Shown one piece after another: positions 1-58,030 of a stretch of DNA of 58,030 nt. Source of the DNA: Alphaproteobacteria bacterium (GTDB taxonomy: Bacteria > Pseudomonadota > Alphaproteobacteria > Rs-D84). Numbering within the stretch: the first letter of the stretch is position 1; each line of letters begins with the position of its first letter. The stretch lies in the NCBI GenBank assembly GCA_009784815.1, contig WQXN01000004.1:1-58030 (forward strand), in the 5' to 3' direction. A program made the position numbers and the translations under genes. The notes beneath the pieces are model-generated. The model was not told where the DNA came from and searched no databases. It saw only the letters and a program-made list of their open reading frames with translations.

Positions 1-126
1 AGGATAAATCATTCAATGCCTAGAAAAACCGACTGGAATGTGGACATCTAAGTCCCTGTAAGGAGGTTTTTCGACGGCAGTCAAGGATTTAGACCGATTT
101 GAAAAATATTTAAGAATTTTTTGCCT
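1..126 (-). repeat. Nested palindromic element, copy 1 (left end cut by window)
   Basis: Right-hand part of a dispersed palindrome lying directly after the secA stop codon. An inner stem AGAAAAACC / GGTTTTTC (from about 21 and 65) encloses a loop containing ATCTAAGT. It is followed by TAGACCGATTTG and a T-rich right end TTTTTTGCC that meets the stop. The left arm lies outside the window. This is the most diverged copy: its terminus reads AGGCAAAAAA on the minus strand rather than TAAGGACAAAAA. Assignment to the family rests on the shared order of blocks. Confidence 0.75.
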
Positions 127-2721
127 TTACTTCAGCTTGCCGCAGCAGTGTTTGTACTTAAGGCCGGACTCACAGGGGCACTTATCATTGCGATTCAGGC
201 TGGCGTCGCTTGCCTCGTGCTGCTGGCGCATCTCGTTGATTTCTTCGTTGGTCAGTTCAAGCTTGCATATATAAGTGATCAGCATGCGCTTCATGTTGTT
301 CATCATTTCTTCGAACAATCCGAAGGCTTCCTTTTTATATTCGTTAAGCGGATTCTTCTGACCGTATCCGCGAAGCCCGATACCCGTCTGCAGATAATCC
401 ATATTCTGTAAATGCTTTTTCCAGCAGCTGTCGATGGCGTGTAAAGCAATCTGCTTTTCGGCGGCGTTTATAAGCTCGCCATACTTTGTGCGCTGCTGCT
501 CGTACCGGCGTTTGGCAAGGCCGTGCAGTATCTCGAACGCCTTGTGGTCGGTGATCGTGTCGGACGTCTTCCAATCCCAAATATCCACTATGTCCAAACC
601 GAACAAGCGGACAAATTCGGAATGCATCATCTCGATATTCCAGTCTTCCGAGCGAACTTTTTCCGGCATGCCGGCCTCGGCGATTTGCTCTACGACGTCT
701 ATTATTATGTCGTTCACGAAGGGCCGCAAATCCTCGCCCTTAGCGGCGATGAATTCCGCGCGCTGTTTGTAAATTACTTTGCGCTGATCGTTCATTACGT
801 CGTCGTATTTCAGCAGCTCTTTGCGGGATTCGAAGTATCTTGCCTCGACCCGCTTTTGCGCCTTTTCAAGCGCGCGGGAAATCCACGGATGCGTTATCGC
901 CTCGTCCGGTTTAAGGCCAAGTTTCACCAGCATTCCGTCCAATCTCTGAGCGCCGAAGATACGCATAAGATCGTCTTCTAAGGATAAGAAGAATTTGGAA
1001 TCGCCCGGATCGCCCTGCCGCCCGGATCGTCCGCGCAGCTGGTTGTCTATGCGGCGCGACTCGTGCCGTTCGGTCCCGATGACATACAGCCCGCCGGCGT
1101 TCAGCACGATCTTTTTATTCATCGTCACCTCGTCGTAAGCGGCTTGCTTTTTCGCTTCGAAGTCGTTTGCAAGCGGATCAAGATCGGCGATCATTATATC
1201 GGCGTTTCCGCCAAGCTTGATGTCCGTTCCGCGTCCCGCCATGTTGGTGGCGATAGTGATCGCGCCCGGACGCCCGGCCTGGGCTATGATGCCTGACTCG
1301 AACGCGTGCTGCTTTGCGTTCAAAACGTTCGGCGTGATTTTCAATTCCTTTTTTATAAGCGCGGCCAGTTCTTCGGATTTTTCGATCGTGACCGTGCCCA
1401 CCAGCACCGGCTGGCGGCGCGCCTGACATTCGCGCAAAGTTTCAATTATGGCGCGGTATTTTTCCGCGCGCGTGCGGTAAATCTCGTCGTGGTGGTCTAC
1501 GCGCGCGACCTTGCGGTTCGTCGGAATCGATATTACGCGAAGCTTATAAATCTCTTCGAATTCGACCGCCTCGGTCATGGCGGTTCCGGTCATGCCGGAC
1601 AAAGTTTCGTACAATCTGAAAAGATTCTGATAAGATATGGACGATACGGTCTGGTTTTCGGGCTGAATTTCTACGCCTTCTTTTGCTTCGATCGCCTGGT
1701 GGAGACCGCGGCCGAATCTGCGCCCGGATAATACGCGGCCCGTGAACTCGTCCACTATCATTATCTGCCCGTCGCGCACAACGTAGTTGACGTCCAACTG
1801 ATGCATATTGGTCGCAAGCAGCGCCTGCTGAATATGCATAACCAAAGCCGAGTTGGCTACATCGTAAAGATTATTGCCCTGCATCAGCCCCGCGTCGATC
1901 AGCATCTTGGTGATGGCGTCGACGCCAAGATCGGTCAGCGTTACGTGACGGTCTTTTTCGTCCTTCTTTATATGCTCGGGCTTCAGCTGCTTTACTATTC
2001 CGGCAATCGCCGAGTACAATTGCGACGAGTCTTCCGCCTGGCCGGATATGATAAGCGGAGTGCGCGCTTCGTCGATCAATATCGAATCCACTTCGTCGAC
2101 TATGGCGTAGAACAGCGGACGCAGCACCTGCTGATCGGCCGAGAATTTCATATTGTCGCGAAGGTAATCAAACCCAAGCTCGGAATTTGTGACGTAAGTT
2201 ATGTCGCTGGCGTATGCGGCGCGGCGTTCGTCATCGGACATCTCGTGCTGAATTATGCCGACGGTCATGCCAAGGTTTTCATACACTTTCCTCATCCATT
2301 CGGCGTCGCGCTTCGCAAGATAATCGTTAACGGTGATCAGATGCGCGCCTTTGCCGTGAAGCGCCTTTAAGTAAAGCGCAAGCGTCGCTACCAATGTTTT
2401 GCCTTCGCCGGTTTTCATCTCGGCTATGCGGCCGCCGGCCAACACCATGCCTCCGATCAGCTGAACATTGAAATGGCGAAGCCCTAACCCGCGGATTCCG
2501 GCCTCGCGCACGGCGGCGAATACATCGGGCATTATGTCTTGCTCGGACTCTTCCGCCGCCAGACGCGCGCGAAACTGCTGGGTCAATCCGCGCAGCTGTT
2601 CATCGGTCATGCCGTGATATTTTGATTCCAAGTCGTTGATCAGAGATACTTGCTTGTCGTAACTTTTAACCGCGCGATCGTTAGCGGATCCTATTATCTT
2701 TTTCAATACTTTATGAAACAT
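127..2721 (-). CDS. secA: Preprotein translocase ATPase SecA
   Basis: SecA is the motor ATPase that pushes unfolded preproteins through SecYEG. The 864-residue length is normal. The Walker A segment GEGKT lies near residue 104 and a DEVD Walker B motif near 210. The C-terminus carries the zinc-binding SEC-C tail (CPC then HCC near the end), used for SecB and lipid contact. I place the start at the ATG at 2721 (MFHKVLKKI), preceded by AAAAGGAAAG; an in-frame TTG upstream has no comparable site. Its stop codon is followed without a gap by palindromic element copy 1. Identification is secure. Confidence 0.98.
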   Translation of the reverse strand: MFHKVLKKIIGSANDRAVKSYDKQVSLINDLESKYHGMTDEQLRGLTQQFRARLAAEESEQDIMPDVFAAVREAGIRGLGLRHFNVQLIGGMVLAGGRIAEMKTGEGKTLVATLALYLKALHGKGAHLITVNDYLAKRDAEWMRKVYENLGMTVGIIQHEMSDDERRAAYASDITYVTNSELGFDYLRDNMKFSADQQVLRPLFYAIVDEVDSILIDEARTPLIISGQAEDSSQLYSAIAGIVKQLKPEHIKKDEKDRHVTLTDLGVDAITKMLIDAGLMQGNNLYDVANSALVMHIQQALLATNMHQLDVNYVVRDGQIMIVDEFTGRVLSGRRFGRGLHQAIEAKEGVEIQPENQTVSSISYQNLFRLYETLSGMTGTAMTEAVEFEEIYKLRVISIPTNRKVARVDHHDEIYRTRAEKYRAIIETLRECQARRQPVLVGTVTIEKSEELAALIKKELKITPNVLNAKQHAFESGIIAQAGRPGAITIATNMAGRGTDIKLGGNADIMIADLDPLANDFEAKKQAAYDEVTMNKKIVLNAGGLYVIGTERHESRRIDNQLRGRSGRQGDPGDSKFFLSLEDDLMRIFGAQRLDGMLVKLGLKPDEAITHPWISRALEKAQKRVEARYFESRKELLKYDDVMNDQRKVIYKQRAEFIAAKGEDLRPFVNDIIIDVVEQIAEAGMPEKVRSEDWNIEMMHSEFVRLFGLDIVDIWDWKTSDTITDHKAFEILHGLAKRRYEQQRTKYGELINAAEKQIALHAIDSCWKKHLQNMDYLQTGIGLRGYGQKNPLNEYKKEAFGLFEEMMNNMKRMLITYICKLELTNEEINEMRQQHEASDASLNRNDKCPCESGLKYKHCCGKLK

Positions 2722-2779
2722 ACCGTCTTTCCTTTTAATCAAAGGAAAATATAGTGTAAGCAAAGGTACAAGTCAACCC

Positions 2780-3058
2780 CTATTCGACCGGAGCCTGATA
2801 AATCCTGGCGGTTTCGCCATCACGGTTGACTTCCGCGACAAGAATATTGCGAGCTACCTTAAGGTGCCTTAGAACCGTATATGGCATGCATTCTAGCACT
2901 ATCTCCTCGTCCGGACGGCGGAACAAAGTCGCGCGGCGCCCGCCCGGAGCGGCCAAGCGCGGTGAAATTTCGCTGCCCGCCCTGGCAGAGATTACAAGTA
3001 TCCAGGGCTTGTCCTTGCGTTCTATAAAATCGAAATACGGTTCAACTGTCCTCATCAT
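2780..3058 (-). CDS. Small conserved-looking protein of unknown function
   Basis: A 92-residue, basic, soluble protein (MMRTVEPYFDFIERKDKPW...) with no signal peptide or membrane segment. I do not recognise the family. It lies 58 bp upstream of secA on the same strand, and could be cotranscribed with it. It is divergent from the 3105 gene, with a perfect inverted repeat between the two starts. Two adjacent ATG codons are possible starts; neither has a strong Shine-Dalgarno sequence. The codon pattern resembles its neighbours, which supports a real gene, but the function is open. Confidence 0.6.
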   Translation of the reverse strand: MMRTVEPYFDFIERKDKPWILVISARAGSEISPRLAAPGGRRATLFRRPDEEIVLECMPYTVLRHLKVARNILVAEVNRDGETARIYQAPVE

Positions 3059-3064
3059 TTTAAG

Positions 3065-3091
3065 GTAGCATATTTATTTTTAATATGCTAC
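3065..3091. promoter_or_regulatory. Inverted repeat between divergent genes (candidate operator)
   Basis: GTAGCATATT (3065-3074) and AATATGCTAC (3082-3091) form a perfect 10-bp inverted repeat with a 7-nt T-rich spacer. It fills most of the 46-bp gap between the starts of the divergent genes at 3058 and 3105. It could be an operator controlling both, or a stem in one of the leaders. Confidence 0.5.
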
Positions 3092-3104
3092 AATTTTCTT
3101 CGCC

Positions 3105-3437
3105 ATGAGCCATAACGACGAGATTTTTAAGTTTATACAAAACACCAACGCGCGCCTTAACGATCCGGAAAGGCAGGCCGCCCTTCGCGCGGCGCAGTCC
3201 GCACCCGACAAGCCGGCGCAGATGGAAGGAATAAAAACCTTGTCGCCTGACCAGATTGTGTCGGACATATACATAGTTTCCCCGGTACAGCTTGAACTTG
3301 TGATAGATTACGTCGCAAAAAATCTGGCGGTCGGCATGAATATCAAAGCCATGTACCCGATGATCAAACGCCTTACGGACAAGCACCTTAAAGAAGCCCT
3401 GGCCAAATCCAAACGCCTTGGCACAAAAAGGAAATGA
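3105..3437 (+). CDS. Small protein of unknown function
   Basis: A 110-residue, lysine-rich soluble protein, largely helical by composition (MSHNDEIFKFIQNTNARLND...; C-terminus AKSKRLGTKRK). There is no signal peptide or recognised motif. The start ATG has no clear Shine-Dalgarno sequence and lies 13 bp from the inverted repeat at 3065-3091, so the transcript may have a very short leader. It converges on the outer-membrane gene at 3650, with a hairpin terminator and palindromic element copy 2 between them. Function not recognised. Confidence 0.6.
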   Translation: MSHNDEIFKFIQNTNARLNDPERQAALRAAQSAPDKPAQMEGIKTLSPDQIVSDIYIVSPVQLELVIDYVAKNLAVGMNIKAMYPMIKRLTDKHLKEALAKSKRLGTKRK

Positions 3438-3439
3438 AA

Positions 3440-3478
3440 AAGCCCCGCTTTCGCAGGGCTTGTGTCTAGCTTTTTTTT
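3440..3478. terminator. Bidirectional hairpin terminator
   Basis: AAGCCCCGC (3440-3448) pairs with GCAGGGCTT (3453-3461) around a TTTC loop. On the minus strand the stem is followed at once by a T-run, so it would serve the outer-membrane gene at 3650. On the plus strand a T8 run begins nine bases later. Confidence 0.6.
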
Positions 3479-3489
3479 ATAAAATAAGT

Positions 3490-3649
3490 CTAAAAATGCA
3501 AGAAAATCGCGTTTTCGATGAATAATCATTCACTACCAAGGAAAACGAACCCGCGGTGTACGTCTAAGTACATAAGGGCTCGTTTTCCGAGGCGTAGTGG
3601 GTGATTAGGCGCGAAAACGAAAAATTTTCGTCAGCATTTTTTGTCCTTA
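3490..3649 (-). repeat. Nested palindromic element, copy 2
   Basis: Complete copy. The outer arms are AAAAATGCAAGAAAAT on the left and their imperfect complement ATTTTCGTCAGCATTTTTT on the right. A middle stem GTTTTCG / CGAAAAC and an inner stem GGAAAACGAACCC / GGGCTCGTTTTCC enclose a loop with GTACGTCTAAGTAC. The right end reads TAAGGACAAAAAATGC on the minus strand and begins at the base after the TAA stop of the outer-membrane gene. Confidence 0.9.
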
Positions 3650-4855
3650 TTAAAAGCGCGCGTTTAAGCGTACGCCCAACTCGGCCTTGATGTCAGTACC
3701 GTTTTGCGAGTACTTCTCGGCATCGTCAAAGGTATATTCGGCATAAACCGATACCTGTATGGCGTTGTTCAGCTGGCGAGCCACAACGGCGGACAAGATA
3801 TACTCTTGTATTCCGTCATGCATACTGCCTAGGAACTCGTCCATAACTCCGCTTGTCATGGTTTCGGCGGTTATTCCCCCCATGCCCAAGTATGTGGTAA
3901 TCGGAGCGCCAAGCGAAGCCAGCGCAGCGTTTATGGTCGCGGCATCAACGTTTGCGTTAACCTTCTCTATGCGATTGGTTGCACGGTTCTTGTACGTGAA
4001 GCTCGCTCCGACCGACCACTTCTGATCGATTTCATAAAGCGATTTCAAGCCAAGGTTATATTCCCAAGCCGACTTTGTATTAACGCTGAACGAGTCGGGA
4101 AGACCGGTAATGAACGCCCCGCCGACCTGCGCGGCTTCCGACATTGTGAACGGAAGCGGACTTGTGAACATCTGATACGCGATAACTTCGGCGACTCTTG
4201 TATTGCCGCTTGGCGTTATAGTGATCTTGTTATTGTCGTTACCGACCGTATAACCGACTTCGGCCCAGGCCGCCCCGGTGAACTTGCCCCAGGTTTTTCC
4301 GACCTGCGTTCCAAGCCAACCGCCCCAACGCCCGTTGGAATAGTTGTCATAGTTGAACGACAATGGCCTTGTGGCTACATCGTTTACAACCAACGGATCC
4401 TTGGAAGCAACCAAATCGGCATTCATTCTTGAAATGCCGCCAAGCTGCGCGTCCGCGTATATGTCCCAGACCCAGCCTTGCGTCGGAAGGAATTCCGAAG
4501 CGCGGAAGTTCAGACCCAAACGGCCGTTGTTAAGACCCTTGCGATCTATCGTGGCGTCATCGGTGTACTGGAACTGGCCGCGAACTGACAGGAAGTCGGT
4601 TATACCGACGCCCAAATCCGCGCCTGCGCGCCAAATCGGCCACTCTTCGTGCCTTGCCTGACCTTTAGCCTGCATCGCAAGGCTATCGTCCGCTTTCTTG
4701 TACATGACGCCGGCGCTAAGTTTCGCATAAACTTCGCCCGCGGTCGGCATATACAGGGGGTTTTCTAGGTTTTTTATGCTGTTCGCACTCGCAACGCTGG
4801 TCGCGCCGGTCAAAGCCGCCATCGCTATAACGCTGCGTTTCACTATGTTTTTCAT
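3650..4855 (-). CDS. Outer-membrane beta-barrel protein (porin-like)
   Basis: A 401-residue exported protein. Residues 1-24 are a clear signal peptide (basic start, hydrophobic core, ASA cleavage region). The rest alternates polar and aromatic residues in short strands (GRLGLNFRASEF, WVWDIYADAQL, SVYAEYTF) and ends in phenylalanine, the usual BamA recognition residue. This fits a monomeric or porin-like barrel of roughly 18 strands, but the exact family is not clear. AAAAGGAGTAAAAT precedes the ATG. A promoter-like pair lies at 4906-4935. The stop codon abuts palindromic element copy 2. Confidence 0.8.
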   Translation of the reverse strand: MKNIVKRSVIAMAALTGATSVASANSIKNLENPLYMPTAGEVYAKLSAGVMYKKADDSLAMQAKGQARHEEWPIWRAGADLGVGITDFLSVRGQFQYTDDATIDRKGLNNGRLGLNFRASEFLPTQGWVWDIYADAQLGGISRMNADLVASKDPLVVNDVATRPLSFNYDNYSNGRWGGWLGTQVGKTWGKFTGAAWAEVGYTVGNDNNKITITPSGNTRVAEVIAYQMFTSPLPFTMSEAAQVGGAFITGLPDSFSVNTKSAWEYNLGLKSLYEIDQKWSVGASFTYKNRATNRIEKVNANVDAATINAALASLGAPITTYLGMGGITAETMTSGVMDEFLGSMHDGIQEYILSAVVARQLNNAIQVSVYAEYTFDDAEKYSQNGTDIKAELGVRLNARF

Positions 4856-4905
4856 ATTTTACTCCTTTTGGTTTATATGAAAGCCTCATTAGGGGAGGCG
4901 GACGA

Positions 4906-4935
4906 ATCATAGACCCAGTATCCCCAACCGCGCAA
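4906..4935 (-). promoter_or_regulatory. Promoter of the outer-membrane barrel gene
   Basis: On the minus strand TTGCGC (4930-4935) and TATGAT (4906-4911) are separated by 18 bp. The leader then contains a small GCCTC/GAGGC hairpin before the ribosome-binding site. Confidence 0.5.
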
Positions 4936-4960
4936 GTTAAATATAATTTTATTATAATAC

Positions 4961-4988
4961 TTGACAAATACGATAAATATCCTATAAT
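4961..4988 (+). promoter_or_regulatory. Consensus sigma70-type promoter
   Basis: Perfect TTGACA (4961-4966) and TATAAT (4983-4988) hexamers, 16 bp apart, 35 bp upstream of the 5024 start codon. Strong by sequence. Confidence 0.85.
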
Positions 4989-5023
4989 TATGTCTATACA
5001 AAACCAAATGGGGAGAATAAACC

Positions 5024-5779
5024 ATGACGATGACCAAACAAATGCTTGAACATGCCGCGGGAAAGCAGATGGATGCGCAGAATTTACGCAACTGCTACAG
5101 CATCATAGTCAACAATCATATTATAGGCTGCGAATGCTATTACTGCATGCGCATGGCCGAGCTGACCAAAGAAATCTACTCGAACCCTATCAAAGTGTTG
5201 GGGGGGGGTAATAAACTTGCAGCTGAAATCGAACAGCTTACCGCCACAAACCCGGTAAATATGAACGATGTAATAACCAATTACATAGCAAAAATGGCCG
5301 ATAGTGAAGAATTCAATACGGAAATTTATGAAACTATGGACTATTATGAATCTCTTTGCTATATATCGGCTCTTGAAAAATTGGAAAAGAAATTCGAAGA
5401 ATACGTTTTCAAATGTCAGGCAAACGCTAATCAGGCTCAGAAAGATTATTATAGTCTTATGCCTGCGGTCAAAGAGCTGGCCGAAACCGAAGAAGGCACC
5501 TGTTTTTATGGAAACATAGGCAAAATTCAGAAAACCTTGAAAAATCGCCGCGCCAAAAACTATGTTGAATTCTCTGAAAAACTTGAAAACAGCGAAGAAT
5601 ACCAAGCCGTTGTGCGTTATGCCATAGCCTCTGGCGAAATGGATCAGCAGGTCGAAGCAGCCAAAAAGCGCCTGGTCAAGGCAACTGACGAATATGCTTC
5701 CACTATGCAAGAGCTTACCAAAATCCGCAACGAGCTTTCAACCGTCCGAGCTCACTTCAATATAGGCAAGGTCGCTTAA
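5024..5779 (+). CDS. Coiled-coil protein with in-frame G9 tract, unknown function
   Basis: A 251-residue cytoplasmic protein, not recognised. Residues 24-41 hold a cysteine cluster (C24, then CxCxxC at 36-41), possibly a metal site. From about residue 65 it is highly helical and charged, with coiled-coil character. A run of nine G at 5200-5208 encodes glycines 60-62. With nine bases the frame is open; gain or loss of one base would end translation soon after. GGGGAG lies eight bases before the ATG. A consensus promoter drives it, and the 5782 gene follows two bases after its stop, so the two form an operon. Confidence 0.8.
   Translation: MTMTKQMLEHAAGKQMDAQNLRNCYSIIVNNHIIGCECYYCMRMAELTKEIYSNPIKVLGGGNKLAAEIEQLTATNPVNMNDVITNYIAKMADSEEFNTEIYETMDYYESLCYISALEKLEKKFEEYVFKCQANANQAQKDYYSLMPAVKELAETEEGTCFYGNIGKIQKTLKNRRAKNYVEFSEKLENSEEYQAVVRYAIASGEMDQQVEAAKKRLVKATDEYASTMQELTKIRNELSTVRAHFNIGKVA
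5200..5208 (+). repeat. G9 homopolymer in coding sequence
   Basis: Nine consecutive G inside the 5024 reading frame, which stays open at this length. One of six such tracts in the window, all nine long and all G on the coding strand. Confidence 0.95.
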
Positions 5780-5781
5780 TT

Positions 5782-6081
5782 ATGAACGATAGCCCCAGTT
5801 TAAGCAGCCTGAAACTTGCCGAAGCCGAACTGATAAACGCAGCCAGGCGGTACAAGGAAGACCACAAAACCAAGCAAGCGAACCATGCCGACCTTATCGC
5901 TGAACGAGGGAAAGCTACTTGTTTCAAAGGAATAGCTAATCTTGAGGCGAAAATTTCCAAAGCCCGGACCCTGATGGATGAAGCCAAAGAATTCCACAAT
6001 AATAGTCTGGAAGCCCTTGGCTGGATCAGACAGGACCTTGCCGTTTTGCTACGCGATTATCAAATGCCGAAAGCCGCATAA
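5782..6081 (+). CDS. Small helical protein of unknown function
   Basis: A 99-residue acidic, helix-rich protein (MNDSPSLSSLKLAEAELINA...) with no signal peptide and one cysteine. It begins two bases after the stop of the 5024 coiled-coil gene, so it is almost certainly cotranscribed and probably translationally coupled. Both proteins share a style of long amphipathic helices rich in A, E and K, suggesting they may interact. I do not recognise a family. The gene ends just ahead of the promoter for the 6225 gene. Confidence 0.65.
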   Translation: MNDSPSLSSLKLAEAELINAARRYKEDHKTKQANHADLIAERGKATCFKGIANLEAKISKARTLMDEAKEFHNNSLEALGWIRQDLAVLLRDYQMPKAA

Positions 6082-6113
6082 CTTATTGTAATTACTGGAA
6101 AATGTAAAAATTA

Positions 6114-6142
6114 TTGACATGAAAGCCAGATTACATTATAAT
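6114..6142 (+). promoter_or_regulatory. Perfect consensus promoter
   Basis: TTGACA (6114-6119), 17-bp spacer, TATAAT (6137-6142): an exact sigma70 consensus with ideal spacing, giving a leader of about 75 nt to the 6225 gene. Confidence 0.88.
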
Positions 6143-6224
6143 GCGCGACCAACCAATATAAGACAATTGACAAAAATAGGAATTAATAACTAAAACAACA
6201 AACAAAAGGAACCAAAGAAAAACT

Positions 6225-6461
6225 ATGTCTACTATTACTATGCCTTGCACCGAAGTGCTTAATTTTATCGAAGCCAAAAAATCTATAAGGATTGCCCTAG
6301 CGAAAATTCGCGCCGAGCTAAGACTATTCGGATCCATCGCTCATAAAGCTCCGTTTCCGGTTATATCTGACGAAGAAATCGAAGCCGAACTTAAATCAAT
6401 CGAAGCTGAACGCGCAAGCATCGTTGCTGGCGCCAACTCGGATAAACTCAGAGCCGCCTAA
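6225..6461 (+). CDS. Small protein of unknown function
   Basis: A 78-residue helical protein (MSTITMPCTEVLNFIEAKKS...) with one cysteine near the N-terminus and an E/A/K-rich C-terminus like that of the 5782 product. It has its own perfect consensus promoter and a strong terminator, so it is expressed as a single-gene unit. AAAGGAACC precedes the ATG at about 17 bases, and AAAGAAAA is closer. No family recognised; the style and location suggest a functional link with the two upstream genes. Confidence 0.6.
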   Translation: MSTITMPCTEVLNFIEAKKSIRIALAKIRAELRLFGSIAHKAPFPVISDEEIEAELKSIEAERASIVAGANSDKLRAA

Positions 6462-6474
6462 TCAAGCTGCACCA

Positions 6475-6508
6475 AATAATGTCGCCTGCTCAGGCAGGCG
6501 ACATTATT
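6475..6508 (+). terminator. Strong hairpin terminator
   Basis: A perfect 14-bp stem AATAATGTCGCCTG / CAGGCGACATTATT (6475-6488 and 6495-6508) with a 6-nt loop, followed by a T-rich ATTTTAAT. It ends the 6225 transcript. Confidence 0.85.
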
Positions 6509-6524
6509 ATTTTAATATAAAAAT

Positions 6525-6682
6525 TTCAAAAACCGCCTAGCGATCAGAGTCTATGACAAATTGTTCAGGACCAAGAAAAACCGATCGCCATAGGCCTAAT
6601 AGGCTGCCATGGCGATCGGTTTTTCGAAGTGTCATCAACGATTTGGCAAGACGATTGAAATCGCTTGCGGTTTTTGTCCTTA
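6525..6682 (-). repeat. Nested palindromic element, copy 3
   Basis: Complete copy. Outer arms CAAAAACCGCCTAGCGAT and ATCGCTTGCGGTTTTTG are complementary apart from two bases. The middle blocks are CAAATTG and CGATTTGGC. The inner stem GAAAAACCGATCGCC / GGCGATCGGTTTTTC is perfect (15 bp) around a loop with TAGGCCTAATAGGCTG. The minus-strand terminus TAAGGACAAAAA begins directly after the TAA stop of the 6683 gene. Confidence 0.92.
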
Positions 6683-7642
6683 TTACCTCGGCCCTACCAT
6701 AAACACATCGCCCCACCCGGCCACGGATGCCCCGCCTACTGTGCACATGACATTTTCAAAACCCTTCTCGACCTGACGATTCTTAACAAGGCTGTGCGTT
6801 ATAAACCCGCCGACCGTGCCAAGAATCACAGCCGCACCCGCATCGATACCGGCTCGCGCCCAATTGAATCCTCCCTCGGTGCCGGTCCAATCTGAAGACC
6901 GCGTCAACTCGGGGAACGAAGCGTTTATATCTATCAAGGCAACCTCGATTACCGCCTCTTCCTGCTTGGGCGCTGCGGCGGCCGGTCTTCGCGGCACCTG
7001 CCTAGCGCGGATAGGCGATGCGGACGCGCCGGCGGCCGGCGCAGGACATTCCGTTAAAGAAATAAATTCGGCCTCGCGGTTGAATTCTATTATTTCCGCA
7101 ATATCGCAATTACTAGTGCCCGGTAGGAATGTCAAAGGAACGCCTTGGTCAAATTCCACGTAAACTAATTCGCGGTCAAAAACTTCGCCGTCGACCGAAC
7201 AAAATCGCCCGGGACCGGCTGTTTTTATACGACTGTCGTTACTGATAAATTCTTGGCAATTTCTGCACTGGTTGTTGCGATCGCGAAATTCGCCAGGTTC
7301 GCAAACCGTTACTTCCATTATTTCTGGCTCGTCCGGATTTACATCACTCCATCTGTTTATATCAGCATTGCAAACGCGGGTTTTTCCGTCACCCCAAGTA
7401 CGGCTTTGACCATTTTCAATAAAAACTACTCTCAAACGGCCATACTCGTGTATTCCGCCAGTAAATTCGGTAGCTTGATAGTTAGAATGGCAGCACCAAT
7501 ATTCTCCAAAATTCTGTATGCAAGCACCTCTAAGCCTTACTACTCTGTTAAGTTCGTCTTGCGATATAGTGGGTTCCCGCTCGGCAAATGCTGCGCCGGA
7601 CGCAAACACAAACAACGCAAAAATCAAGGCGAACTTCTTCAT
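6683..7642 (-). CDS. Exported cysteine-rich protein with C-terminal hydrophobic segment
   Basis: A 319-residue protein with a signal peptide (MKKFALIFALFVFASGAAFA). The N-terminal 170 residues contain many cysteines (ACIQNFGEYWCCHS, CEPGEFRDRNNQCRNC), likely disulfide-bonded in the periplasm. A proline/alanine-rich linker follows at about 205-230. Near residue 265 a glycine-rich hydrophobic stretch (AGAAVILGTVGGFITHSL) resembles a glycine-zipper membrane helix, followed by another near the C-terminus. The motif CxPGEFRDRNNQCRNC recalls the cysteine-rich repeats of the 34535 product. No known family. The stop codon abuts palindromic element copy 3. Confidence 0.72.
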   Translation of the reverse strand: MKKFALIFALFVFASGAAFAEREPTISQDELNRVVRLRGACIQNFGEYWCCHSNYQATEFTGGIHEYGRLRVVFIENGQSRTWGDGKTRVCNADINRWSDVNPDEPEIMEVTVCEPGEFRDRNNQCRNCQEFISNDSRIKTAGPGRFCSVDGEVFDRELVYVEFDQGVPLTFLPGTSNCDIAEIIEFNREAEFISLTECPAPAAGASASPIRARQVPRRPAAAAPKQEEAVIEVALIDINASFPELTRSSDWTGTEGGFNWARAGIDAGAAVILGTVGGFITHSLVKNRQVEKGFENVMCTVGGASVAGWGDVFMVGPR

Positions 7643-7654
7643 GCGATTATTATA

Positions 7655-8848
7655 TCACAAAACGGGCTGACCGACAAACCTTCCGTCCTGTACCTCGACT
7701 AGGCGAATTTTTACGATCGCGCCCTCGGGCAGATCGGGAATTAAAACTTCTATATCATGCTCGGTCCTACCTATGCCGCCGCGCTCGACAAGAACTTCCG
7801 CAATAGTGCCGATCTGCGCCTGCATAAATTCGGACAGGAATCTTTTCCCCAGCGCATTAATGTCCTGCACCCGGGTTTTAGCGACTGATTTCGGAACTTG
7901 ATTCGAAAAATCCGCAGCCGGGGTACCTGGCCGCGCGGAAAAAGGAAACGCATGAATTCTTATCGGCCGCAGGGCCTTAAGCGCCAAAACCGTATCGGCG
8001 AAGTATTCCGCAGTTTCACCCGGGAACCCGCATATTATATCGACCGAAAAAGTTACCTTATCATTCGCCAGCCGGGTTATGTCTTTCGCGCGGTGCCGGC
8101 GCCCCATTCGGCGAAGAATTTCATCCGATCCCGACTGCATGGACAGGTGAAGGTGCGGCATCACCCGCGGCTGAACCTTCGTTAAATCTATAAGCGGTTG
8201 CCAATCCTTCGCCGGATCAAGAGATGATAACCTAAGCCTTTTGATGCCCGGCTCGTCTTTCAGCAGTTTCTCGATCAGCGGCACCAACCCTCCCTCGAAA
8301 CCAGCAATGTCAACTCCGGTCAAAATTATTTCGCTACACCCGCCGGTCACAAGTTCCCTGGCCTGCCTTAAAATCGCTTCATAAGGGAACGATCGACTTG
8401 GACCGCGTAATGTATGGACAATACAATAAGTGCAGGCATAATCGCATCCGTTCTGAATCTGCAAGAAACCTTTCGACAATCCCCTGGAAAACCCGGCGGC
8501 AGCCGGAATAATATCATTACATTTCCCATTTGCCATTTTCCATTTACCATAGGAAGAAACATCGAACTTATCACTATTCTTTATGACCCTAACCACTCCG
8601 GGAATGGCAACAAAGCCCTGCGGATCGCGGTCTATCGCGCAACCTACGACATATATTGGACGCCCGGGATTATTTCGCGCCGCGCGGCGTATGGCCTGGC
8701 GTGCCTGACATTCGGCTTCGTGCGTCACCGCGCAAGTGTTGAATATTATGGCGCCGCGCAAACCGGCGCGATCCGCCACAAGTTCAAGTTTTGCGGTCTC
8801 GGCGGAATTCAGCCGACATCCGAAAGCTTTTATTAAATTTTCTTGCAT
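7655..8848 (-). CDS. mtaB: tRNA t6A37 methylthiotransferase MtaB
   Basis: A radical SAM enzyme that converts t6A37 to ms2t6A37 in tRNAs reading ANN codons. At 397 residues it has the MiaB/MtaB plan. The UPF0004 domain has the first cluster cysteines (FGCRLN, NTCAVT, VGCA). The radical SAM domain carries CDYACTYC (CxxxCxxC) near residue 145. A TRAM-like domain lies at the C-terminus. FGCRLN and NTCAVT favour MtaB over MiaB. AAGGATAAAA precedes the ATG. Around residues 101-110 a low-complexity segment (KWKMANGKCND) is encoded by near-repeats of CCATTT and sits where family members vary. Confidence 0.93.
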   Translation of the reverse strand: MQENLIKAFGCRLNSAETAKLELVADRAGLRGAIIFNTCAVTHEAECQARQAIRRAARNNPGRPIYVVGCAIDRDPQGFVAIPGVVRVIKNSDKFDVSSYGKWKMANGKCNDIIPAAAGFSRGLSKGFLQIQNGCDYACTYCIVHTLRGPSRSFPYEAILRQARELVTGGCSEIILTGVDIAGFEGGLVPLIEKLLKDEPGIKRLRLSSLDPAKDWQPLIDLTKVQPRVMPHLHLSMQSGSDEILRRMGRRHRAKDITRLANDKVTFSVDIICGFPGETAEYFADTVLALKALRPIRIHAFPFSARPGTPAADFSNQVPKSVAKTRVQDINALGKRFLSEFMQAQIGTIAEVLVERGGIGRTEHDIEVLIPDLPEGAIVKIRLVEVQDGRFVGQPVL

Positions 8849-8902
8849 TTTTTATCCTTGTGCCTTATTATAGGTTACACCGTTATAAAAGGGAAGAAAA
8901 TT

Positions 8903-9298
8903 ATGGCAAGAACCACGACCAGCGACGCCTTGAAGCATGTTGATAATAAATATGAACTTAACCTGCTTGCGGCCCAGCGCGTGCGCGATTTGAACGCTGG
9001 CGTTGCCTCGGTCCTGCCTGAATCCAAGGACAAGAATACAGTGCGTTCGCTGCGCGAAATCGCAAGCGGCCTGCTGGATATACCCGGACTTCGCCGCGAA
9101 CTGATCCAAAGCTATAAGAAACCGGTAAGCGCGGAATTCCAGGAAGTCAACGACTGCGCCGCGGATATCGAGCATACGGCGGAAGAAACCCAAATGCTGA
9201 ACCAGCTTGACGAAGAGCTGTCCGGCAATGTTATCAAGGCGGAAGAAGTCGAGGAAGTGGAAGACAAAGCCGACGAAACCCAGCCGATCGCGGAATAA
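8903..9298 (+). CDS. rpoZ: RNA polymerase omega subunit
   Basis: A 131-residue omega subunit, which helps fold and hold the beta-prime subunit. The conserved core (ALKHVDNKYELNLLAAQRV) lies near the start, followed by an acidic tail (EEVEEVEDKADE) common in alphaproteobacterial omega. GGGAAG precedes the ATG at 8903; the in-frame TTG further upstream is not needed. It is divergent from mtaB and ends at a clear hairpin terminator. Unlike many genomes, no spoT/rel gene follows. Confidence 0.93.
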   Translation: MARTTTSDALKHVDNKYELNLLAAQRVRDLNAGVASVLPESKDKNTVRSLREIASGLLDIPGLRRELIQSYKKPVSAEFQEVNDCAADIEHTAEETQMLNQLDEELSGNVIKAEEVEEVEDKADETQPIAE

Positions 9299-9320
9299 AA
9301 AATTAAATCTCGAAAAAGTC

Positions 9321-9360
9321 AAAGTCCGCAGAATTTCTAACTCTGCGGACTTTAATTTTT
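9321..9360 (+). terminator. rpoZ terminator
   Basis: A perfect 12-bp stem AAAGTCCGCAGA / TCTGCGGACTTT with a 9-nt loop, followed by AATTTTTG. Confidence 0.9.
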
Positions 9361-9371
9361 GTATCGGCCAA

Positions 9372-9389
9372 TTCTATGGCTACAATATG
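9372..9389 (+). repeat. Direct repeat, left flank of the hypermodification gene
   Basis: TTCTATGGCTACAATATG here matches 10402-10419 (TTCTATGGCTACTATATG) at 17 of 18 bases in the same orientation. The pair encloses a low-GC segment of about 1 kb containing a single gene. Confidence 0.8.
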
Positions 9390-9403
9390 TCTTTTTTCAT
9401 AGT

Positions 9404-10330
9404 TTATGATATTTTGAAATATCGTTTTTTGGCTTTTGCCCCGGATTGAAGGCGAGTATATTTTCTGAACTCACATAAACAGCCCTGTATATCGTGCAGA
9501 CTTACATAATCGCCACCACAATAGTCAGGATTTGCCCATTTTACATCAAACCAATATTTCCCATGTTGTTTTTTCAATAGGGCAAAATATTCTTTTTGAG
9601 ATGCGTGTAAAAAACGACATTTTTCATTTGCTTCTGTTTTGCTCAATTTTTTTCCGAACAAAATTTCTAACCCCCAATGCGCACCTGGCCCAACAATCAA
9701 AAAATCATTTGAAGTATATGGAGCTATATCCGGCTTTCCTTTTGAATTCTTAGAATAAGTGCAATCCAGTAAAATTTGCCCCGATAAGAATGGCCCGGCC
9801 ATAGCAACATATTTTTCAATAATACAAAGCCCATCCGCACCGTCGCCATTTCTTAACTCTATTAGGATTTGTGGCAATTTTGGTATCAGTGCGTTAAGCA
9901 TAAACAATACTTGAACATGTTTATCTTTTGGCCGATGTTTTGTATCAAATGGGTGCGACGATATAAGATAAGCATCTGAAAAAATCGGTCCATCCACACC
10001 ATCTAATTTCTTTTCCAGTTTTTTAACATTAAATGTTTTGGTATTTAACAAGCCGTCAAACAATCTTTCAAATGTATCGCGTTTATTAAAAATACGATAT
10101 GCGATAATGTTTAGTAATTTATCCTCTGGCGATAAATCTGTTTTTATCAGGTATTTTGATATTGCGGTTGTGCCAGAATCAAGTTCTCTATATACATTAC
10201 AAAACTTAAACATAGAAAGCACGGAGTCGGTTGTCCATGGCGCTTTTTTACCCACCACAAACCTATCATGCCAGATTTTTTGGCGGTCGTAAATAAATTC
10301 ATAAAATTGTATTAAATTTGAATCTTGCAT
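9404..10330 (-). CDS. Putative DNA-base hypermodification protein (5-hmdU kinase helical-domain family)
   Basis: A 308-residue protein matching, from memory of the family, the helical domain of phage 5-hydroxymethyl-dU DNA kinases and thymine pyrophosphorylases. Points of similarity are FYEFIYDRQKIWHDRF and PWTTDSVLSMFKFCNVYREL at the N-terminus, YRIFNKRDTFE near 75-90, GPFLSGQILLD and a VGPGAHWGLE segment near 210, and a C-terminal DIQGCLCEFRKYTR. Relatives act in hypermodified-thymine pathways of phages or stand alone in bacteria. GC is visibly lower than in its neighbours, and 18-bp direct repeats flank it, indicating recent acquisition. No Shine-Dalgarno sequence is obvious. Substrate unknown here. 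Confidence 0.68.
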   Translation of the reverse strand: MQDSNLIQFYEFIYDRQKIWHDRFVVGKKAPWTTDSVLSMFKFCNVYRELDSGTTAISKYLIKTDLSPEDKLLNIIAYRIFNKRDTFERLFDGLLNTKTFNVKKLEKKLDGVDGPIFSDAYLISSHPFDTKHRPKDKHVQVLFMLNALIPKLPQILIELRNGDGADGLCIIEKYVAMAGPFLSGQILLDCTYSKNSKGKPDIAPYTSNDFLIVGPGAHWGLEILFGKKLSKTEANEKCRFLHASQKEYFALLKKQHGKYWFDVKWANPDYCGGDYVSLHDIQGCLCEFRKYTRLQSGAKAKKRYFKIS

Positions 10331-10377
10331 ACTGAAATCATAAACTTATAAAACACAAAAATAAAGATAATAAAATT

Positions 10378-10395
10378 TGTCCTTTATAAAGGACA
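10378..10395. other. Perfect 18-bp palindrome upstream of the hypermodification gene
   Basis: TGTCCTTTATAAAGGACA lies 48 bp upstream of the 10330 start. It may be an operator. Its arms also resemble the TTTGTCCTTA terminus of the dispersed palindromic element, so a relic of two joined ends is possible. Confidence 0.5.
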
Positions 10396-10401
10396 TCCAT
10401 T

Positions 10402-10419
10402 TTCTATGGCTACTATATG
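10402..10419 (+). repeat. Direct repeat, right flank of the hypermodification gene
   Basis: Partner of 9372-9389 (17 of 18 bases). The 106 bp from here to the next gene hold repeated CCCCAATT-type words but nothing I can name. Confidence 0.8.
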
Positions 10420-10525
10420 ACAATTTATATCTCCCCGATTGGCCCCAATTGGCACCGTGTGATACAAATAAGTGGAAATTGGTAGGTCGCTGAATACTTA
10501 CCTCATAGCCCCAATTTGCCCTTAT

Positions 10526-11572
10526 TTAGAATGGCAGATCGTTCCGGCTAAGTCTTTCATAGACTCTCCGCGCCATTTCACTGGTTCCTTGCATAACGTA
10601 AAGCGCGTCCACAAGCGCAGGGTCGTCAGAAAGCAGCTTTTCACAAGTTTCAAATGCCTCTTCATACTTGCTGCCCGCAATTTCCTTTTTGACTTTTAAG
10701 CCGTCGACCACGCTTTGGACTATGACTTTTGTAATCTCTAACCTGCGCATTTCTAAATCTCTTTCCGCCGCAATCTTATTTAGTTTTTCAATGGCGCTGT
10801 TTATGCCCGTCGACCTGCCTTCAAGTCCTTGCCAAATTTCATAAGCTTTTTTAATTTTGATTCCGTTCGATACTTCCCAAGCGGTTATGTGATTTCTGAT
10901 TTTCGTAATTTCATTTCTAATGATATCTACTTTACAAACTTTTTTGTATTCTAGATCAACCCTCAAAAGTTCGTCCTTATTTCTAAAAAATTCTTCGATT
11001 TTGTCTTTCGGAATAACTTCCCCGGCCTTGGTAAAATAAGTGCATTCGATGCATCCGTTACTGCATTTTCCGCAAGGCTTTATTGTGTTTGAACGACTGC
11101 CGTTGTAATAAAGTTCGCACGCGTTTTGAAGTTTTTCGCGGCGTTTTATTACGGCCCGCTTTTCATCAAACGAAGGCTCGACTTGGATAGCCCAAGTAAG
11201 TTTTTCTTTCAACTCCTCGATTTCATTTTCAAGTTCGACAATACCAAGCTTTTCTTTGGCTGATTCAATTTTAAGATCGGTTAGTTCTTTTAAATCTTTG
11301 GCATAAGCGGATTCCGCCTCGTCAACCAATCCTTGATAATATTCGTATCTGCCTTGTAAATTTTTAATCTTTTGAAGATCGTCGCAAATATCCTCGTCGT
11401 AATTTTCACCCTCAAACACTGCAAGCTTGGTAATTGCTACTACCGCTTCTTCCTGTTGTTTGTTGATAAAATGATCAACCGCTTCCTTATTCCTAACAGC
11501 GGCGGAAAACATTATAAGCAATCTAATCAATTCGCGATTCTTTTCGGGTGAAAGTTTTACGTTTGCTATCAT
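10526..11572 (-). CDS. Coiled-coil protein with cysteine cluster, G9-controlled promoter
   Basis: A 348-residue cytoplasmic protein dominated by long charged helices (about 60-155 and 215-330), probably coiled coil. In the middle, near residue 166, is a CGKCSNGCIEC cluster, a possible zinc or iron-sulfur knuckle. It shares this plan (cysteine cluster plus long helices) with the 5024 product, but I see no clear homology. AAAGGATC precedes the ATG. The promoter spacer upstream contains nine G (11603-11611), so transcription is probably phase-variable. Function unknown. Confidence 0.78.
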   Translation of the reverse strand: MIANVKLSPEKNRELIRLLIMFSAAVRNKEAVDHFINKQQEEAVVAITKLAVFEGENYDEDICDDLQKIKNLQGRYEYYQGLVDEAESAYAKDLKELTDLKIESAKEKLGIVELENEIEELKEKLTWAIQVEPSFDEKRAVIKRREKLQNACELYYNGSRSNTIKPCGKCSNGCIECTYFTKAGEVIPKDKIEEFFRNKDELLRVDLEYKKVCKVDIIRNEITKIRNHITAWEVSNGIKIKKAYEIWQGLEGRSTGINSAIEKLNKIAAERDLEMRRLEITKVIVQSVVDGLKVKKEIAGSKYEEAFETCEKLLSDDPALVDALYVMQGTSEMARRVYERLSRNDLPF

Positions 11573-11596
11573 ATCTGATCCTTTTGCAATTTATGC

Positions 11597-11626
11597 AGTC
11601 TACCCCCCCCCGCTGCAATTTGTCAA
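11597..11626 (-). promoter_or_regulatory. Promoter with G9 tract in the spacer
   Basis: On the minus strand TTGACA (11621-11626) is followed by nine mixed bases, nine G (11603-11611), and the -10-like TAGACT (11597-11602). The spacer is therefore 18 bp; loss of one G would give the optimal 17. The start codon lies 25 bp beyond the -10. The same 9+9 layout occurs at 27425-27454. Confidence 0.82.
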
Positions 11627-11628
11627 TT

Positions 11629-11657
11629 AAAAAGACTCCCTTTTCAGAGAGTCTTTT
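11629..11657 (-). terminator. rplY terminator
   Basis: AAAAGACTC / GAGTCTTTTT on the minus strand (11649-11657 with 11629-11638) enclose a short loop and end in a T-run. The -35 box of the next promoter begins three bases later. Confidence 0.85.
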
Positions 11658-11677
11658 CATAATCACAAACACTATAA

Positions 11678-12352
11678 CTATTTCTTTGCGGCGGGTTTCG
11701 CGGCTGGCGCTTTGGCATCGCCCTTGGCAGCGGGCGCGGCCTTGGCGTCCGCGGCGGGTGCTGCGGCGGCGACCGGAGTTTCTTTCTCCTCGGCCTTGCC
11801 GACTATAGCGATAAACGCAAGGTCGGCCTGGTGAAGTCCCAGCGACACGCCGGAAGGAAGCGGCATGGTCGACCCGTGCACCACATCGCCGATCTTCATG
11901 TTGGCAAGATCGACTTCGATAAATTCGGGAATATTTTCGACCTTGGCCACCAATGCTATCTGGCGGACAAGGAAGTTCACTACTCCGCCCGCTTTCACGC
12001 CGGCCGAAATCGCTTCATTGATCACGCGCACCGGCACATCGACGGCAAGCGACTTTGACGCGTCGACCCTTTTGAAGTCAACGTGTATCGGATTGTCATT
12101 GACAGGATGATATTGTATCATCATCAGCATGGCGTCTTCCTTGCCCTTGCCGGTCTGTATTTCGAATAGTTTGGTGCGAAGCCCCGGTTTTTTGATCAAT
12201 TCAACCCATTCTTTACCGGGTATTTCAATCGGAGTGGGGTCTTTTTTGTTACCATATATTATTCCCGGAATCAAGCCGCCTTTGCGGTTGCTGCGGCTGG
12301 CCCCCTTGCCAACGCGCTCGCGGATTCCGACGTTCAGAGTGATTTTTGCCAT
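11678..12352 (-). CDS. rplY: 50S ribosomal protein L25 (CTC form)
   Basis: A 224-residue L25/TL5/CTC protein that binds 5S rRNA. The N-terminal L25 domain (MAKITLNVGIRERVGKGASR) is followed by the CTC beta domain (DFKRVDASKSLAVDVPVRV, GDVVHGSTMPLPSGV). The last 40 residues are an alanine/lysine/proline-rich tail. I use the ATG at 12352, preceded by AATAAGGAAAA. An upstream in-frame TTG extension has no support. Its terminator directly precedes the G9 promoter of the 10526 gene. No peptidyl-tRNA hydrolase gene follows it, unlike the frequent arrangement. Confidence 0.95.
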   Translation of the reverse strand: MAKITLNVGIRERVGKGASRSNRKGGLIPGIIYGNKKDPTPIEIPGKEWVELIKKPGLRTKLFEIQTGKGKEDAMLMMIQYHPVNDNPIHVDFKRVDASKSLAVDVPVRVINEAISAGVKAGGVVNFLVRQIALVAKVENIPEFIEVDLANMKIGDVVHGSTMPLPSGVSLGLHQADLAFIAIVGKAEEKETPVAAAAPAADAKAAPAAKGDAKAPAAKPAAKK

Positions 12353-12461
12353 CGTTTTTTCCTTATTGTTGTTTTTAATTCCCGCAGCGTCCTCCAAGGG
12401 TGTCCACGCGGATATCGGGCATTTTATCACTAAACATCCTAAAATCAAGCATAAAAATCTA

Positions 12462-12490
12462 TTGCAATATGGCGGATATTTGGCTATCCT
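12462..12490 (+). promoter_or_regulatory. lepB-rnc promoter
   Basis: TTGCAA (12462-12467), 17-bp spacer, TATCCT (12485-12490). The leader is short and contains AAAGGGAAAG before the lepB ATG. Confidence 0.5.
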
Positions 12491-12514
12491 TATCAGTCAC
12501 CAAAAGGGAAAGCT

Positions 12515-13417
12515 ATGAGAAGAAGATACGGAAAACCGGAAAATGGAATACGCGAATGGATAAATACTATACTGTGGGCCGGCGCAATCGCCATAATATT
12601 CCGAAGCTTTCTGCTTGAACCCTTTAACATTCCGTCCGGTTCCATGATTCCCACCTTGGAAGTAGGCGACCATATATTCGTTAAAAAATGGAGCTATGGC
12701 TACTCGCGCTATTCCTTCCCGTTCGGTTCATGGAATCTGTGGAGCGGCCGCTTCTTATCAAGCGAACCCATGCGCGGAGATGTGATAGTATTCCGCACTC
12801 CGGACAATTCTTTGGACTATATCAAGCGCCTGATAGGTTACCCGGGCGATCAGATTCAGATCAAATCCGGACGCGTCTGGATCAACGGCGAAATGGTCCA
12901 GCGCGAACATAAAGGAAAATACGTAGTGGCGACTTTGCCCAAGATGCTTCGCAGCGTCGGCCATCAGCGTGTCGATCCCAAGACCGGAAATATAATGGTA
13001 ATTCGCGGGAATAGAATTTTCGAAGACAACCAGCCGGCCCCGTATCGCTATACAATCGAATATAAATCCGATGCGGTCTGCAGACTTCGCCCAGACGAAT
13101 GCCAGGTGCATATCGGCGACATTTACGTCGAAACTCTGCCCGGCGGCAGAAAGCACGAAATAGTTAAGTTCACGGAACACGGACGCTATGACAACACCCC
13201 GCTTTTCACGGTGCCGGAAGGCCAGTACTTTTTCCTGGGCGACAACCGCGACGCTTCCGAGGATTCGCGCGCAAGTCTTGGCTTTGTCCCGCGCGACAAT
13301 CTGATCGGCAGAGCTTGGTTCATATTCTATTCGCACAATTATTACTCGCCGCTGCTGCTGGTCTGGAATTGGCCGCAGAAACTTAGGTTCGAACGTTTCT
13401 TATCGGGGGTAAAATAA
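12515..13417 (+). CDS. lepB: Signal peptidase I
   Basis: A membrane-bound serine protease of 300 residues that removes signal peptides. An N-terminal membrane helix (TILWAGAIAIIFRSFLL) precedes the catalytic serine 43 in PSGSM. The general-base lysine 104 lies in DYIKRLIGYPGD. The late GDNRDASEDSR motif (box E) is near residue 245. All family boxes are present. The stop codon overlaps the rnc start (TAATG), the typical lepB-rnc coupling of proteobacteria. Confidence 0.97.
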   Translation: MRRRYGKPENGIREWINTILWAGAIAIIFRSFLLEPFNIPSGSMIPTLEVGDHIFVKKWSYGYSRYSFPFGSWNLWSGRFLSSEPMRGDVIVFRTPDNSLDYIKRLIGYPGDQIQIKSGRVWINGEMVQREHKGKYVVATLPKMLRSVGHQRVDPKTGNIMVIRGNRIFEDNQPAPYRYTIEYKSDAVCRLRPDECQVHIGDIYVETLPGGRKHEIVKFTEHGRYDNTPLFTVPEGQYFFLGDNRDASEDSRASLGFVPRDNLIGRAWFIFYSHNYYSPLLLVWNWPQKLRFERFLSGVK

Positions 13418-14046
13418 TGCCGCTGTCGCTGAACTATGAATTTTCCGACCCGAAACTTCTTGATCTTGCGCTGACTCAAAGCGGAGTGGATAACGAAAAC
13501 AATAACGAGCGCTTGGAATTTCTGGGCGACCGAGTAATCGGTCTTGGCGTCGCGGAACTGCTGTACGATATGTTCCCTTCCGAGGCCGAAGGCGCGTTGG
13601 CGCAAAGGCACGCGGCGCTGGTATCGACCGTGACGCTGAATAAGATCGCCTCGAATTTAAATTTGTTTCCCCATATAAAGCATACGCATCTTACCGCCGG
13701 CAACAAACAGAACGTCACGGCAGACGCGTTCGAGGCCGTCATGGGCGCGATATACTTGGACGGAGGATTCAACGCGGCCCGCGACATTATCCGAAATATT
13801 TTTAGCCCCTTGGCCGAGTCGAACGAGCTGCCACCGAAAGATCCCAAAACCACATTGCAGGAATTCTGCCAGAAAAATTTCGGAACCCTGCCCGAATATG
13901 CTTTCAGCGACGAGTCCGGCCCTTCGCACAATCCCGCATTCAATGCCGAAGTCACGGCGAGCGGCAAAACGGCGGCAGGCCGCGGGGCTTCAAAAAAACT
14001 TGCGTCGCTGGATGCCGCCGAGACCTGGCTTAGACTCTATTCTTAG
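13417..14046 (+). CDS. rnc: Ribonuclease III
   Basis: A double-strand-specific endoribonuclease of 209 residues for rRNA and mRNA processing. The signature NERLEFLGDRVIG lies at residues 30-42 with catalytic E34 and D38. A second acidic pair occurs in DAFEAVMGAIYLD. The dsRNA-binding domain is C-terminal (DPKTTLQEFCQKNF to LDAAETWLRL). It is translationally coupled to lepB through a 1-base overlap. The usual downstream era gene is absent; a CDGSH protein gene follows after about 50 bp. Confidence 0.97.
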   Translation: MPLSLNYEFSDPKLLDLALTQSGVDNENNNERLEFLGDRVIGLGVAELLYDMFPSEAEGALAQRHAALVSTVTLNKIASNLNLFPHIKHTHLTAGNKQNVTADAFEAVMGAIYLDGGFNAARDIIRNIFSPLAESNELPPKDPKTTLQEFCQKNFGTLPEYAFSDESGPSHNPAFNAEVTASGKTAAGRGASKKLASLDAAETWLRLYS

Positions 14047-14096
14047 TGAATTGGTTCTGCCGCCCGGCTATTCTTTAAAAAAATAAGGAGTCGGAA

Positions 14097-14795
14097 ATGG
14101 AACACAAAAAACCCTATATAAAAATTTCAAAGGACGGACCCTACCTGGTGCATGGCATCAGCAAAATCGCCGAAAAAATAATACTTACCGACGAAAACGG
14201 AATATCGGTGAAATACGGAGACGGCCAGGTCTTCCAAATCAACATCGACCCGATCGCGATATGCCGGTGCGGAAAATCCAAGAACGCTCCGTTCTGCGAC
14301 GGCTCGCACATCGAGGGCAAATTCGACGGCACATGCGTCGCGCCCAAAACCCCCATACTTGAAGGCGCCGAAATTTTCAAAGGTCCTAATTCGGACTTGG
14401 CGGACAACGAGACTTACTGCGCCTTCGCGCGGTTCTGCGACGCGGGCGGACGCATATGGAATCTTGTAATGGCGGGCGGCGAAGTAAATGATAAAATGGC
14501 GCAAAAGGAAGCGAACCTTTGTCCCGCCGGAAGGCTTATGATGTTTACGAAATCGGGACAACCGTTGGAAAATAAATACGATCCCGAAATAAATACCATC
14601 GAGGACAGCGGCCTGAAAATCAGCGGGCCGCTTTGGGTCAAAGGCGGAATAGTTGTGGAATCCGAAGACGGCACTACCTACGAAGTGCGGCAAAAACAAA
14701 CCTTGTGCAGATGCGGAGCGTCGGGCAACAAGCCGTTTTGTAACGGTGCGCACGCCTCGATCAAATGGCATGCCCATCAAAAAGATAATAAATAG
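14097..14795 (+). CDS. CDGSH iron-sulfur domain protein
   Basis: A 232-residue protein with two CDGSH-type 2Fe-2S sites. The first is CRCGKSKNAPFCDGSH near residue 58; the second is CRCGASGNKPFCNGAH near residue 200, with D replaced by N and S by A but the cluster ligands (three C and one H) kept. Between them, YCAFARFCDAGG and LCPAGRL supply further cysteines typical of the divergent iron-sulfur domain in multi-domain CDGSH proteins. It is a soluble redox or cluster-handling protein; the partner is unknown. AATAAGGAG precedes the ATG. It lies just after rnc and may be cotranscribed. Confidence 0.88.
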   Translation: MEHKKPYIKISKDGPYLVHGISKIAEKIILTDENGISVKYGDGQVFQINIDPIAICRCGKSKNAPFCDGSHIEGKFDGTCVAPKTPILEGAEIFKGPNSDLADNETYCAFARFCDAGGRIWNLVMAGGEVNDKMAQKEANLCPAGRLMMFTKSGQPLENKYDPEINTIEDSGLKISGPLWVKGGIVVESEDGTTYEVRQKQTLCRCGASGNKPFCNGAHASIKWHAHQKDNK

Positions 14796-14796
14796 A

Positions 14797-14824
14797 TTGA
14801 TAAATTCCTAAGTTTTGATATAAT
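14797..14824 (+). promoter_or_regulatory. Promoter of the structured leader
   Basis: TTGATA (14797-14802), 16-bp spacer, TATAAT (14819-14824), placing the RNA start near 14831. The -35 box begins directly after the stop of the CDGSH gene. Confidence 0.75.
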
Positions 14825-14830
14825 GCGTTG

Positions 14831-14974
14831 TCACGGGCGAAAGCCAGTGGTGAAGTGTAGAAACTTCTTGGCTAGTCCAACCTTACGGTTGGAGGGCGGC
14901 GAATATATAGAATAAGCCGCACTATCTAGTCATAGTTTCTAACCTCCAACCACTTGCTTTGTCAGGTGGTTTTT
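14831..14974 (+). ncRNA. Structured leader or small RNA with switchable terminator
   Basis: About 144 nt with several stems. GCCA/TGGC encloses a GAAGT/ACTTC hairpin. TCCAACC (14876-14882) pairs with GGTTGGA (14887-14893) around TTAC. GCGGC/GCCGC follows. A terminator stem ACCACTTG / CAGGTGGT (14949-14956 with 14963-14970) is followed by TTTT. GGTTGGAGG (14887-14895) can instead pair over nine perfect bases with CCTCCAACC (14943-14951), which overlaps the terminator arm. Such mutually exclusive pairings are typical of attenuators and riboswitches. I do not recognise a named family; it could also be an independent small RNA. Confidence 0.65.
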
Positions 14975-14997
14975 AATTAATCAAAAGGAGAGAGACT

Positions 14998-15156
14998 ATG
15001 ACTTGTTACAAATGCATCAAAATGGATCGTGATACAAGAAAAGATTTATTTAAAACCTTGCGGGATATTAGGCGCCGCAAAAAAGTCGATACGCTGATAG
15101 AAAAAATTTTAAAAGAAATCTTGGGCGTTGCAGAATGCAAGAAAAAGGAAGAATAA
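14998..15156 (+). CDS. 52-residue cysteine-containing small protein
   Basis: A short frame MTCYKCIKMDRDTRK... with a very strong ribosome-binding site (AAAAGGAGAG) seven bases before the ATG. CxxC lies at residues 3-6, and the protein is very rich in lysine and arginine (DIRRRKKVDTLIEKILKEI), so it is helical and basic, perhaps nucleic-acid binding. It follows the structured leader at 14831-14974 and is followed by a terminator-like hairpin, forming a complete small transcription unit. Family not recognised. The strong site and regulated-looking leader make it likely real. Confidence 0.6.
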   Translation: MTCYKCIKMDRDTRKDLFKTLRDIRRRKKVDTLIEKILKEILGVAECKKKEE

Positions 15157-15183
15157 GAAGGATAGGTAAGATGCCTACGACAC

Positions 15184-15358
15184 CAAAAAACTACTAGCGA
15201 AGTCGCAAACCAAGCTTATAAGCATACAAAAAATTCGCGTTATTAGCGGATTTTTTGATATGTGCATTAGCGAGGTTGCAGCGGTCAGCGCACATAATAA
15301 TTTACTAACAAGCCAACCCAGTCGAAATCGAGGATATATAATCCCAAAAACCATAATA
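15184..15358 (-). repeat. Degenerate extra left arms beside palindromic element copy 4
   Basis: CAAAAAACTACTAGCGAAGT near 15184 repeats, with small changes, the left arm of copy 4 at 15363 (CAAAAACCACTAGCGAAGT). Further fragments (GCATTAGCGAGG, CGAAATCGAGGAT, AATCCCAAAAACC) lie between. They look like remnants of earlier arms. Confidence 0.6.
15228..15256 (+). terminator. Terminator of the small-protein unit
   Basis: AAAAAATTCGC (15228-15238) pairs with GCGGATTTTTT (15246-15256), including one G-T pair, and ends in six T. Confidence 0.6.
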
Positions 15359-24750: not shown

Positions 24751-24778
24751 TTGCAAGGCAAGCTTATTATGTTATAAT
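24751..24778 (+). promoter_or_regulatory. Leaderless-type promoter of the nlpD-like gene
   Basis: TTGCAA (24751-24756), 16-bp spacer, TATAAT (24773-24778). The ATG at 24785 lies where transcription should begin, and there is no Shine-Dalgarno sequence. Confidence 0.65.
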
Positions 24779-24784
24779 GTTCCT

Positions 24785-26041
24785 ATGAAAATGATTTCAG
24801 TCGTAATTTTATCCGCGCTGGTTTTGACGGCCTGCGATCTGCGCCAGGTTATAACCGGAAAGGAAACTTTGAACGAGCCGGCTACTGCTCCAAGCGGCGG
24901 ATTCTGGGGCCGCACCGATGCCGAAGCTGCGACGAAAGCAGCGCCCGCCGAAAATATTCAAACCGCAAACGCAGCTGATTACGTCGCGCCCGTCCAGGCG
25001 GCGCAACCTGCCCGCACGGCTATCAGCACAGCGGTTATGTCGGATTACTTTGTGACGGTCGATGCGGCGGATTATGTGCCGCCCGCTCCCCCGAAACCGG
25101 TAGCGCAGGAAGACCAAGGCGACGACGATGCGATAATGGTGCCCGCCCGCGCCGCGACTGTGGCTTCGGTGCAGGAAGTCCAAACGGTCAAGCAGCCGGA
25201 CAATCTTATAACGGTCGCCGTCGGAGATACGCTTTACAGCCTGTCGCGCAAGCATAACGTGCCGCTGCGCGATCTTATCACGGCGAACAAGCTCGAGCCT
25301 CCTTATCCGCTGCGCCCCGGCCAAACCCTGTTCATGCCGAACCAGTTCGTGCATACGGTGGCGCGCGGCGAAACGCTTTATTCCATATCAAGAATGTATC
25401 AGATGGACTTGAATAGTCTGGCCTCCATGAACAATATCAAAGCGCCGTTCGCGCTGGCGGTGGGACAAAGGCTTGTGCTTCCGGCGCAAATTCAATTGAC
25501 CGCGGCTGCGGCCGCAACGCCTCCGGCGGAATCAACCGCCCAAACGCCGGTACCGGCAACGACCGTAACCGCTGCCGCGCCGACCGCAGAACCCGTGGCG
25601 GCAACGCCAATAGTTAGACGCCCTGCCGCTCCGGTCCGCAGCCTACCCCAGGCCCCGGCGCGCGCGGGAAACAAATTCGCATGGCCTTTGCGCGGCACGG
25701 TAATATCCAAATTCGGGGCGAAATCTAACGGGCTATATAATGACGGAATAAACATAAGGGCTACGCGCGGAGCGCCGGTATCCGCGGCTGAAAACGGAGT
25801 CGTGGCCTACGCCGGAAATGAAATCCGCGGCTGGGGAAACATGGTGATTATCAAGCACGCGGACAACTGGATGACGGTCTACGCGCACCTGGATACGATA
25901 CTTGTCGAACGTGGAAAAACAGTCGCGCGGGGAGCGAAAATCGGAAGCGCCGGCATGACTGGGCGCGTCAACACTCCGCAGCTGCATTTCGGAATCCGCC
26001 GCGGCACCCGCGCCTTTGATCCCATGCGACATTTGCAGTAA
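24785..26041 (+). CDS. nlpD: LysM/LytM murein hydrolase activator, NlpD-like lipoprotein
   Basis: A 418-residue lipoprotein with lipobox LVLTAC (cysteine 17). Two LysM domains (about 140-183 and 190-235; VGDTLYSLSRKHNV and RGETLYSISRMYQM) bind peptidoglycan. An alanine/proline linker follows. The C-terminal LytM domain (about 300-418) resembles E. coli NlpD (GVVAYAGNEIRGWGNMVIIKH, YAHLDTILV, LHFGIRR). The first zinc-ligand position reads NDGIN instead of HxGxD, so catalysis is unlikely and a role activating cell-wall amidases at division is expected. Transcription probably starts at the start codon. Confidence 0.9.
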   Translation: MKMISVVILSALVLTACDLRQVITGKETLNEPATAPSGGFWGRTDAEAATKAAPAENIQTANAADYVAPVQAAQPARTAISTAVMSDYFVTVDAADYVPPAPPKPVAQEDQGDDDAIMVPARAATVASVQEVQTVKQPDNLITVAVGDTLYSLSRKHNVPLRDLITANKLEPPYPLRPGQTLFMPNQFVHTVARGETLYSISRMYQMDLNSLASMNNIKAPFALAVGQRLVLPAQIQLTAAAAATPPAESTAQTPVPATTVTAAAPTAEPVAATPIVRRPAAPVRSLPQAPARAGNKFAWPLRGTVISKFGAKSNGLYNDGINIRATRGAPVSAAENGVVAYAGNEIRGWGNMVIIKHADNWMTVYAHLDTILVERGKTVARGAKIGSAGMTGRVNTPQLHFGIRRGTRAFDPMRHLQ

Positions 26042-26056
26042 ACTAAAAAATAATTT

Positions 26057-26767
26057 TTATTTTGTTTTAATTTCTTTCTGCATTTTCTTAAAATAACTTG
26101 CATATGTGTTCTGCGCCGTCTTTACGGCGTGGTTCCAGCTGTCGCCCGTCATCTCCTTGCTTTTTGCAAATTTTTTGCGCTGCAATGAAATGGCCTCGGG
26201 CAATCTGCCGCTTAACAGACTTTTTGATTGTTGTACGCTGTAAACCGCCTGCTGTTTTTTATCTTCCAGTTTTTTAAGTTTTCTGTTGTATCCCTTGCTT
26301 CTTCTTTCCAACCTGTTTCCTTCAAGTTTGAAAGGCGCGGCTTGCTCCTCAAGCCGCCACATGGCGACTCTATAAGCCTCTTGTATTCGGAACTTGCTTT
26401 TTTTATTTCGATTATCATTCGCATTTCTTATTATTCTATAAACTCGGCCATTTCCGTCTGCGTCTTTGATCCTGTTTTTGCAATACTGAATCAAACTGTC
26501 GTAATGCGCTATCACCGAATCTTTTTCAGGCTGCGACATGGTGATCCAGCCGAATTCTTTATTTAACGCCGCTATTTTTTTATCTGCGTTTTTAACCCTC
26601 CATTCATGTACGGGCGTAGCCGCTTTATACCCTAAATAAACAAGGGCGATAATTCCTCCGGTCAAAAGTATTTCCCTAAGCCACTTTGTTTTTTCTACAA
26701 CGGCTTTATTTTCTTGTGCTTCTTGATCTGGATTAGTATTAATTTTTTCGTTTTGGGTCTTCGGCAT
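26057..26767 (-). CDS. Single-pass membrane protein, paralogue of the 26779 product
   Basis: A 236-residue protein with a hydrophilic N-terminus, one membrane helix (about 33-50, ILLTGGIIALVYLGY) and a long basic helical domain. The segment after the helix (KNADKKIAALNKEFGWITMS) aligns with the 26779 product (NKADAKIAALDERYWNILIT), and both share a region ending in AAPF/ARPFGL followed by a charged helix. The two are tandem duplicates cotranscribed 11 bp apart. AAAAGGATT precedes the ATG. Family and function not recognised. The operon promoter contains a G9 tract (27431-27439). Confidence 0.72.
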   Translation of the reverse strand: MPKTQNEKINTNPDQEAQENKAVVEKTKWLREILLTGGIIALVYLGYKAATPVHEWRVKNADKKIAALNKEFGWITMSQPEKDSVIAHYDSLIQYCKNRIKDADGNGRVYRIIRNANDNRNKKSKFRIQEAYRVAMWRLEEQAAPFKLEGNRLERRSKGYNRKLKKLEDKKQQAVYSVQQSKSLLSGRLPEAISLQRKKFAKSKEMTGDSWNHAVKTAQNTYASYFKKMQKEIKTK

Positions 26768-26778
26768 TTCTAATCCTT

Positions 26779-27396
26779 TTAGTGTGACTTTGCGGCTCGG
26801 GCGGCGCGTATATGGGCGGCTCGTTGCGTCGCCCTATCCTTACTGATAGTGATTTTTATACGCTGTTTATTATAACGCGCTTCTTCTCTTTCGAACTGAT
26901 TTTCATCCAAACCAAAAGGTCTGGCCGCTTGCTGCAACCCTTCTACGGCGTCAAGATACGAGTGTTTGGCCGCCACTCGTCTTTGATTGGCCATAAACCC
27001 GTAAATCCCTTCGCTCCGCTCGGCCTGCTCGGCTTTTATTGCGGTCTCAAAAATCAGCTCGCCATAGTTCTTAAATATGGAATCTCTTTCGTCTTGCGTT
27101 ATAAGGATATTCCAGTACCTTTCGTCCAGCGCCGCTATTTTAGCGTCGGCTTTGTTGGCCTTGGATTGGTACCCGAATTCTTTTATAGCTTCTCCGAACT
27201 GAGCCCAAAGAAGCAAACACGACGTCACGGCTCCGCATGCTGATGCAAGCAAAGTCAATTTTGTCGCCTTTCTCTGCTCGGGAGTCATTTTGTAACGATA
27301 GGTTCTGACCACTTTGAAATTATCGAATATATCTTTGACTTCGACCGGTTCGACTATGCCGCCGCCGTGATGTATGCTTTTGTGTCTTGTTGACAT
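26779..27396 (-). CDS. Single-pass membrane protein, paralogue of the 26057 product
   Basis: A 205-residue protein with the start at 27396 (MSTRHKSIHHGGG), preceded by CAAGGAG. A longer frame from 27444 would begin upstream of the -10 box and is rejected. One membrane helix lies near residues 47-65 (LLASACGAVTSCLLLW), followed by a helical domain homologous to the 26057 product. It is the first gene of the pair. Its promoter overlaps the clpB stop codon and holds nine G in the spacer, so both membrane proteins are probably switched together. Function unknown. Confidence 0.72.
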   Translation of the reverse strand: MSTRHKSIHHGGGIVEPVEVKDIFDNFKVVRTYRYKMTPEQRKATKLTLLASACGAVTSCLLLWAQFGEAIKEFGYQSKANKADAKIAALDERYWNILITQDERDSIFKNYGELIFETAIKAEQAERSEGIYGFMANQRRVAAKHSYLDAVEGLQQAARPFGLDENQFEREEARYNKQRIKITISKDRATQRAAHIRAARAAKSH

Positions 27397-27424
27397 TTGA
27401 CTACTCCTTGCTGTTATCGGAGTA

Positions 27425-27454
27425 ATCCTACCCCCCCCCGGCAAGTTTTGTCAA
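27425..27454 (-). promoter_or_regulatory. Second promoter with G9 tract in the spacer
   Basis: On the minus strand TTGACA (27449-27454) overlaps the clpB stop, then nine mixed bases, nine G (27431-27439) and TAGGAT (27425-27430). Spacer 18 bp, the same design as at 11597-11626. Confidence 0.82.
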
Positions 27455-29538
27455 GACATAATTAAACCTTTATTTTTCACATCTATATCGAAAACATGAC
27501 CTGCCGGCGCTTGGCCGGATAATATAAGGTCGGCGATTTTATCTTCGACTTCCGTCATAATAAGGCGTTTCAGCGGACGCGCGCCAAAGGTTGGGTCATA
27601 ACCTTGTTCGGCCAGCCATTCGATAGCGCGCTTGGATACGTGAAGCCCGAAATTACGATCCGCCAAACGCTTCTCAAGACGCTTCAGCTGTATGCCGACT
27701 ATATCGTCCATGACTTTGCGCGACAACGGTTGGAACATTATAATCTCGTCTATACGGTTGATAAATTCCGGCCGCAGGGTTTTCTTAAGCAGTGCCAAAA
27801 CACCTTCGGTGTCGTTCGGATCTTCAAGCAGCAAATCAGAGCCAAGATTAGAAGTCATTATTATAATGGTGTTGGAAAAATTAACGGTGCGCCCCTGCCC
27901 GTCGGTAAGTCGGCCGTCGTCCAAAACTTGAAGCAGAACGTTGAACACGTCGCGGTGCGCTTTTTCTATCTCGTCCAGCAACACAACTTGATACGGACGG
28001 CGGCGAACGGCCTCGGTCAGCGCTCCGCCCTGCTCGTACCCGACGTACCCGGGAGGCGAGCCGATCAAGCGCGCGACCGAATGCGGTTCCATATACTCGC
28101 TCATGTCTATTCGCAGCATGGCCTGGTCGTCGTCGAACAAAAGCTCGGCTACGGCTTTTACAAGCTCGGTCTTTCCGACCCCGGTCGGACCAAGAAACAT
28201 AAAAGATCCCTGCGGACGTTTCCCGTCGGAAAGCCCAGCGCGACTGCGGCGTATTGCGCGCGCAATAACGCCAAGGGCATTGTCCTGACCTACTACGCGC
28301 TTGGAAAGCTCGGATTCGATCTTTAATAATTTCGACTGCTCGTCCTCGGATAATTTTTGTACCGGTATGCCGGTCCATTTTGCTACGACCTGCTCGATAT
28401 GCCGCGCGGATACGGTCTTGAAATCTTCGGAATTTGTTTTTTCAAGCTTTGCTATTTTCTCGGCAAGCTGCGGAATTTTTCCGTTCTGCAAACTTCCCGC
28501 GGCGGCGTAATCTCCGCGGCGCACGGCGGCCTGCATCTCGGCCTTTGCGGCGTCCAATTCTTCGATCGCGGTCGCAAGCTGTTTCATATTTTCGCGTTCG
28601 ACCCTCCATTTTTCGGTCATGGTTTCGGACTGTTTTTCAACCTCCCTAAGCTGAGCCTCCAATTCGCCAAGTCGTTTTTTCGAATCCGCGTCCTTTTCTT
28701 TCTTTAACGCTTCGCGCTCGATCTTCATCTGGGTCATGCGGCGGTCTACTTCGTCCAAAGCTTCGGGCTTTGAGGCGATCACTATGCGCACCCGCGCGGC
28801 GGCTTCGTCGATAAGATCGATGGCCTTGTCCGGCATAAAGCGGTCGGAAATATAGCGGTCGGACAGGCGCGCGGCGGCGACCAAAGCAGAGTCGGAAATT
28901 CGCACTCCGTGATGGCCTTCGTAACGTTCTTTAAGTCCGCGAAGAATGGAAATTGTGTCTTCTACTGTCGGCTCGTCCACAAATACGGGCTGAAATCTTC
29001 GGGCCAGCGCGGGGTCTTTTTCTATATACTCGCGGTATTCGTCCAAAGTCGTCGCGCCCATGCAATGCAGCTCTCCTCGGGCAAGCATGGGTTTAAGCAT
29101 ATTGCCTGCGTCCATGGCGCCTTCGGCTTTACCGGCGCCCACTACCGTGTGCAGCTCGTCTATAAAAAGGATTATTTTGCCGCTTGCTTCCTTTACGGCG
29201 TTCAGAACCCCTTTTAACCGCTCTTCGAATTCGCCGCGGTATTTCGCGCCGGCCATCATCGCGCCAAGATCCAAAGACAGGATTTTCTTACCAAGAAGAT
29301 TTTCGGGTACGTCGCCGGAAATTATGCGGTGCGCCATGCCTTCGACTATCGCGGTTTTTCCAACTCCTGGCTGGCCGATCAATACCGGATTGTTTTTCGT
29401 GCGGCGGGTTAGGACCTGGATCGCGCGCCGAACTTCGTCATCGCGACCGATCACTGGGTCAAGCTTGCCTTTTGCGGCCAGCTCGGTGAAGTCGGTCGTG
29501 AACTTGTCGATTGGGTTTATGTTTTCTTGTTCTTGCAT
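27451..29538 (-). CDS. clpB: ClpB disaggregase lacking the N-terminal domain
   Basis: A heat-shock AAA+ chaperone that, with DnaK, rescues aggregated proteins. At 695 residues it begins just before the first AAA module ([22 protein letters not shown]) and so lacks the usual N-domain of about 150 residues. Walker A motifs are GQPGVGKT (near 55) and GPTGVGKT (near 440). The middle-domain coiled coil (about 265-385) identifies ClpB rather than ClpA. The C-terminal D2 small domain is complete. GAGGTAATGAA precedes the ATG. It resembles the short ClpB isoform of other bacteria. A lone HTH gene lies 45 bp upstream. Confidence 0.95.
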
Positions 29539-29582
29539 TTCATTACCTCGTTATATCGCAGATAAGGAAAATTTAAAAAAAT

Positions 29583-29825
29583 TCAACCCTTTTTGACATT
29601 CTTTATATATATTTTGACCATACCCATAAAGTTGGAATTAGTCGCGGCCAAAATTTTCGAAATGCTGTGAGTCGACGGCCAGCGTTCCTGACCTTCCTTG
29701 GTAAAGCGTTTGCTTTTGTTGAATGTGGTGGCGTCCAAGCCCGAGCAGCGCGCCAAACCGGAAACGGTTTTGCCATGCGCGGTGGCCATCATTTCTATCA
29801 TGTCCCATACGTCTTTGTGTGTCAT
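29583..29825 (-). CDS. Stand-alone HTH protein (S24-repressor-type N-domain)
   Basis: An 80-residue protein resembling the DNA-binding half of alphaproteobacterial S24/LexA-like repressors ([51 protein letters not shown]). The helix-turn-helix is near residues 18-45. The peptidase half is absent, so regulation by autocleavage is not possible. A close paralogue lies at 44872. It is 45 bp upstream of clpB on the same strand, so it may regulate or be cotranscribed with clpB. GGAGAGAG precedes the ATG. Confidence 0.85.
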
Positions 29826-29914
29826 GCCTCTCTCCTTTTTTCCTAGACGATTATATAGAAAAAATTAATGGCAAATAAACTCGTATGAATTCCTAAAAAT
29901 ACACGAAATATAGA

Positions 29915-31177
29915 TTATTTTCCCATGCAAAGACGCCCGAATATGGCGGACTGAATTTCATCGAAATCAACAACGCCCAAAACTTTGCCCAGCGCGTTCG
30001 CGGCAAGCCTAACGTTTTCTGCAGTCAATTCGGGAATAGTTTGGGCAAGCGCGGCGGACAAATACCCGGTTGCCTGGCGCAGTAATTCGGCGGTTTTTTC
30101 ATTGGACACGCAGAAGGGTTCGGCGACTCCGATCCTTTTTTCAATTTCCGACTTTATCCGCGCGATCAGTTTGTCCATATTTTGTCCCGTCACAACTGAT
30201 ACTGCATCAGGATCGCCTGTCAAATCCCCATGAGTATAAACGATAAAACCATCGTCACTTTTACCCTTTAACTTTTCCCTTTTTACTTCTATTACCAGGT
30301 CCGCGCTTTCTATAAGCTCCTTGGATTTTTCGATCCCTATGCTTTCTATCTCGTTATCGGACTCGCGAAGGCCGGCGGTGTCTACCAGCTCGACCAAATA
30401 CCCTTCTATGTCCATCTGCGCCGAAATCCAGTCGCGTGTGGTGCCTGGAACGCTTGATACAATCGCGCGATCGCTGCCAATCAAAGCGTTGAACAAACTG
30501 GACTTACCCGCGTTGACAAGGCCGCCAAGCACTATGCGGAATCCTGATTTGATTATTCGTCCGGCGGCGTAAGTGCCAAGATGACTATCGATCTGTTCCA
30601 ACAATGTCTTTATTTTTTCCATCGCATCGGGAACCAGACCGCCCGGAAGTTCTTGGGCAGGAAATTCCGTGGCCGCGGCAAGGTTGGCGGATATTAAAAC
30701 TAGTTCGTTGCGCCATGTTTGGTACAAACGGCTGCCACTGCCGGTGTACGATGCAAAGGCTTGAATGCGTTGCCGCTCGGTCTTGGCGTTTATAAGGTCG
30801 CCTAGGCCGTCTATACTCTGCAAATCCATCTTGCCGTTCATAAAGGCGCGTGCCGCGAATTCTCCGCGTTCAGCAATACGGGCGCCCAAGCCGCGCAACA
30901 ATTCATAAATTTTATCTATTACGGCGATGGATCCGTGACTGTGAATTTCGATTACGTCTTCGCCCGTGAATGATGCGGGCGCTTTGAACCATGCGACAAG
31001 ACATTCGTCTATACCCTTAAGATTTGTGAAATACATGTGCCTGGGTTTTGGCTTGGCTATTCCGGCAAGCTTTTGAAACATTTCGCCAAGCGCCGCGCCG
31101 GAAATTCGGATAACCGCGACTCCCGCCGGAGGATTACCGCTTGATAAAGCGAATATGATATCATCGTTTTGAAACAT
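29915..31177 (-). CDS. mnmE: tRNA modification GTPase MnmE
   Basis: A GTPase of 420 residues that, with MnmG, makes cmnm5U34 in tRNAs. An N-terminal THF-binding domain (AVIRISG, FTGEDVIEIHSHG) precedes a helical region and a G domain with GLVNAGKSSLFNAL, the PGTTRD switch and DTAGLR. The C-terminal CxGK motif is present as CMGK and supplies the catalytic cysteine. I use the ATG at 31177. TTGACC-N16-TATGCT lies just upstream, ending five bases from the ATG, so the transcript may be leaderless. Confidence 0.96.
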   Translation of the reverse strand: MFQNDDIIFALSSGNPPAGVAVIRISGAALGEMFQKLAGIAKPKPRHMYFTNLKGIDECLVAWFKAPASFTGEDVIEIHSHGSIAVIDKIYELLRGLGARIAERGEFAARAFMNGKMDLQSIDGLGDLINAKTERQRIQAFASYTGSGSRLYQTWRNELVLISANLAAATEFPAQELPGGLVPDAMEKIKTLLEQIDSHLGTYAAGRIIKSGFRIVLGGLVNAGKSSLFNALIGSDRAIVSSVPGTTRDWISAQMDIEGYLVELVDTAGLRESDNEIESIGIEKSKELIESADLVIEVKREKLKGKSDDGFIVYTHGDLTGDPDAVSVVTGQNMDKLIARIKSEIEKRIGVAEPFCVSNEKTAELLRQATGYLSAALAQTIPELTAENVRLAANALGKVLGVVDFDEIQSAIFGRLCMGK

Positions 31178-31182
31178 GGCAC

Positions 31183-31210
31183 AGCATACCATGCATATTC
31201 TGCCGGTCAA
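31183..31210 (-). promoter_or_regulatory. Leaderless-type promoter of mnmE
   Basis: TTGACC (31205-31210), 16-bp spacer, TATGCT (31183-31188) on the minus strand; the start codon begins six bases downstream. Confidence 0.55.
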
Positions 31211-31220
31211 TAATTAAATA

Positions 31221-31315
31221 ATTCCAAAAAATCCCAGCTAAGTCGCGTTTGCGAGAATAATAAATAATCTCAAAAACCATTAGTTGCATCGCAATTTTGA
31301 TGATAATAAATAACT
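31221..31315 (-). repeat. Two extra tandem left arms beside palindromic element copy 7
   Basis: Arms beginning with CAAAAA at 31225 and 31271 precede the arm of the full copy at 31316, spaced 46 and 45 bp. Each has the pattern CAAAAA, a 10-12 base variable part, then TCGC followed by an AT-rich tail. Confidence 0.8.
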
Positions 31316-31474
31316 CAAAAAATATTAAGGTCGTCGCAAATCGAGGATAGATCGCCCAGAAGCAAGAAAAACCAACCGGCGTAGGCCTAATAGGCTGCCG
31401 CGACGTGTTGGTTTTTCGAAGCTAATCGGCGATATAGACCGATTTGTAATACGACCTAATATTTTTTGTCCTTA
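31316..31474 (-). repeat. Nested palindromic element, copy 7
   Basis: Outer arms AAAAAATATTAAGGTCG and CGACCTAATATTTTTT match within the copy. CAAATCG / CGATTTG form the next block. The inner stem AGAAAAACCAAC / GTTGGTTTTTC encloses TAGGCCTAATAGGCTG. The right end begins at the base after the TAG stop of the 31475 gene. Its left 70 bases are identical or nearly so to copy 8 at the window end. Confidence 0.93.
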
Positions 31475-32596
31475 CTACCGGAACCAGATGGCGACGCGAC
31501 CGGTAACTATATCCTGTTCGGTAGCTGCGATCGAATTAAAACGAACGTCATTACCTATTGCGACAGTAGTTGCGGTTTGACCTGTCTCCAAATACTGATT
31601 CGGCACAAAGCCACTTATGACCGGAGCTATCCCGTCAAGATTAGGACTGCCCCACGCGGCCTCTCCTCCGGCATACGGCAGCTGTCTTCTTGCTACGACG
31701 CCGTCCCTAAGTCCGGCGACTCCGCTGTATTGGTTTCCGCTACCGTCATTCGCACCGGTTATAGAGTCGTTTGCGCTTTGCGCTCCGACCAGTTGGTTAA
31801 GCACATACTGGCTGTGCGTATGCCCCTCGCGCGAGACGTCCGCAAGCTGCGTCGCGACATAAGCCGTGACTGCTTGCCCCGAAACCAAGCTCTGATCGTT
31901 AGCAAGCGTATCCGTCATGGCGCGGCCGCTTCCCACGCCTCGGCAAATTCCATCTCCGTCGCATTCGACCATTACTACGTTATTGGCGGCGGTGCCGGCA
32001 AGCGGAAACACTTGCTGCCTTGTGTTAAGGTTATCTTCGGTCGCAAGCCCCAGCCCGCCGATATAGCTTACTACCGCGCGCCCCGAAATTAAATCGTCGT
32101 TATTCGCTACAGCGTCGGCCATAGCGCGGTTACCGTCGATCGCCCGGCAATTTTGGCTGTTTGCGTCACATTCGACCATGGCGACATTATTGTTTGTACC
32201 AGTAAATACAAGCTGTCTGTCTTCCGCCACTTCATCCGCAGCTACATAAGCGATCTCGTAAGCTAGTCCGATCGTAGGTATATTCCCTGTGCTAAGATTT
32301 CCTATCGCGCGACCATCGTCGTACGCTCCGCTTCCGGAAATAACTTGCCGCACATTTCCCATCGGCCTTCCCTCCGCGCTGATCGTGACTACGTGTCCCG
32401 CAGTCGGATTTTCAATCGCGCTGTCGGCATATTCTCTTAAAAAACCAACTGCTTTTCGTAGTCCGTCGTCGACATACTCTTTCGAAGCTATGGCGCTGGG
32501 CGCCGCGTCCGCAACAACCGGAGCGATAGCGCAAACAAGCGCAAGTCCCGATACTGCGACGCCATGTAAAAAAATAGCTCTATGAAATTTGAACAA
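31475..32596 (-). CDS. Exported repeat protein with the SAIASKEYVD signature
   Basis: A 373-residue protein with a signal peptide, then APSAIASKEYVDDGLRKAVG, also present in the 32748 product. The body has loose repeats (NNVAMVECDANSQNCRAI and NNVVMVECDGDGICRGVG) of about 65 residues, and a region like phage tail-fibre or collagen-adhesin stalks (VSREGHTHSQY). It is likely an extracellular or outer-membrane-attached fibre. The start appears to be TTG at 32596 after AGGGGCG. A TATAAT-type promoter lies upstream. The stop abuts element copy 7. No family recognised. Confidence 0.7.
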   Translation of the reverse strand: MFKFHRAIFLHGVAVSGLALVCAIAPVVADAAPSAIASKEYVDDGLRKAVGFLREYADSAIENPTAGHVVTISAEGRPMGNVRQVISGSGAYDDGRAIGNLSTGNIPTIGLAYEIAYVAADEVAEDRQLVFTGTNNNVAMVECDANSQNCRAIDGNRAMADAVANNDDLISGRAVVSYIGGLGLATEDNLNTRQQVFPLAGTAANNVVMVECDGDGICRGVGSGRAMTDTLANDQSLVSGQAVTAYVATQLADVSREGHTHSQYVLNQLVGAQSANDSITGANDGSGNQYSGVAGLRDGVVARRQLPYAGGEAAWGSPNLDGIAPVISGFVPNQYLETGQTATTVAIGNDVRFNSIAATEQDIVTGRVAIWFR

Positions 32597-32633
32597 CTTC
32601 GCCCCTGCTCTCTCTTTGCTGACACGTTAGACC

Positions 32634-32663
32634 ATTATACCAAAAACACCCCATGCTACACAA
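32634..32663 (-). promoter_or_regulatory. Promoter of the 31475 gene
   Basis: TTGTGT (32658-32663), 18-bp spacer, TATAAT (32634-32639) on the minus strand. Confidence 0.55.
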
Positions 32664-32704
32664 GCACAAAAACATAATTTTTGCTTCCATTCTTGCATAT
32701 GAAA

Positions 32705-32726
32705 GAAGGAGTCTTGCGACCCCTTC
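32705..32726 (-). terminator. Hairpin after the 32748 gene
   Basis: GAAGGAGTC (32705-32713) pairs with GACCCCTTC (32718-32726), one G-T-type mismatch, TTGC loop; on the minus strand TTTC follows. A further CATATG repeat flanks it on both sides. Confidence 0.55.
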
Positions 32727-32747
32727 AAATCATATGTCTAAACTACA

Positions 32748-33476
32748 TTACTGAGTCGGATGCAACAATCCGGCCAATACAGTTGTCGCGTCGAACGTAT
32801 CCGGCGTGATCGCTATATTGCCCATGGCTTGTGCGCCAGCGACTCCGTACAGAACTATGTTTCCAGTAACAAAACCGGCGTTCAGCCCAATGGTGTTCAG
32901 GCTGTCCTGTTTGTTGTTTTGCAGATCAAGTATATCTTCTTCGATCTGGGTAAAGTTTGCTCCGGTGGCTCCGGCAACCAATTCAGCAACCCTCTGCTCG
33001 GTAGTTAGACCCGACGTATCAGGATTTGTCGAGTGGGATGCAATCACACGCTCGTTAAGCTGTCCGTCCAAACCATAGACCGCGGCAGCGCCCGGAGTAC
33101 CGATCATAATACCGTTGTCACCCGTCAAATAATCGGCTACTCCGCCGGCCGTGATCAAATCAGTCGATCCGGTAGCAACGGTTCCGGTTATAGCGCGTCC
33201 AGCGACACCCTGTCTTCCTGTAGTATCTACAATAACGATATTTCCAGGAGTTCCGCCTGTGAACTTATCCTGCTTTTCATCAATTTCTGCCTGCAGATCG
33301 GCCGAAGCGGCGGTAAAGGCCCTACGGGCGCTATCTCCGGCGCTTGTTATGACAGCCCTGGCGGCGCTATCAACGTACTCTTTAGACGCGATGGCGGACG
33401 GGGCTGCGTCGGCGGCGCCGATACCGGCTACCGACAATGCTCCTATTACAAATAGCAGCTTGTTTATGTTTCTCAT
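32748..33476 (-). CDS. Exported protein with the SAIASKEYVD signature
   Basis: A 242-residue protein with a signal peptide (MRNINKLLFVIGALSVAGIG) followed by ADAAPSAIASKEYVDSAAR, nearly identical to the start of the 31475 product. The body alternates helical segments (ADLQAEIDEKQDKF, EEDILDLQNNKQDSL) with glycine-rich strands, a composition seen in trimeric or fibre proteins. GGAAGGAG precedes the ATG. It sits between two other exported-protein genes on the same strand, so the three probably share an envelope function. No known family. Confidence 0.68.
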   Translation of the reverse strand: MRNINKLLFVIGALSVAGIGAADAAPSAIASKEYVDSAARAVITSAGDSARRAFTAASADLQAEIDEKQDKFTGGTPGNIVIVDTTGRQGVAGRAITGTVATGSTDLITAGGVADYLTGDNGIMIGTPGAAAVYGLDGQLNERVIASHSTNPDTSGLTTEQRVAELVAGATGANFTQIEEDILDLQNNKQDSLNTIGLNAGFVTGNIVLYGVAGAQAMGNIAITPDTFDATTVLAGLLHPTQ

Positions 33477-33589
33477 TTTTCTTCTCCTTCCTTTTTGTTT
33501 TTTCTTTTTTGTTTTTCGAATTTTTCTAAGCTTATTTTCCTGCTTCCGTACACTATATCACGATTCATGCCTTTCCTCAAATCCAATCA

Positions 33590-34384
33590 TCAATCTTCCA
33601 ATATGCTGGGATCAAAATCTTCGGCCGTTACCACCCTGTTCCACTGTCTTCTGCCCGTAGCGTCCGCCAAAAGCACGTGCTTGTTGGTGCCGACCGGAGC
33701 ATCCGGTTCCTCGGTCCAACCCATAACCCCTTCCGGACTGGTGGCCAAGACATGACGTATGCCTTCTTGTATTGTGGGCAGCTCTATGCCTGTCGTTCCA
33801 GCTTCGTACAAACTTGGGTCTATTTTCCCATCCACAAGCGTTACTATATTTCCTTTATTGGCAGCCAAAACGCCCTGAGTGTTGGGACCGGCCGCCGCAG
33901 CCAAAACTACGTCATCCTTATGTATGCCGGATCCGACCAATCTATTTCTGTTGGCGTTGCCCGCGGCAGTGGTAAGCAATTCGCCGGCCGGAACACCCGT
34001 CGGATGAATCGAACGAGAATCCTCCAAATCTTCTACCCGTTCGCCCAGGCTTAAAATTTCCGATTCCCAATCCTCGGGAGGCGCGTTGCCGGTCCAACTT
34101 CCGCCGTCACCCTGATTATTCTGAGGCGGCCTATGCGGCTGTTGGTTAAGAGTATTGGTAACTGAAAGTCGCGCCGCGCCAGGATTCATTGCGGCCGGAG
34201 TCCGCGTCTGAATCGCCGCACGATTAGCGGAAGCGGTGCGATTCGAAGCGGCCCTTGCCTGCGCCTGCGCACGGACATTCTGCCCGGCTTGTCCCGGTCC
34301 TATAACCGCGGCCGACGATTCGGTCGCAACAGTCGTCGCAAAGGCTACCGCTAGGCTATACAAGGCTGCTTTGTAAAAATTCAT
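33590..34384 (-). CDS. Exported alanine/asparagine-rich protein
   Basis: A 264-residue protein with a signal peptide (MNFYKAALYSLAVAFATTVA) and a long low-complexity N-terminal half rich in A, N, Q and R (about 27-100). A short coiled-coil-like segment (ESEILSLGERVEDLEDS) follows, then a C-terminal domain with repeated hydrophobic strands (VLLADATGRRQWNRVV). Phrases such as KHVLLADATGRRQW resemble the TGRQGVAG region of the 32748 product, suggesting a distant relation. GAGGGATAAA precedes the ATG. It is divergent from the 34535 gene. Function unknown. Confidence 0.65.
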   Translation of the reverse strand: MNFYKAALYSLAVAFATTVATESSAAVIGPGQAGQNVRAQAQARAASNRTASANRAAIQTRTPAAMNPGAARLSVTNTLNQQPHRPPQNNQGDGGSWTGNAPPEDWESEILSLGERVEDLEDSRSIHPTGVPAGELLTTAAGNANRNRLVGSGIHKDDVVLAAAAGPNTQGVLAANKGNIVTLVDGKIDPSLYEAGTTGIELPTIQEGIRHVLATSPEGVMGWTEEPDAPVGTNKHVLLADATGRRQWNRVVTAEDFDPSILED

Positions 34385-34498
34385 ATGTATTTTATCCCTC
34401 TACTAATACCCATTATATCACAATTTTGACCTAAAAAAAAGGAGCAAAATAGAAATAATCCCGCTTAATTTTTTATTCTGCTTAACTTAAAACTCTGC

Positions 34499-34528
34499 TT
34501 GACCCTATGCATGCCATTTCGCTAACAT
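34499..34528 (+). promoter_or_regulatory. Leaderless-type promoter of the 34535 gene
   Basis: TTGACC (34499-34504), 18-bp spacer, TAACAT (34523-34528); the ATG begins seven bases downstream of the -10 box, with no ribosome-binding site. Confidence 0.6.
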
Positions 34529-34534
34529 CAGTGC

Positions 34535-36955
34535 ATGAGGAGAATCCTATATCTATTTTTAGTGTTCGCAGCGCTTGGGTTTGCCATTGAATCCTCGGCG
34601 CAGCCCGTGCGCATACTGAATTTGGACCAAGGTACGGTTGACGGCCACCACCAGCTTCCCATGTGGTCTAATTCGCTTGTCGGCAGCGTGCCGCTTCATT
34701 CGCTGCGCGCCCGGGACGCGGGCGGAAATTTATTCTTTTCCCAAGCGCGAAGCGTTTGCGAGGGGGCCAATTCGTACTGGGACGGCGAAAAATGCGCGAT
34801 TTGCGACGGCTTTGGCCAGGTTATGAATGATACCGAATCCGACTGCATCTGCGACCTTGCCCGCAATTTCGAACCGACGGGCAACAACAGCGGCTGCCAA
34901 TGCCGCTTCGGTCATCGCATAAATGCCGCGACGCAAACTTGCGAGGAAGTGTTTTGCAACGCGGGCCATTTCCGCGCGATCGACGGACAGACTTGCACGC
35001 CTTGCCCCGCCGGACAGTTTCAACCGCTGGCAAACTTCACCAACACTTCCTGCAGCATATGCGGAGAGGAAGCGCCAGACCTTGGCGTCAATCAATTCTG
35101 GCAGGACCAGACCGGTCAAGCACGCTGCAAAAGTATCCCTAATTTTTCAGCCCTGAACGATCCTACGGGCGCGACCGACTTCTCTTGCTGGCCAGGTTTT
35201 GCCAAAAACTCGCCGGTCCAGGACGCCTGCACCTGCGTTAACGGAAATTTTATATTTAACAACACCGAATGCAGAACCTGCCCCACTTACGCCGTTCAAT
35301 CTTCGTGCAACCAGGGCAACAATTCTCATACCAGGCCGGACTGCCTTCCAAACTTTGAATGGGATAATGAAACCGCGACTTGCTATTGCCCTGCCGGCAG
35401 ATGGCTTAAAATTGAAGGCTCGACCTATCAATGCCTTGAATGTCCCGAATGGGCCACTTGCGGCGCGACGCGGAATTCGACGTCTTTCGACTGTTTTTCT
35501 AACGCTTGGAACACCGGTCGCAGTACGGCTGGAAACGGATCCTGCTCGTGCCCGGGCGGGGCCGCGCCAAGCGGTCGTTACATAGACGGCACGAACGCCT
35601 GCGTAGTCTGCCCCGCGAACGCGGATTGCGCCGGACCGGATGGCAGGGATTTCGAATGCCGGACAAGCCAGTTTTATTTCCGCAGTAACGGCGCATGCCA
35701 GCTGTGTAACGAAAACTTCAGATTCTGGAACGGAACAAGCTGCGTCGATTGCCCGGCCGGACAACTGTCAAACTCTAACCGTCTAAGCTGCATGGCTTGC
35801 GCCGCAAGCGATAACCTTTGGTGGGACACGGCGAACAATTCTTGCGCCAACTGTCCGACTTGTCCGAATTGCGCTTTGCCTAACGCCGTTGCGTGCCATA
35901 CAAGCGTAAATAACGGAGTGGGCTTTAATACTACCTTCGCTAATATGTGCCCCTCGGGCTTCCCGTTTAACAACAATCCGAATAACCCGATATGCGTCCA
36001 GGCGGGCGGATCAACCAGCTGCGCCGCGATACCCGAGGCTGACTGTACTGGCGTCGGCACTTGGCTTCAAGGCGGCAGGTGCAACTGCGGCATGGGCGGC
36101 TTCTTCTTGTTCAACGGAAATCTTGTTTGCGGCGACCCAGGAGGAGGAGTTTCGTGCAACAGTTCGTCCATTCCTATAGACTATGGGGAATTAACCTGCG
36201 GAGCGGGATGCTTTAGAACTAACAACACGTGCCAGCTTTGCTGGCACGGAACATATTGCCCCGACGGGATTAGGCAAGAAATCGGCTGTGGCGACGCTTG
36301 TGCCGGATCGGGCAAGATCGCCCCCAACGATCCGATCACAGCCATATTTAACACTACAACCCAAATGTGCGAACTTCCCGAAGACACGCTGATATGCCCG
36401 ACCGGACAAGTTCCTTTCAATGGAACCTGCGTGCCTGCCGGAACCTGCCCGGCGCAGATAACCCAAGCCGACTGCCTTAACCCAAGCATAGTACTTCCGA
36501 CAGGCGCGGCGGCTCAGGCGCACGGCGGAAACTGCTGGTGCTATGATACCGGCGGATTCTGGGTCGATCCTACCGGCCAGCTAAGATGCGGATGCGGCCA
36601 GGACTATGACGGAAACAGGGCCGCGTGCTATGTGGGCGGATGGACACGATGCAACGAAAGCCTCAGTAATCAAGATTGGAGCATCCCGCTCGGCAGCGGC
36701 GGAGGGAATCCAAACGCCTGCCCGACATCCGTATCCGGGGGAACTGGCTGTTCGGCGATCGGAGGAACCGCTTGGGGAAGCTGTCATTGCGGCACTGAAA
36801 CAGGATGCATATTCTGGAATCCTGCGACTCAGATGATCCAATGCCAGCACTCGGGAACCAGCCCGACTAACCAACCCACCAACTGCGCAAGCGTATCCGC
36901 GCCAGGATCAGGTCTTGTAAACTGCAACAGTTGGCAAATACCAATCACTTGGTGA
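34535..36955 (+). CDS. Large exported cysteine-rich repeat protein
   Basis: An 806-residue protein with a signal peptide (MRRILYLFLVFAALGFAIES). The mature part has roughly 80 cysteines in EGF- or furin-like units (CPAGQFQP, CxxC pairs such as CPTCPNC, CxCPGG), with recurring phrases FCNAGHFRAIDGQTCTPCP and CPAGRWLKI. The layout resembles growth-factor-receptor-like cysteine-rich domains of extracellular proteins. It probably forms a disulfide-stabilised surface or periplasmic stalk and would need Dsb enzymes. There is no barrel or anchor at the C-terminus. Promoter boxes place transcription at the start codon. Exact family unknown. Confidence 0.75.
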   Translation: MRRILYLFLVFAALGFAIESSAQPVRILNLDQGTVDGHHQLPMWSNSLVGSVPLHSLRARDAGGNLFFSQARSVCEGANSYWDGEKCAICDGFGQVMNDTESDCICDLARNFEPTGNNSGCQCRFGHRINAATQTCEEVFCNAGHFRAIDGQTCTPCPAGQFQPLANFTNTSCSICGEEAPDLGVNQFWQDQTGQARCKSIPNFSALNDPTGATDFSCWPGFAKNSPVQDACTCVNGNFIFNNTECRTCPTYAVQSSCNQGNNSHTRPDCLPNFEWDNETATCYCPAGRWLKIEGSTYQCLECPEWATCGATRNSTSFDCFSNAWNTGRSTAGNGSCSCPGGAAPSGRYIDGTNACVVCPANADCAGPDGRDFECRTSQFYFRSNGACQLCNENFRFWNGTSCVDCPAGQLSNSNRLSCMACAASDNLWWDTANNSCANCPTCPNCALPNAVACHTSVNNGVGFNTTFANMCPSGFPFNNNPNNPICVQAGGSTSCAAIPEADCTGVGTWLQGGRCNCGMGGFFLFNGNLVCGDPGGGVSCNSSSIPIDYGELTCGAGCFRTNNTCQLCWHGTYCPDGIRQEIGCGDACAGSGKIAPNDPITAIFNTTTQMCELPEDTLICPTGQVPFNGTCVPAGTCPAQITQADCLNPSIVLPTGAAAQAHGGNCWCYDTGGFWVDPTGQLRCGCGQDYDGNRAACYVGGWTRCNESLSNQDWSIPLGSGGGNPNACPTSVSGGTGCSAIGGTAWGSCHCGTETGCIFWNPATQMIQCQHSGTSPTNQPTNCASVSAPGSGLVNCNSWQIPITW

Positions 36956-36977
36956 TATACGGTAATAGGAGATAATT

Positions 36978-38042
36978 ATGAATTGGATATTGATCGCAAT
37001 GCTTTCGATCGGAATACTTAAGTTCGGGCAGTCGCTTATTGCGCCGCTGCTGGTCGCGGTATTCATATGGTACCTGCTGAACGCTGTGGCGGCTTACTAT
37101 AAAAAAATCCTGCCGGAAAGTTATAGGAACGGCATGGCCGCGAACATAGCTTCGATCATAGCTTCCGTCGGAACCTTCGCGGGGTTTGTTTTGCTGTTCT
37201 CTAAAAATGTCCGCCCGGTGGTCGCGCAGTTTCAGCAAAGCCTGCCGCTGATACAGGAAAGAATCACGTCCCTGCTGACTCATTTGGCACAGCAGTTGGA
37301 CATAACTTTGGACTTCACTTGGCTTCCCGATATGCAAAGGCTGGCCATGTCGATCGGGTCAAGCGTGGCAAGCCTAGCGACCAGCATCGGCATCATCTCC
37401 ATCTATGTGCTGTTCATGTTTATCGAGCAGGGAACTTTCAAAAATAAAATGAAAAACCTGTTCGCTTCGGAACAAAAATACGAAATGTGGAATAGGATCA
37501 TTTCGAAAATCCACGCAGCTATCAAAAAATACCTGTTTGTGAAAACGGCCATATCACTTGCGACCGGTCTTGCGTCATATGCGCTTATGGCGGCGTTGGG
37601 CCTCGAAATGGCGATGTTCTGGGCATTCCTGATATTTATACTTAACTACATACCGACCTTCGGTTCGATCGTGGCCGTCACCCTGCCTGTGGCCTACGCA
37701 TTTGCAAGCATGTCGGTGGGTTTGGCCGCATGGATTACGGCAGGGCTTATCGCCATGCAGATTCTGTTTTCTAATATTATCGAACCTAAACTTATGGGCA
37801 AAACGCTAAACCTGTCGACTCTCGCGATATTGGTGAACCTGGTGTTCTGGGGCATGCTTTGGGGCGCGGTTGGAATGTTCTTTTCGGTGCCGCTTCTGGT
37901 CGGCGCGTTCATTATAACAAGCCACCTGAAAAGCACGCGCAGGATCGCCGTGCTGCTTTCCGCCGACGGTCGGATTCCTGAAATCAAGGAAGACGAACCC
38001 ATAAAGAAAAAATCAAACAAACTAAAAAACAAAAAAGGATAA
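36978..38042 (+). CDS. AI-2E family transporter (PerM/YdiK-like)
   Basis: A 354-residue inner-membrane permease with about eight helices: two at the N-terminus (5-35), a third near 58-75, then a large loop, and a block of helices from about 130 to 330. The segment LNYIPTFGSIVAVTLPV is the most conserved motif of the AI-2E exporter-like family, and IEPKLMGKTLNLSTLAILVNLVFWGMLWG follows in the usual place. Members include quorum-signal and ion exporters; the substrate here is unknown. A lysine-rich cytoplasmic tail ends the protein. AATAGGAG precedes the ATG. A lipoprotein gene begins three bases after its stop. Confidence 0.88.
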   Translation: MNWILIAMLSIGILKFGQSLIAPLLVAVFIWYLLNAVAAYYKKILPESYRNGMAANIASIIASVGTFAGFVLLFSKNVRPVVAQFQQSLPLIQERITSLLTHLAQQLDITLDFTWLPDMQRLAMSIGSSVASLATSIGIISIYVLFMFIEQGTFKNKMKNLFASEQKYEMWNRIISKIHAAIKKYLFVKTAISLATGLASYALMAALGLEMAMFWAFLIFILNYIPTFGSIVAVTLPVAYAFASMSVGLAAWITAGLIAMQILFSNIIEPKLMGKTLNLSTLAILVNLVFWGMLWGAVGMFFSVPLLVGAFIITSHLKSTRRIAVLLSADGRIPEIKEDEPIKKKSNKLKNKKG

Positions 38043-38045
38043 ATC

Positions 38046-38411
38046 ATGAAAAAGATAATTTCTATAATCGCAGTGTCTGTCGCTGTCGCCGGATGCACCA
38101 TGAACACGCAGATGACCGTGGACGTCACGGACCACAGGGGCAATCAAGTCAAAGGCGCGAACGTCATGGTCGACGGAAGGAATATCGGGCAAACTCCTAA
38201 CGCTACGGTTGAAGTGTCCAACCTTGTCGGCAGCCTTCCGGTGATCCGGGTATGGAAGGACGGCTATATCGCGGTGCAGCGTGAAGCGGCCGGAGAAGTC
38301 AAAGTATGGTCGCTGGTCGGCGGAATATTCCTGCTTGTGCCTTTCGCATGGGTCTATGGTCCGCGCGCGCACCAGCACGTGACTCTTGTGCCTGAAATGA
38401 TTTTGAGGTAA
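38046..38411 (+). CDS. Small lipoprotein with PEGA-like domain
   Basis: A 121-residue lipoprotein with lipobox VAVAGC (cysteine 17). The mature part (VDVTDHRGNQVKGANVMVDG, IGQTPNATVEV) resembles a PEGA-type beta sandwich. A hydrophobic segment (VWSLVGGIFLLVPFAWVYG, about 88-106) may insert into the membrane. AAAAAAGGATAAATC precedes the ATG, formed at the end of the permease gene, so the two genes are coupled. Function unknown; a surface or periplasmic binding role is possible. Confidence 0.75.
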   Translation: MKKIISIIAVSVAVAGCTMNTQMTVDVTDHRGNQVKGANVMVDGRNIGQTPNATVEVSNLVGSLPVIRVWKDGYIAVQREAAGEVKVWSLVGGIFLLVPFAWVYGPRAHQHVTLVPEMILR

Positions 38412-38444
38412 CGATCGCGGCCGCCGCAGAAAGAAAAAGTAAAA

Positions 38445-40268
38445 CTATTTTTTACGGATTATAATAATCGGAAGAAAATTTAACAGACGATAAATCGTCT
38501 TTTTGGATTTCCGGCGCACCTGAAGCAAAGGTATAAAGCCTAACAACCGATAATTGGTTTTGGAAGGCTGGGACGGCTGCGGAACGATCAGCCGTTTCTT
38601 CATTTCGGCTTCAATCTCTGTTATGTATTTTCTATCGTCGTGCGTTCTAAGATACCAGTCTATGTAATTTTTCCAACGCGAGAACAATATGACCTGGTTG
38701 GCTTCCAACAGGGATTTTTTATCCGCCAGACCGTACGATTTGTTGCGCTCGTGCATTACGTACAGATTGTCTATAAGCGCGGCGCGGAATCCGTTCGAAA
38801 CTGCTCTGAAGGAGAAATCCACTTCCTCGCAATATCCGCGTCCGTATATTTCGTCCAGATAGCCCTGCTTGTCTATAACCTCGCGGCGGATCGCAAAGCA
38901 AAAACCTTCCGCGGTGTGTATGTCCGGGTACAACGGCCGCGGAACGATCGCGTCAAGCGCGTCATTCGCTTCGTCCAGGGAAACGGGCCCGGGAAGGGGT
39001 ATGAAATTTGTCGCGCTGTTTGTGGATATGGGGGATGCGACGCCTATTTCCAGGGACGAATCGAAACACCTTCTGATTTTCTGTTGGAAATTTTTAGGTA
39101 TCTCGGTGTCGCTGTTCAACAGCACGACGATCCCTCCCTGGCTAAGTTTCATCCCGCGGTTGCACGTCTTAACGAACCCAAGATTGGATTCGTTCCGCAA
39201 TAATTTTATTTCTTTCCGTTTTAGGGCAAGCTCTTCTAAATATGGCCAAACCCTTTCATCGGTAGAACAATCGTCGATGACTATGACTTCGCCGCTGGTG
39301 AAATCATAATTTTTAAGAACGCTTTCAATGCAATTTTGCACATATTCCAACGCGTTGTATACCGGAATTATGACCGAAGTCACGTGCGATTTTCTATCCC
39401 TGTCAAGAACGTTCAGCAAATATTCGTAATGCCTGATAAGCCATTCGTCATAATTTTTACCAAGCTCTTTGAAGAAAATATCAGTGTAGTAAATGTAACC
39501 GGCAAGACCGCCTTCCTGATTAAACATAAGGATAAACTCTTTGTCGCCCATCTTGAAACCGCTGTCCTCTATGGTTCCCGTCGGCTTCATTCCGTGAAGA
39601 TGTATGATTTTTGCATTCTCGTTCACACCCCAGTACGGCTTCCAGTTGTATTCCAGCCCAAGTCGGTCGTAGACATCCCGGCACGCCTCGTTCAAATATC
39701 CTTGGTCGACCACCGAAACATCCGCGTGCTGTCCGCGATTTATCATGTCGAAAATTTCTTCGGTCTTATGGCGGAACTTCGGAACGTTTATAAGCATGAC
39801 GCCGGAATTGAAAATTCTATGGTCGTCCTTTTGAAATTGCGGAGCCGCCGCCAAACACGAAGGCAGTTTTGTAAAATCGTCCAATTTTATATCCGACATG
39901 AACATGACGTCTATGTCTGTGTACAATACGAACTCGTCTTCATGCTCGACCTCGGGGATATCCAGCCGCATGAATGCGCCCAGTATCTTGTCGAATCTTA
40001 TTGTCTTGCCGAATTTTTTCGTGATGTAGTCTTCGTTGTACAGTTTATGCAGCGCCTCGATTTGGGAGAATTTTTTCATTATAATTTTGACGCCGTGCTT
40101 TTTCATTATCGCATAAGTCTCTCCGTCCGTATTGCCGTCGTAAATAACGACCGGAGATAGCGTGGTGTTTTTACGCAAAGTTTTCAAAGCCACGTCGAAC
40201 AGATTCAGATATTCCGAAGCATGGTCGATACTGGTCAGGGCGAAATAACATTTAAGGGATTTTTGCAT
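38445..40268 (-). CDS. Two-domain glycosyltransferase (GT8-like plus GT2)
   Basis: A 607-residue cytoplasmic enzyme. The N-terminal domain (about 1-285) looks like a GT8-type retaining transferase with a DxD motif in LYTDIDVMF and a FNSGVMLINV segment. The second domain (about 300-560) is a GT2 transferase: VTSVIIPVYNALEYV, VIVIDDCSTDE, LLNSDTEIP with a DxE/DxD metal site, and YCEEVDFSFR. It probably adds two sugars to a surface glycan. The tail repeats YRLLGFIPLL and YRLLNFLPII, possible membrane-peripheral helices. I use the ATG at 40268 (MQKSLKCYF). It is the last gene of a three-gene operon. Confidence 0.85.
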   Translation of the reverse strand: MQKSLKCYFALTSIDHASEYLNLFDVALKTLRKNTTLSPVVIYDGNTDGETYAIMKKHGVKIIMKKFSQIEALHKLYNEDYITKKFGKTIRFDKILGAFMRLDIPEVEHEDEFVLYTDIDVMFMSDIKLDDFTKLPSCLAAAPQFQKDDHRIFNSGVMLINVPKFRHKTEEIFDMINRGQHADVSVVDQGYLNEACRDVYDRLGLEYNWKPYWGVNENAKIIHLHGMKPTGTIEDSGFKMGDKEFILMFNQEGGLAGYIYYTDIFFKELGKNYDEWLIRHYEYLLNVLDRDRKSHVTSVIIPVYNALEYVQNCIESVLKNYDFTSGEVIVIDDCSTDERVWPYLEELALKRKEIKLLRNESNLGFVKTCNRGMKLSQGGIVVLLNSDTEIPKNFQQKIRRCFDSSLEIGVASPISTNSATNFIPLPGPVSLDEANDALDAIVPRPLYPDIHTAEGFCFAIRREVIDKQGYLDEIYGRGYCEEVDFSFRAVSNGFRAALIDNLYVMHERNKSYGLADKKSLLEANQVILFSRWKNYIDWYLRTHDDRKYITEIEAEMKKRLIVPQPSQPSKTNYRLLGFIPLLQVRRKSKKTIYRLLNFLPIIIIRKK

Positions 40269-40297
40269 TTTTAATCTTTTCGTTACGCGGAATACGT

Positions 40298-40687
40298 TCA
40301 ATCTTCTTCAAATATGTCCTGCACATCGTTGATGGAAACTTCTATGATTCCGTGCACCTCGTATCCGTCTGGCAGACGCGCGTCCTCGATCTTTTTCACT
40401 TGGCCAAGCAACGGGCCCGTATCCGCATACTTGGCCGTTCCGGTTATTTTCATATGGCGCAGATCGCCAAGCGACAGTTTGTTCAACGAGAACAGCATGA
40501 CCTTGTCGTTATCCTTTATGTTTTTCAACGTGGACTGCATCTGAATAACTGGCAGGACAAGCTTGTCCGGTTCATAGATCGTAGGTATGGTTATGATTAT
40601 GCGCGGCTGACCGTCCGTTCCGGATGTTCCAAGAAGCATCAATCCGTTGCTCTTTATAAAATCCAATTGTTCTTGGGTCAGCTTCAT
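40298..40687 (-). CDS. FMN-binding split-barrel protein (pyridoxamine-phosphate-oxidase-like)
   Basis: A 129-residue protein with the split-barrel pattern: a short helix, then LMLLGTSGTDGQPRIIITIP, a DKLVLPVIQMQSTLKNIKDN strand pair and KVMLFSLNKL, followed by MKITGTAKY. Such proteins bind FMN or F420 and act as reductases or oxidases; the substrate cannot be inferred. Its start codon overlaps the stop of the symporter gene by four bases (ATGA), so it is translationally coupled. A second split-barrel protein lies at 51557. Confidence 0.75.
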   Translation of the reverse strand: MKLTQEQLDFIKSNGLMLLGTSGTDGQPRIIITIPTIYEPDKLVLPVIQMQSTLKNIKDNDKVMLFSLNKLSLGDLRHMKITGTAKYADTGPLLGQVKKIEDARLPDGYEVHGIIEVSINDVQDIFEED

Positions 40688-42039
40688 ATTTGCTTCCTTT
40701 GGCTAATTTCGGGTTTCTTGAATATTTTATCAAATAACAAAATTATAATCAATGCGACAATCGGATTTATCATAATCAAGTGGGCTCCTAGATAATAATA
40801 CGAAGCAAGCGTCAAAATCATCGGCATAAGCATAGACCAGAAAGCCGCCCGTCCCGACAGCTTCTTGCCGTACATTCCAAGCAGTATCGCAGCGACAGGT
40901 ATCATAAGCCATGTCAGGCCGAAAAACATCAGGGTCGATATGGACGGAAATATCATGGTGATTACAAACACCGCCACTGCGAACGCCACCGTGATTCCGC
41001 GAACACTCCAAACTTTCTTTTTCTTATCCAACAGTTCGTTCGAAATCATGGTAGATCCCGCGATGAACGCGCTGTCCAAAGTCGACATGACTATGGCAAG
41101 TATTGCGGCAAGACCAAGCCCCGTAAGCCACTGCGGCATGACATGCCCCATTAAAGTGAAAAATGCCAGGTCCGGATTGGCCATACCTTTAAGCATATTG
41201 TACGCGTAGATTCCGAAACACACCATCAACACTTGGATCAGAAAAACTACTCCGGCGGAAATAAACATGGACTTGCGCACTACTTTTTCGCTTTTCGCCG
41301 ACAACAGCAGCTGCCAGTAAATTCCTCCGGCTATCAAATACGCAAACAAGGATGGAACCAGCATTAAATATTTTGCGATATTTCCTTTATTGAACGGATT
41401 AAGCATTTCCGGTGGAGTGGATTGCAGCACTGTCAAAAAGCTTGTATCTCTCAACAAAAAATATCCCAACAATACGAAAGTCAAAATTATAAGCCAGAAC
41501 TGTATCGCGTCGGTTATTATGTCCATTTTAAGTCCGCCCATCGCGGAATATGCCATCGATACAACGAACAGAAGAACGGCGGCGGTGGCATAGCTTATTC
41601 CAAGCAGCGCCGAAAGCAGCCAAGACACCGCGACTATCTGCGTGCCGATCGCCATTGCTATAAGCACAAGCTGTAATATAACCATCAATCTTCTGCTGGG
41701 TATTCCAAATCGGTTGCCGAAAAAATCCGCGATGGTCACAGCATTGAACTTTGTTCCCATGGACCGTATCCTTGGCGCCAAAATCCCAAAGACTATGATG
41801 GAAAGCGGGAATACGGTCGCAAATAAAATTCCCGTCAGCAGCGATCCTTGCGCAGCTTCGGCGACTATGAACACCGTCGCGCCCGCGCCCAGAAATGTCG
41901 CAGCGAACGAAAATACCATAAATGGAAGCGATGTTTTCCTATCGTTAAGCACATAGCTTTTTACGGTCTGCCGTCGGCTGACCACAAATGCGATCCCAAG
42001 CATAAGCGCAAGATAGGTTATAATGATAAATGTCGTCAT
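40684..42039 (-). CDS. Sodium/solute symporter (SSS family)
   Basis: A 451-residue inner-membrane transporter of the proline/glucose symporter family with about 13 helices. Features include an early FVVSRRQTVKSYVLNDR loop, GAGATVFIVAEAAQGS in helix 2, SMAYSAMGGLKMDIITDAIQF (typical of the family signature), and AAILAIVMSTLDSAFIAGSTMISNEL. It would import a small organic solute with Na+; the substrate is unknown. I use the ATG at 42039 (MTTFIIITYL); the frame upstream enters the palindrome next to tRNA-Leu. First gene of the operon with the split-barrel and glycosyltransferase genes. Confidence 0.9.
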   Translation of the reverse strand: MTTFIIITYLALMLGIAFVVSRRQTVKSYVLNDRKTSLPFMVFSFAATFLGAGATVFIVAEAAQGSLLTGILFATVFPLSIIVFGILAPRIRSMGTKFNAVTIADFFGNRFGIPSRRLMVILQLVLIAMAIGTQIVAVSWLLSALLGISYATAAVLLFVVSMAYSAMGGLKMDIITDAIQFWLIILTFVLLGYFLLRDTSFLTVLQSTPPEMLNPFNKGNIAKYLMLVPSLFAYLIAGGIYWQLLLSAKSEKVVRKSMFISAGVVFLIQVLMVCFGIYAYNMLKGMANPDLAFFTLMGHVMPQWLTGLGLAAILAIVMSTLDSAFIAGSTMISNELLDKKKKVWSVRGITVAFAVAVFVITMIFPSISTLMFFGLTWLMIPVAAILLGMYGKKLSGRAAFWSMLMPMILTLASYYYLGAHLIMINPIVALIIILLFDKIFKKPEISQRKQI

Positions 42040-42059
42040 GGCTTCCCCGGTTTTATAAT

Positions 42060-42191
42060 TGCACCAAATCGTGCTAGGTGCGTCAGATGGCGCGTATTTG
42101 AAGTTTTTTGATTCCGCGCTAGTGTACCCATAAGTACATGCCGGAATCAAAAAACGAAAAACGCAAGCCAGATGATGCGCATAGTGCGATT
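42060..42191 (-). repeat. Nested palindrome abutting tRNA-Leu (possible ninth element copy)
   Basis: GCACCAAATCG and CGATTTGGTG form the outer arms and TTTTTTGATTCCG / CGGAATCAAAAAA a perfect inner stem around a loop with GTACCCATAAGTACAT. The CAAATCG/CGATTTG block and the loop type resemble the dispersed element, and the palindrome adjoins the 3' end of a minus-strand RNA gene, but the TAAGGACAAAAA terminus is missing. Tentative member. Confidence 0.6.
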
Positions 42192-42278
42192 TGGTGGGCT
42201 AGGCCGGACTCGAACCGGCACGGTCGCAATGACCAAAGGATTTTAAGTCCTCAGCGTCTACCATTCCGCCACAAGCCC
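42192..42278 (-). tRNA. tRNA-Leu (anticodon UAA)
   Basis: 87 nt including an encoded CCA. Acceptor GGGCTTG / CTAGCCC (one U-U mismatch), D-arm GCGGAATGGTAGACGC, anticodon loop CTTAAAA with UAA, a class II variable arm, and T-arm GCCGG TTCGAGT CCGGC. The encoded CCA overlaps the outer arm of the palindrome at 42060-42191. Confidence 0.93.
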
Positions 42279-42304
42279 ACAGGCCGGATTATTAACCCAA
42301 AATC

Positions 42305-44623
42305 CTAAAATTTCAACCTTAATTTTGCATAGGCCGCATACGAGTTGAACTCGTCGAAACGCGTGCCTGTTAAACCGGCTTCAATCCAGACGAAATCCTG
42401 GTCGATCGAAATTATAGAATAAACGCCCGCGGTGGCTACTATGTCTTCTTGTCTAAAGTCGTAACCGGCCGTTCCCAGCACTCCGAAATAATGGCTTGTA
42501 TTCACGGTGCGAACCTTGTACTCGATCTTGGCTCCGCCGTCTGAATACGAGAATCCTTTTATGCGGTTATTTTTATCTAAAAACAATTCGTCCTTGTGCG
42601 ATGTGACTTTTGATTCTTGAAAATTATACCGCGCGATCGGCGACAAAGAAAAATTCTTACCAATCCCGATTCTGTATTCCACGCTTGCGCCAGCCATGGC
42701 CGAAGCTACTTCAAGTTTATTTTCCGAATCCAAACCGAATACGCTTCTCTTTTCATCAAACCAAGCCATTTGATAACCGGCTTCGACTCGGAAAGTCCAA
42801 TCATTTATCTCGACGCGCGGAGCGATACGACCGCCGACTATAGCGCCATTGGCTTCTCCGTCAAAGTAATCCAACCTGGACATTGCGGAATATATATCGA
42901 ACACCCCGCCGCTGCCGACGCTTATCCCGGCTGCATAACCGCGCGGCGCCGATACATACAAAGCCTTGGCATACAGACCTTTTTCGCCGGGCCCGCGGGC
43001 GAACCCCATGTCAATGTTCTGAACGTTCCGCTGAACGCTGGTGGCAAGATTCATGGCCAAAGCCTGAAATGTACCAAACAGCTCGTCTAAAACTTTTTCA
43101 TAGGAATCAAGCGGCGCTGATTCCAATTTTTTAATAGCCGATCCGTACGGATTTTCATCCTGAACGCGCACAATGTAATTGCCCGCGGCGCTTCTGCCGC
43201 TTCCGAATCCCGGACCGGGCGTTTCGCCTATTACAAAATCAGAATTCTTTTCTATCCTGATTCCGTAGTCTTCGCCAAAGATTTCTAACGTTGTCTTAAA
43301 GAACTCGGACAAGTTGGTTTCAAGCGTGACGCTTCCCGGAATATTGATACTGCTGGAACGGAACAGAGTTATGAAGTCTCCGTCCGAATACGATTCGGGA
43401 TCGGTGACGTTCAGGATTAATGTTGCGTTTATCAGTTCCAGGCTGTCCAAGCGCAAAGCCTGCGCCCCAGACATGGATTCATGCACAATCAAACGCGCGT
43501 TGCGAACGAACAATGAACCTATTTCCAAAACGGCGGTTATATCGCCAAGATTTACGTCATGAGCGTAATCGTCTATGCTTACGAAAAACTTTGTATCGTC
43601 GCCTGAATATTTATTAAATTCCACGCCGGGAATTTCGATCGGGTTGTCACCGCCTTCCTCGTCTCCGCCACCATTTTCTCCGCCACTGCCCGGTTCTTGT
43701 CCGGTGTCGCCATCGCCGCCTTCATTCCCATCGCCACCTCCCGGCCCTTCGCCTCCGCCTGGTTCTCCGTTCTCATCGCCGCCTCCGGGTCCTGGCAATT
43801 CTTCGAAAACTAATTTCAATTCTTTGCTAATCGAAACATATTCGAACCTGCACGCAAGATTTAAATTCGTCATGCACTCGGCTTCCAAGTCGAACGATAC
43901 CACGTCGTTTTTGGTGAACCTGAACAATACTATTCCGTCTTCCAAAATATTCGGATATTCGAAATCAAGCACGAACACCGTGGTCGCGGCATCTATGTCC
44001 AAAGACTCGATCGAAAGAACAAGCGCCGATACGGGTATCAGAATATTAGAATTAGCGATGCTTAAAAAATCCGTGGACGGATTCAGTCTGCCTAAATCTA
44101 TATCGTCTGTCGCGTCTTCTATAACAACGCTGAATTTTCCGGTTCCGGCTCCGGCCTTGGTTATATTGAAACTTCCCAGCTGGGCATTTTCGAATACTCT
44201 ATGCGTCAGCGTGACTCCTGCGTTGATCTCGACCGGGTTTTGTATTACTCCGCCCGTCCTGTTTATGATGACCGAGTTAGCAATAGCGACAATTCTTGAA
44301 TACTCGACCGCGCCATAGTTGTCGAATGTCGCTCCGGCAAGCCTTATCTGATTGTTCGACAAACCGAATATGTTTCCATAATTCGTAAATACCGAACCGG
44401 CGGAAATATCTAATCGATAATGATTAAGACCGAAACTTAGATTCAAACCTTCGTCCAAAGCTATGGACCGACTTCCTGAAACGGTATAATTTGCGCGCAG
44501 GACGTATATTTTCTGTTCGTCATCCGGAGGCAACAAGTTCGTTTGAACCCAATTTGAAATCGACGCATCGGCATAATTTGTGAATACAAAAACCAACGCA
44601 AATAGCAAAGCTATTTTCTTCAT
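42305..44623 (-). CDS. Autotransporter with Gly-rich linkers
   Basis: A 772-residue type Va secretion protein. Signal peptide MKKIALLFALVFVFTNYADA. The passenger (about 20-490) has beta-helix-like strands with repeated words (TVSGSRSIALDEG, NIFGLSNNQIRLAGATFDNYG). It is split near 280-330 by a low-complexity linker of G, E, D and P. The C-terminal barrel (about 500-772; GLYAKALYVSAPRGYAAG) ends LKLRF-like in KLRLKF. I use the ATG at 44623. Nine G lie between a purine-rich ribosome-binding site and this ATG; an in-frame ATG at 44653 reads across them. Confidence 0.88.
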   Translation of the reverse strand: MKKIALLFALVFVFTNYADASISNWVQTNLLPPDDEQKIYVLRANYTVSGSRSIALDEGLNLSFGLNHYRLDISAGSVFTNYGNIFGLSNNQIRLAGATFDNYGAVEYSRIVAIANSVIINRTGGVIQNPVEINAGVTLTHRVFENAQLGSFNITKAGAGTGKFSVVIEDATDDIDLGRLNPSTDFLSIANSNILIPVSALVLSIESLDIDAATTVFVLDFEYPNILEDGIVLFRFTKNDVVSFDLEAECMTNLNLACRFEYVSISKELKLVFEELPGPGGGDENGEPGGGEGPGGGDGNEGGDGDTGQEPGSGGENGGGDEEGGDNPIEIPGVEFNKYSGDDTKFFVSIDDYAHDVNLGDITAVLEIGSLFVRNARLIVHESMSGAQALRLDSLELINATLILNVTDPESYSDGDFITLFRSSSINIPGSVTLETNLSEFFKTTLEIFGEDYGIRIEKNSDFVIGETPGPGFGSGRSAAGNYIVRVQDENPYGSAIKKLESAPLDSYEKVLDELFGTFQALAMNLATSVQRNVQNIDMGFARGPGEKGLYAKALYVSAPRGYAAGISVGSGGVFDIYSAMSRLDYFDGEANGAIVGGRIAPRVEINDWTFRVEAGYQMAWFDEKRSVFGLDSENKLEVASAMAGASVEYRIGIGKNFSLSPIARYNFQESKVTSHKDELFLDKNNRIKGFSYSDGGAKIEYKVRTVNTSHYFGVLGTAGYDFRQEDIVATAGVYSIISIDQDFVWIEAGLTGTRFDEFNSYAAYAKLRLKF

Positions 44624-44627
44624 CTTA

Positions 44628-44636
44628 CCCCCCCCC
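44628..44636 (-). repeat. G9 tract in the translation-start region of the autotransporter
   Basis: On the minus strand AGAGGAA is followed by nine G and TAAG, then ATG. A length change would alter the spacing between ribosome-binding site and start codon, or the frame of the upstream ATG at 44653. Confidence 0.9.
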
Positions 44637-44781
44637 TTCCTCTGAGATAACATTCCTACACAATAACCTGCCGATAAATTTTTTCAAGCAAAAATTTTAT
44701 TTAATTAAAAATTAATCTGTTTAATTATGAAAATATTGTGATAGAAGAAGCATAGATTCGGAAAAAATTATTGACTATATA

Positions 44782-44794
44782 TGTCCATTGGACA
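44782..44794. promoter_or_regulatory. TGTCCA-T-TGGACA palindrome (candidate operator)
   Basis: A perfect inverted repeat with a one-base centre in the 248-bp region between the autotransporter and the HTH gene at 44872. The HTH protein is an obvious candidate ligand, but this is inference. The rest of the region is AT-rich with no gene. Confidence 0.45.
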
Positions 44795-44871
44795 AACAAT
44801 CCGGCCTTGCATGAATATTGCAAATGACCATGCTAAGCAGCTGAAAAATTATCGCGTATATTCTGCCGCGA

Positions 44872-45126
44872 TCAGGAAGCGTCTTTAGATTTCATCTTGT
44901 GTCTTCTGTAAATTCTTATCATGTCCATTATGTCTGAATCCGTCGCGACAAGAACCTTTGCGATGCTAAGAGTTGTAGGCCAGCGTTCCTGCCCTACGTT
45001 TGTCTTGCGCTTGCTTGGGTTAAATGTGGTGGCGTCAAGACCCGCATGCCTGGCAAGCCCGGATACGGTTTTTCCCATTGACTTAGCGAACAAATCTATT
45101 GCTTCCCATACTTCCTCATGAGTCAT
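44872..45126 (-). CDS. Stand-alone HTH protein, paralogue of the 29583 product
   Basis: An 84-residue protein closely related to the 29583 product (shared [35 protein letters not shown]). It is an S24-repressor-like DNA-binding domain without a peptidase. The basic C-terminus (RIYRRHKMKSKDAS) is longer. I choose the ATG at 45126; AAGGGAG is correctly spaced for it, and too close for the ATG six bases upstream. It lies upstream of the autotransporter on the same strand and divergent from the radical SAM gene, so it may control either. Confidence 0.85.
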   Translation of the reverse strand: MTHEEVWEAIDLFAKSMGKTVSGLARHAGLDATTFNPSKRKTNVGQERWPTTLSIAKVLVATDSDIMDMIRIYRRHKMKSKDAS

Positions 45127-45246
45127 ACCCATCTCCCTTGGTTAGGAATATGATAATAGAAAACAGGAATTAATTCTACAGGATAGTATTCCCATTGTGA
45201 AGTAAACTTCCCTGGACTTTTTGTCAATGGCGTGCATACTGCTCTC

Positions 45247-46440
45247 ATGTCCTATGAATACATATTTTTTATAACTCACAAATGCAACATGAATTGCGGA
45301 AAGTGCTTTGCCGACAAGTACGTCAGCGGAAACGCAAAAACCATGTCTGTCGATCAAGCGGTCGACGCAATAAAATATCTGAATTACCAGCACTACGCAA
45401 ATATCAATCCTCCTCTAACGGGCAGAAAAAACCGCGTGACCTTCATGGGCGGAGAGCCGACACTAGCCAAAGAAATAATAGAACGCATAATGAACGGCGT
45501 CGGTGACAACTACAAATACATCATGTACACTAATGGACTCGAGCTGCCAAACTTGGGCCTTGATATTCTGAACAGACTTGACACGGTTCTTGTTTCCTTA
45601 GACGGCAATCCCGAGACTCATGGCAAAGTCAAAAAAGAAGGCACTTATGATCAAATAGTCCAGTCGATAAAATACGTCCGCGAAAACACCAGCTGTGAAG
45701 TAATGGGCAGGATGACTATCACCGAAGAAGTCGACCTGTACAAATCCGCTACCGAACTTTTAAAAATCTGCGACCATGTCCATTGGCAGATTGTGAACAA
45801 GAATGAATTCAAAAACGGCCGACAATTCGTCGACAACTATAACGCGCAATCTTCCAAACTTATAGACTTTTGGTTTGAACAAACCCGGGCCGGGGAATCG
45901 CCAAAAATCATTCCCTATATGGTCTTCGCCGAAATAATGGAAAAGTTCATAGAAAGTCACGAAGCAAAACCGGAAAACATGCTTGACCCGTGGTTCGCGG
46001 ATTTGAAAGCGGGAAAAATAAACGCAGAGACCGACATCAAAAAATTCGCCATAGATTTGGTCAGACAAAAATTTTTGGACTATGTGAACCGGGCAAAAAC
46101 TTACGAGACATCCTTCAAATGCGGATGCGGGCATTCTTTGGAAGTCATAGACATGGACGGCAACATATACATCTGCGACGAATACGTGGGCCAGCCGGAA
46201 AAAGTGATCGGCAATATCAGGGACGGAGGGGTCCGAATACAGGAACATTACAAAACCCATTGCGAGATAAACGAAGAATGCAAAACCTGCGACTTTGACT
46301 GGCTCTGCATGGGACGATGCCGCAAGATGCTGGAAGTCCGATCCAAGGAACAGCGGGGATATTACTGCGAAATGTCGCGCCACACCGGAAATGAACTTGT
46401 AAACGGACTTGTAAAACTTTATAGTAATAGAATTAAATAA
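45247..46440 (+). CDS. Radical SAM/SPASM enzyme
   Basis: A 397-residue protein. The radical SAM cluster CNMNCGKC (C13, C17, C20) starts the barrel, with FMGGEPTLAKE as the GGEP SAM-binding motif. The C-terminal SPASM region has CGCGHSLEVIDMDGNIYICDEY, then CEINEECKTCDFDWLCMGRC and a final YYC, enough ligands for two auxiliary clusters. Family members modify peptides or proteins; no substrate peptide is evident nearby. I use the ATG at 45247; TGGACT-N16-CATACT just upstream would again give a leaderless mRNA. A metallo-hydrolase gene follows after 14 bp. Confidence 0.85.
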   Translation: MSYEYIFFITHKCNMNCGKCFADKYVSGNAKTMSVDQAVDAIKYLNYQHYANINPPLTGRKNRVTFMGGEPTLAKEIIERIMNGVGDNYKYIMYTNGLELPNLGLDILNRLDTVLVSLDGNPETHGKVKKEGTYDQIVQSIKYVRENTSCEVMGRMTITEEVDLYKSATELLKICDHVHWQIVNKNEFKNGRQFVDNYNAQSSKLIDFWFEQTRAGESPKIIPYMVFAEIMEKFIESHEAKPENMLDPWFADLKAGKINAETDIKKFAIDLVRQKFLDYVNRAKTYETSFKCGCGHSLEVIDMDGNIYICDEYVGQPEKVIGNIRDGGVRIQEHYKTHCEINEECKTCDFDWLCMGRCRKMLEVRSKEQRGYYCEMSRHTGNELVNGLVKLYSNRIK

Positions 46441-46454
46441 TAAAGGAGCGAAAA

Positions 46455-47107
46455 ATGAAAATCACAAAATATCCGCAGTCATGCTTCATGTTGGAAACGC
46501 AGGGGGGGGGAGAATCCTTGTAGATCCGGGCGCGCTGCAATACGACCCGAAATTTTTGGACGACTGGGCCCGCACCGATGCCGTTCTTATAACCCACTGG
46601 CACGTTGATCACTTTAATCATGATGCCATTAAACAAATCAATGCTCCTGTTTACGCCACCGCCGAAGCGGCGAAAAAATATCCCGATATAAAAATCACAA
46701 TCGTAAAACCCGGCGACAAGTTGGAACTTGCGCCAGGAATTATTGCACAAGTCACAAACGCTTTCCACGGATACAACCCTTGGCTGAAAGGCCCGCTGGA
46801 AGTCGAACAAACCGTCGGCTATATGATCGCGGCGGAAGGCAAAAAAATTTATTTCACCGGCGACACCATCTGCTTTAAAAACGAATACAAGTGCGATGTA
46901 CTATGCGCTCCGGTCAGCGGGTATGGCCTTACTATGTCTCCGTTCGAAGTCGCGCTTTTCGCAAATGAATGCGGTGCGGAACTGGTCCTGCCCTGCCACA
47001 TGGACAACCCGAAATACCCGGTTGAAACCGAAAAAGTACAAAGTATATTATCCGCCCACGAAACCAATTGCCGCGTTTTAAAACCAAGTGAATTTGTAAA
47101 CGTCTAA
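46455..47107 (+). CDS. UPF0173-type metal-dependent hydrolase, frame broken at a G9 tract
   Basis: A metallo-beta-lactamase-fold hydrolase of about 216 residues if intact. AAAGGAGCG precedes the ATG at 46455 (MKITKYPQSCFMLET), which is the usual family start. The tract of nine G at 46502-46510 then shifts the frame and leads to a stop within a few codons. Seven or ten G would join it to the rest (GGRILVDPGALQYD, THWHVDHFN metal site, YFTGDT, PCHMDNPKYP). With nine G only an internal ATG at 46481, lacking a good site, opens the downstream frame. Probably phase OFF, cotranscribed with the radical SAM gene. Confidence 0.82.
46502..46510 (+). repeat. G9 tract in the hydrolase gene (out of frame)
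   Basis: Nine G following CA in the sixteenth codon region. The conserved N-terminus and the catalytic body are in different frames at this length. Confidence 0.95.
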
Positions 47108-47134
47108 AGTGAACTTCGCCCGGCCCAGGAATAA

Positions 47135-49144
47135 TCACCAAACTTTTACGCGGTCTTCAGGTGCGATGTAAAGCTTGTCGCCTTCCTGCGCACCGAATGC
47201 GTCATACCAAGCGTCGACGTGCGGCAGGATTCCGTTGACTCGCCAGCGGCCAGGCGGATGCGGAGTGATCTTTAAACGACGCAATATTTCCTCGTCGCGG
47301 CTATTCTCGGCCCAGATGGCTCCGAACGCTATGAAAAACCTTTGTTCCGGCGTGAATCCGTCGCGTACCCGCAAATCTTGATCCGCGGTGGCGTTTTTGA
47401 ATGCTGTAAATGCAAGCGTGGCTCCGCCCAAATCAGCCAGAGTTTCGCCTAATGAAAATTCTCCGTTCGCGAACACGCCCGGCAGGATTTCTATTTTATC
47501 AAAGTGACGGCGCATGACTTCCGCGCGTTCCTTGAACGCCTTTGCGTCGGCTTCGGTCCACCAGTCGCGCAGATTCCCCTGCGCGTCGAACTTGCGGCCG
47601 CGATCGTCGAATCCATGAGTCATCTCGTGAGCTATTATAACTCCGATCGCGCCGTAGTTTGCCGCATCGTCGGCGCTCATATCAAAGAACGGAGGCTGCA
47701 GAATCCCAGCCGGAAAAACTATCTCGTTCGCCTGCGACCAGTAGTACGCGTTGATTGTCTGAGGCATAATGAACCACAAGCTTCGATCCACCTTGGTTTC
47801 GATTTTATCCAGCCAGAATTTATCTTCGAATATTCTGGCGCGCTTTACGTTGGCCCAATATGAATCGCCTTTTATTTCCAATCCCGAATAGTCTCGGAAT
47901 TTTTCGGGATACCCGATTTTGGCGCTAAACGTTCCAAGTTTCTCAAGCGCCTCTTTCTTGGTGTCTTCCGACATCCATTCGGCAGAGCGGATATGTTCGG
48001 CATACGCGGCGCGCAGATTTTCGACTAATTTCTCCATTCGCTCCTTGGCCTCGGGCGGAAAATACTTCTTGACATAAGCTTCTCCTACTGCCTCGCCTAT
48101 ACTGCCGTCCATTACGGCCAGCGCCCTCTCCCACCGGGGTCTAGGAGAAACTTGTCCGGCGATCGTGCGACTGTAAAAATCAAAAGAAATTTCATGCGCT
48201 TCATCGTCCAGATAGGGCGATGCGCTTAGGACCAGCATACGCTTGATATAATTTTTAATATCTTCCAAAGGTGCGTCCGCCAAAATTTTCAAAGCCTCGG
48301 CAAGCGCGGACGGCTGGGACACGTTCATGTAAGTTGGCTTGACTCCGCGCGCGGCGAAGTACGCGTCCCAATCGAATCCGGGGAATTCTTTTTTGAATTC
48401 CGCGTATGTGAATTTATGATAATTCTTTTCCGGAATACGCCGCATTTCTTTGGTGTAAAAAACCTTGGCCAGCTGTTCTTCGATACCGTAAACCGCCATC
48501 ACATCCGCGTCGATTTTAAAATGCGCGAACAGTTTTTCCAAATGATCCAGGTATTTTTTACGAATCTCGAAGCTGTCTTTGTCGAAATAATAATCGCGTT
48601 CCGGCAATCCTATTCCGGACCGCCCTATATTATATATGTCCGTCTCGCTGTCCAACACGTCGGGATAAACCGAGTCGCCCCAAAAAGGATTGATGAATTT
48701 ATGCAGTTCTCCCAAAAGCTTGGGCAGTTCGTCGCGCGATTTGGTGGCACTGATCTTCGCCATGTCTTCAGCGATCGGAGCTATACCGTCCGCGTTTAAT
48801 TTTTTCTCGTCCATTGCGACGTTATAGAATGTTGCGATTTTTTGCCCGTTGGTGCCTGCGGCGTGGCGTCCCTTGGCTATGTTCAGTATCAGGGCCTTTA
48901 TCTTTTCGTTATTCTCGCGGTCAAGTTTATGAAACACTCCATAGGCCGAGAAGTCATCGGGAATCGGATTTTTCGCGCGCCATCCGGCGGTTGCGAAATC
49001 GTAAAAATCATCACCCGGCCGCACATTAAGATCCATGTTTTTCAAGTCTATTCCTGTCGACAATTTTTGCCCCCTCATATATACTCCGCCGCCTGCCAAA
49101 AGAGCGGCCGCAACGCATACGATTATCAATACCTTGGATTTCAT
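47135..49144 (-). CDS. M13 family metallopeptidase (neprilysin/PepO type)
   Basis: A 669-residue zinc endopeptidase. An N-terminal membrane anchor or signal (VLIIVCVAAALLAGGGVYM) suggests a periplasmic location. The domain start DLNVRPGDDFYDFATAGW is typical of M13. The zinc site HEMTH (in GVIIAHEMTHGFD) and the downstream ETLADLGG motif with its glutamate ligand are intact. The C-terminus EDRVKVW matches the family ending. I use the ATG at 49144 (MKSKVLII); upstream in-frame starts read through a region without signal character. It would degrade small peptides. Confidence 0.93.
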   Translation of the reverse strand: MKSKVLIIVCVAAALLAGGGVYMRGQKLSTGIDLKNMDLNVRPGDDFYDFATAGWRAKNPIPDDFSAYGVFHKLDRENNEKIKALILNIAKGRHAAGTNGQKIATFYNVAMDEKKLNADGIAPIAEDMAKISATKSRDELPKLLGELHKFINPFWGDSVYPDVLDSETDIYNIGRSGIGLPERDYYFDKDSFEIRKKYLDHLEKLFAHFKIDADVMAVYGIEEQLAKVFYTKEMRRIPEKNYHKFTYAEFKKEFPGFDWDAYFAARGVKPTYMNVSQPSALAEALKILADAPLEDIKNYIKRMLVLSASPYLDDEAHEISFDFYSRTIAGQVSPRPRWERALAVMDGSIGEAVGEAYVKKYFPPEAKERMEKLVENLRAAYAEHIRSAEWMSEDTKKEALEKLGTFSAKIGYPEKFRDYSGLEIKGDSYWANVKRARIFEDKFWLDKIETKVDRSLWFIMPQTINAYYWSQANEIVFPAGILQPPFFDMSADDAANYGAIGVIIAHEMTHGFDDRGRKFDAQGNLRDWWTEADAKAFKERAEVMRRHFDKIEILPGVFANGEFSLGETLADLGGATLAFTAFKNATADQDLRVRDGFTPEQRFFIAFGAIWAENSRDEEILRRLKITPHPPGRWRVNGILPHVDAWYDAFGAQEGDKLYIAPEDRVKVW

Positions 49145-49233
49145 AACGCGCATTCTACATCCGCGCACATAAGAATTCAAGCCAATTCCACGTCCTGCCC
49201 CTTGCTGATACAATCCGAAAAAAGGAGAAGGCC

Positions 49234-49824
49234 ATGAAGAAAATATTCCTGATAATTCCAATTATGATGGCGCCGCTTGCGGCGAACGCTAATTTTTACA
49301 TCACCGCATGGGCCGAAGCTTTGACGGACCGCGAACGCGAATTTAAACCGGACATAACGGATCAATGGATGACTGTCGGAACCAAGATCGATTTCCTTGA
49401 TAAAATAATCGCCAAAGCATCGGTCGGCTATGCGTTTGAAAACGGATTTAGGTTCGAAGCGGACATAGCGCAAGCTTCCCTGCGCGAAAAAGGATCAGGT
49501 TCGAAATCTTTCAACGGAGGGCTGGGCGTGGAATCCGTACGCGGATTATACGACATAAAAAACTGCACCCGGTTCACACCGTACCTTGGCGTCGGAGTCT
49601 ATGGATTCAGCTGGAGAAACGGCAGCCTTGACGCTTATGATTTTTCCGGGATCCTGGGACTGTCGGCAAGACTGGCCGAAGGCCTAAGCCTGGACCTTCA
49701 GTACGAGCGCAACTGGTATCGCGACCCGAATTACAAAATAGAAGTCTTGGGTCTCGGCACCCTGACCGGCACTGTCAAAAACGGCCTGAACCTTTGGAAG
49801 ATCGGCCTGCGTTACGAGTTTTAG
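49234..49824 (+). CDS. Outer-membrane beta-barrel protein (OmpA/Opa-like barrel)
   Basis: A 196-residue protein with a signal peptide (MKKIFLIIPIMMAPLAANA) and about eight amphipathic strands (KASVGYAFENGFRFEADIA, RFTPYLGVGVYGFSW, LSLDLQYERNWYR) ending in RYEF, the C-terminal aromatic recognised by the BAM complex. Size and pattern fit an eight-stranded surface barrel. AAAAAAGGAGAAGG precedes the ATG. It is divergent from the peptidase gene, sharing a 90-bp control region, and converges on the MFS gene with no spacing. Confidence 0.82.
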   Translation: MKKIFLIIPIMMAPLAANANFYITAWAEALTDREREFKPDITDQWMTVGTKIDFLDKIIAKASVGYAFENGFRFEADIAQASLREKGSGSKSFNGGLGVESVRGLYDIKNCTRFTPYLGVGVYGFSWRNGSLDAYDFSGILGLSARLAEGLSLDLQYERNWYRDPNYKIEVLGLGTLTGTVKNGLNLWKIGLRYEF

Positions 49825-50991
49825 CTATTGGTATCTTTTAAGCAGCTTGTAATACCAGCCGGCGGATACAAGGTTGCATAAAGTCAATGCGATTATCGCG
49901 ACATAAACTGAAGACGCGTCGGCGATGACTCCGGCTATATAAAATACCAATGCCGCCGCAAGCCCTCCCAAAAGGGATACGAACGATCCCATAGTCGCGC
50001 GCTGTTCGTGCGACAGCTCTTTTTGAAGCAGCGCCGACTGCGCCGTCGTGGTGAACCCGAAGAATATATTTACAAACGACATTACGAAGGGCGTCGCGAA
50101 ATTGTTTATCGCCAATCCGACCGACCTTAATAAGAATACGCATAATTGCGACGCCATTAATATTTTTAGGAATCCCAATTTTCTAATGTGCGGGGCAATC
50201 ACGAAGCTCAACGCTCCTGCCAGCTGTTTTATTATTCTGGTGATATTCACAAGCCAGGTCGGAATCAGAGTATTGAAATACGCCCCCTCGATCCTGTGTA
50301 TCGTGGTTCCGACTCCCCGGTGAAACACCTGGGCAAACGCCAAATTATGAAGCTTTTTATTTTTCTTAAATTCTTTCCATGCGGTCACGAAATGACGCCA
50401 CGAATTGGCCAAGCTTTTTCTATGAATATTTGGCTCGACGAATTCGAACGCTATAATCACAGGAATCACGGCCAGCGCAGCTGAAACCCAGGCTAAAACG
50501 TTCAATGAATAGAAATAAGTGACCAAAGCCGCGATCAAAGCCGCAACAGCCAAACCTACCTGCCACCAAGTGTTGGTGCGCGCGAAGATCACGTCGTACT
50601 TCCCTTCTTGGCCAAGCTCTTTTGCGGTCTCGTACATGATCGCGTCGTCCGTGCCGTTTGCGAACGCCCGCGCCATTCCCCACATGACGCCTCCGAATAT
50701 CAGCAAAGCTCCGGAACCGATGTTTCCCGCCAGCGCGAATGCGATGAACGAAGCAAGCACCAGCGACGCTGAAATTATCAATGCCGTGCGGCGTCCCGCG
50801 CGATCGGACACGACGTTGGCCGGCATCTCGGACAGGCTTTGAATTATGCTTCCTATTCCGAACACGCTCATCGCGAAAGCGTATGATCCTGTGATCTGCT
50901 GAAAGTAAACCACCGCAAGCGCGGACAGCGGCCAAAGTCCTCCGAAAAAGCGATCCAGTTTGAATAAGATTATGTTTCTGCGGATTTTCAT
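49825..50991 (-). CDS. MFS transporter
   Basis: A 388-residue inner-membrane protein with about 11-12 helices. The loop between helices 2 and 3 carries SDRAGRRTAL, the MFS signature (DRxGRR). FGGVMWGMARAFANGTDDAIMYET resembles drug-efflux or multidrug members. A hydrophilic central loop lies near 190-215 (EPNIHRKSLANSWRHFV). The substrate is unknown. It starts 17 bp after the sodB stop on the same strand, so cotranscription with sodB is likely. Its stop codon is adjacent to that of the convergent barrel gene. Confidence 0.87.
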   Translation of the reverse strand: MKIRRNIILFKLDRFFGGLWPLSALAVVYFQQITGSYAFAMSVFGIGSIIQSLSEMPANVVSDRAGRRTALIISASLVLASFIAFALAGNIGSGALLIFGGVMWGMARAFANGTDDAIMYETAKELGQEGKYDVIFARTNTWWQVGLAVAALIAALVTYFYSLNVLAWVSAALAVIPVIIAFEFVEPNIHRKSLANSWRHFVTAWKEFKKNKKLHNLAFAQVFHRGVGTTIHRIEGAYFNTLIPTWLVNITRIIKQLAGALSFVIAPHIRKLGFLKILMASQLCVFLLRSVGLAINNFATPFVMSFVNIFFGFTTTAQSALLQKELSHEQRATMGSFVSLLGGLAAALVFYIAGVIADASSVYVAIIALTLCNLVSAGWYYKLLKRYQ

Positions 50992-51008
50992 ATCCCGGCA
51001 AGGGTATA

Positions 51009-51557
51009 TTATCTTTTCAGATTATTCAATACAAATTCCCAATTGATAAGGTGATCCAAAAACGCGTCGATAAAATCCGCGCGCCGGTTTTGATAATCCA
51101 AATAATAAGCGTGCTCCCAAACGTCCAACGTCAGCAAAGGCCTCATGCCATGCCGGGTCGGAGTATCGGCGTTGGCGGTCGTGATGATCGAAATCTTGCC
51201 GCCGTCATCAACCAGCCATGCCCACCCGCTTCCGAATACGGACATGGCGGCGGCTTTGAATTCCGCTTTGAAGTCGCCGAATGCGGACGCGATTTCGGAC
51301 GGCACGCCGCCGCCACTGTTTTTCAAACCCGCGAAAAAGAAAACATGGTTCCAAATCTGCGCGGCGTTGTTGAAGATCTTTCCGTCGGAATTTTTGACTA
51401 TTTCTTCCAGCGTCGCGCCCTTGGCGTCCAACGCGTTCAAGTTATTTATATAACCGCCCAAATGCTTGTCGTAATGAAATCCGATCGTTTTTTCAGACAT
51501 ATAAGGCTCTAACGAGTCGCGCGCGAACGGCAAAGGAAACTGATCAAGTGAAAACAT
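51009..51557 (-). CDS. sodB: Iron (or cambialistic) superoxide dismutase
   Basis: A cytoplasmic enzyme of 182 residues removing superoxide. The four metal ligands are in place: H28 (GFHYDKHLGGY), H71 (IWNHVFFF), D145 and H149 (LDVWEHAYYLDY). FFFAGL in place of the usual FFW-type segment and the short length are mild deviations. Sequence points to the Fe/Mn family but metal choice cannot be fixed by eye. The start codon overlaps the stop of the split-barrel gene upstream (TAATG), indicating coupling. Confidence 0.93.
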   Translation of the reverse strand: MFSLDQFPLPFARDSLEPYMSEKTIGFHYDKHLGGYINNLNALDAKGATLEEIVKNSDGKIFNNAAQIWNHVFFFAGLKNSGGGVPSEIASAFGDFKAEFKAAAMSVFGSGWAWLVDDGGKISIITTANADTPTRHGMRPLLTLDVWEHAYYLDYQNRRADFIDAFLDHLINWEFVLNNLKR

Positions 51558-51979
51558 TATACTTCTCCTTCATACTCGACCAGACCTACATAATATTTAT
51601 ACCTTTTGGCCGCGAAGCGCAGCAGAATATAAGTCGGATCATCAAAGCCCGTGACCCCGAATTTTTTTATCCCGTCGACCCATCGCTTTTTCTTGTCCTT
51701 GATATTGTCGACCGCCGTCATCTCTCCGAAAAGTCTGATCGACATCCGTGTGGTCGGGTTGAAATAATACAGGCACGCGTTTTTATTTTTGGCGATCTGA
51801 TCCGGCAGCCTCCATCTGCTTGAAGTAAAGAAATATAGATCAAGCCCGGTAGTCTCGCGGTTGAAAATATTGATCACGTTCCGGGCGTCCGGATACCCGG
51901 ACAAGCCGTTCGTAGCCAATATAACAGTGTCGCAGCTGCGAATTATGTCGATAAAAGACTGTTTCTGATCCTTAGTCAT
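51557..51979 (-). CDS. Pyridoxamine-phosphate-oxidase-like protein
   Basis: A 140-residue split-barrel protein: CDTVILATNGLSGYPDARNV, LYFFTSSRWRLPDQIAKNKNACLYYF and MSIRLFGEMTAVDN, as in the general-stress FMN-binding family. The likely role is an FMN-dependent reductase or flavin sensor in stress. It is coupled to sodB by a one-base overlap, fitting an oxidative-stress unit with the MFS gene downstream. It is distinct in sequence from the other split-barrel protein at 40298. Confidence 0.78.
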   Translation of the reverse strand: MTKDQKQSFIDIIRSCDTVILATNGLSGYPDARNVINIFNRETTGLDLYFFTSSRWRLPDQIAKNKNACLYYFNPTTRMSIRLFGEMTAVDNIKDKKKRWVDGIKKFGVTGFDDPTYILLRFAAKRYKYYVGLVEYEGEV

Positions 51980-52038
51980 GCTATAATTTTATCAAAAATT
52001 CGCGCGCGATAAATAGGTACGAATTCTAACTTATATTC

Positions 52039-52067
52039 TTGACAAGTGACCGATATTCGTATACATT
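52039..52067 (+). promoter_or_regulatory. Leaderless-type promoter of pyrBI
   Basis: TTGACA (52039-52044), 17-bp spacer, TACATT (52062-52067). The pyrB ATG at 52074 is seven bases further on, the expected transcription start. Confidence 0.75.
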
Positions 52068-52073
52068 CTTAGC

Positions 52074-53021
52074 ATGAATCTAAGACACCTATGCTCGATC
52101 AACGACCTGACCACGAAAGAAATGTTCGAAATCATGGACATGGCGGCAGAATTCAAGAAAGACATTGAAACCAATCAACAGACCGCCCCAATATTGTCCA
52201 GACGCCTTATCGGAATGCTGTTTTTCGAAGCTTCGACCCGCACTCAGCAAAGTTTTTCCGCCGCAGCCGAACGTCTTGGCGCCATAACCAGGGATCCGCC
52301 GTTCAAAATTAAAAAAGACAAAGACGGCGACGATAACACCAGCCTTTCAAAAGGCGAAAGCTTTTATGACTCGGTTATGACTATGGCCGGATACTGCGAC
52401 GCTTTGGTTATACGCACTCCATGGGAAGGCTCTCAGCTTGCTATGTCGGAAAGGTCGAAAATCCCGATAATCAACGCCGGCGACGGCAGAAACCAGCACC
52501 CGACGCAAACGCTGCTTGACCTTTTTTCGATACGCGAAACCCAGGGAAGACTTGAAGATTTATCCATAACGATTGTCGGTGATTTGAAATACGGTCGCAC
52601 GGTGCATTCTTTGGTGCACGCCATGGCCAATTTTAATACAAGGTTTAATTTCGTATCCCCCGATATTTTAAAATTGCCGGACGAATACAAAAAATTCCTG
52701 ACGACAAGAAAACTAAAGTTCATTGAAACCGACAATATGGAGCTCGCAATACAAGGAGCCGATATAGTCTATATGACGCGCATCCAGAAAGAGCGGTTCG
52801 GCGACATCATGGAATATGAAAAAGTAAAGAATTCATACATACTGGAAAGCAGCGCCTTGGCCGGGACCAAAGACAATCTTAAAATCTTGCACCCTATGCC
52901 CATAGTCAATGAAATAAAGTACGAAGTCGACGATACTCCAAAAGCCTATTACTTTGACCAGTCAAGAAACGGCATGTTTGTAAGAATGGCGATTCTAAGC
53001 CGCCTTCTAAATGTAAAATAA
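52074..53021 (+). CDS. pyrB: Aspartate carbamoyltransferase catalytic subunit
   Basis: Catalyses carbamoyl phosphate + L-aspartate to N-carbamoyl-L-aspartate, the committed step of pyrimidine synthesis. At 315 residues it carries FFEASTRTQ (carbamoyl-phosphate loop, STRT at 54-57), a KGES lysine loop near 93, and HPTQTLLDL (H142). It is of the class that pairs with a regulatory subunit, consistent with pyrI directly downstream. No ribosome-binding site precedes the ATG, and promoter spacing suggests a leaderless mRNA, so no pyrimidine attenuator leader of the enteric type is present. Confidence 0.96.
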   Translation: MNLRHLCSINDLTTKEMFEIMDMAAEFKKDIETNQQTAPILSRRLIGMLFFEASTRTQQSFSAAAERLGAITRDPPFKIKKDKDGDDNTSLSKGESFYDSVMTMAGYCDALVIRTPWEGSQLAMSERSKIPIINAGDGRNQHPTQTLLDLFSIRETQGRLEDLSITIVGDLKYGRTVHSLVHAMANFNTRFNFVSPDILKLPDEYKKFLTTRKLKFIETDNMELAIQGADIVYMTRIQKERFGDIMEYEKVKNSYILESSALAGTKDNLKILHPMPIVNEIKYEVDDTPKAYYFDQSRNGMFVRMAILSRLLNVK

Positions 53022-53033
53022 GGTGAAGTTTCG

Positions 53034-53504
53034 ATGAGCAAAAACAACGACTCGATGATCAAACAGATAGCAAGCGGAACGGTTTTGGACCATATTCCTC
53101 CGTCTGCCATTCCTCATATAATCAACGCTTTGAAACTGCATGACATAAAAACTCCCTGGACTATGGGAAACAATTTCGAAAGCCGAAAGACCACCGGCGG
53201 CTATAAGGGTTTTATAAAAATCACAGACCACTATTTCGAGCAAAGCGAACTGGACCTGGTGGCTTTGTTTGCGTCAAGCACCATGGTGAATATAATAGAA
53301 AACTATGACGTTGTGCGAAAATACCCGGTAAAACTTCCCGAGCATGTTGAAAAATTATTAAAATGCATGAACCCGACCTGTATAACCAATCAGGACCAGG
53401 GCCCCTTCACAACCACGCTTGAAGTTATTAAAACCGGCAAAGAAACTCCGCACTTCCTATGCAGATACTGCCGCGAACTCACAACTGAAATCATACTTCG
53501 GTAA
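53034..53504 (+). CDS. pyrI: Aspartate carbamoyltransferase regulatory subunit
   Basis: A 156-residue nucleotide-binding allosteric subunit. The N-terminal domain has IASGTVLDHIPPSAIPHII, binding CTP/ATP. The zinc domain carries four cysteines at 111, 116, 143 and 146 (CMNPTC and CRYC), which join it to the catalytic chains. GGTGAAG lies before the ATG, 12 bp after pyrB. A pyrBI pair is frequent in enterics, archaea and Bacteroidota but, to my knowledge, uncommon in alphaproteobacteria, so transfer is possible. Confidence 0.94.
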   Translation: MSKNNDSMIKQIASGTVLDHIPPSAIPHIINALKLHDIKTPWTMGNNFESRKTTGGYKGFIKITDHYFEQSELDLVALFASSTMVNIIENYDVVRKYPVKLPEHVEKLLKCMNPTCITNQDQGPFTTTLEVIKTGKETPHFLCRYCRELTTEIILR

Positions 53505-53511
53505 ATTTTGC

Positions 53512-53991
53512 TTATCGGCTGAAATTTGTCCGCGGTTCTATGCGGTGGGACAAAAGGTTATTGTCTTTATCCATTACGAAATGCCCTTCAAATTTTTCGC
53601 CGTTTAGAACTTTTGGTATCCATATCACGTCGTTTGACCACATCCTGTCGTAGGGTATCTTGTCTATATCAAACCACTCGGGCTTCATCTCGTCGCTCTC
53701 GGTCAGCTCGCCCTTAAATTCGCTTGCAGTATAGATATGAACTATCATGTTGCTAAGCTCGCCCTTGAAGTAAACTTCGTAATTATTGATCGCGACCTTT
53801 TCGTATTTTACAGGGGTTATACCGGCTTCCTCCTGCGCCTCGCGCACCATTGCTTGTTCGTCTGTCTCGCCATGCTCGACCTTGCCGCCAAGCCCGTTGT
53901 ATATTCCCGCGCGCCATCCGCATTTTTTCAAAGCAAGAAGAATCCTGTTTTCTTTTATCACAAACAATAAGGTGACTGGAATTTTCTTCAT
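53512..53991 (-). CDS. Nudix hydrolase (MutT/NUDT1-like)
   Basis: A 159-residue Nudix protein. The box GKVEHGETDEQAMVREAQEE followed by AGI (about residues 36-58) has all catalytic glutamates. KKCGWRAGIYNGLGGKVE and the KPEWFDIDKIPYDRMWSNDV segment strongly recall the 8-oxo-dGTPase/2-hydroxy-dATPase MTH1 type. It would hydrolyse oxidised nucleotides to monophosphates. Its start overlaps the stop of the ProX-like gene by four bases, so it is coupled to that gene. Confidence 0.9.
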   Translation of the reverse strand: MKKIPVTLLFVIKENRILLALKKCGWRAGIYNGLGGKVEHGETDEQAMVREAQEEAGITPVKYEKVAINNYEVYFKGELSNMIVHIYTASEFKGELTESDEMKPEWFDIDKIPYDRMWSNDVIWIPKVLNGEKFEGHFVMDKDNNLLSHRIEPRTNFSR

Positions 53992-54476
53992 GCCAAACTT
54001 TCTATGTTAAGATCATGCTTGGCATACTGGATAAACTTTTCGAAATCCGCGCGCGGAATCGATACCGTCGCGAGATTGGTCAAAGGATGACAATGTATCG
54101 CATCCCAACCCGCGACGGTTTCATCTAGGACCAATGTCACCTGATTGTCGGAATCGTTGATCATGGCAAGCGGACTTGCCGCGCCCGGAGCCACACCCAA
54201 TATCGCCTGCATTTCTTCCGCCGAACAAAAGCTTAGGCGCTTTGACCCGATCTTTTCGGCGATCAACTTCAAGTCCGCGCGCCGGTCGGCCGGCACCACC
54301 AGCAGCCACTTTTTATCATCGCGGTCTTTAACGAAAAGATTTTTGCAGTGCTGCCCGCGAAGCTCGGGCAATAACGCGTCCGCCTGCTCGCAGGTGAACA
54401 CGGGCTCGTGCGCCTTGCGCCCGTACTTGATGCCAAGCTGATCTAATAAATTTAATAATGTCTGCTCGTTATGCAT
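53988..54476 (-). CDS. Prolyl-tRNA-editing-type deacylase (ProX/YbaK family)
   Basis: A 162-residue trans-editing protein. HEPVFTCEQADALLPELRGQ, HCKNLFVKDRDDKKWLLVVP, and LGVAPGAASPLAMIND are the hallmarks of the ProXp-ala/PrdX group, which hydrolyses Ala-tRNA(Pro) or similar mischarged tRNAs. The lysine in LFVKD is the conserved catalytic-site residue. It is preceded by the HD-hydrolase gene and followed by a coupled Nudix gene, a quality-control grouping. Confidence 0.9.
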   Translation of the reverse strand: MHNEQTLLNLLDQLGIKYGRKAHEPVFTCEQADALLPELRGQHCKNLFVKDRDDKKWLLVVPADRRADLKLIAEKIGSKRLSFCSAEEMQAILGVAPGAASPLAMINDSDNQVTLVLDETVAGWDAIHCHPLTNLATVSIPRADFEKFIQYAKHDLNIESLA

Positions 54477-54483
54477 CGGTTCC

Positions 54484-55056
54484 TCAATAAAATATTTTCA
54501 AAGCGGCTTCATATTTTTCTTTTATGCTCTCTTTCGCATAGTCGCTTAATTTTGCAAAGCTTCTGGCCAGCTTGCTTTTAACGAAATTATTCGCCTGCTC
54601 GACCGTATCGCCGCGCATCCCTCTCCAAATTATAATTTCGAATACGTTTTCGATATGAACCATGGCATCGGCGTCGGCAAGACACACTTCCTCGATCGAA
54701 ATCTTTTCCTTCACCTCGCGTCCGCGGTGTGAAAAAATACATCTCTTTACCTTGTCTATGAACTCTTGCGAATATCCGTATTTTATCAGGATCGGTTCGG
54801 CCAATTCTCCGGAAGCTATATGGTGAACTTCGCTGTACTTTTCAAAATCCACCAAGTTGGCCCAATCGTGGAACAATGCGGCGACCTCGACTACTTCGGC
54901 GTCAGCACCCCGCTCTCTTGCGAACCGGACCGAGTTTTTAACAACGGGCAGAACATGGTAATTCCACGTCTGCCCGTTAAAAACCCTTTCATACTTGTCA
55001 TAATGCTTGCATTGCTCTTCGACCATCCGATAAAGTTCGGCAAGATTTTCATTCAT
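54484..55056 (-). CDS. HD-domain phosphohydrolase
   Basis: A 190-residue protein of the HD superfamily. The metal motif is FHDWANLVD near residue 67, with an upstream histidine in WNYHVLPVV and a later SHRG. HHIASGELAEPILIKYGY is typical of small stand-alone HD hydrolases acting on nucleotides or similar phosphates. The substrate cannot be fixed. It begins directly after the purE stop and ends just before the ProX-like gene, so it belongs to the same minus-strand run. Confidence 0.82.
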   Translation of the reverse strand: MNENLAELYRMVEEQCKHYDKYERVFNGQTWNYHVLPVVKNSVRFARERGADAEVVEVAALFHDWANLVDFEKYSEVHHIASGELAEPILIKYGYSQEFIDKVKRCIFSHRGREVKEKISIEEVCLADADAMVHIENVFEIIIWRGMRGDTVEQANNFVKSKLARSFAKLSDYAKESIKEKYEAALKIFY

Positions 55057-55060
55057 GGAT

Positions 55061-55630
55061 TTACTGCGTTTTATTCAAATGAAGTTCCCGAGCCAGATAT
55101 TCCGCGTAATCCAATTCCTTAAGCGACTCATTTTTCTCGTCCACGCTATCGACAAGTTTTTGCTTATGATCGCGCAGCTTTTCGCGAAAACCCGGATACC
55201 TTTGCGAAACGATCTGCGCCGCAAGTATTCCGGCGTTTCTCGATCCGTTTATCGCCATGGTCGCGACAGGAATCCCAGGAGGCATCTGCAAAATGGACCA
55301 AACTGAATCCACTCCCGACAAAGTGCTTGTCTTTATTGGAACTCCGATAACCGGAAGCGTGACCTTGGAAGCGAACATTCCCGGCAAATGCGCCGCGCCG
55401 CCCGCGCCTAAAACAGCCGCGCACAAGCTTTCCTGTTTTTCGGCCCATTCCGCAAGTTCAAAAAGTTTATCCGGGGTCCTATGCGCCGATAGTATCATAA
55501 GGCGTCTCGGAATTTTAAGATCGTCAAGCAGCTTGACTGCGGCAGACATAACCGGCAGATCGCTGTCGCTTCCCATCGCCACGAACACATACGGATTTTC
55601 GCTGTTACCTGGATTGTTATTGTTTTCCAT
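55061..55630 (-). CDS. purE: N5-carboxyaminoimidazole ribonucleotide mutase
   Basis: Converts N5-CAIR to CAIR in purine synthesis. The core (VFVAMGSDSDLPVM, LSAHRTPDKL, GAGGAAHLPGM, LPVIGVPI, GIPVATMAIN) contains every active-site motif of class I PurE. At 189 residues it has about 20 extra residues at the C-terminus (DEKNESLKELDYAEYLARE). I use the ATG at 55630, after GAGGAAAT. A longer frame upstream lacks family similarity. purK does not follow; an HD hydrolase gene does. Confidence 0.94.
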   Translation of the reverse strand: MENNNNPGNSENPYVFVAMGSDSDLPVMSAAVKLLDDLKIPRRLMILSAHRTPDKLFELAEWAEKQESLCAAVLGAGGAAHLPGMFASKVTLPVIGVPIKTSTLSGVDSVWSILQMPPGIPVATMAINGSRNAGILAAQIVSQRYPGFREKLRDHKQKLVDSVDEKNESLKELDYAEYLARELHLNKTQ

Positions 55631-55735
55631 TATTATATTTCCTCGGCTTAACTCTCCTACTCCCAGCTTATTGCAATATATTACCACCCGTCGAAAATTA
55701 TGCAAGCATTTTAATTGGAATTTATTACGTGCCTC

Positions 55736-55829
55736 ATCCTGCCCCGCCACCGATTTTCACCGAAGCGAGGGTTGAAAATCGAGTGCCACGCCGTAGCCCA
55801 GCGGGCGAAGCCGGATGGCGGGGCAGGAT
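55736..55829. repeat. GC-rich nested palindrome (different family)
   Basis: ATCCTGCCCCGCCA (55736-55749) and TGGCGGGGCAGGAT (55816-55829) form a perfect 14-bp outer stem. Inside, CGATTTTCA pairs with TGAAAATCG (55751-55759, 55773-55781), and GCCC/GGGC words suggest another hairpin. It differs from the stop-codon-linked element in sequence and position, and its high GC contrasts with the AT-rich flanks. Confidence 0.75.
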
Positions 55830-55874
55830 TCTTGAGTATATGGTAGCTTGTAAGAATACCATACACCAAAATGC

Positions 55875-56156
55875 TTAGCCACCATTTTGTTTGCACCCTT
55901 TATTGGAGCATATATATGGGTAATCACCATCTTCGTCATATTTATGATGAAATACAATCTGGCAATTATTGGGCAATTGTTTATACGCGCTATCTTCTAA
56001 AATGGTTATTGCTGGACAATCGCCAAGGAAGTCTATTATAATTTCAACATCTATTTTGATACCAGTGACTATCGGAATATGGGGCAGATATACATTCGGC
56101 CTAAAAGCCGCAGAAAACCTAGTGTTTGGACGAGCTTGTATAGTCACTGTACACAT
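55875..56156 (-). CDS. Hypothetical short protein or gene remnant
   Basis: A 93-residue open frame (MCTVTIQARPNTRFSAAFRP... ending CSNKGCKQNGG) in an AT-rich stretch between the GC-rich palindrome and tRNA-Ser. There is no clear ribosome-binding site. A CxxxxC pair lies at the C-terminus. I recognise no family. It may be the remains of a transferred gene beside a tRNA, a common insertion point, or a chance frame. Confidence 0.3.
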   Translation of the reverse strand: MCTVTIQARPNTRFSAAFRPNVYLPHIPIVTGIKIDVEIIIDFLGDCPAITILEDSAYKQLPNNCQIVFHHKYDEDGDYPYICSNKGCKQNGG

Positions 56157-56158
56157 AA

Positions 56159-56177
56159 GCCCCGCGGATTGCGGGGC
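56159..56177. other. GC hairpin downstream of tRNA-Ser
   Basis: GCCCCGC / GCGGGGC around GGATT. It could stop transcription from the tRNA but lacks a T-run on either strand. Confidence 0.4.
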
Positions 56178-56220
56178 CTTGCGCGATTATGTAAGTCATT
56201 GATAAGACTATCTTTTTATA

Positions 56221-56310
56221 TGGCGGACAGGGGGAGATTTGAACTCCCGAAGCCCTTGCGAGCTTGCCGCATTTCGAGTGCGGTGCATTCAACCACTCTG
56301 CCACCTGTCC
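56221..56310 (-). tRNA. tRNA-Ser (anticodon CGA)
   Basis: 90 nt with encoded CCA. Acceptor GGACAGG/CCTGTCC, D-arm GCAGAGTGGTTGAATGC, anticodon loop ACTCGAAAT with CGA, long class II variable arm (GGCAAGCTCGCAAGGGCTTC), T-arm GGGAG TTCAAAT CTCCC. Confidence 0.95.
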
Positions 56311-56454
56311 GATTTGGGAAATATAACACGATTTTACGAAATTGCAAGCTCGTATATTCTTGTTTTTTTATCGAATTTCATGGGCGCCAATTCCAAAAAT
56401 TTCCAACCCCATTTTTCATATAAATCCTCGTGATCGGTTATAAGATAAATCTTT

Positions 56455-56793
56455 TCATACCCCCCCCCGCGCTACGGACACGCATTTTTCCTGCAACGCC
56501 CTCCCGATGCCGCGCCTCCGATGCGAAGGCTTAACATAAAGCGCTGCCATCCAAGGCGAAAGATCCTGCCTCGTCTTCAGATCATTGTACCAAAGCGACA
56601 CGGTTCCGACCAGCTCGTCGCCCTCGACCGCTATCAGCGTCTGCGGGATCCCGTCCTTGCATATGGAATGCTTCGTGCGATATATGTCCGCGTCAAGCTT
56701 AAATCCCTCGTGCTGACTCCATTCTTCATGCAGAAACTTCGCAACCCCTTCTATGAATTCGGGCCTGTCCGCCAAGTTTAATATTTCTACCAT
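56455..56793 (-). CDS. GNAT acetyltransferase truncated by a G9 frameshift
   Basis: An N-acetyltransferase with start at 56793 (MVEILNLADRPEF) after AGAGGTG. The acetyl-CoA site ALYVKPSHRRRGIGRALQEK is intact. Directly after it, nine G (56460-56468) lead to ARGGV and a TGA stop, giving 112 residues. With eight G the frame would continue through YEKIYLITDHEDLYEKWGWK to a TAA at 56334, giving a normal full-length protein of about 152 residues. The present state is therefore probably OFF or partly active. Confidence 0.85.
   Translation of the reverse strand: MVEILNLADRPEFIEGVAKFLHEEWSQHEGFKLDADIYRTKHSICKDGIPQTLIAVEGDELVGTVSLWYNDLKTRQDLSPWMAALYVKPSHRRRGIGRALQEKCVSVARGGV
56460..56468 (-). repeat. 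G9 tract in the GNAT gene (out of frame)
   Basis: Nine G on the coding strand; eight or eleven would join the N-terminal domain to its C-terminal part ending at 56334. Confidence 0.95.
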
Positions 56794-56858
56794 GCTTACA
56801 CCTCTTGAATCCAATAAGTAACACAGAACAGGCCAAATTTCAAGAGCGGCTTTACAGC

Positions 56859-56887
56859 TTGACATAATCTGCTCTTCGTATTATCAT
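56859..56887 (+). promoter_or_regulatory. argB promoter
   Basis: TTGACA (56859-56864), 17-bp spacer, TATCAT (56882-56887), then GCGAGGC before the ATG at 56918. Confidence 0.7.
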
Positions 56888-56917
56888 GCGACCAAGAAAC
56901 CCAACGCGAGGCATATT

Positions 56918-57703
56918 ATGAACAACCAACTTACAATTGTAAAAATCAGCGGTAAGCAAATCGAAGACGAGGCTTTATTCCAACAGACCATGCTTGATTT
57001 TTACTATCTGCGCAGACCGAAAATCATGATCCACGGCGGAGGGAAACAGATTTCCAAACTTTTGGACGAACGCGGCCTTTTTAACAAAACCCACAAGGGC
57101 CTGCGCATAACCACCGCCGAAGCCTTGCCGGTAGTTCTTGAAGTCGCGCGCAAATTGAACAACAAGATCGTCGACACCCTGAACAGTTGGGACCTTGTGG
57201 GAAAAACTCATGTGGGATTAAAAGGCGAAGGCTGGGCACAAACAATCCGTTCGAAAAAAATTCCCGTGCTTGAAGATGGAACCGACTATCACTTCGTCGG
57301 AGAAATGTACGAAAACTGCGTGAACGTTAAAACAATTAGCGATATTTTGGATTTTGAAAACACTCCGGTTATATCGAACATCACCTGGTGCGAAGAACTG
57401 CAATCCTTTATGAACACTAACGCGGACCCGCTGGCCGAAGCCGTAGCCTCGCAGATTAAGAGCTCTTACTGCAAAAATGTGGTCCTGTACATGCTCTCGG
57501 ACGTGCCGGGGGTCCTGGAAAACGGAAAGATCGTGCCGGTCATGGACACGCAAAAATTCAACCAGCTTAAAGACGACGAAATCATTACGGACGGCATGCT
57601 GCTAAAGTGCGAAACCACGATCAAGCTGGCCGCCGAAAGCGGCATACAAATCGTGATCGCGAACTGCCTTAAAGCCGGACACGGAACTATTGTCAGAAGC
57701 TGA
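56918..57703 (+). CDS. argB: Acetylglutamate kinase
   Basis: Phosphorylates N-acetyl-L-glutamate in arginine synthesis. A 261-residue amino-acid kinase fold: VKISGKQIED at the N-terminus (K8), HGGGKQISKLL near 38-48 (phosphate loop), RITTAEAL for substrate binding, NTNADPLAEAVASQI, and LSDVPGVLENGKIVP near 195. ITDGMLLKCE closes the active site. The length is like the short enteric or Bacteroidota type, lacking the N-terminal helix of arginine-inhibited enzymes, so feedback control by arginine is doubtful. A 45-codon frame follows. Confidence 0.93.
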   Translation: MNNQLTIVKISGKQIEDEALFQQTMLDFYYLRRPKIMIHGGGKQISKLLDERGLFNKTHKGLRITTAEALPVVLEVARKLNNKIVDTLNSWDLVGKTHVGLKGEGWAQTIRSKKIPVLEDGTDYHFVGEMYENCVNVKTISDILDFENTPVISNITWCEELQSFMNTNADPLAEAVASQIKSSYCKNVVLYMLSDVPGVLENGKIVPVMDTQKFNQLKDDEIITDGMLLKCETTIKLAAESGIQIVIANCLKAGHGTIVRS

Positions 57704-57712
57704 TAAGAAGTT

Positions 57713-57850
57713 ATGAAAAGCTTCGTAAAATTTATAATCAACCTACCGCCTAAAAAAATCGCCATAGTAATTGGCGGCTCTACAGAAAACTCGACTCTAA
57801 AATTGTACGAAGAAGCCGCACTGTCCAACCTTTCCGCAAAACTACAATAA
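57713..57850 (+). CDS. 45-residue open frame after argB
   Basis: MKSFVKFIINLPPKKIAIVI... ending LSNLSAKLQ, starting 10 bp after the argB stop with a weak AGAAG site. It has a hydrophobic strand (KKIAIVIGGSTENST) and may be a short peptide cotranscribed with argB or a remnant. No family recognised. Confidence 0.35.
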   Translation: MKSFVKFIINLPPKKIAIVIGGSTENSTLKLYEEAALSNLSAKLQ

Positions 57851-57860
57851 ACGCAAAAAT

Positions 57861-57955
57861 AATCCAAAAAATCCTATCAAGGTCGCGTTTGCAATAAATA
57901 ATAATCCCAAAAAATATCAGTGCAATCGCAAATCCAGGATTGATTAAATAAATCC
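57861..57955 (-). repeat. Two extra tandem left arms beside palindromic element copy 8
   Basis: Arms starting with CAAAAA at 57865 and 57908 precede the arm of copy 8 at 57956 (spacing 43 and 48 bp), each with its own variable part (AATCCTATCAAGG, AATATCAGTGCAA). Confidence 0.8.
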
Positions 57956-58030
57956 CAAAAAATCCTAGAAATGTCGCAAATCGAGGATAGATCGCCCAGA
58001 AGCAAGAAAAACCAACCGGCGTAGGCCTAA
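57956..58030 (-). repeat. Nested palindromic element, copy 8 (right half cut by window)
   Basis: The left arm AAAAAATCCTAGAAATGTCG, the CAAATCG block and the inner stem up to the TAGGCCTAA loop. From the CAAATCG block on, it is identical to copy 7 as far as the window goes. The sequence stops inside the hairpin loop. Confidence 0.9.

Follow-up and report, generated by a model that had tools for sequence, protein, structure and literature searches.

Does a run of nine G residues between the -35 and -10 boxes of a promoter make the downstream gene phase-variable, and is a single gene concerned? The question arose from an earlier note on the window analysed here, a stretch of 58,030 nucleotides from an alphaproteobacterial genome of about 0.83 Mb (828 kb). 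The note read TTGACA, nine bases, nine G and TAGACT, separated by a spacer of 18 bp, as a phase-variable promoter of one gene, designed like the Neisseria porA promoter. The layout is exact in the sequence, on the minus strand at 11626-11597 (Table 1). The change from an 18- to a 17-bp spacer on loss of one G is correct arithmetic, and the likeness to porA holds in layout, with a G tract between the -35 and -10 boxes.

The promoter and its gene

The consensus score of 11626-11597 is by itself close to chance level. Ten of the 12 consensus positions match, which is the top score of a 5-kb scan, tied with one other site; sites with at least nine matches number nine in that scan, against 7.8 expected. 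A single-site score of this kind is unremarkable, so the case for a promoter rests on its surroundings, a terminator and a Shine-Dalgarno sequence, and on the genome-wide family described below. The orphan gene 10526-11572 starts downstream of the site, and the terminator of rplY (ribosomal protein L25) lies upstream of it. The terminator hairpin (11659-11628) folds with -18.1 kcal/mol (z = -6.1), and AAAAGGA is separated from the ATG at 11572 by about 6 nt. On these grounds, 11626-11597 is very probably a real promoter.

Table 1. Features of the G9 promoter, its gene and the other G tracts of the window
Feature	Position	Strand	Basis
-35 hexamer TTGACA	11621..11626	minus	sequence and promoter scan
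5' half of the spacer, AATTGCAGC	11612..11620	minus	sequence
G9 tract, 3' half of the spacer, abutting the -10	11603..11611	minus	sequence; among the six exact-G9 tracts of the window
-10 hexamer TAGACT	11597..11602	minus	sequence and promoter scan
Putative Shine-Dalgarno AAAAGGA of the controlled orphan gene	11579..11585	minus	sequence; inference
rplY intrinsic terminator, directly upstream of the -35	11628..11659	minus	fold
Controlled orphan gene (348 aa; helices predicted over most of it; CGKCSNGCIEC cluster)	10526..11572	minus	ORF
Second promoter of the same design, TTGACA-AAACTTGCC-G9-TAGGAT, spacer 18	27425..27454	minus	sequence and pattern search
205-aa gene without Pfam family, under the second promoter	26779..27396	minus	Pfam search
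G9 tract inside ORF 5024-5779 (possible translational switch)	5200..5208	plus	tract and ORF list
G9 tract overlapping the Shine-Dalgarno region of an autotransporter-like gene, close upstream of its ATG (44623)	44628..44636	minus	
G9 tract near the start of metallo-beta-lactamase-fold gene 46455-47107	46502..46510	plus	
G9 tract towards the 3' end of an ORF, acetyltransferase-like by eye; the frame ends just past the tract	56460..56468	minus	

The controlled protein has no Pfam family. A search of 201 genomes of the order gave no credible relative, only two weak partial matches over a helical stretch (E of about 0.002-0.004), and a search of viral contigs found none. The earlier note had described an unknown coiled coil with a CxxC-type cluster. 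The cluster is there, as C-x2-C-x3-C-x2-C, and helices are predicted; the coiled coil is plausible but not proven, since the structure model from the single sequence has a mean pLDDT of 53.7, a quality too low for a fold search. No signal peptide is visible by eye, and the protein is a soluble orphan, not a surface antigen like PorA. The gene after it, 9404-10330, matches PF18723, the helical domain of 5-hmdU DNA kinase (E = 4e-47), and had no viral relative in the viral search.

G tracts across the genome

The window has six G tracts of seven or more, every one exactly nine long, and no A or T run of nine. Over the 793 kb of the genome read as stretches for tract counts, there are 23 G/C runs of length 6, two of 7, eight of 8, 39 of 9 and four of 10. 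The distribution is thus bimodal, with a trough at 7 and a peak at 9; A/T runs are not lengthened by the same run-length counts. Tracts of at least eight number 51, and 39 of them are exactly G9. Third-order Markov genomes matched for size and composition yield 0.4 tracts of exactly G9 and 0.0 G-spacer promoters. That 11626-11597 is an isolated site is ruled out by the six tracts of the window and the 51 of the genome.

About 29 of the 51 tracts are found between -35-like and -10-like hexamers. The tally consists of 27 listed sites (two with weaker -10s), a TTGATA site at C1:58308 and a C-strand site at C2:95281; an automatic classification gives 26, three sites with overlapping TTGA motifs having escaped its pattern. 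These putative promoters are built alike, from TTGACA, 6-10 bases, G8-10 and TAnnnT, usually with a short leader and a start codon to follow. The family makes the phase-variable promoter of the earlier note much likelier than the single site could, but its single-gene framing is too narrow, the site being one of about 29. At C6:750-785, one tract can be read as part of a promoter on either strand, TTGACA-N10-G9-TATTAT one way and TTGACA-N5-C9-N6-TATTTT the other way.

Tracts outside recognisable promoters number 22, and tracts in ORFs 16 by the automatic count. In the metallo-beta-lactamase-fold gene of Table 1, a Shine-Dalgarno sequence precedes the ATG at 46455. Read from there with G9, the frame meets a stop soon past the tract, and the main ORF is in another frame; the gene probably has a translational switch, seen in the OFF state. 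At C2:162345, G9-TAA closes an ORF of about 1 kb where a glycosyltransferase-like ORF opens in another frame, an arrangement in which tract length could choose between separate and fused products. Of the 22 non-promoter tracts of at least eight, 18 have TA after them (the window's examples are 5200-5208, 44628-44636 and 56460-56468), as against about 5% for shorter G runs. Some of these TAs belong to stop codons and some tracts encode a GKT motif (C6:47308), which explains the association only in part.

Spacer lengths were compared for TTGACA promoters closely followed by an ORF, 22 with a tract and 39 without. With a tract, the spacers are 15 bp (three), 17 bp (one), 18 bp (13) and 19 bp (five); without, they are 15 bp (two), 16 bp (nine), 17 bp (19), 18 bp (eight) and 19 bp (one). 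The difference, taken as 16-17 bp against the rest, is significant (Fisher p = 1.8e-7) and conservative, since the choice among -10 candidates was biased to 17. In a genome from another family of the same order, G072, tract promoters have spacers of 18 bp (seven) and 15 bp (four), against a tract-free peak at 17, and the tract-free promoters in the examined stretches of G001 and G003 have their peak at 16-17. It follows that most tract promoters are one base off the optimum and some two, and a single slip would shift many of them towards optimum spacing.

Target genes and distribution of the design

The genes behind the tracts are largely orphans. In a Pfam scan of 20 tract-promoter proteins, 15 were without a match, and the remaining five matched dihydrodipicolinate reductase, formyltransferase, radical SAM, RpiB-like and polyketide-cyclase-like families. 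In the examined stretches of relatives, 3 of 25 tract-promoter genes have homologs; among other genes shorter than 400 aa the count is 283 of 531 (p = 4e-5). The contrast is weaker when genes with tract-free TTGACA promoters are used for comparison, 2 of 22 against 15 of 39 (p = 0.018). A hydrophobic N-terminus is seen in 2 of 25 tract-promoter proteins and in 193 of 689 others. The targets thus appear to be mostly soluble, lineage-restricted proteins and not surface antigens.

The window also has VirB10/TrbI-, VirB9/CagX- and VirB8-like genes in a row (17638-22341), and the genome has matches to the VirD4 and VirB4 families at other places, as does each of the five relatives checked. With such VirB/VirD4-type components in the genome, secreted effectors are a thinkable role for the targets, not a supported one; a test for secreted effectors by C-terminal charge showed a weak shift only (p = 0.012) and is not relied on.

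A search of 201 genomes of the order for the G-spacer pattern gave about 119 matches, including a few sites counted twice, of which 22 are in this genome, 49 in G072, 14 in G074 (of the same other family as G072) and eight in G016. In the same genomes, the C version of the pattern gave nine matches and the reversed version two, and in nearly all promoter tracts the G is on the non-template strand. In G072, many tract promoters have a GTCTA/GTCCA-like motif right after the -10 (loci L144-L156), perhaps an initiator or operator. Tracts in the examined stretches of congeneric genomes are 8-16 long, if a single run of 30 at the end of a contig is set aside. The dapB gene has a G9 promoter in this genome, whereas its homolog in the sister genome G003 (50% identical) has TTGACA-16-TATAAT and no tract. 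As judged from the two promoters, the difference is lineage-specific, whether by gain or by loss of the tract. A literature search on phase variation in this bacterial group found no papers.

Beyond the order, a scan of public genomes gave at least 114 stretches with the pattern. Among the matches listed are gut Treponema, Clostridia, Bacilli, Streptobacillus and Streptococcus. The 80 stretches listed have 83 sites, and 60 of these are followed within 120 nt by an ORF with a Shine-Dalgarno sequence, a descriptive, uncontrolled count. The layout is identical to that found here. The proteins downstream of the listed sites (L162-L241) mostly have a signal peptide or lipoprotein signal at the N-terminus, by eye, in contrast to the 2 of 25 hydrophobic N-termini of this genome. 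These results show the G-spacer promoter to be a widespread device, with this genome set apart by the number of copies and their targets.

Slippery or fixed spacer

The reading we favor, with a probability of roughly 0.7, is that 11626-11597 is a sigma-70-type promoter whose slippery G9 tract sets the distance between the -35 and -10 boxes and serves as a spacer-length switch of the orphan gene, as one member of the set of about 29. Slipped-strand mispairing would occasionally add or drop one G. G8 would give a 17-bp spacer, expected to be stronger, and G10 a 19-bp spacer, expected to be weaker. The consequence would be a heritable, reversible change in transcription of gene 10526-11572, and with some 29 promoters alike, many combinations of expression states could coexist within a population. 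What we infer here is slippage in vivo, its effect on expression and the role of the target. The promoter is probably phase-variable.

Known systems provide precedents. In Neisseria meningitidis porA, tracts of 11, 10 and 9 G give graded expression (PMC3639595), and the spacer is altered in one-base steps. The same features recur here: a homopolymeric tract between recognisable -35 and -10 boxes, and one-base steps that cross the spacer range relevant to RNA polymerase (18 bp, with the tract-free peak at 16-17). However, porA is a single locus and encodes a major surface antigen, whereas here there are about 29 promoters, mainly of 18 bp with G9, and mostly soluble orphans. Control of a surface-exposed protein, usual but not strictly defining in this type of system, is thus not found. 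In Treponema pallidum tp0126, a poly-G also occupies the -35/-10 spacer and works best at 17 bp (PMC7864442); tp0126 is an outer membrane protein gene of another phylum, and no homology is claimed. The T. pallidum tprE/G/J/L genes likewise have short G tracts near the promoter. In tprL, 7-11 G are found in vivo, with 9 the commonest, but the tract overlaps the -10 region instead of setting the spacer (PMC7864442). Campylobacter phasomes resemble this genome in having dozens of G/C tracts of at least eight in a small genome (51 here). They differ in that Campylobacter tracts are mostly in genes, only about 20% of gene groups having intergenic ones (PMC6321876), while more than half of those here are in promoter spacers and 16 in ORFs.

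The main rival to switching is that the G9 spacer is a fixed structural or regulatory element, its length kept constant for promoter strength or for reading by a regulator, such as MerR-type activators, which act on overlong spacers; the promoters would then form a conventional regulon. We consider this unlikely, but several findings keep it alive: the sharp G9 peak, the almost constant placing of the G on the non-template strand, a shared start (TTGACAAA) and an interrupted relative at C2:155918. The latter, TTGACAAATTGCAATGGGGGAGGGTAGACT, is a near copy of the 11626-11597 promoter in front of a 325-aa gene, argC-like by eye. Its tract is interrupted (GGGGGAGGG) and presumably locked in length, and its spacer is nonetheless 18 bp, so 18 bp itself may be a working state. 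Two further points count against a switch: near-uniform G9 might be narrower than free switching of each tract would suggest, and metabolic-looking targets (dapB, formyltransferase) are odd for on/off control. On the other hand, spacers of 15, 17, 18 and 19 bp are all present, a misfit for one regulator that reads spacing; tracts are found within coding regions too; and sister genomes show a wider range of lengths.

A mutational bias that lengthens G runs, with the tracts as by-products of no regulatory role, would account for the 22 tracts outside recognisable promoters. However, more than half of the tracts are in exact -35/-10 register, tract-promoter spacers differ from those of other promoters, and A/T runs are not affected, which makes this explanation very improbable. 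In its favor, mutS (PF00488) and mutL (PF01119) were not found in the 86.8%-complete assembly and are present in all eight other genomes searched. The neighbours of mutS are absent too, so that loss of repair is unproven, a missing contig being the alternative; G072 and G074 retain both genes and yet carry G-spacer promoters. Mismatch-repair loss is thus only a candidate cause. Least probable of all is an assembly or sequencing artefact of poly-G. Runs of 30 G in G003 and 63 G in G007, at or near contig ends (L102:7-36, L159:18764-18869), do look artefactual and inflate raw 8-mer counts in these relatives. The tracts considered here are mid-contig and in exact promoter register, and the same layout is seen in many independently assembled genomes and some isolates. 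A miscounted G length at single loci is possible.

The general picture is of a mechanism of known kind in a new setting, a genome-wide repeated architecture over soluble orphan genes. That a 0.83-Mb alphaproteobacterium carries one promoter design in about 29 copies, about a third of its perfect-TTGACA promoters, is well supported by the sequence. More tentatively, and on balance doubtfully, the copies may form a combinatorial bet-hedging network over soluble lineage-specific proteins. That they operate as a switching network is inferred, and that some targets are slippage-switched secreted effectors is conjecture. Spacer-length switching has so far been a matter of single pathogen loci, mostly for surface antigens. 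Here the architecture is repeated in an uncultured bacterium with a small genome and recurs in the family of G072 and G074, and the public scan points to a common occurrence of the design in gut Treponema, Clostridia and Bacilli. With targets that are mostly soluble and lacking in related genomes, reversible transcriptional noise may diversify more than the targets of immunity. Metagenomes give access to tract lengths, so that the number of co-varying population states would be testable without culture.
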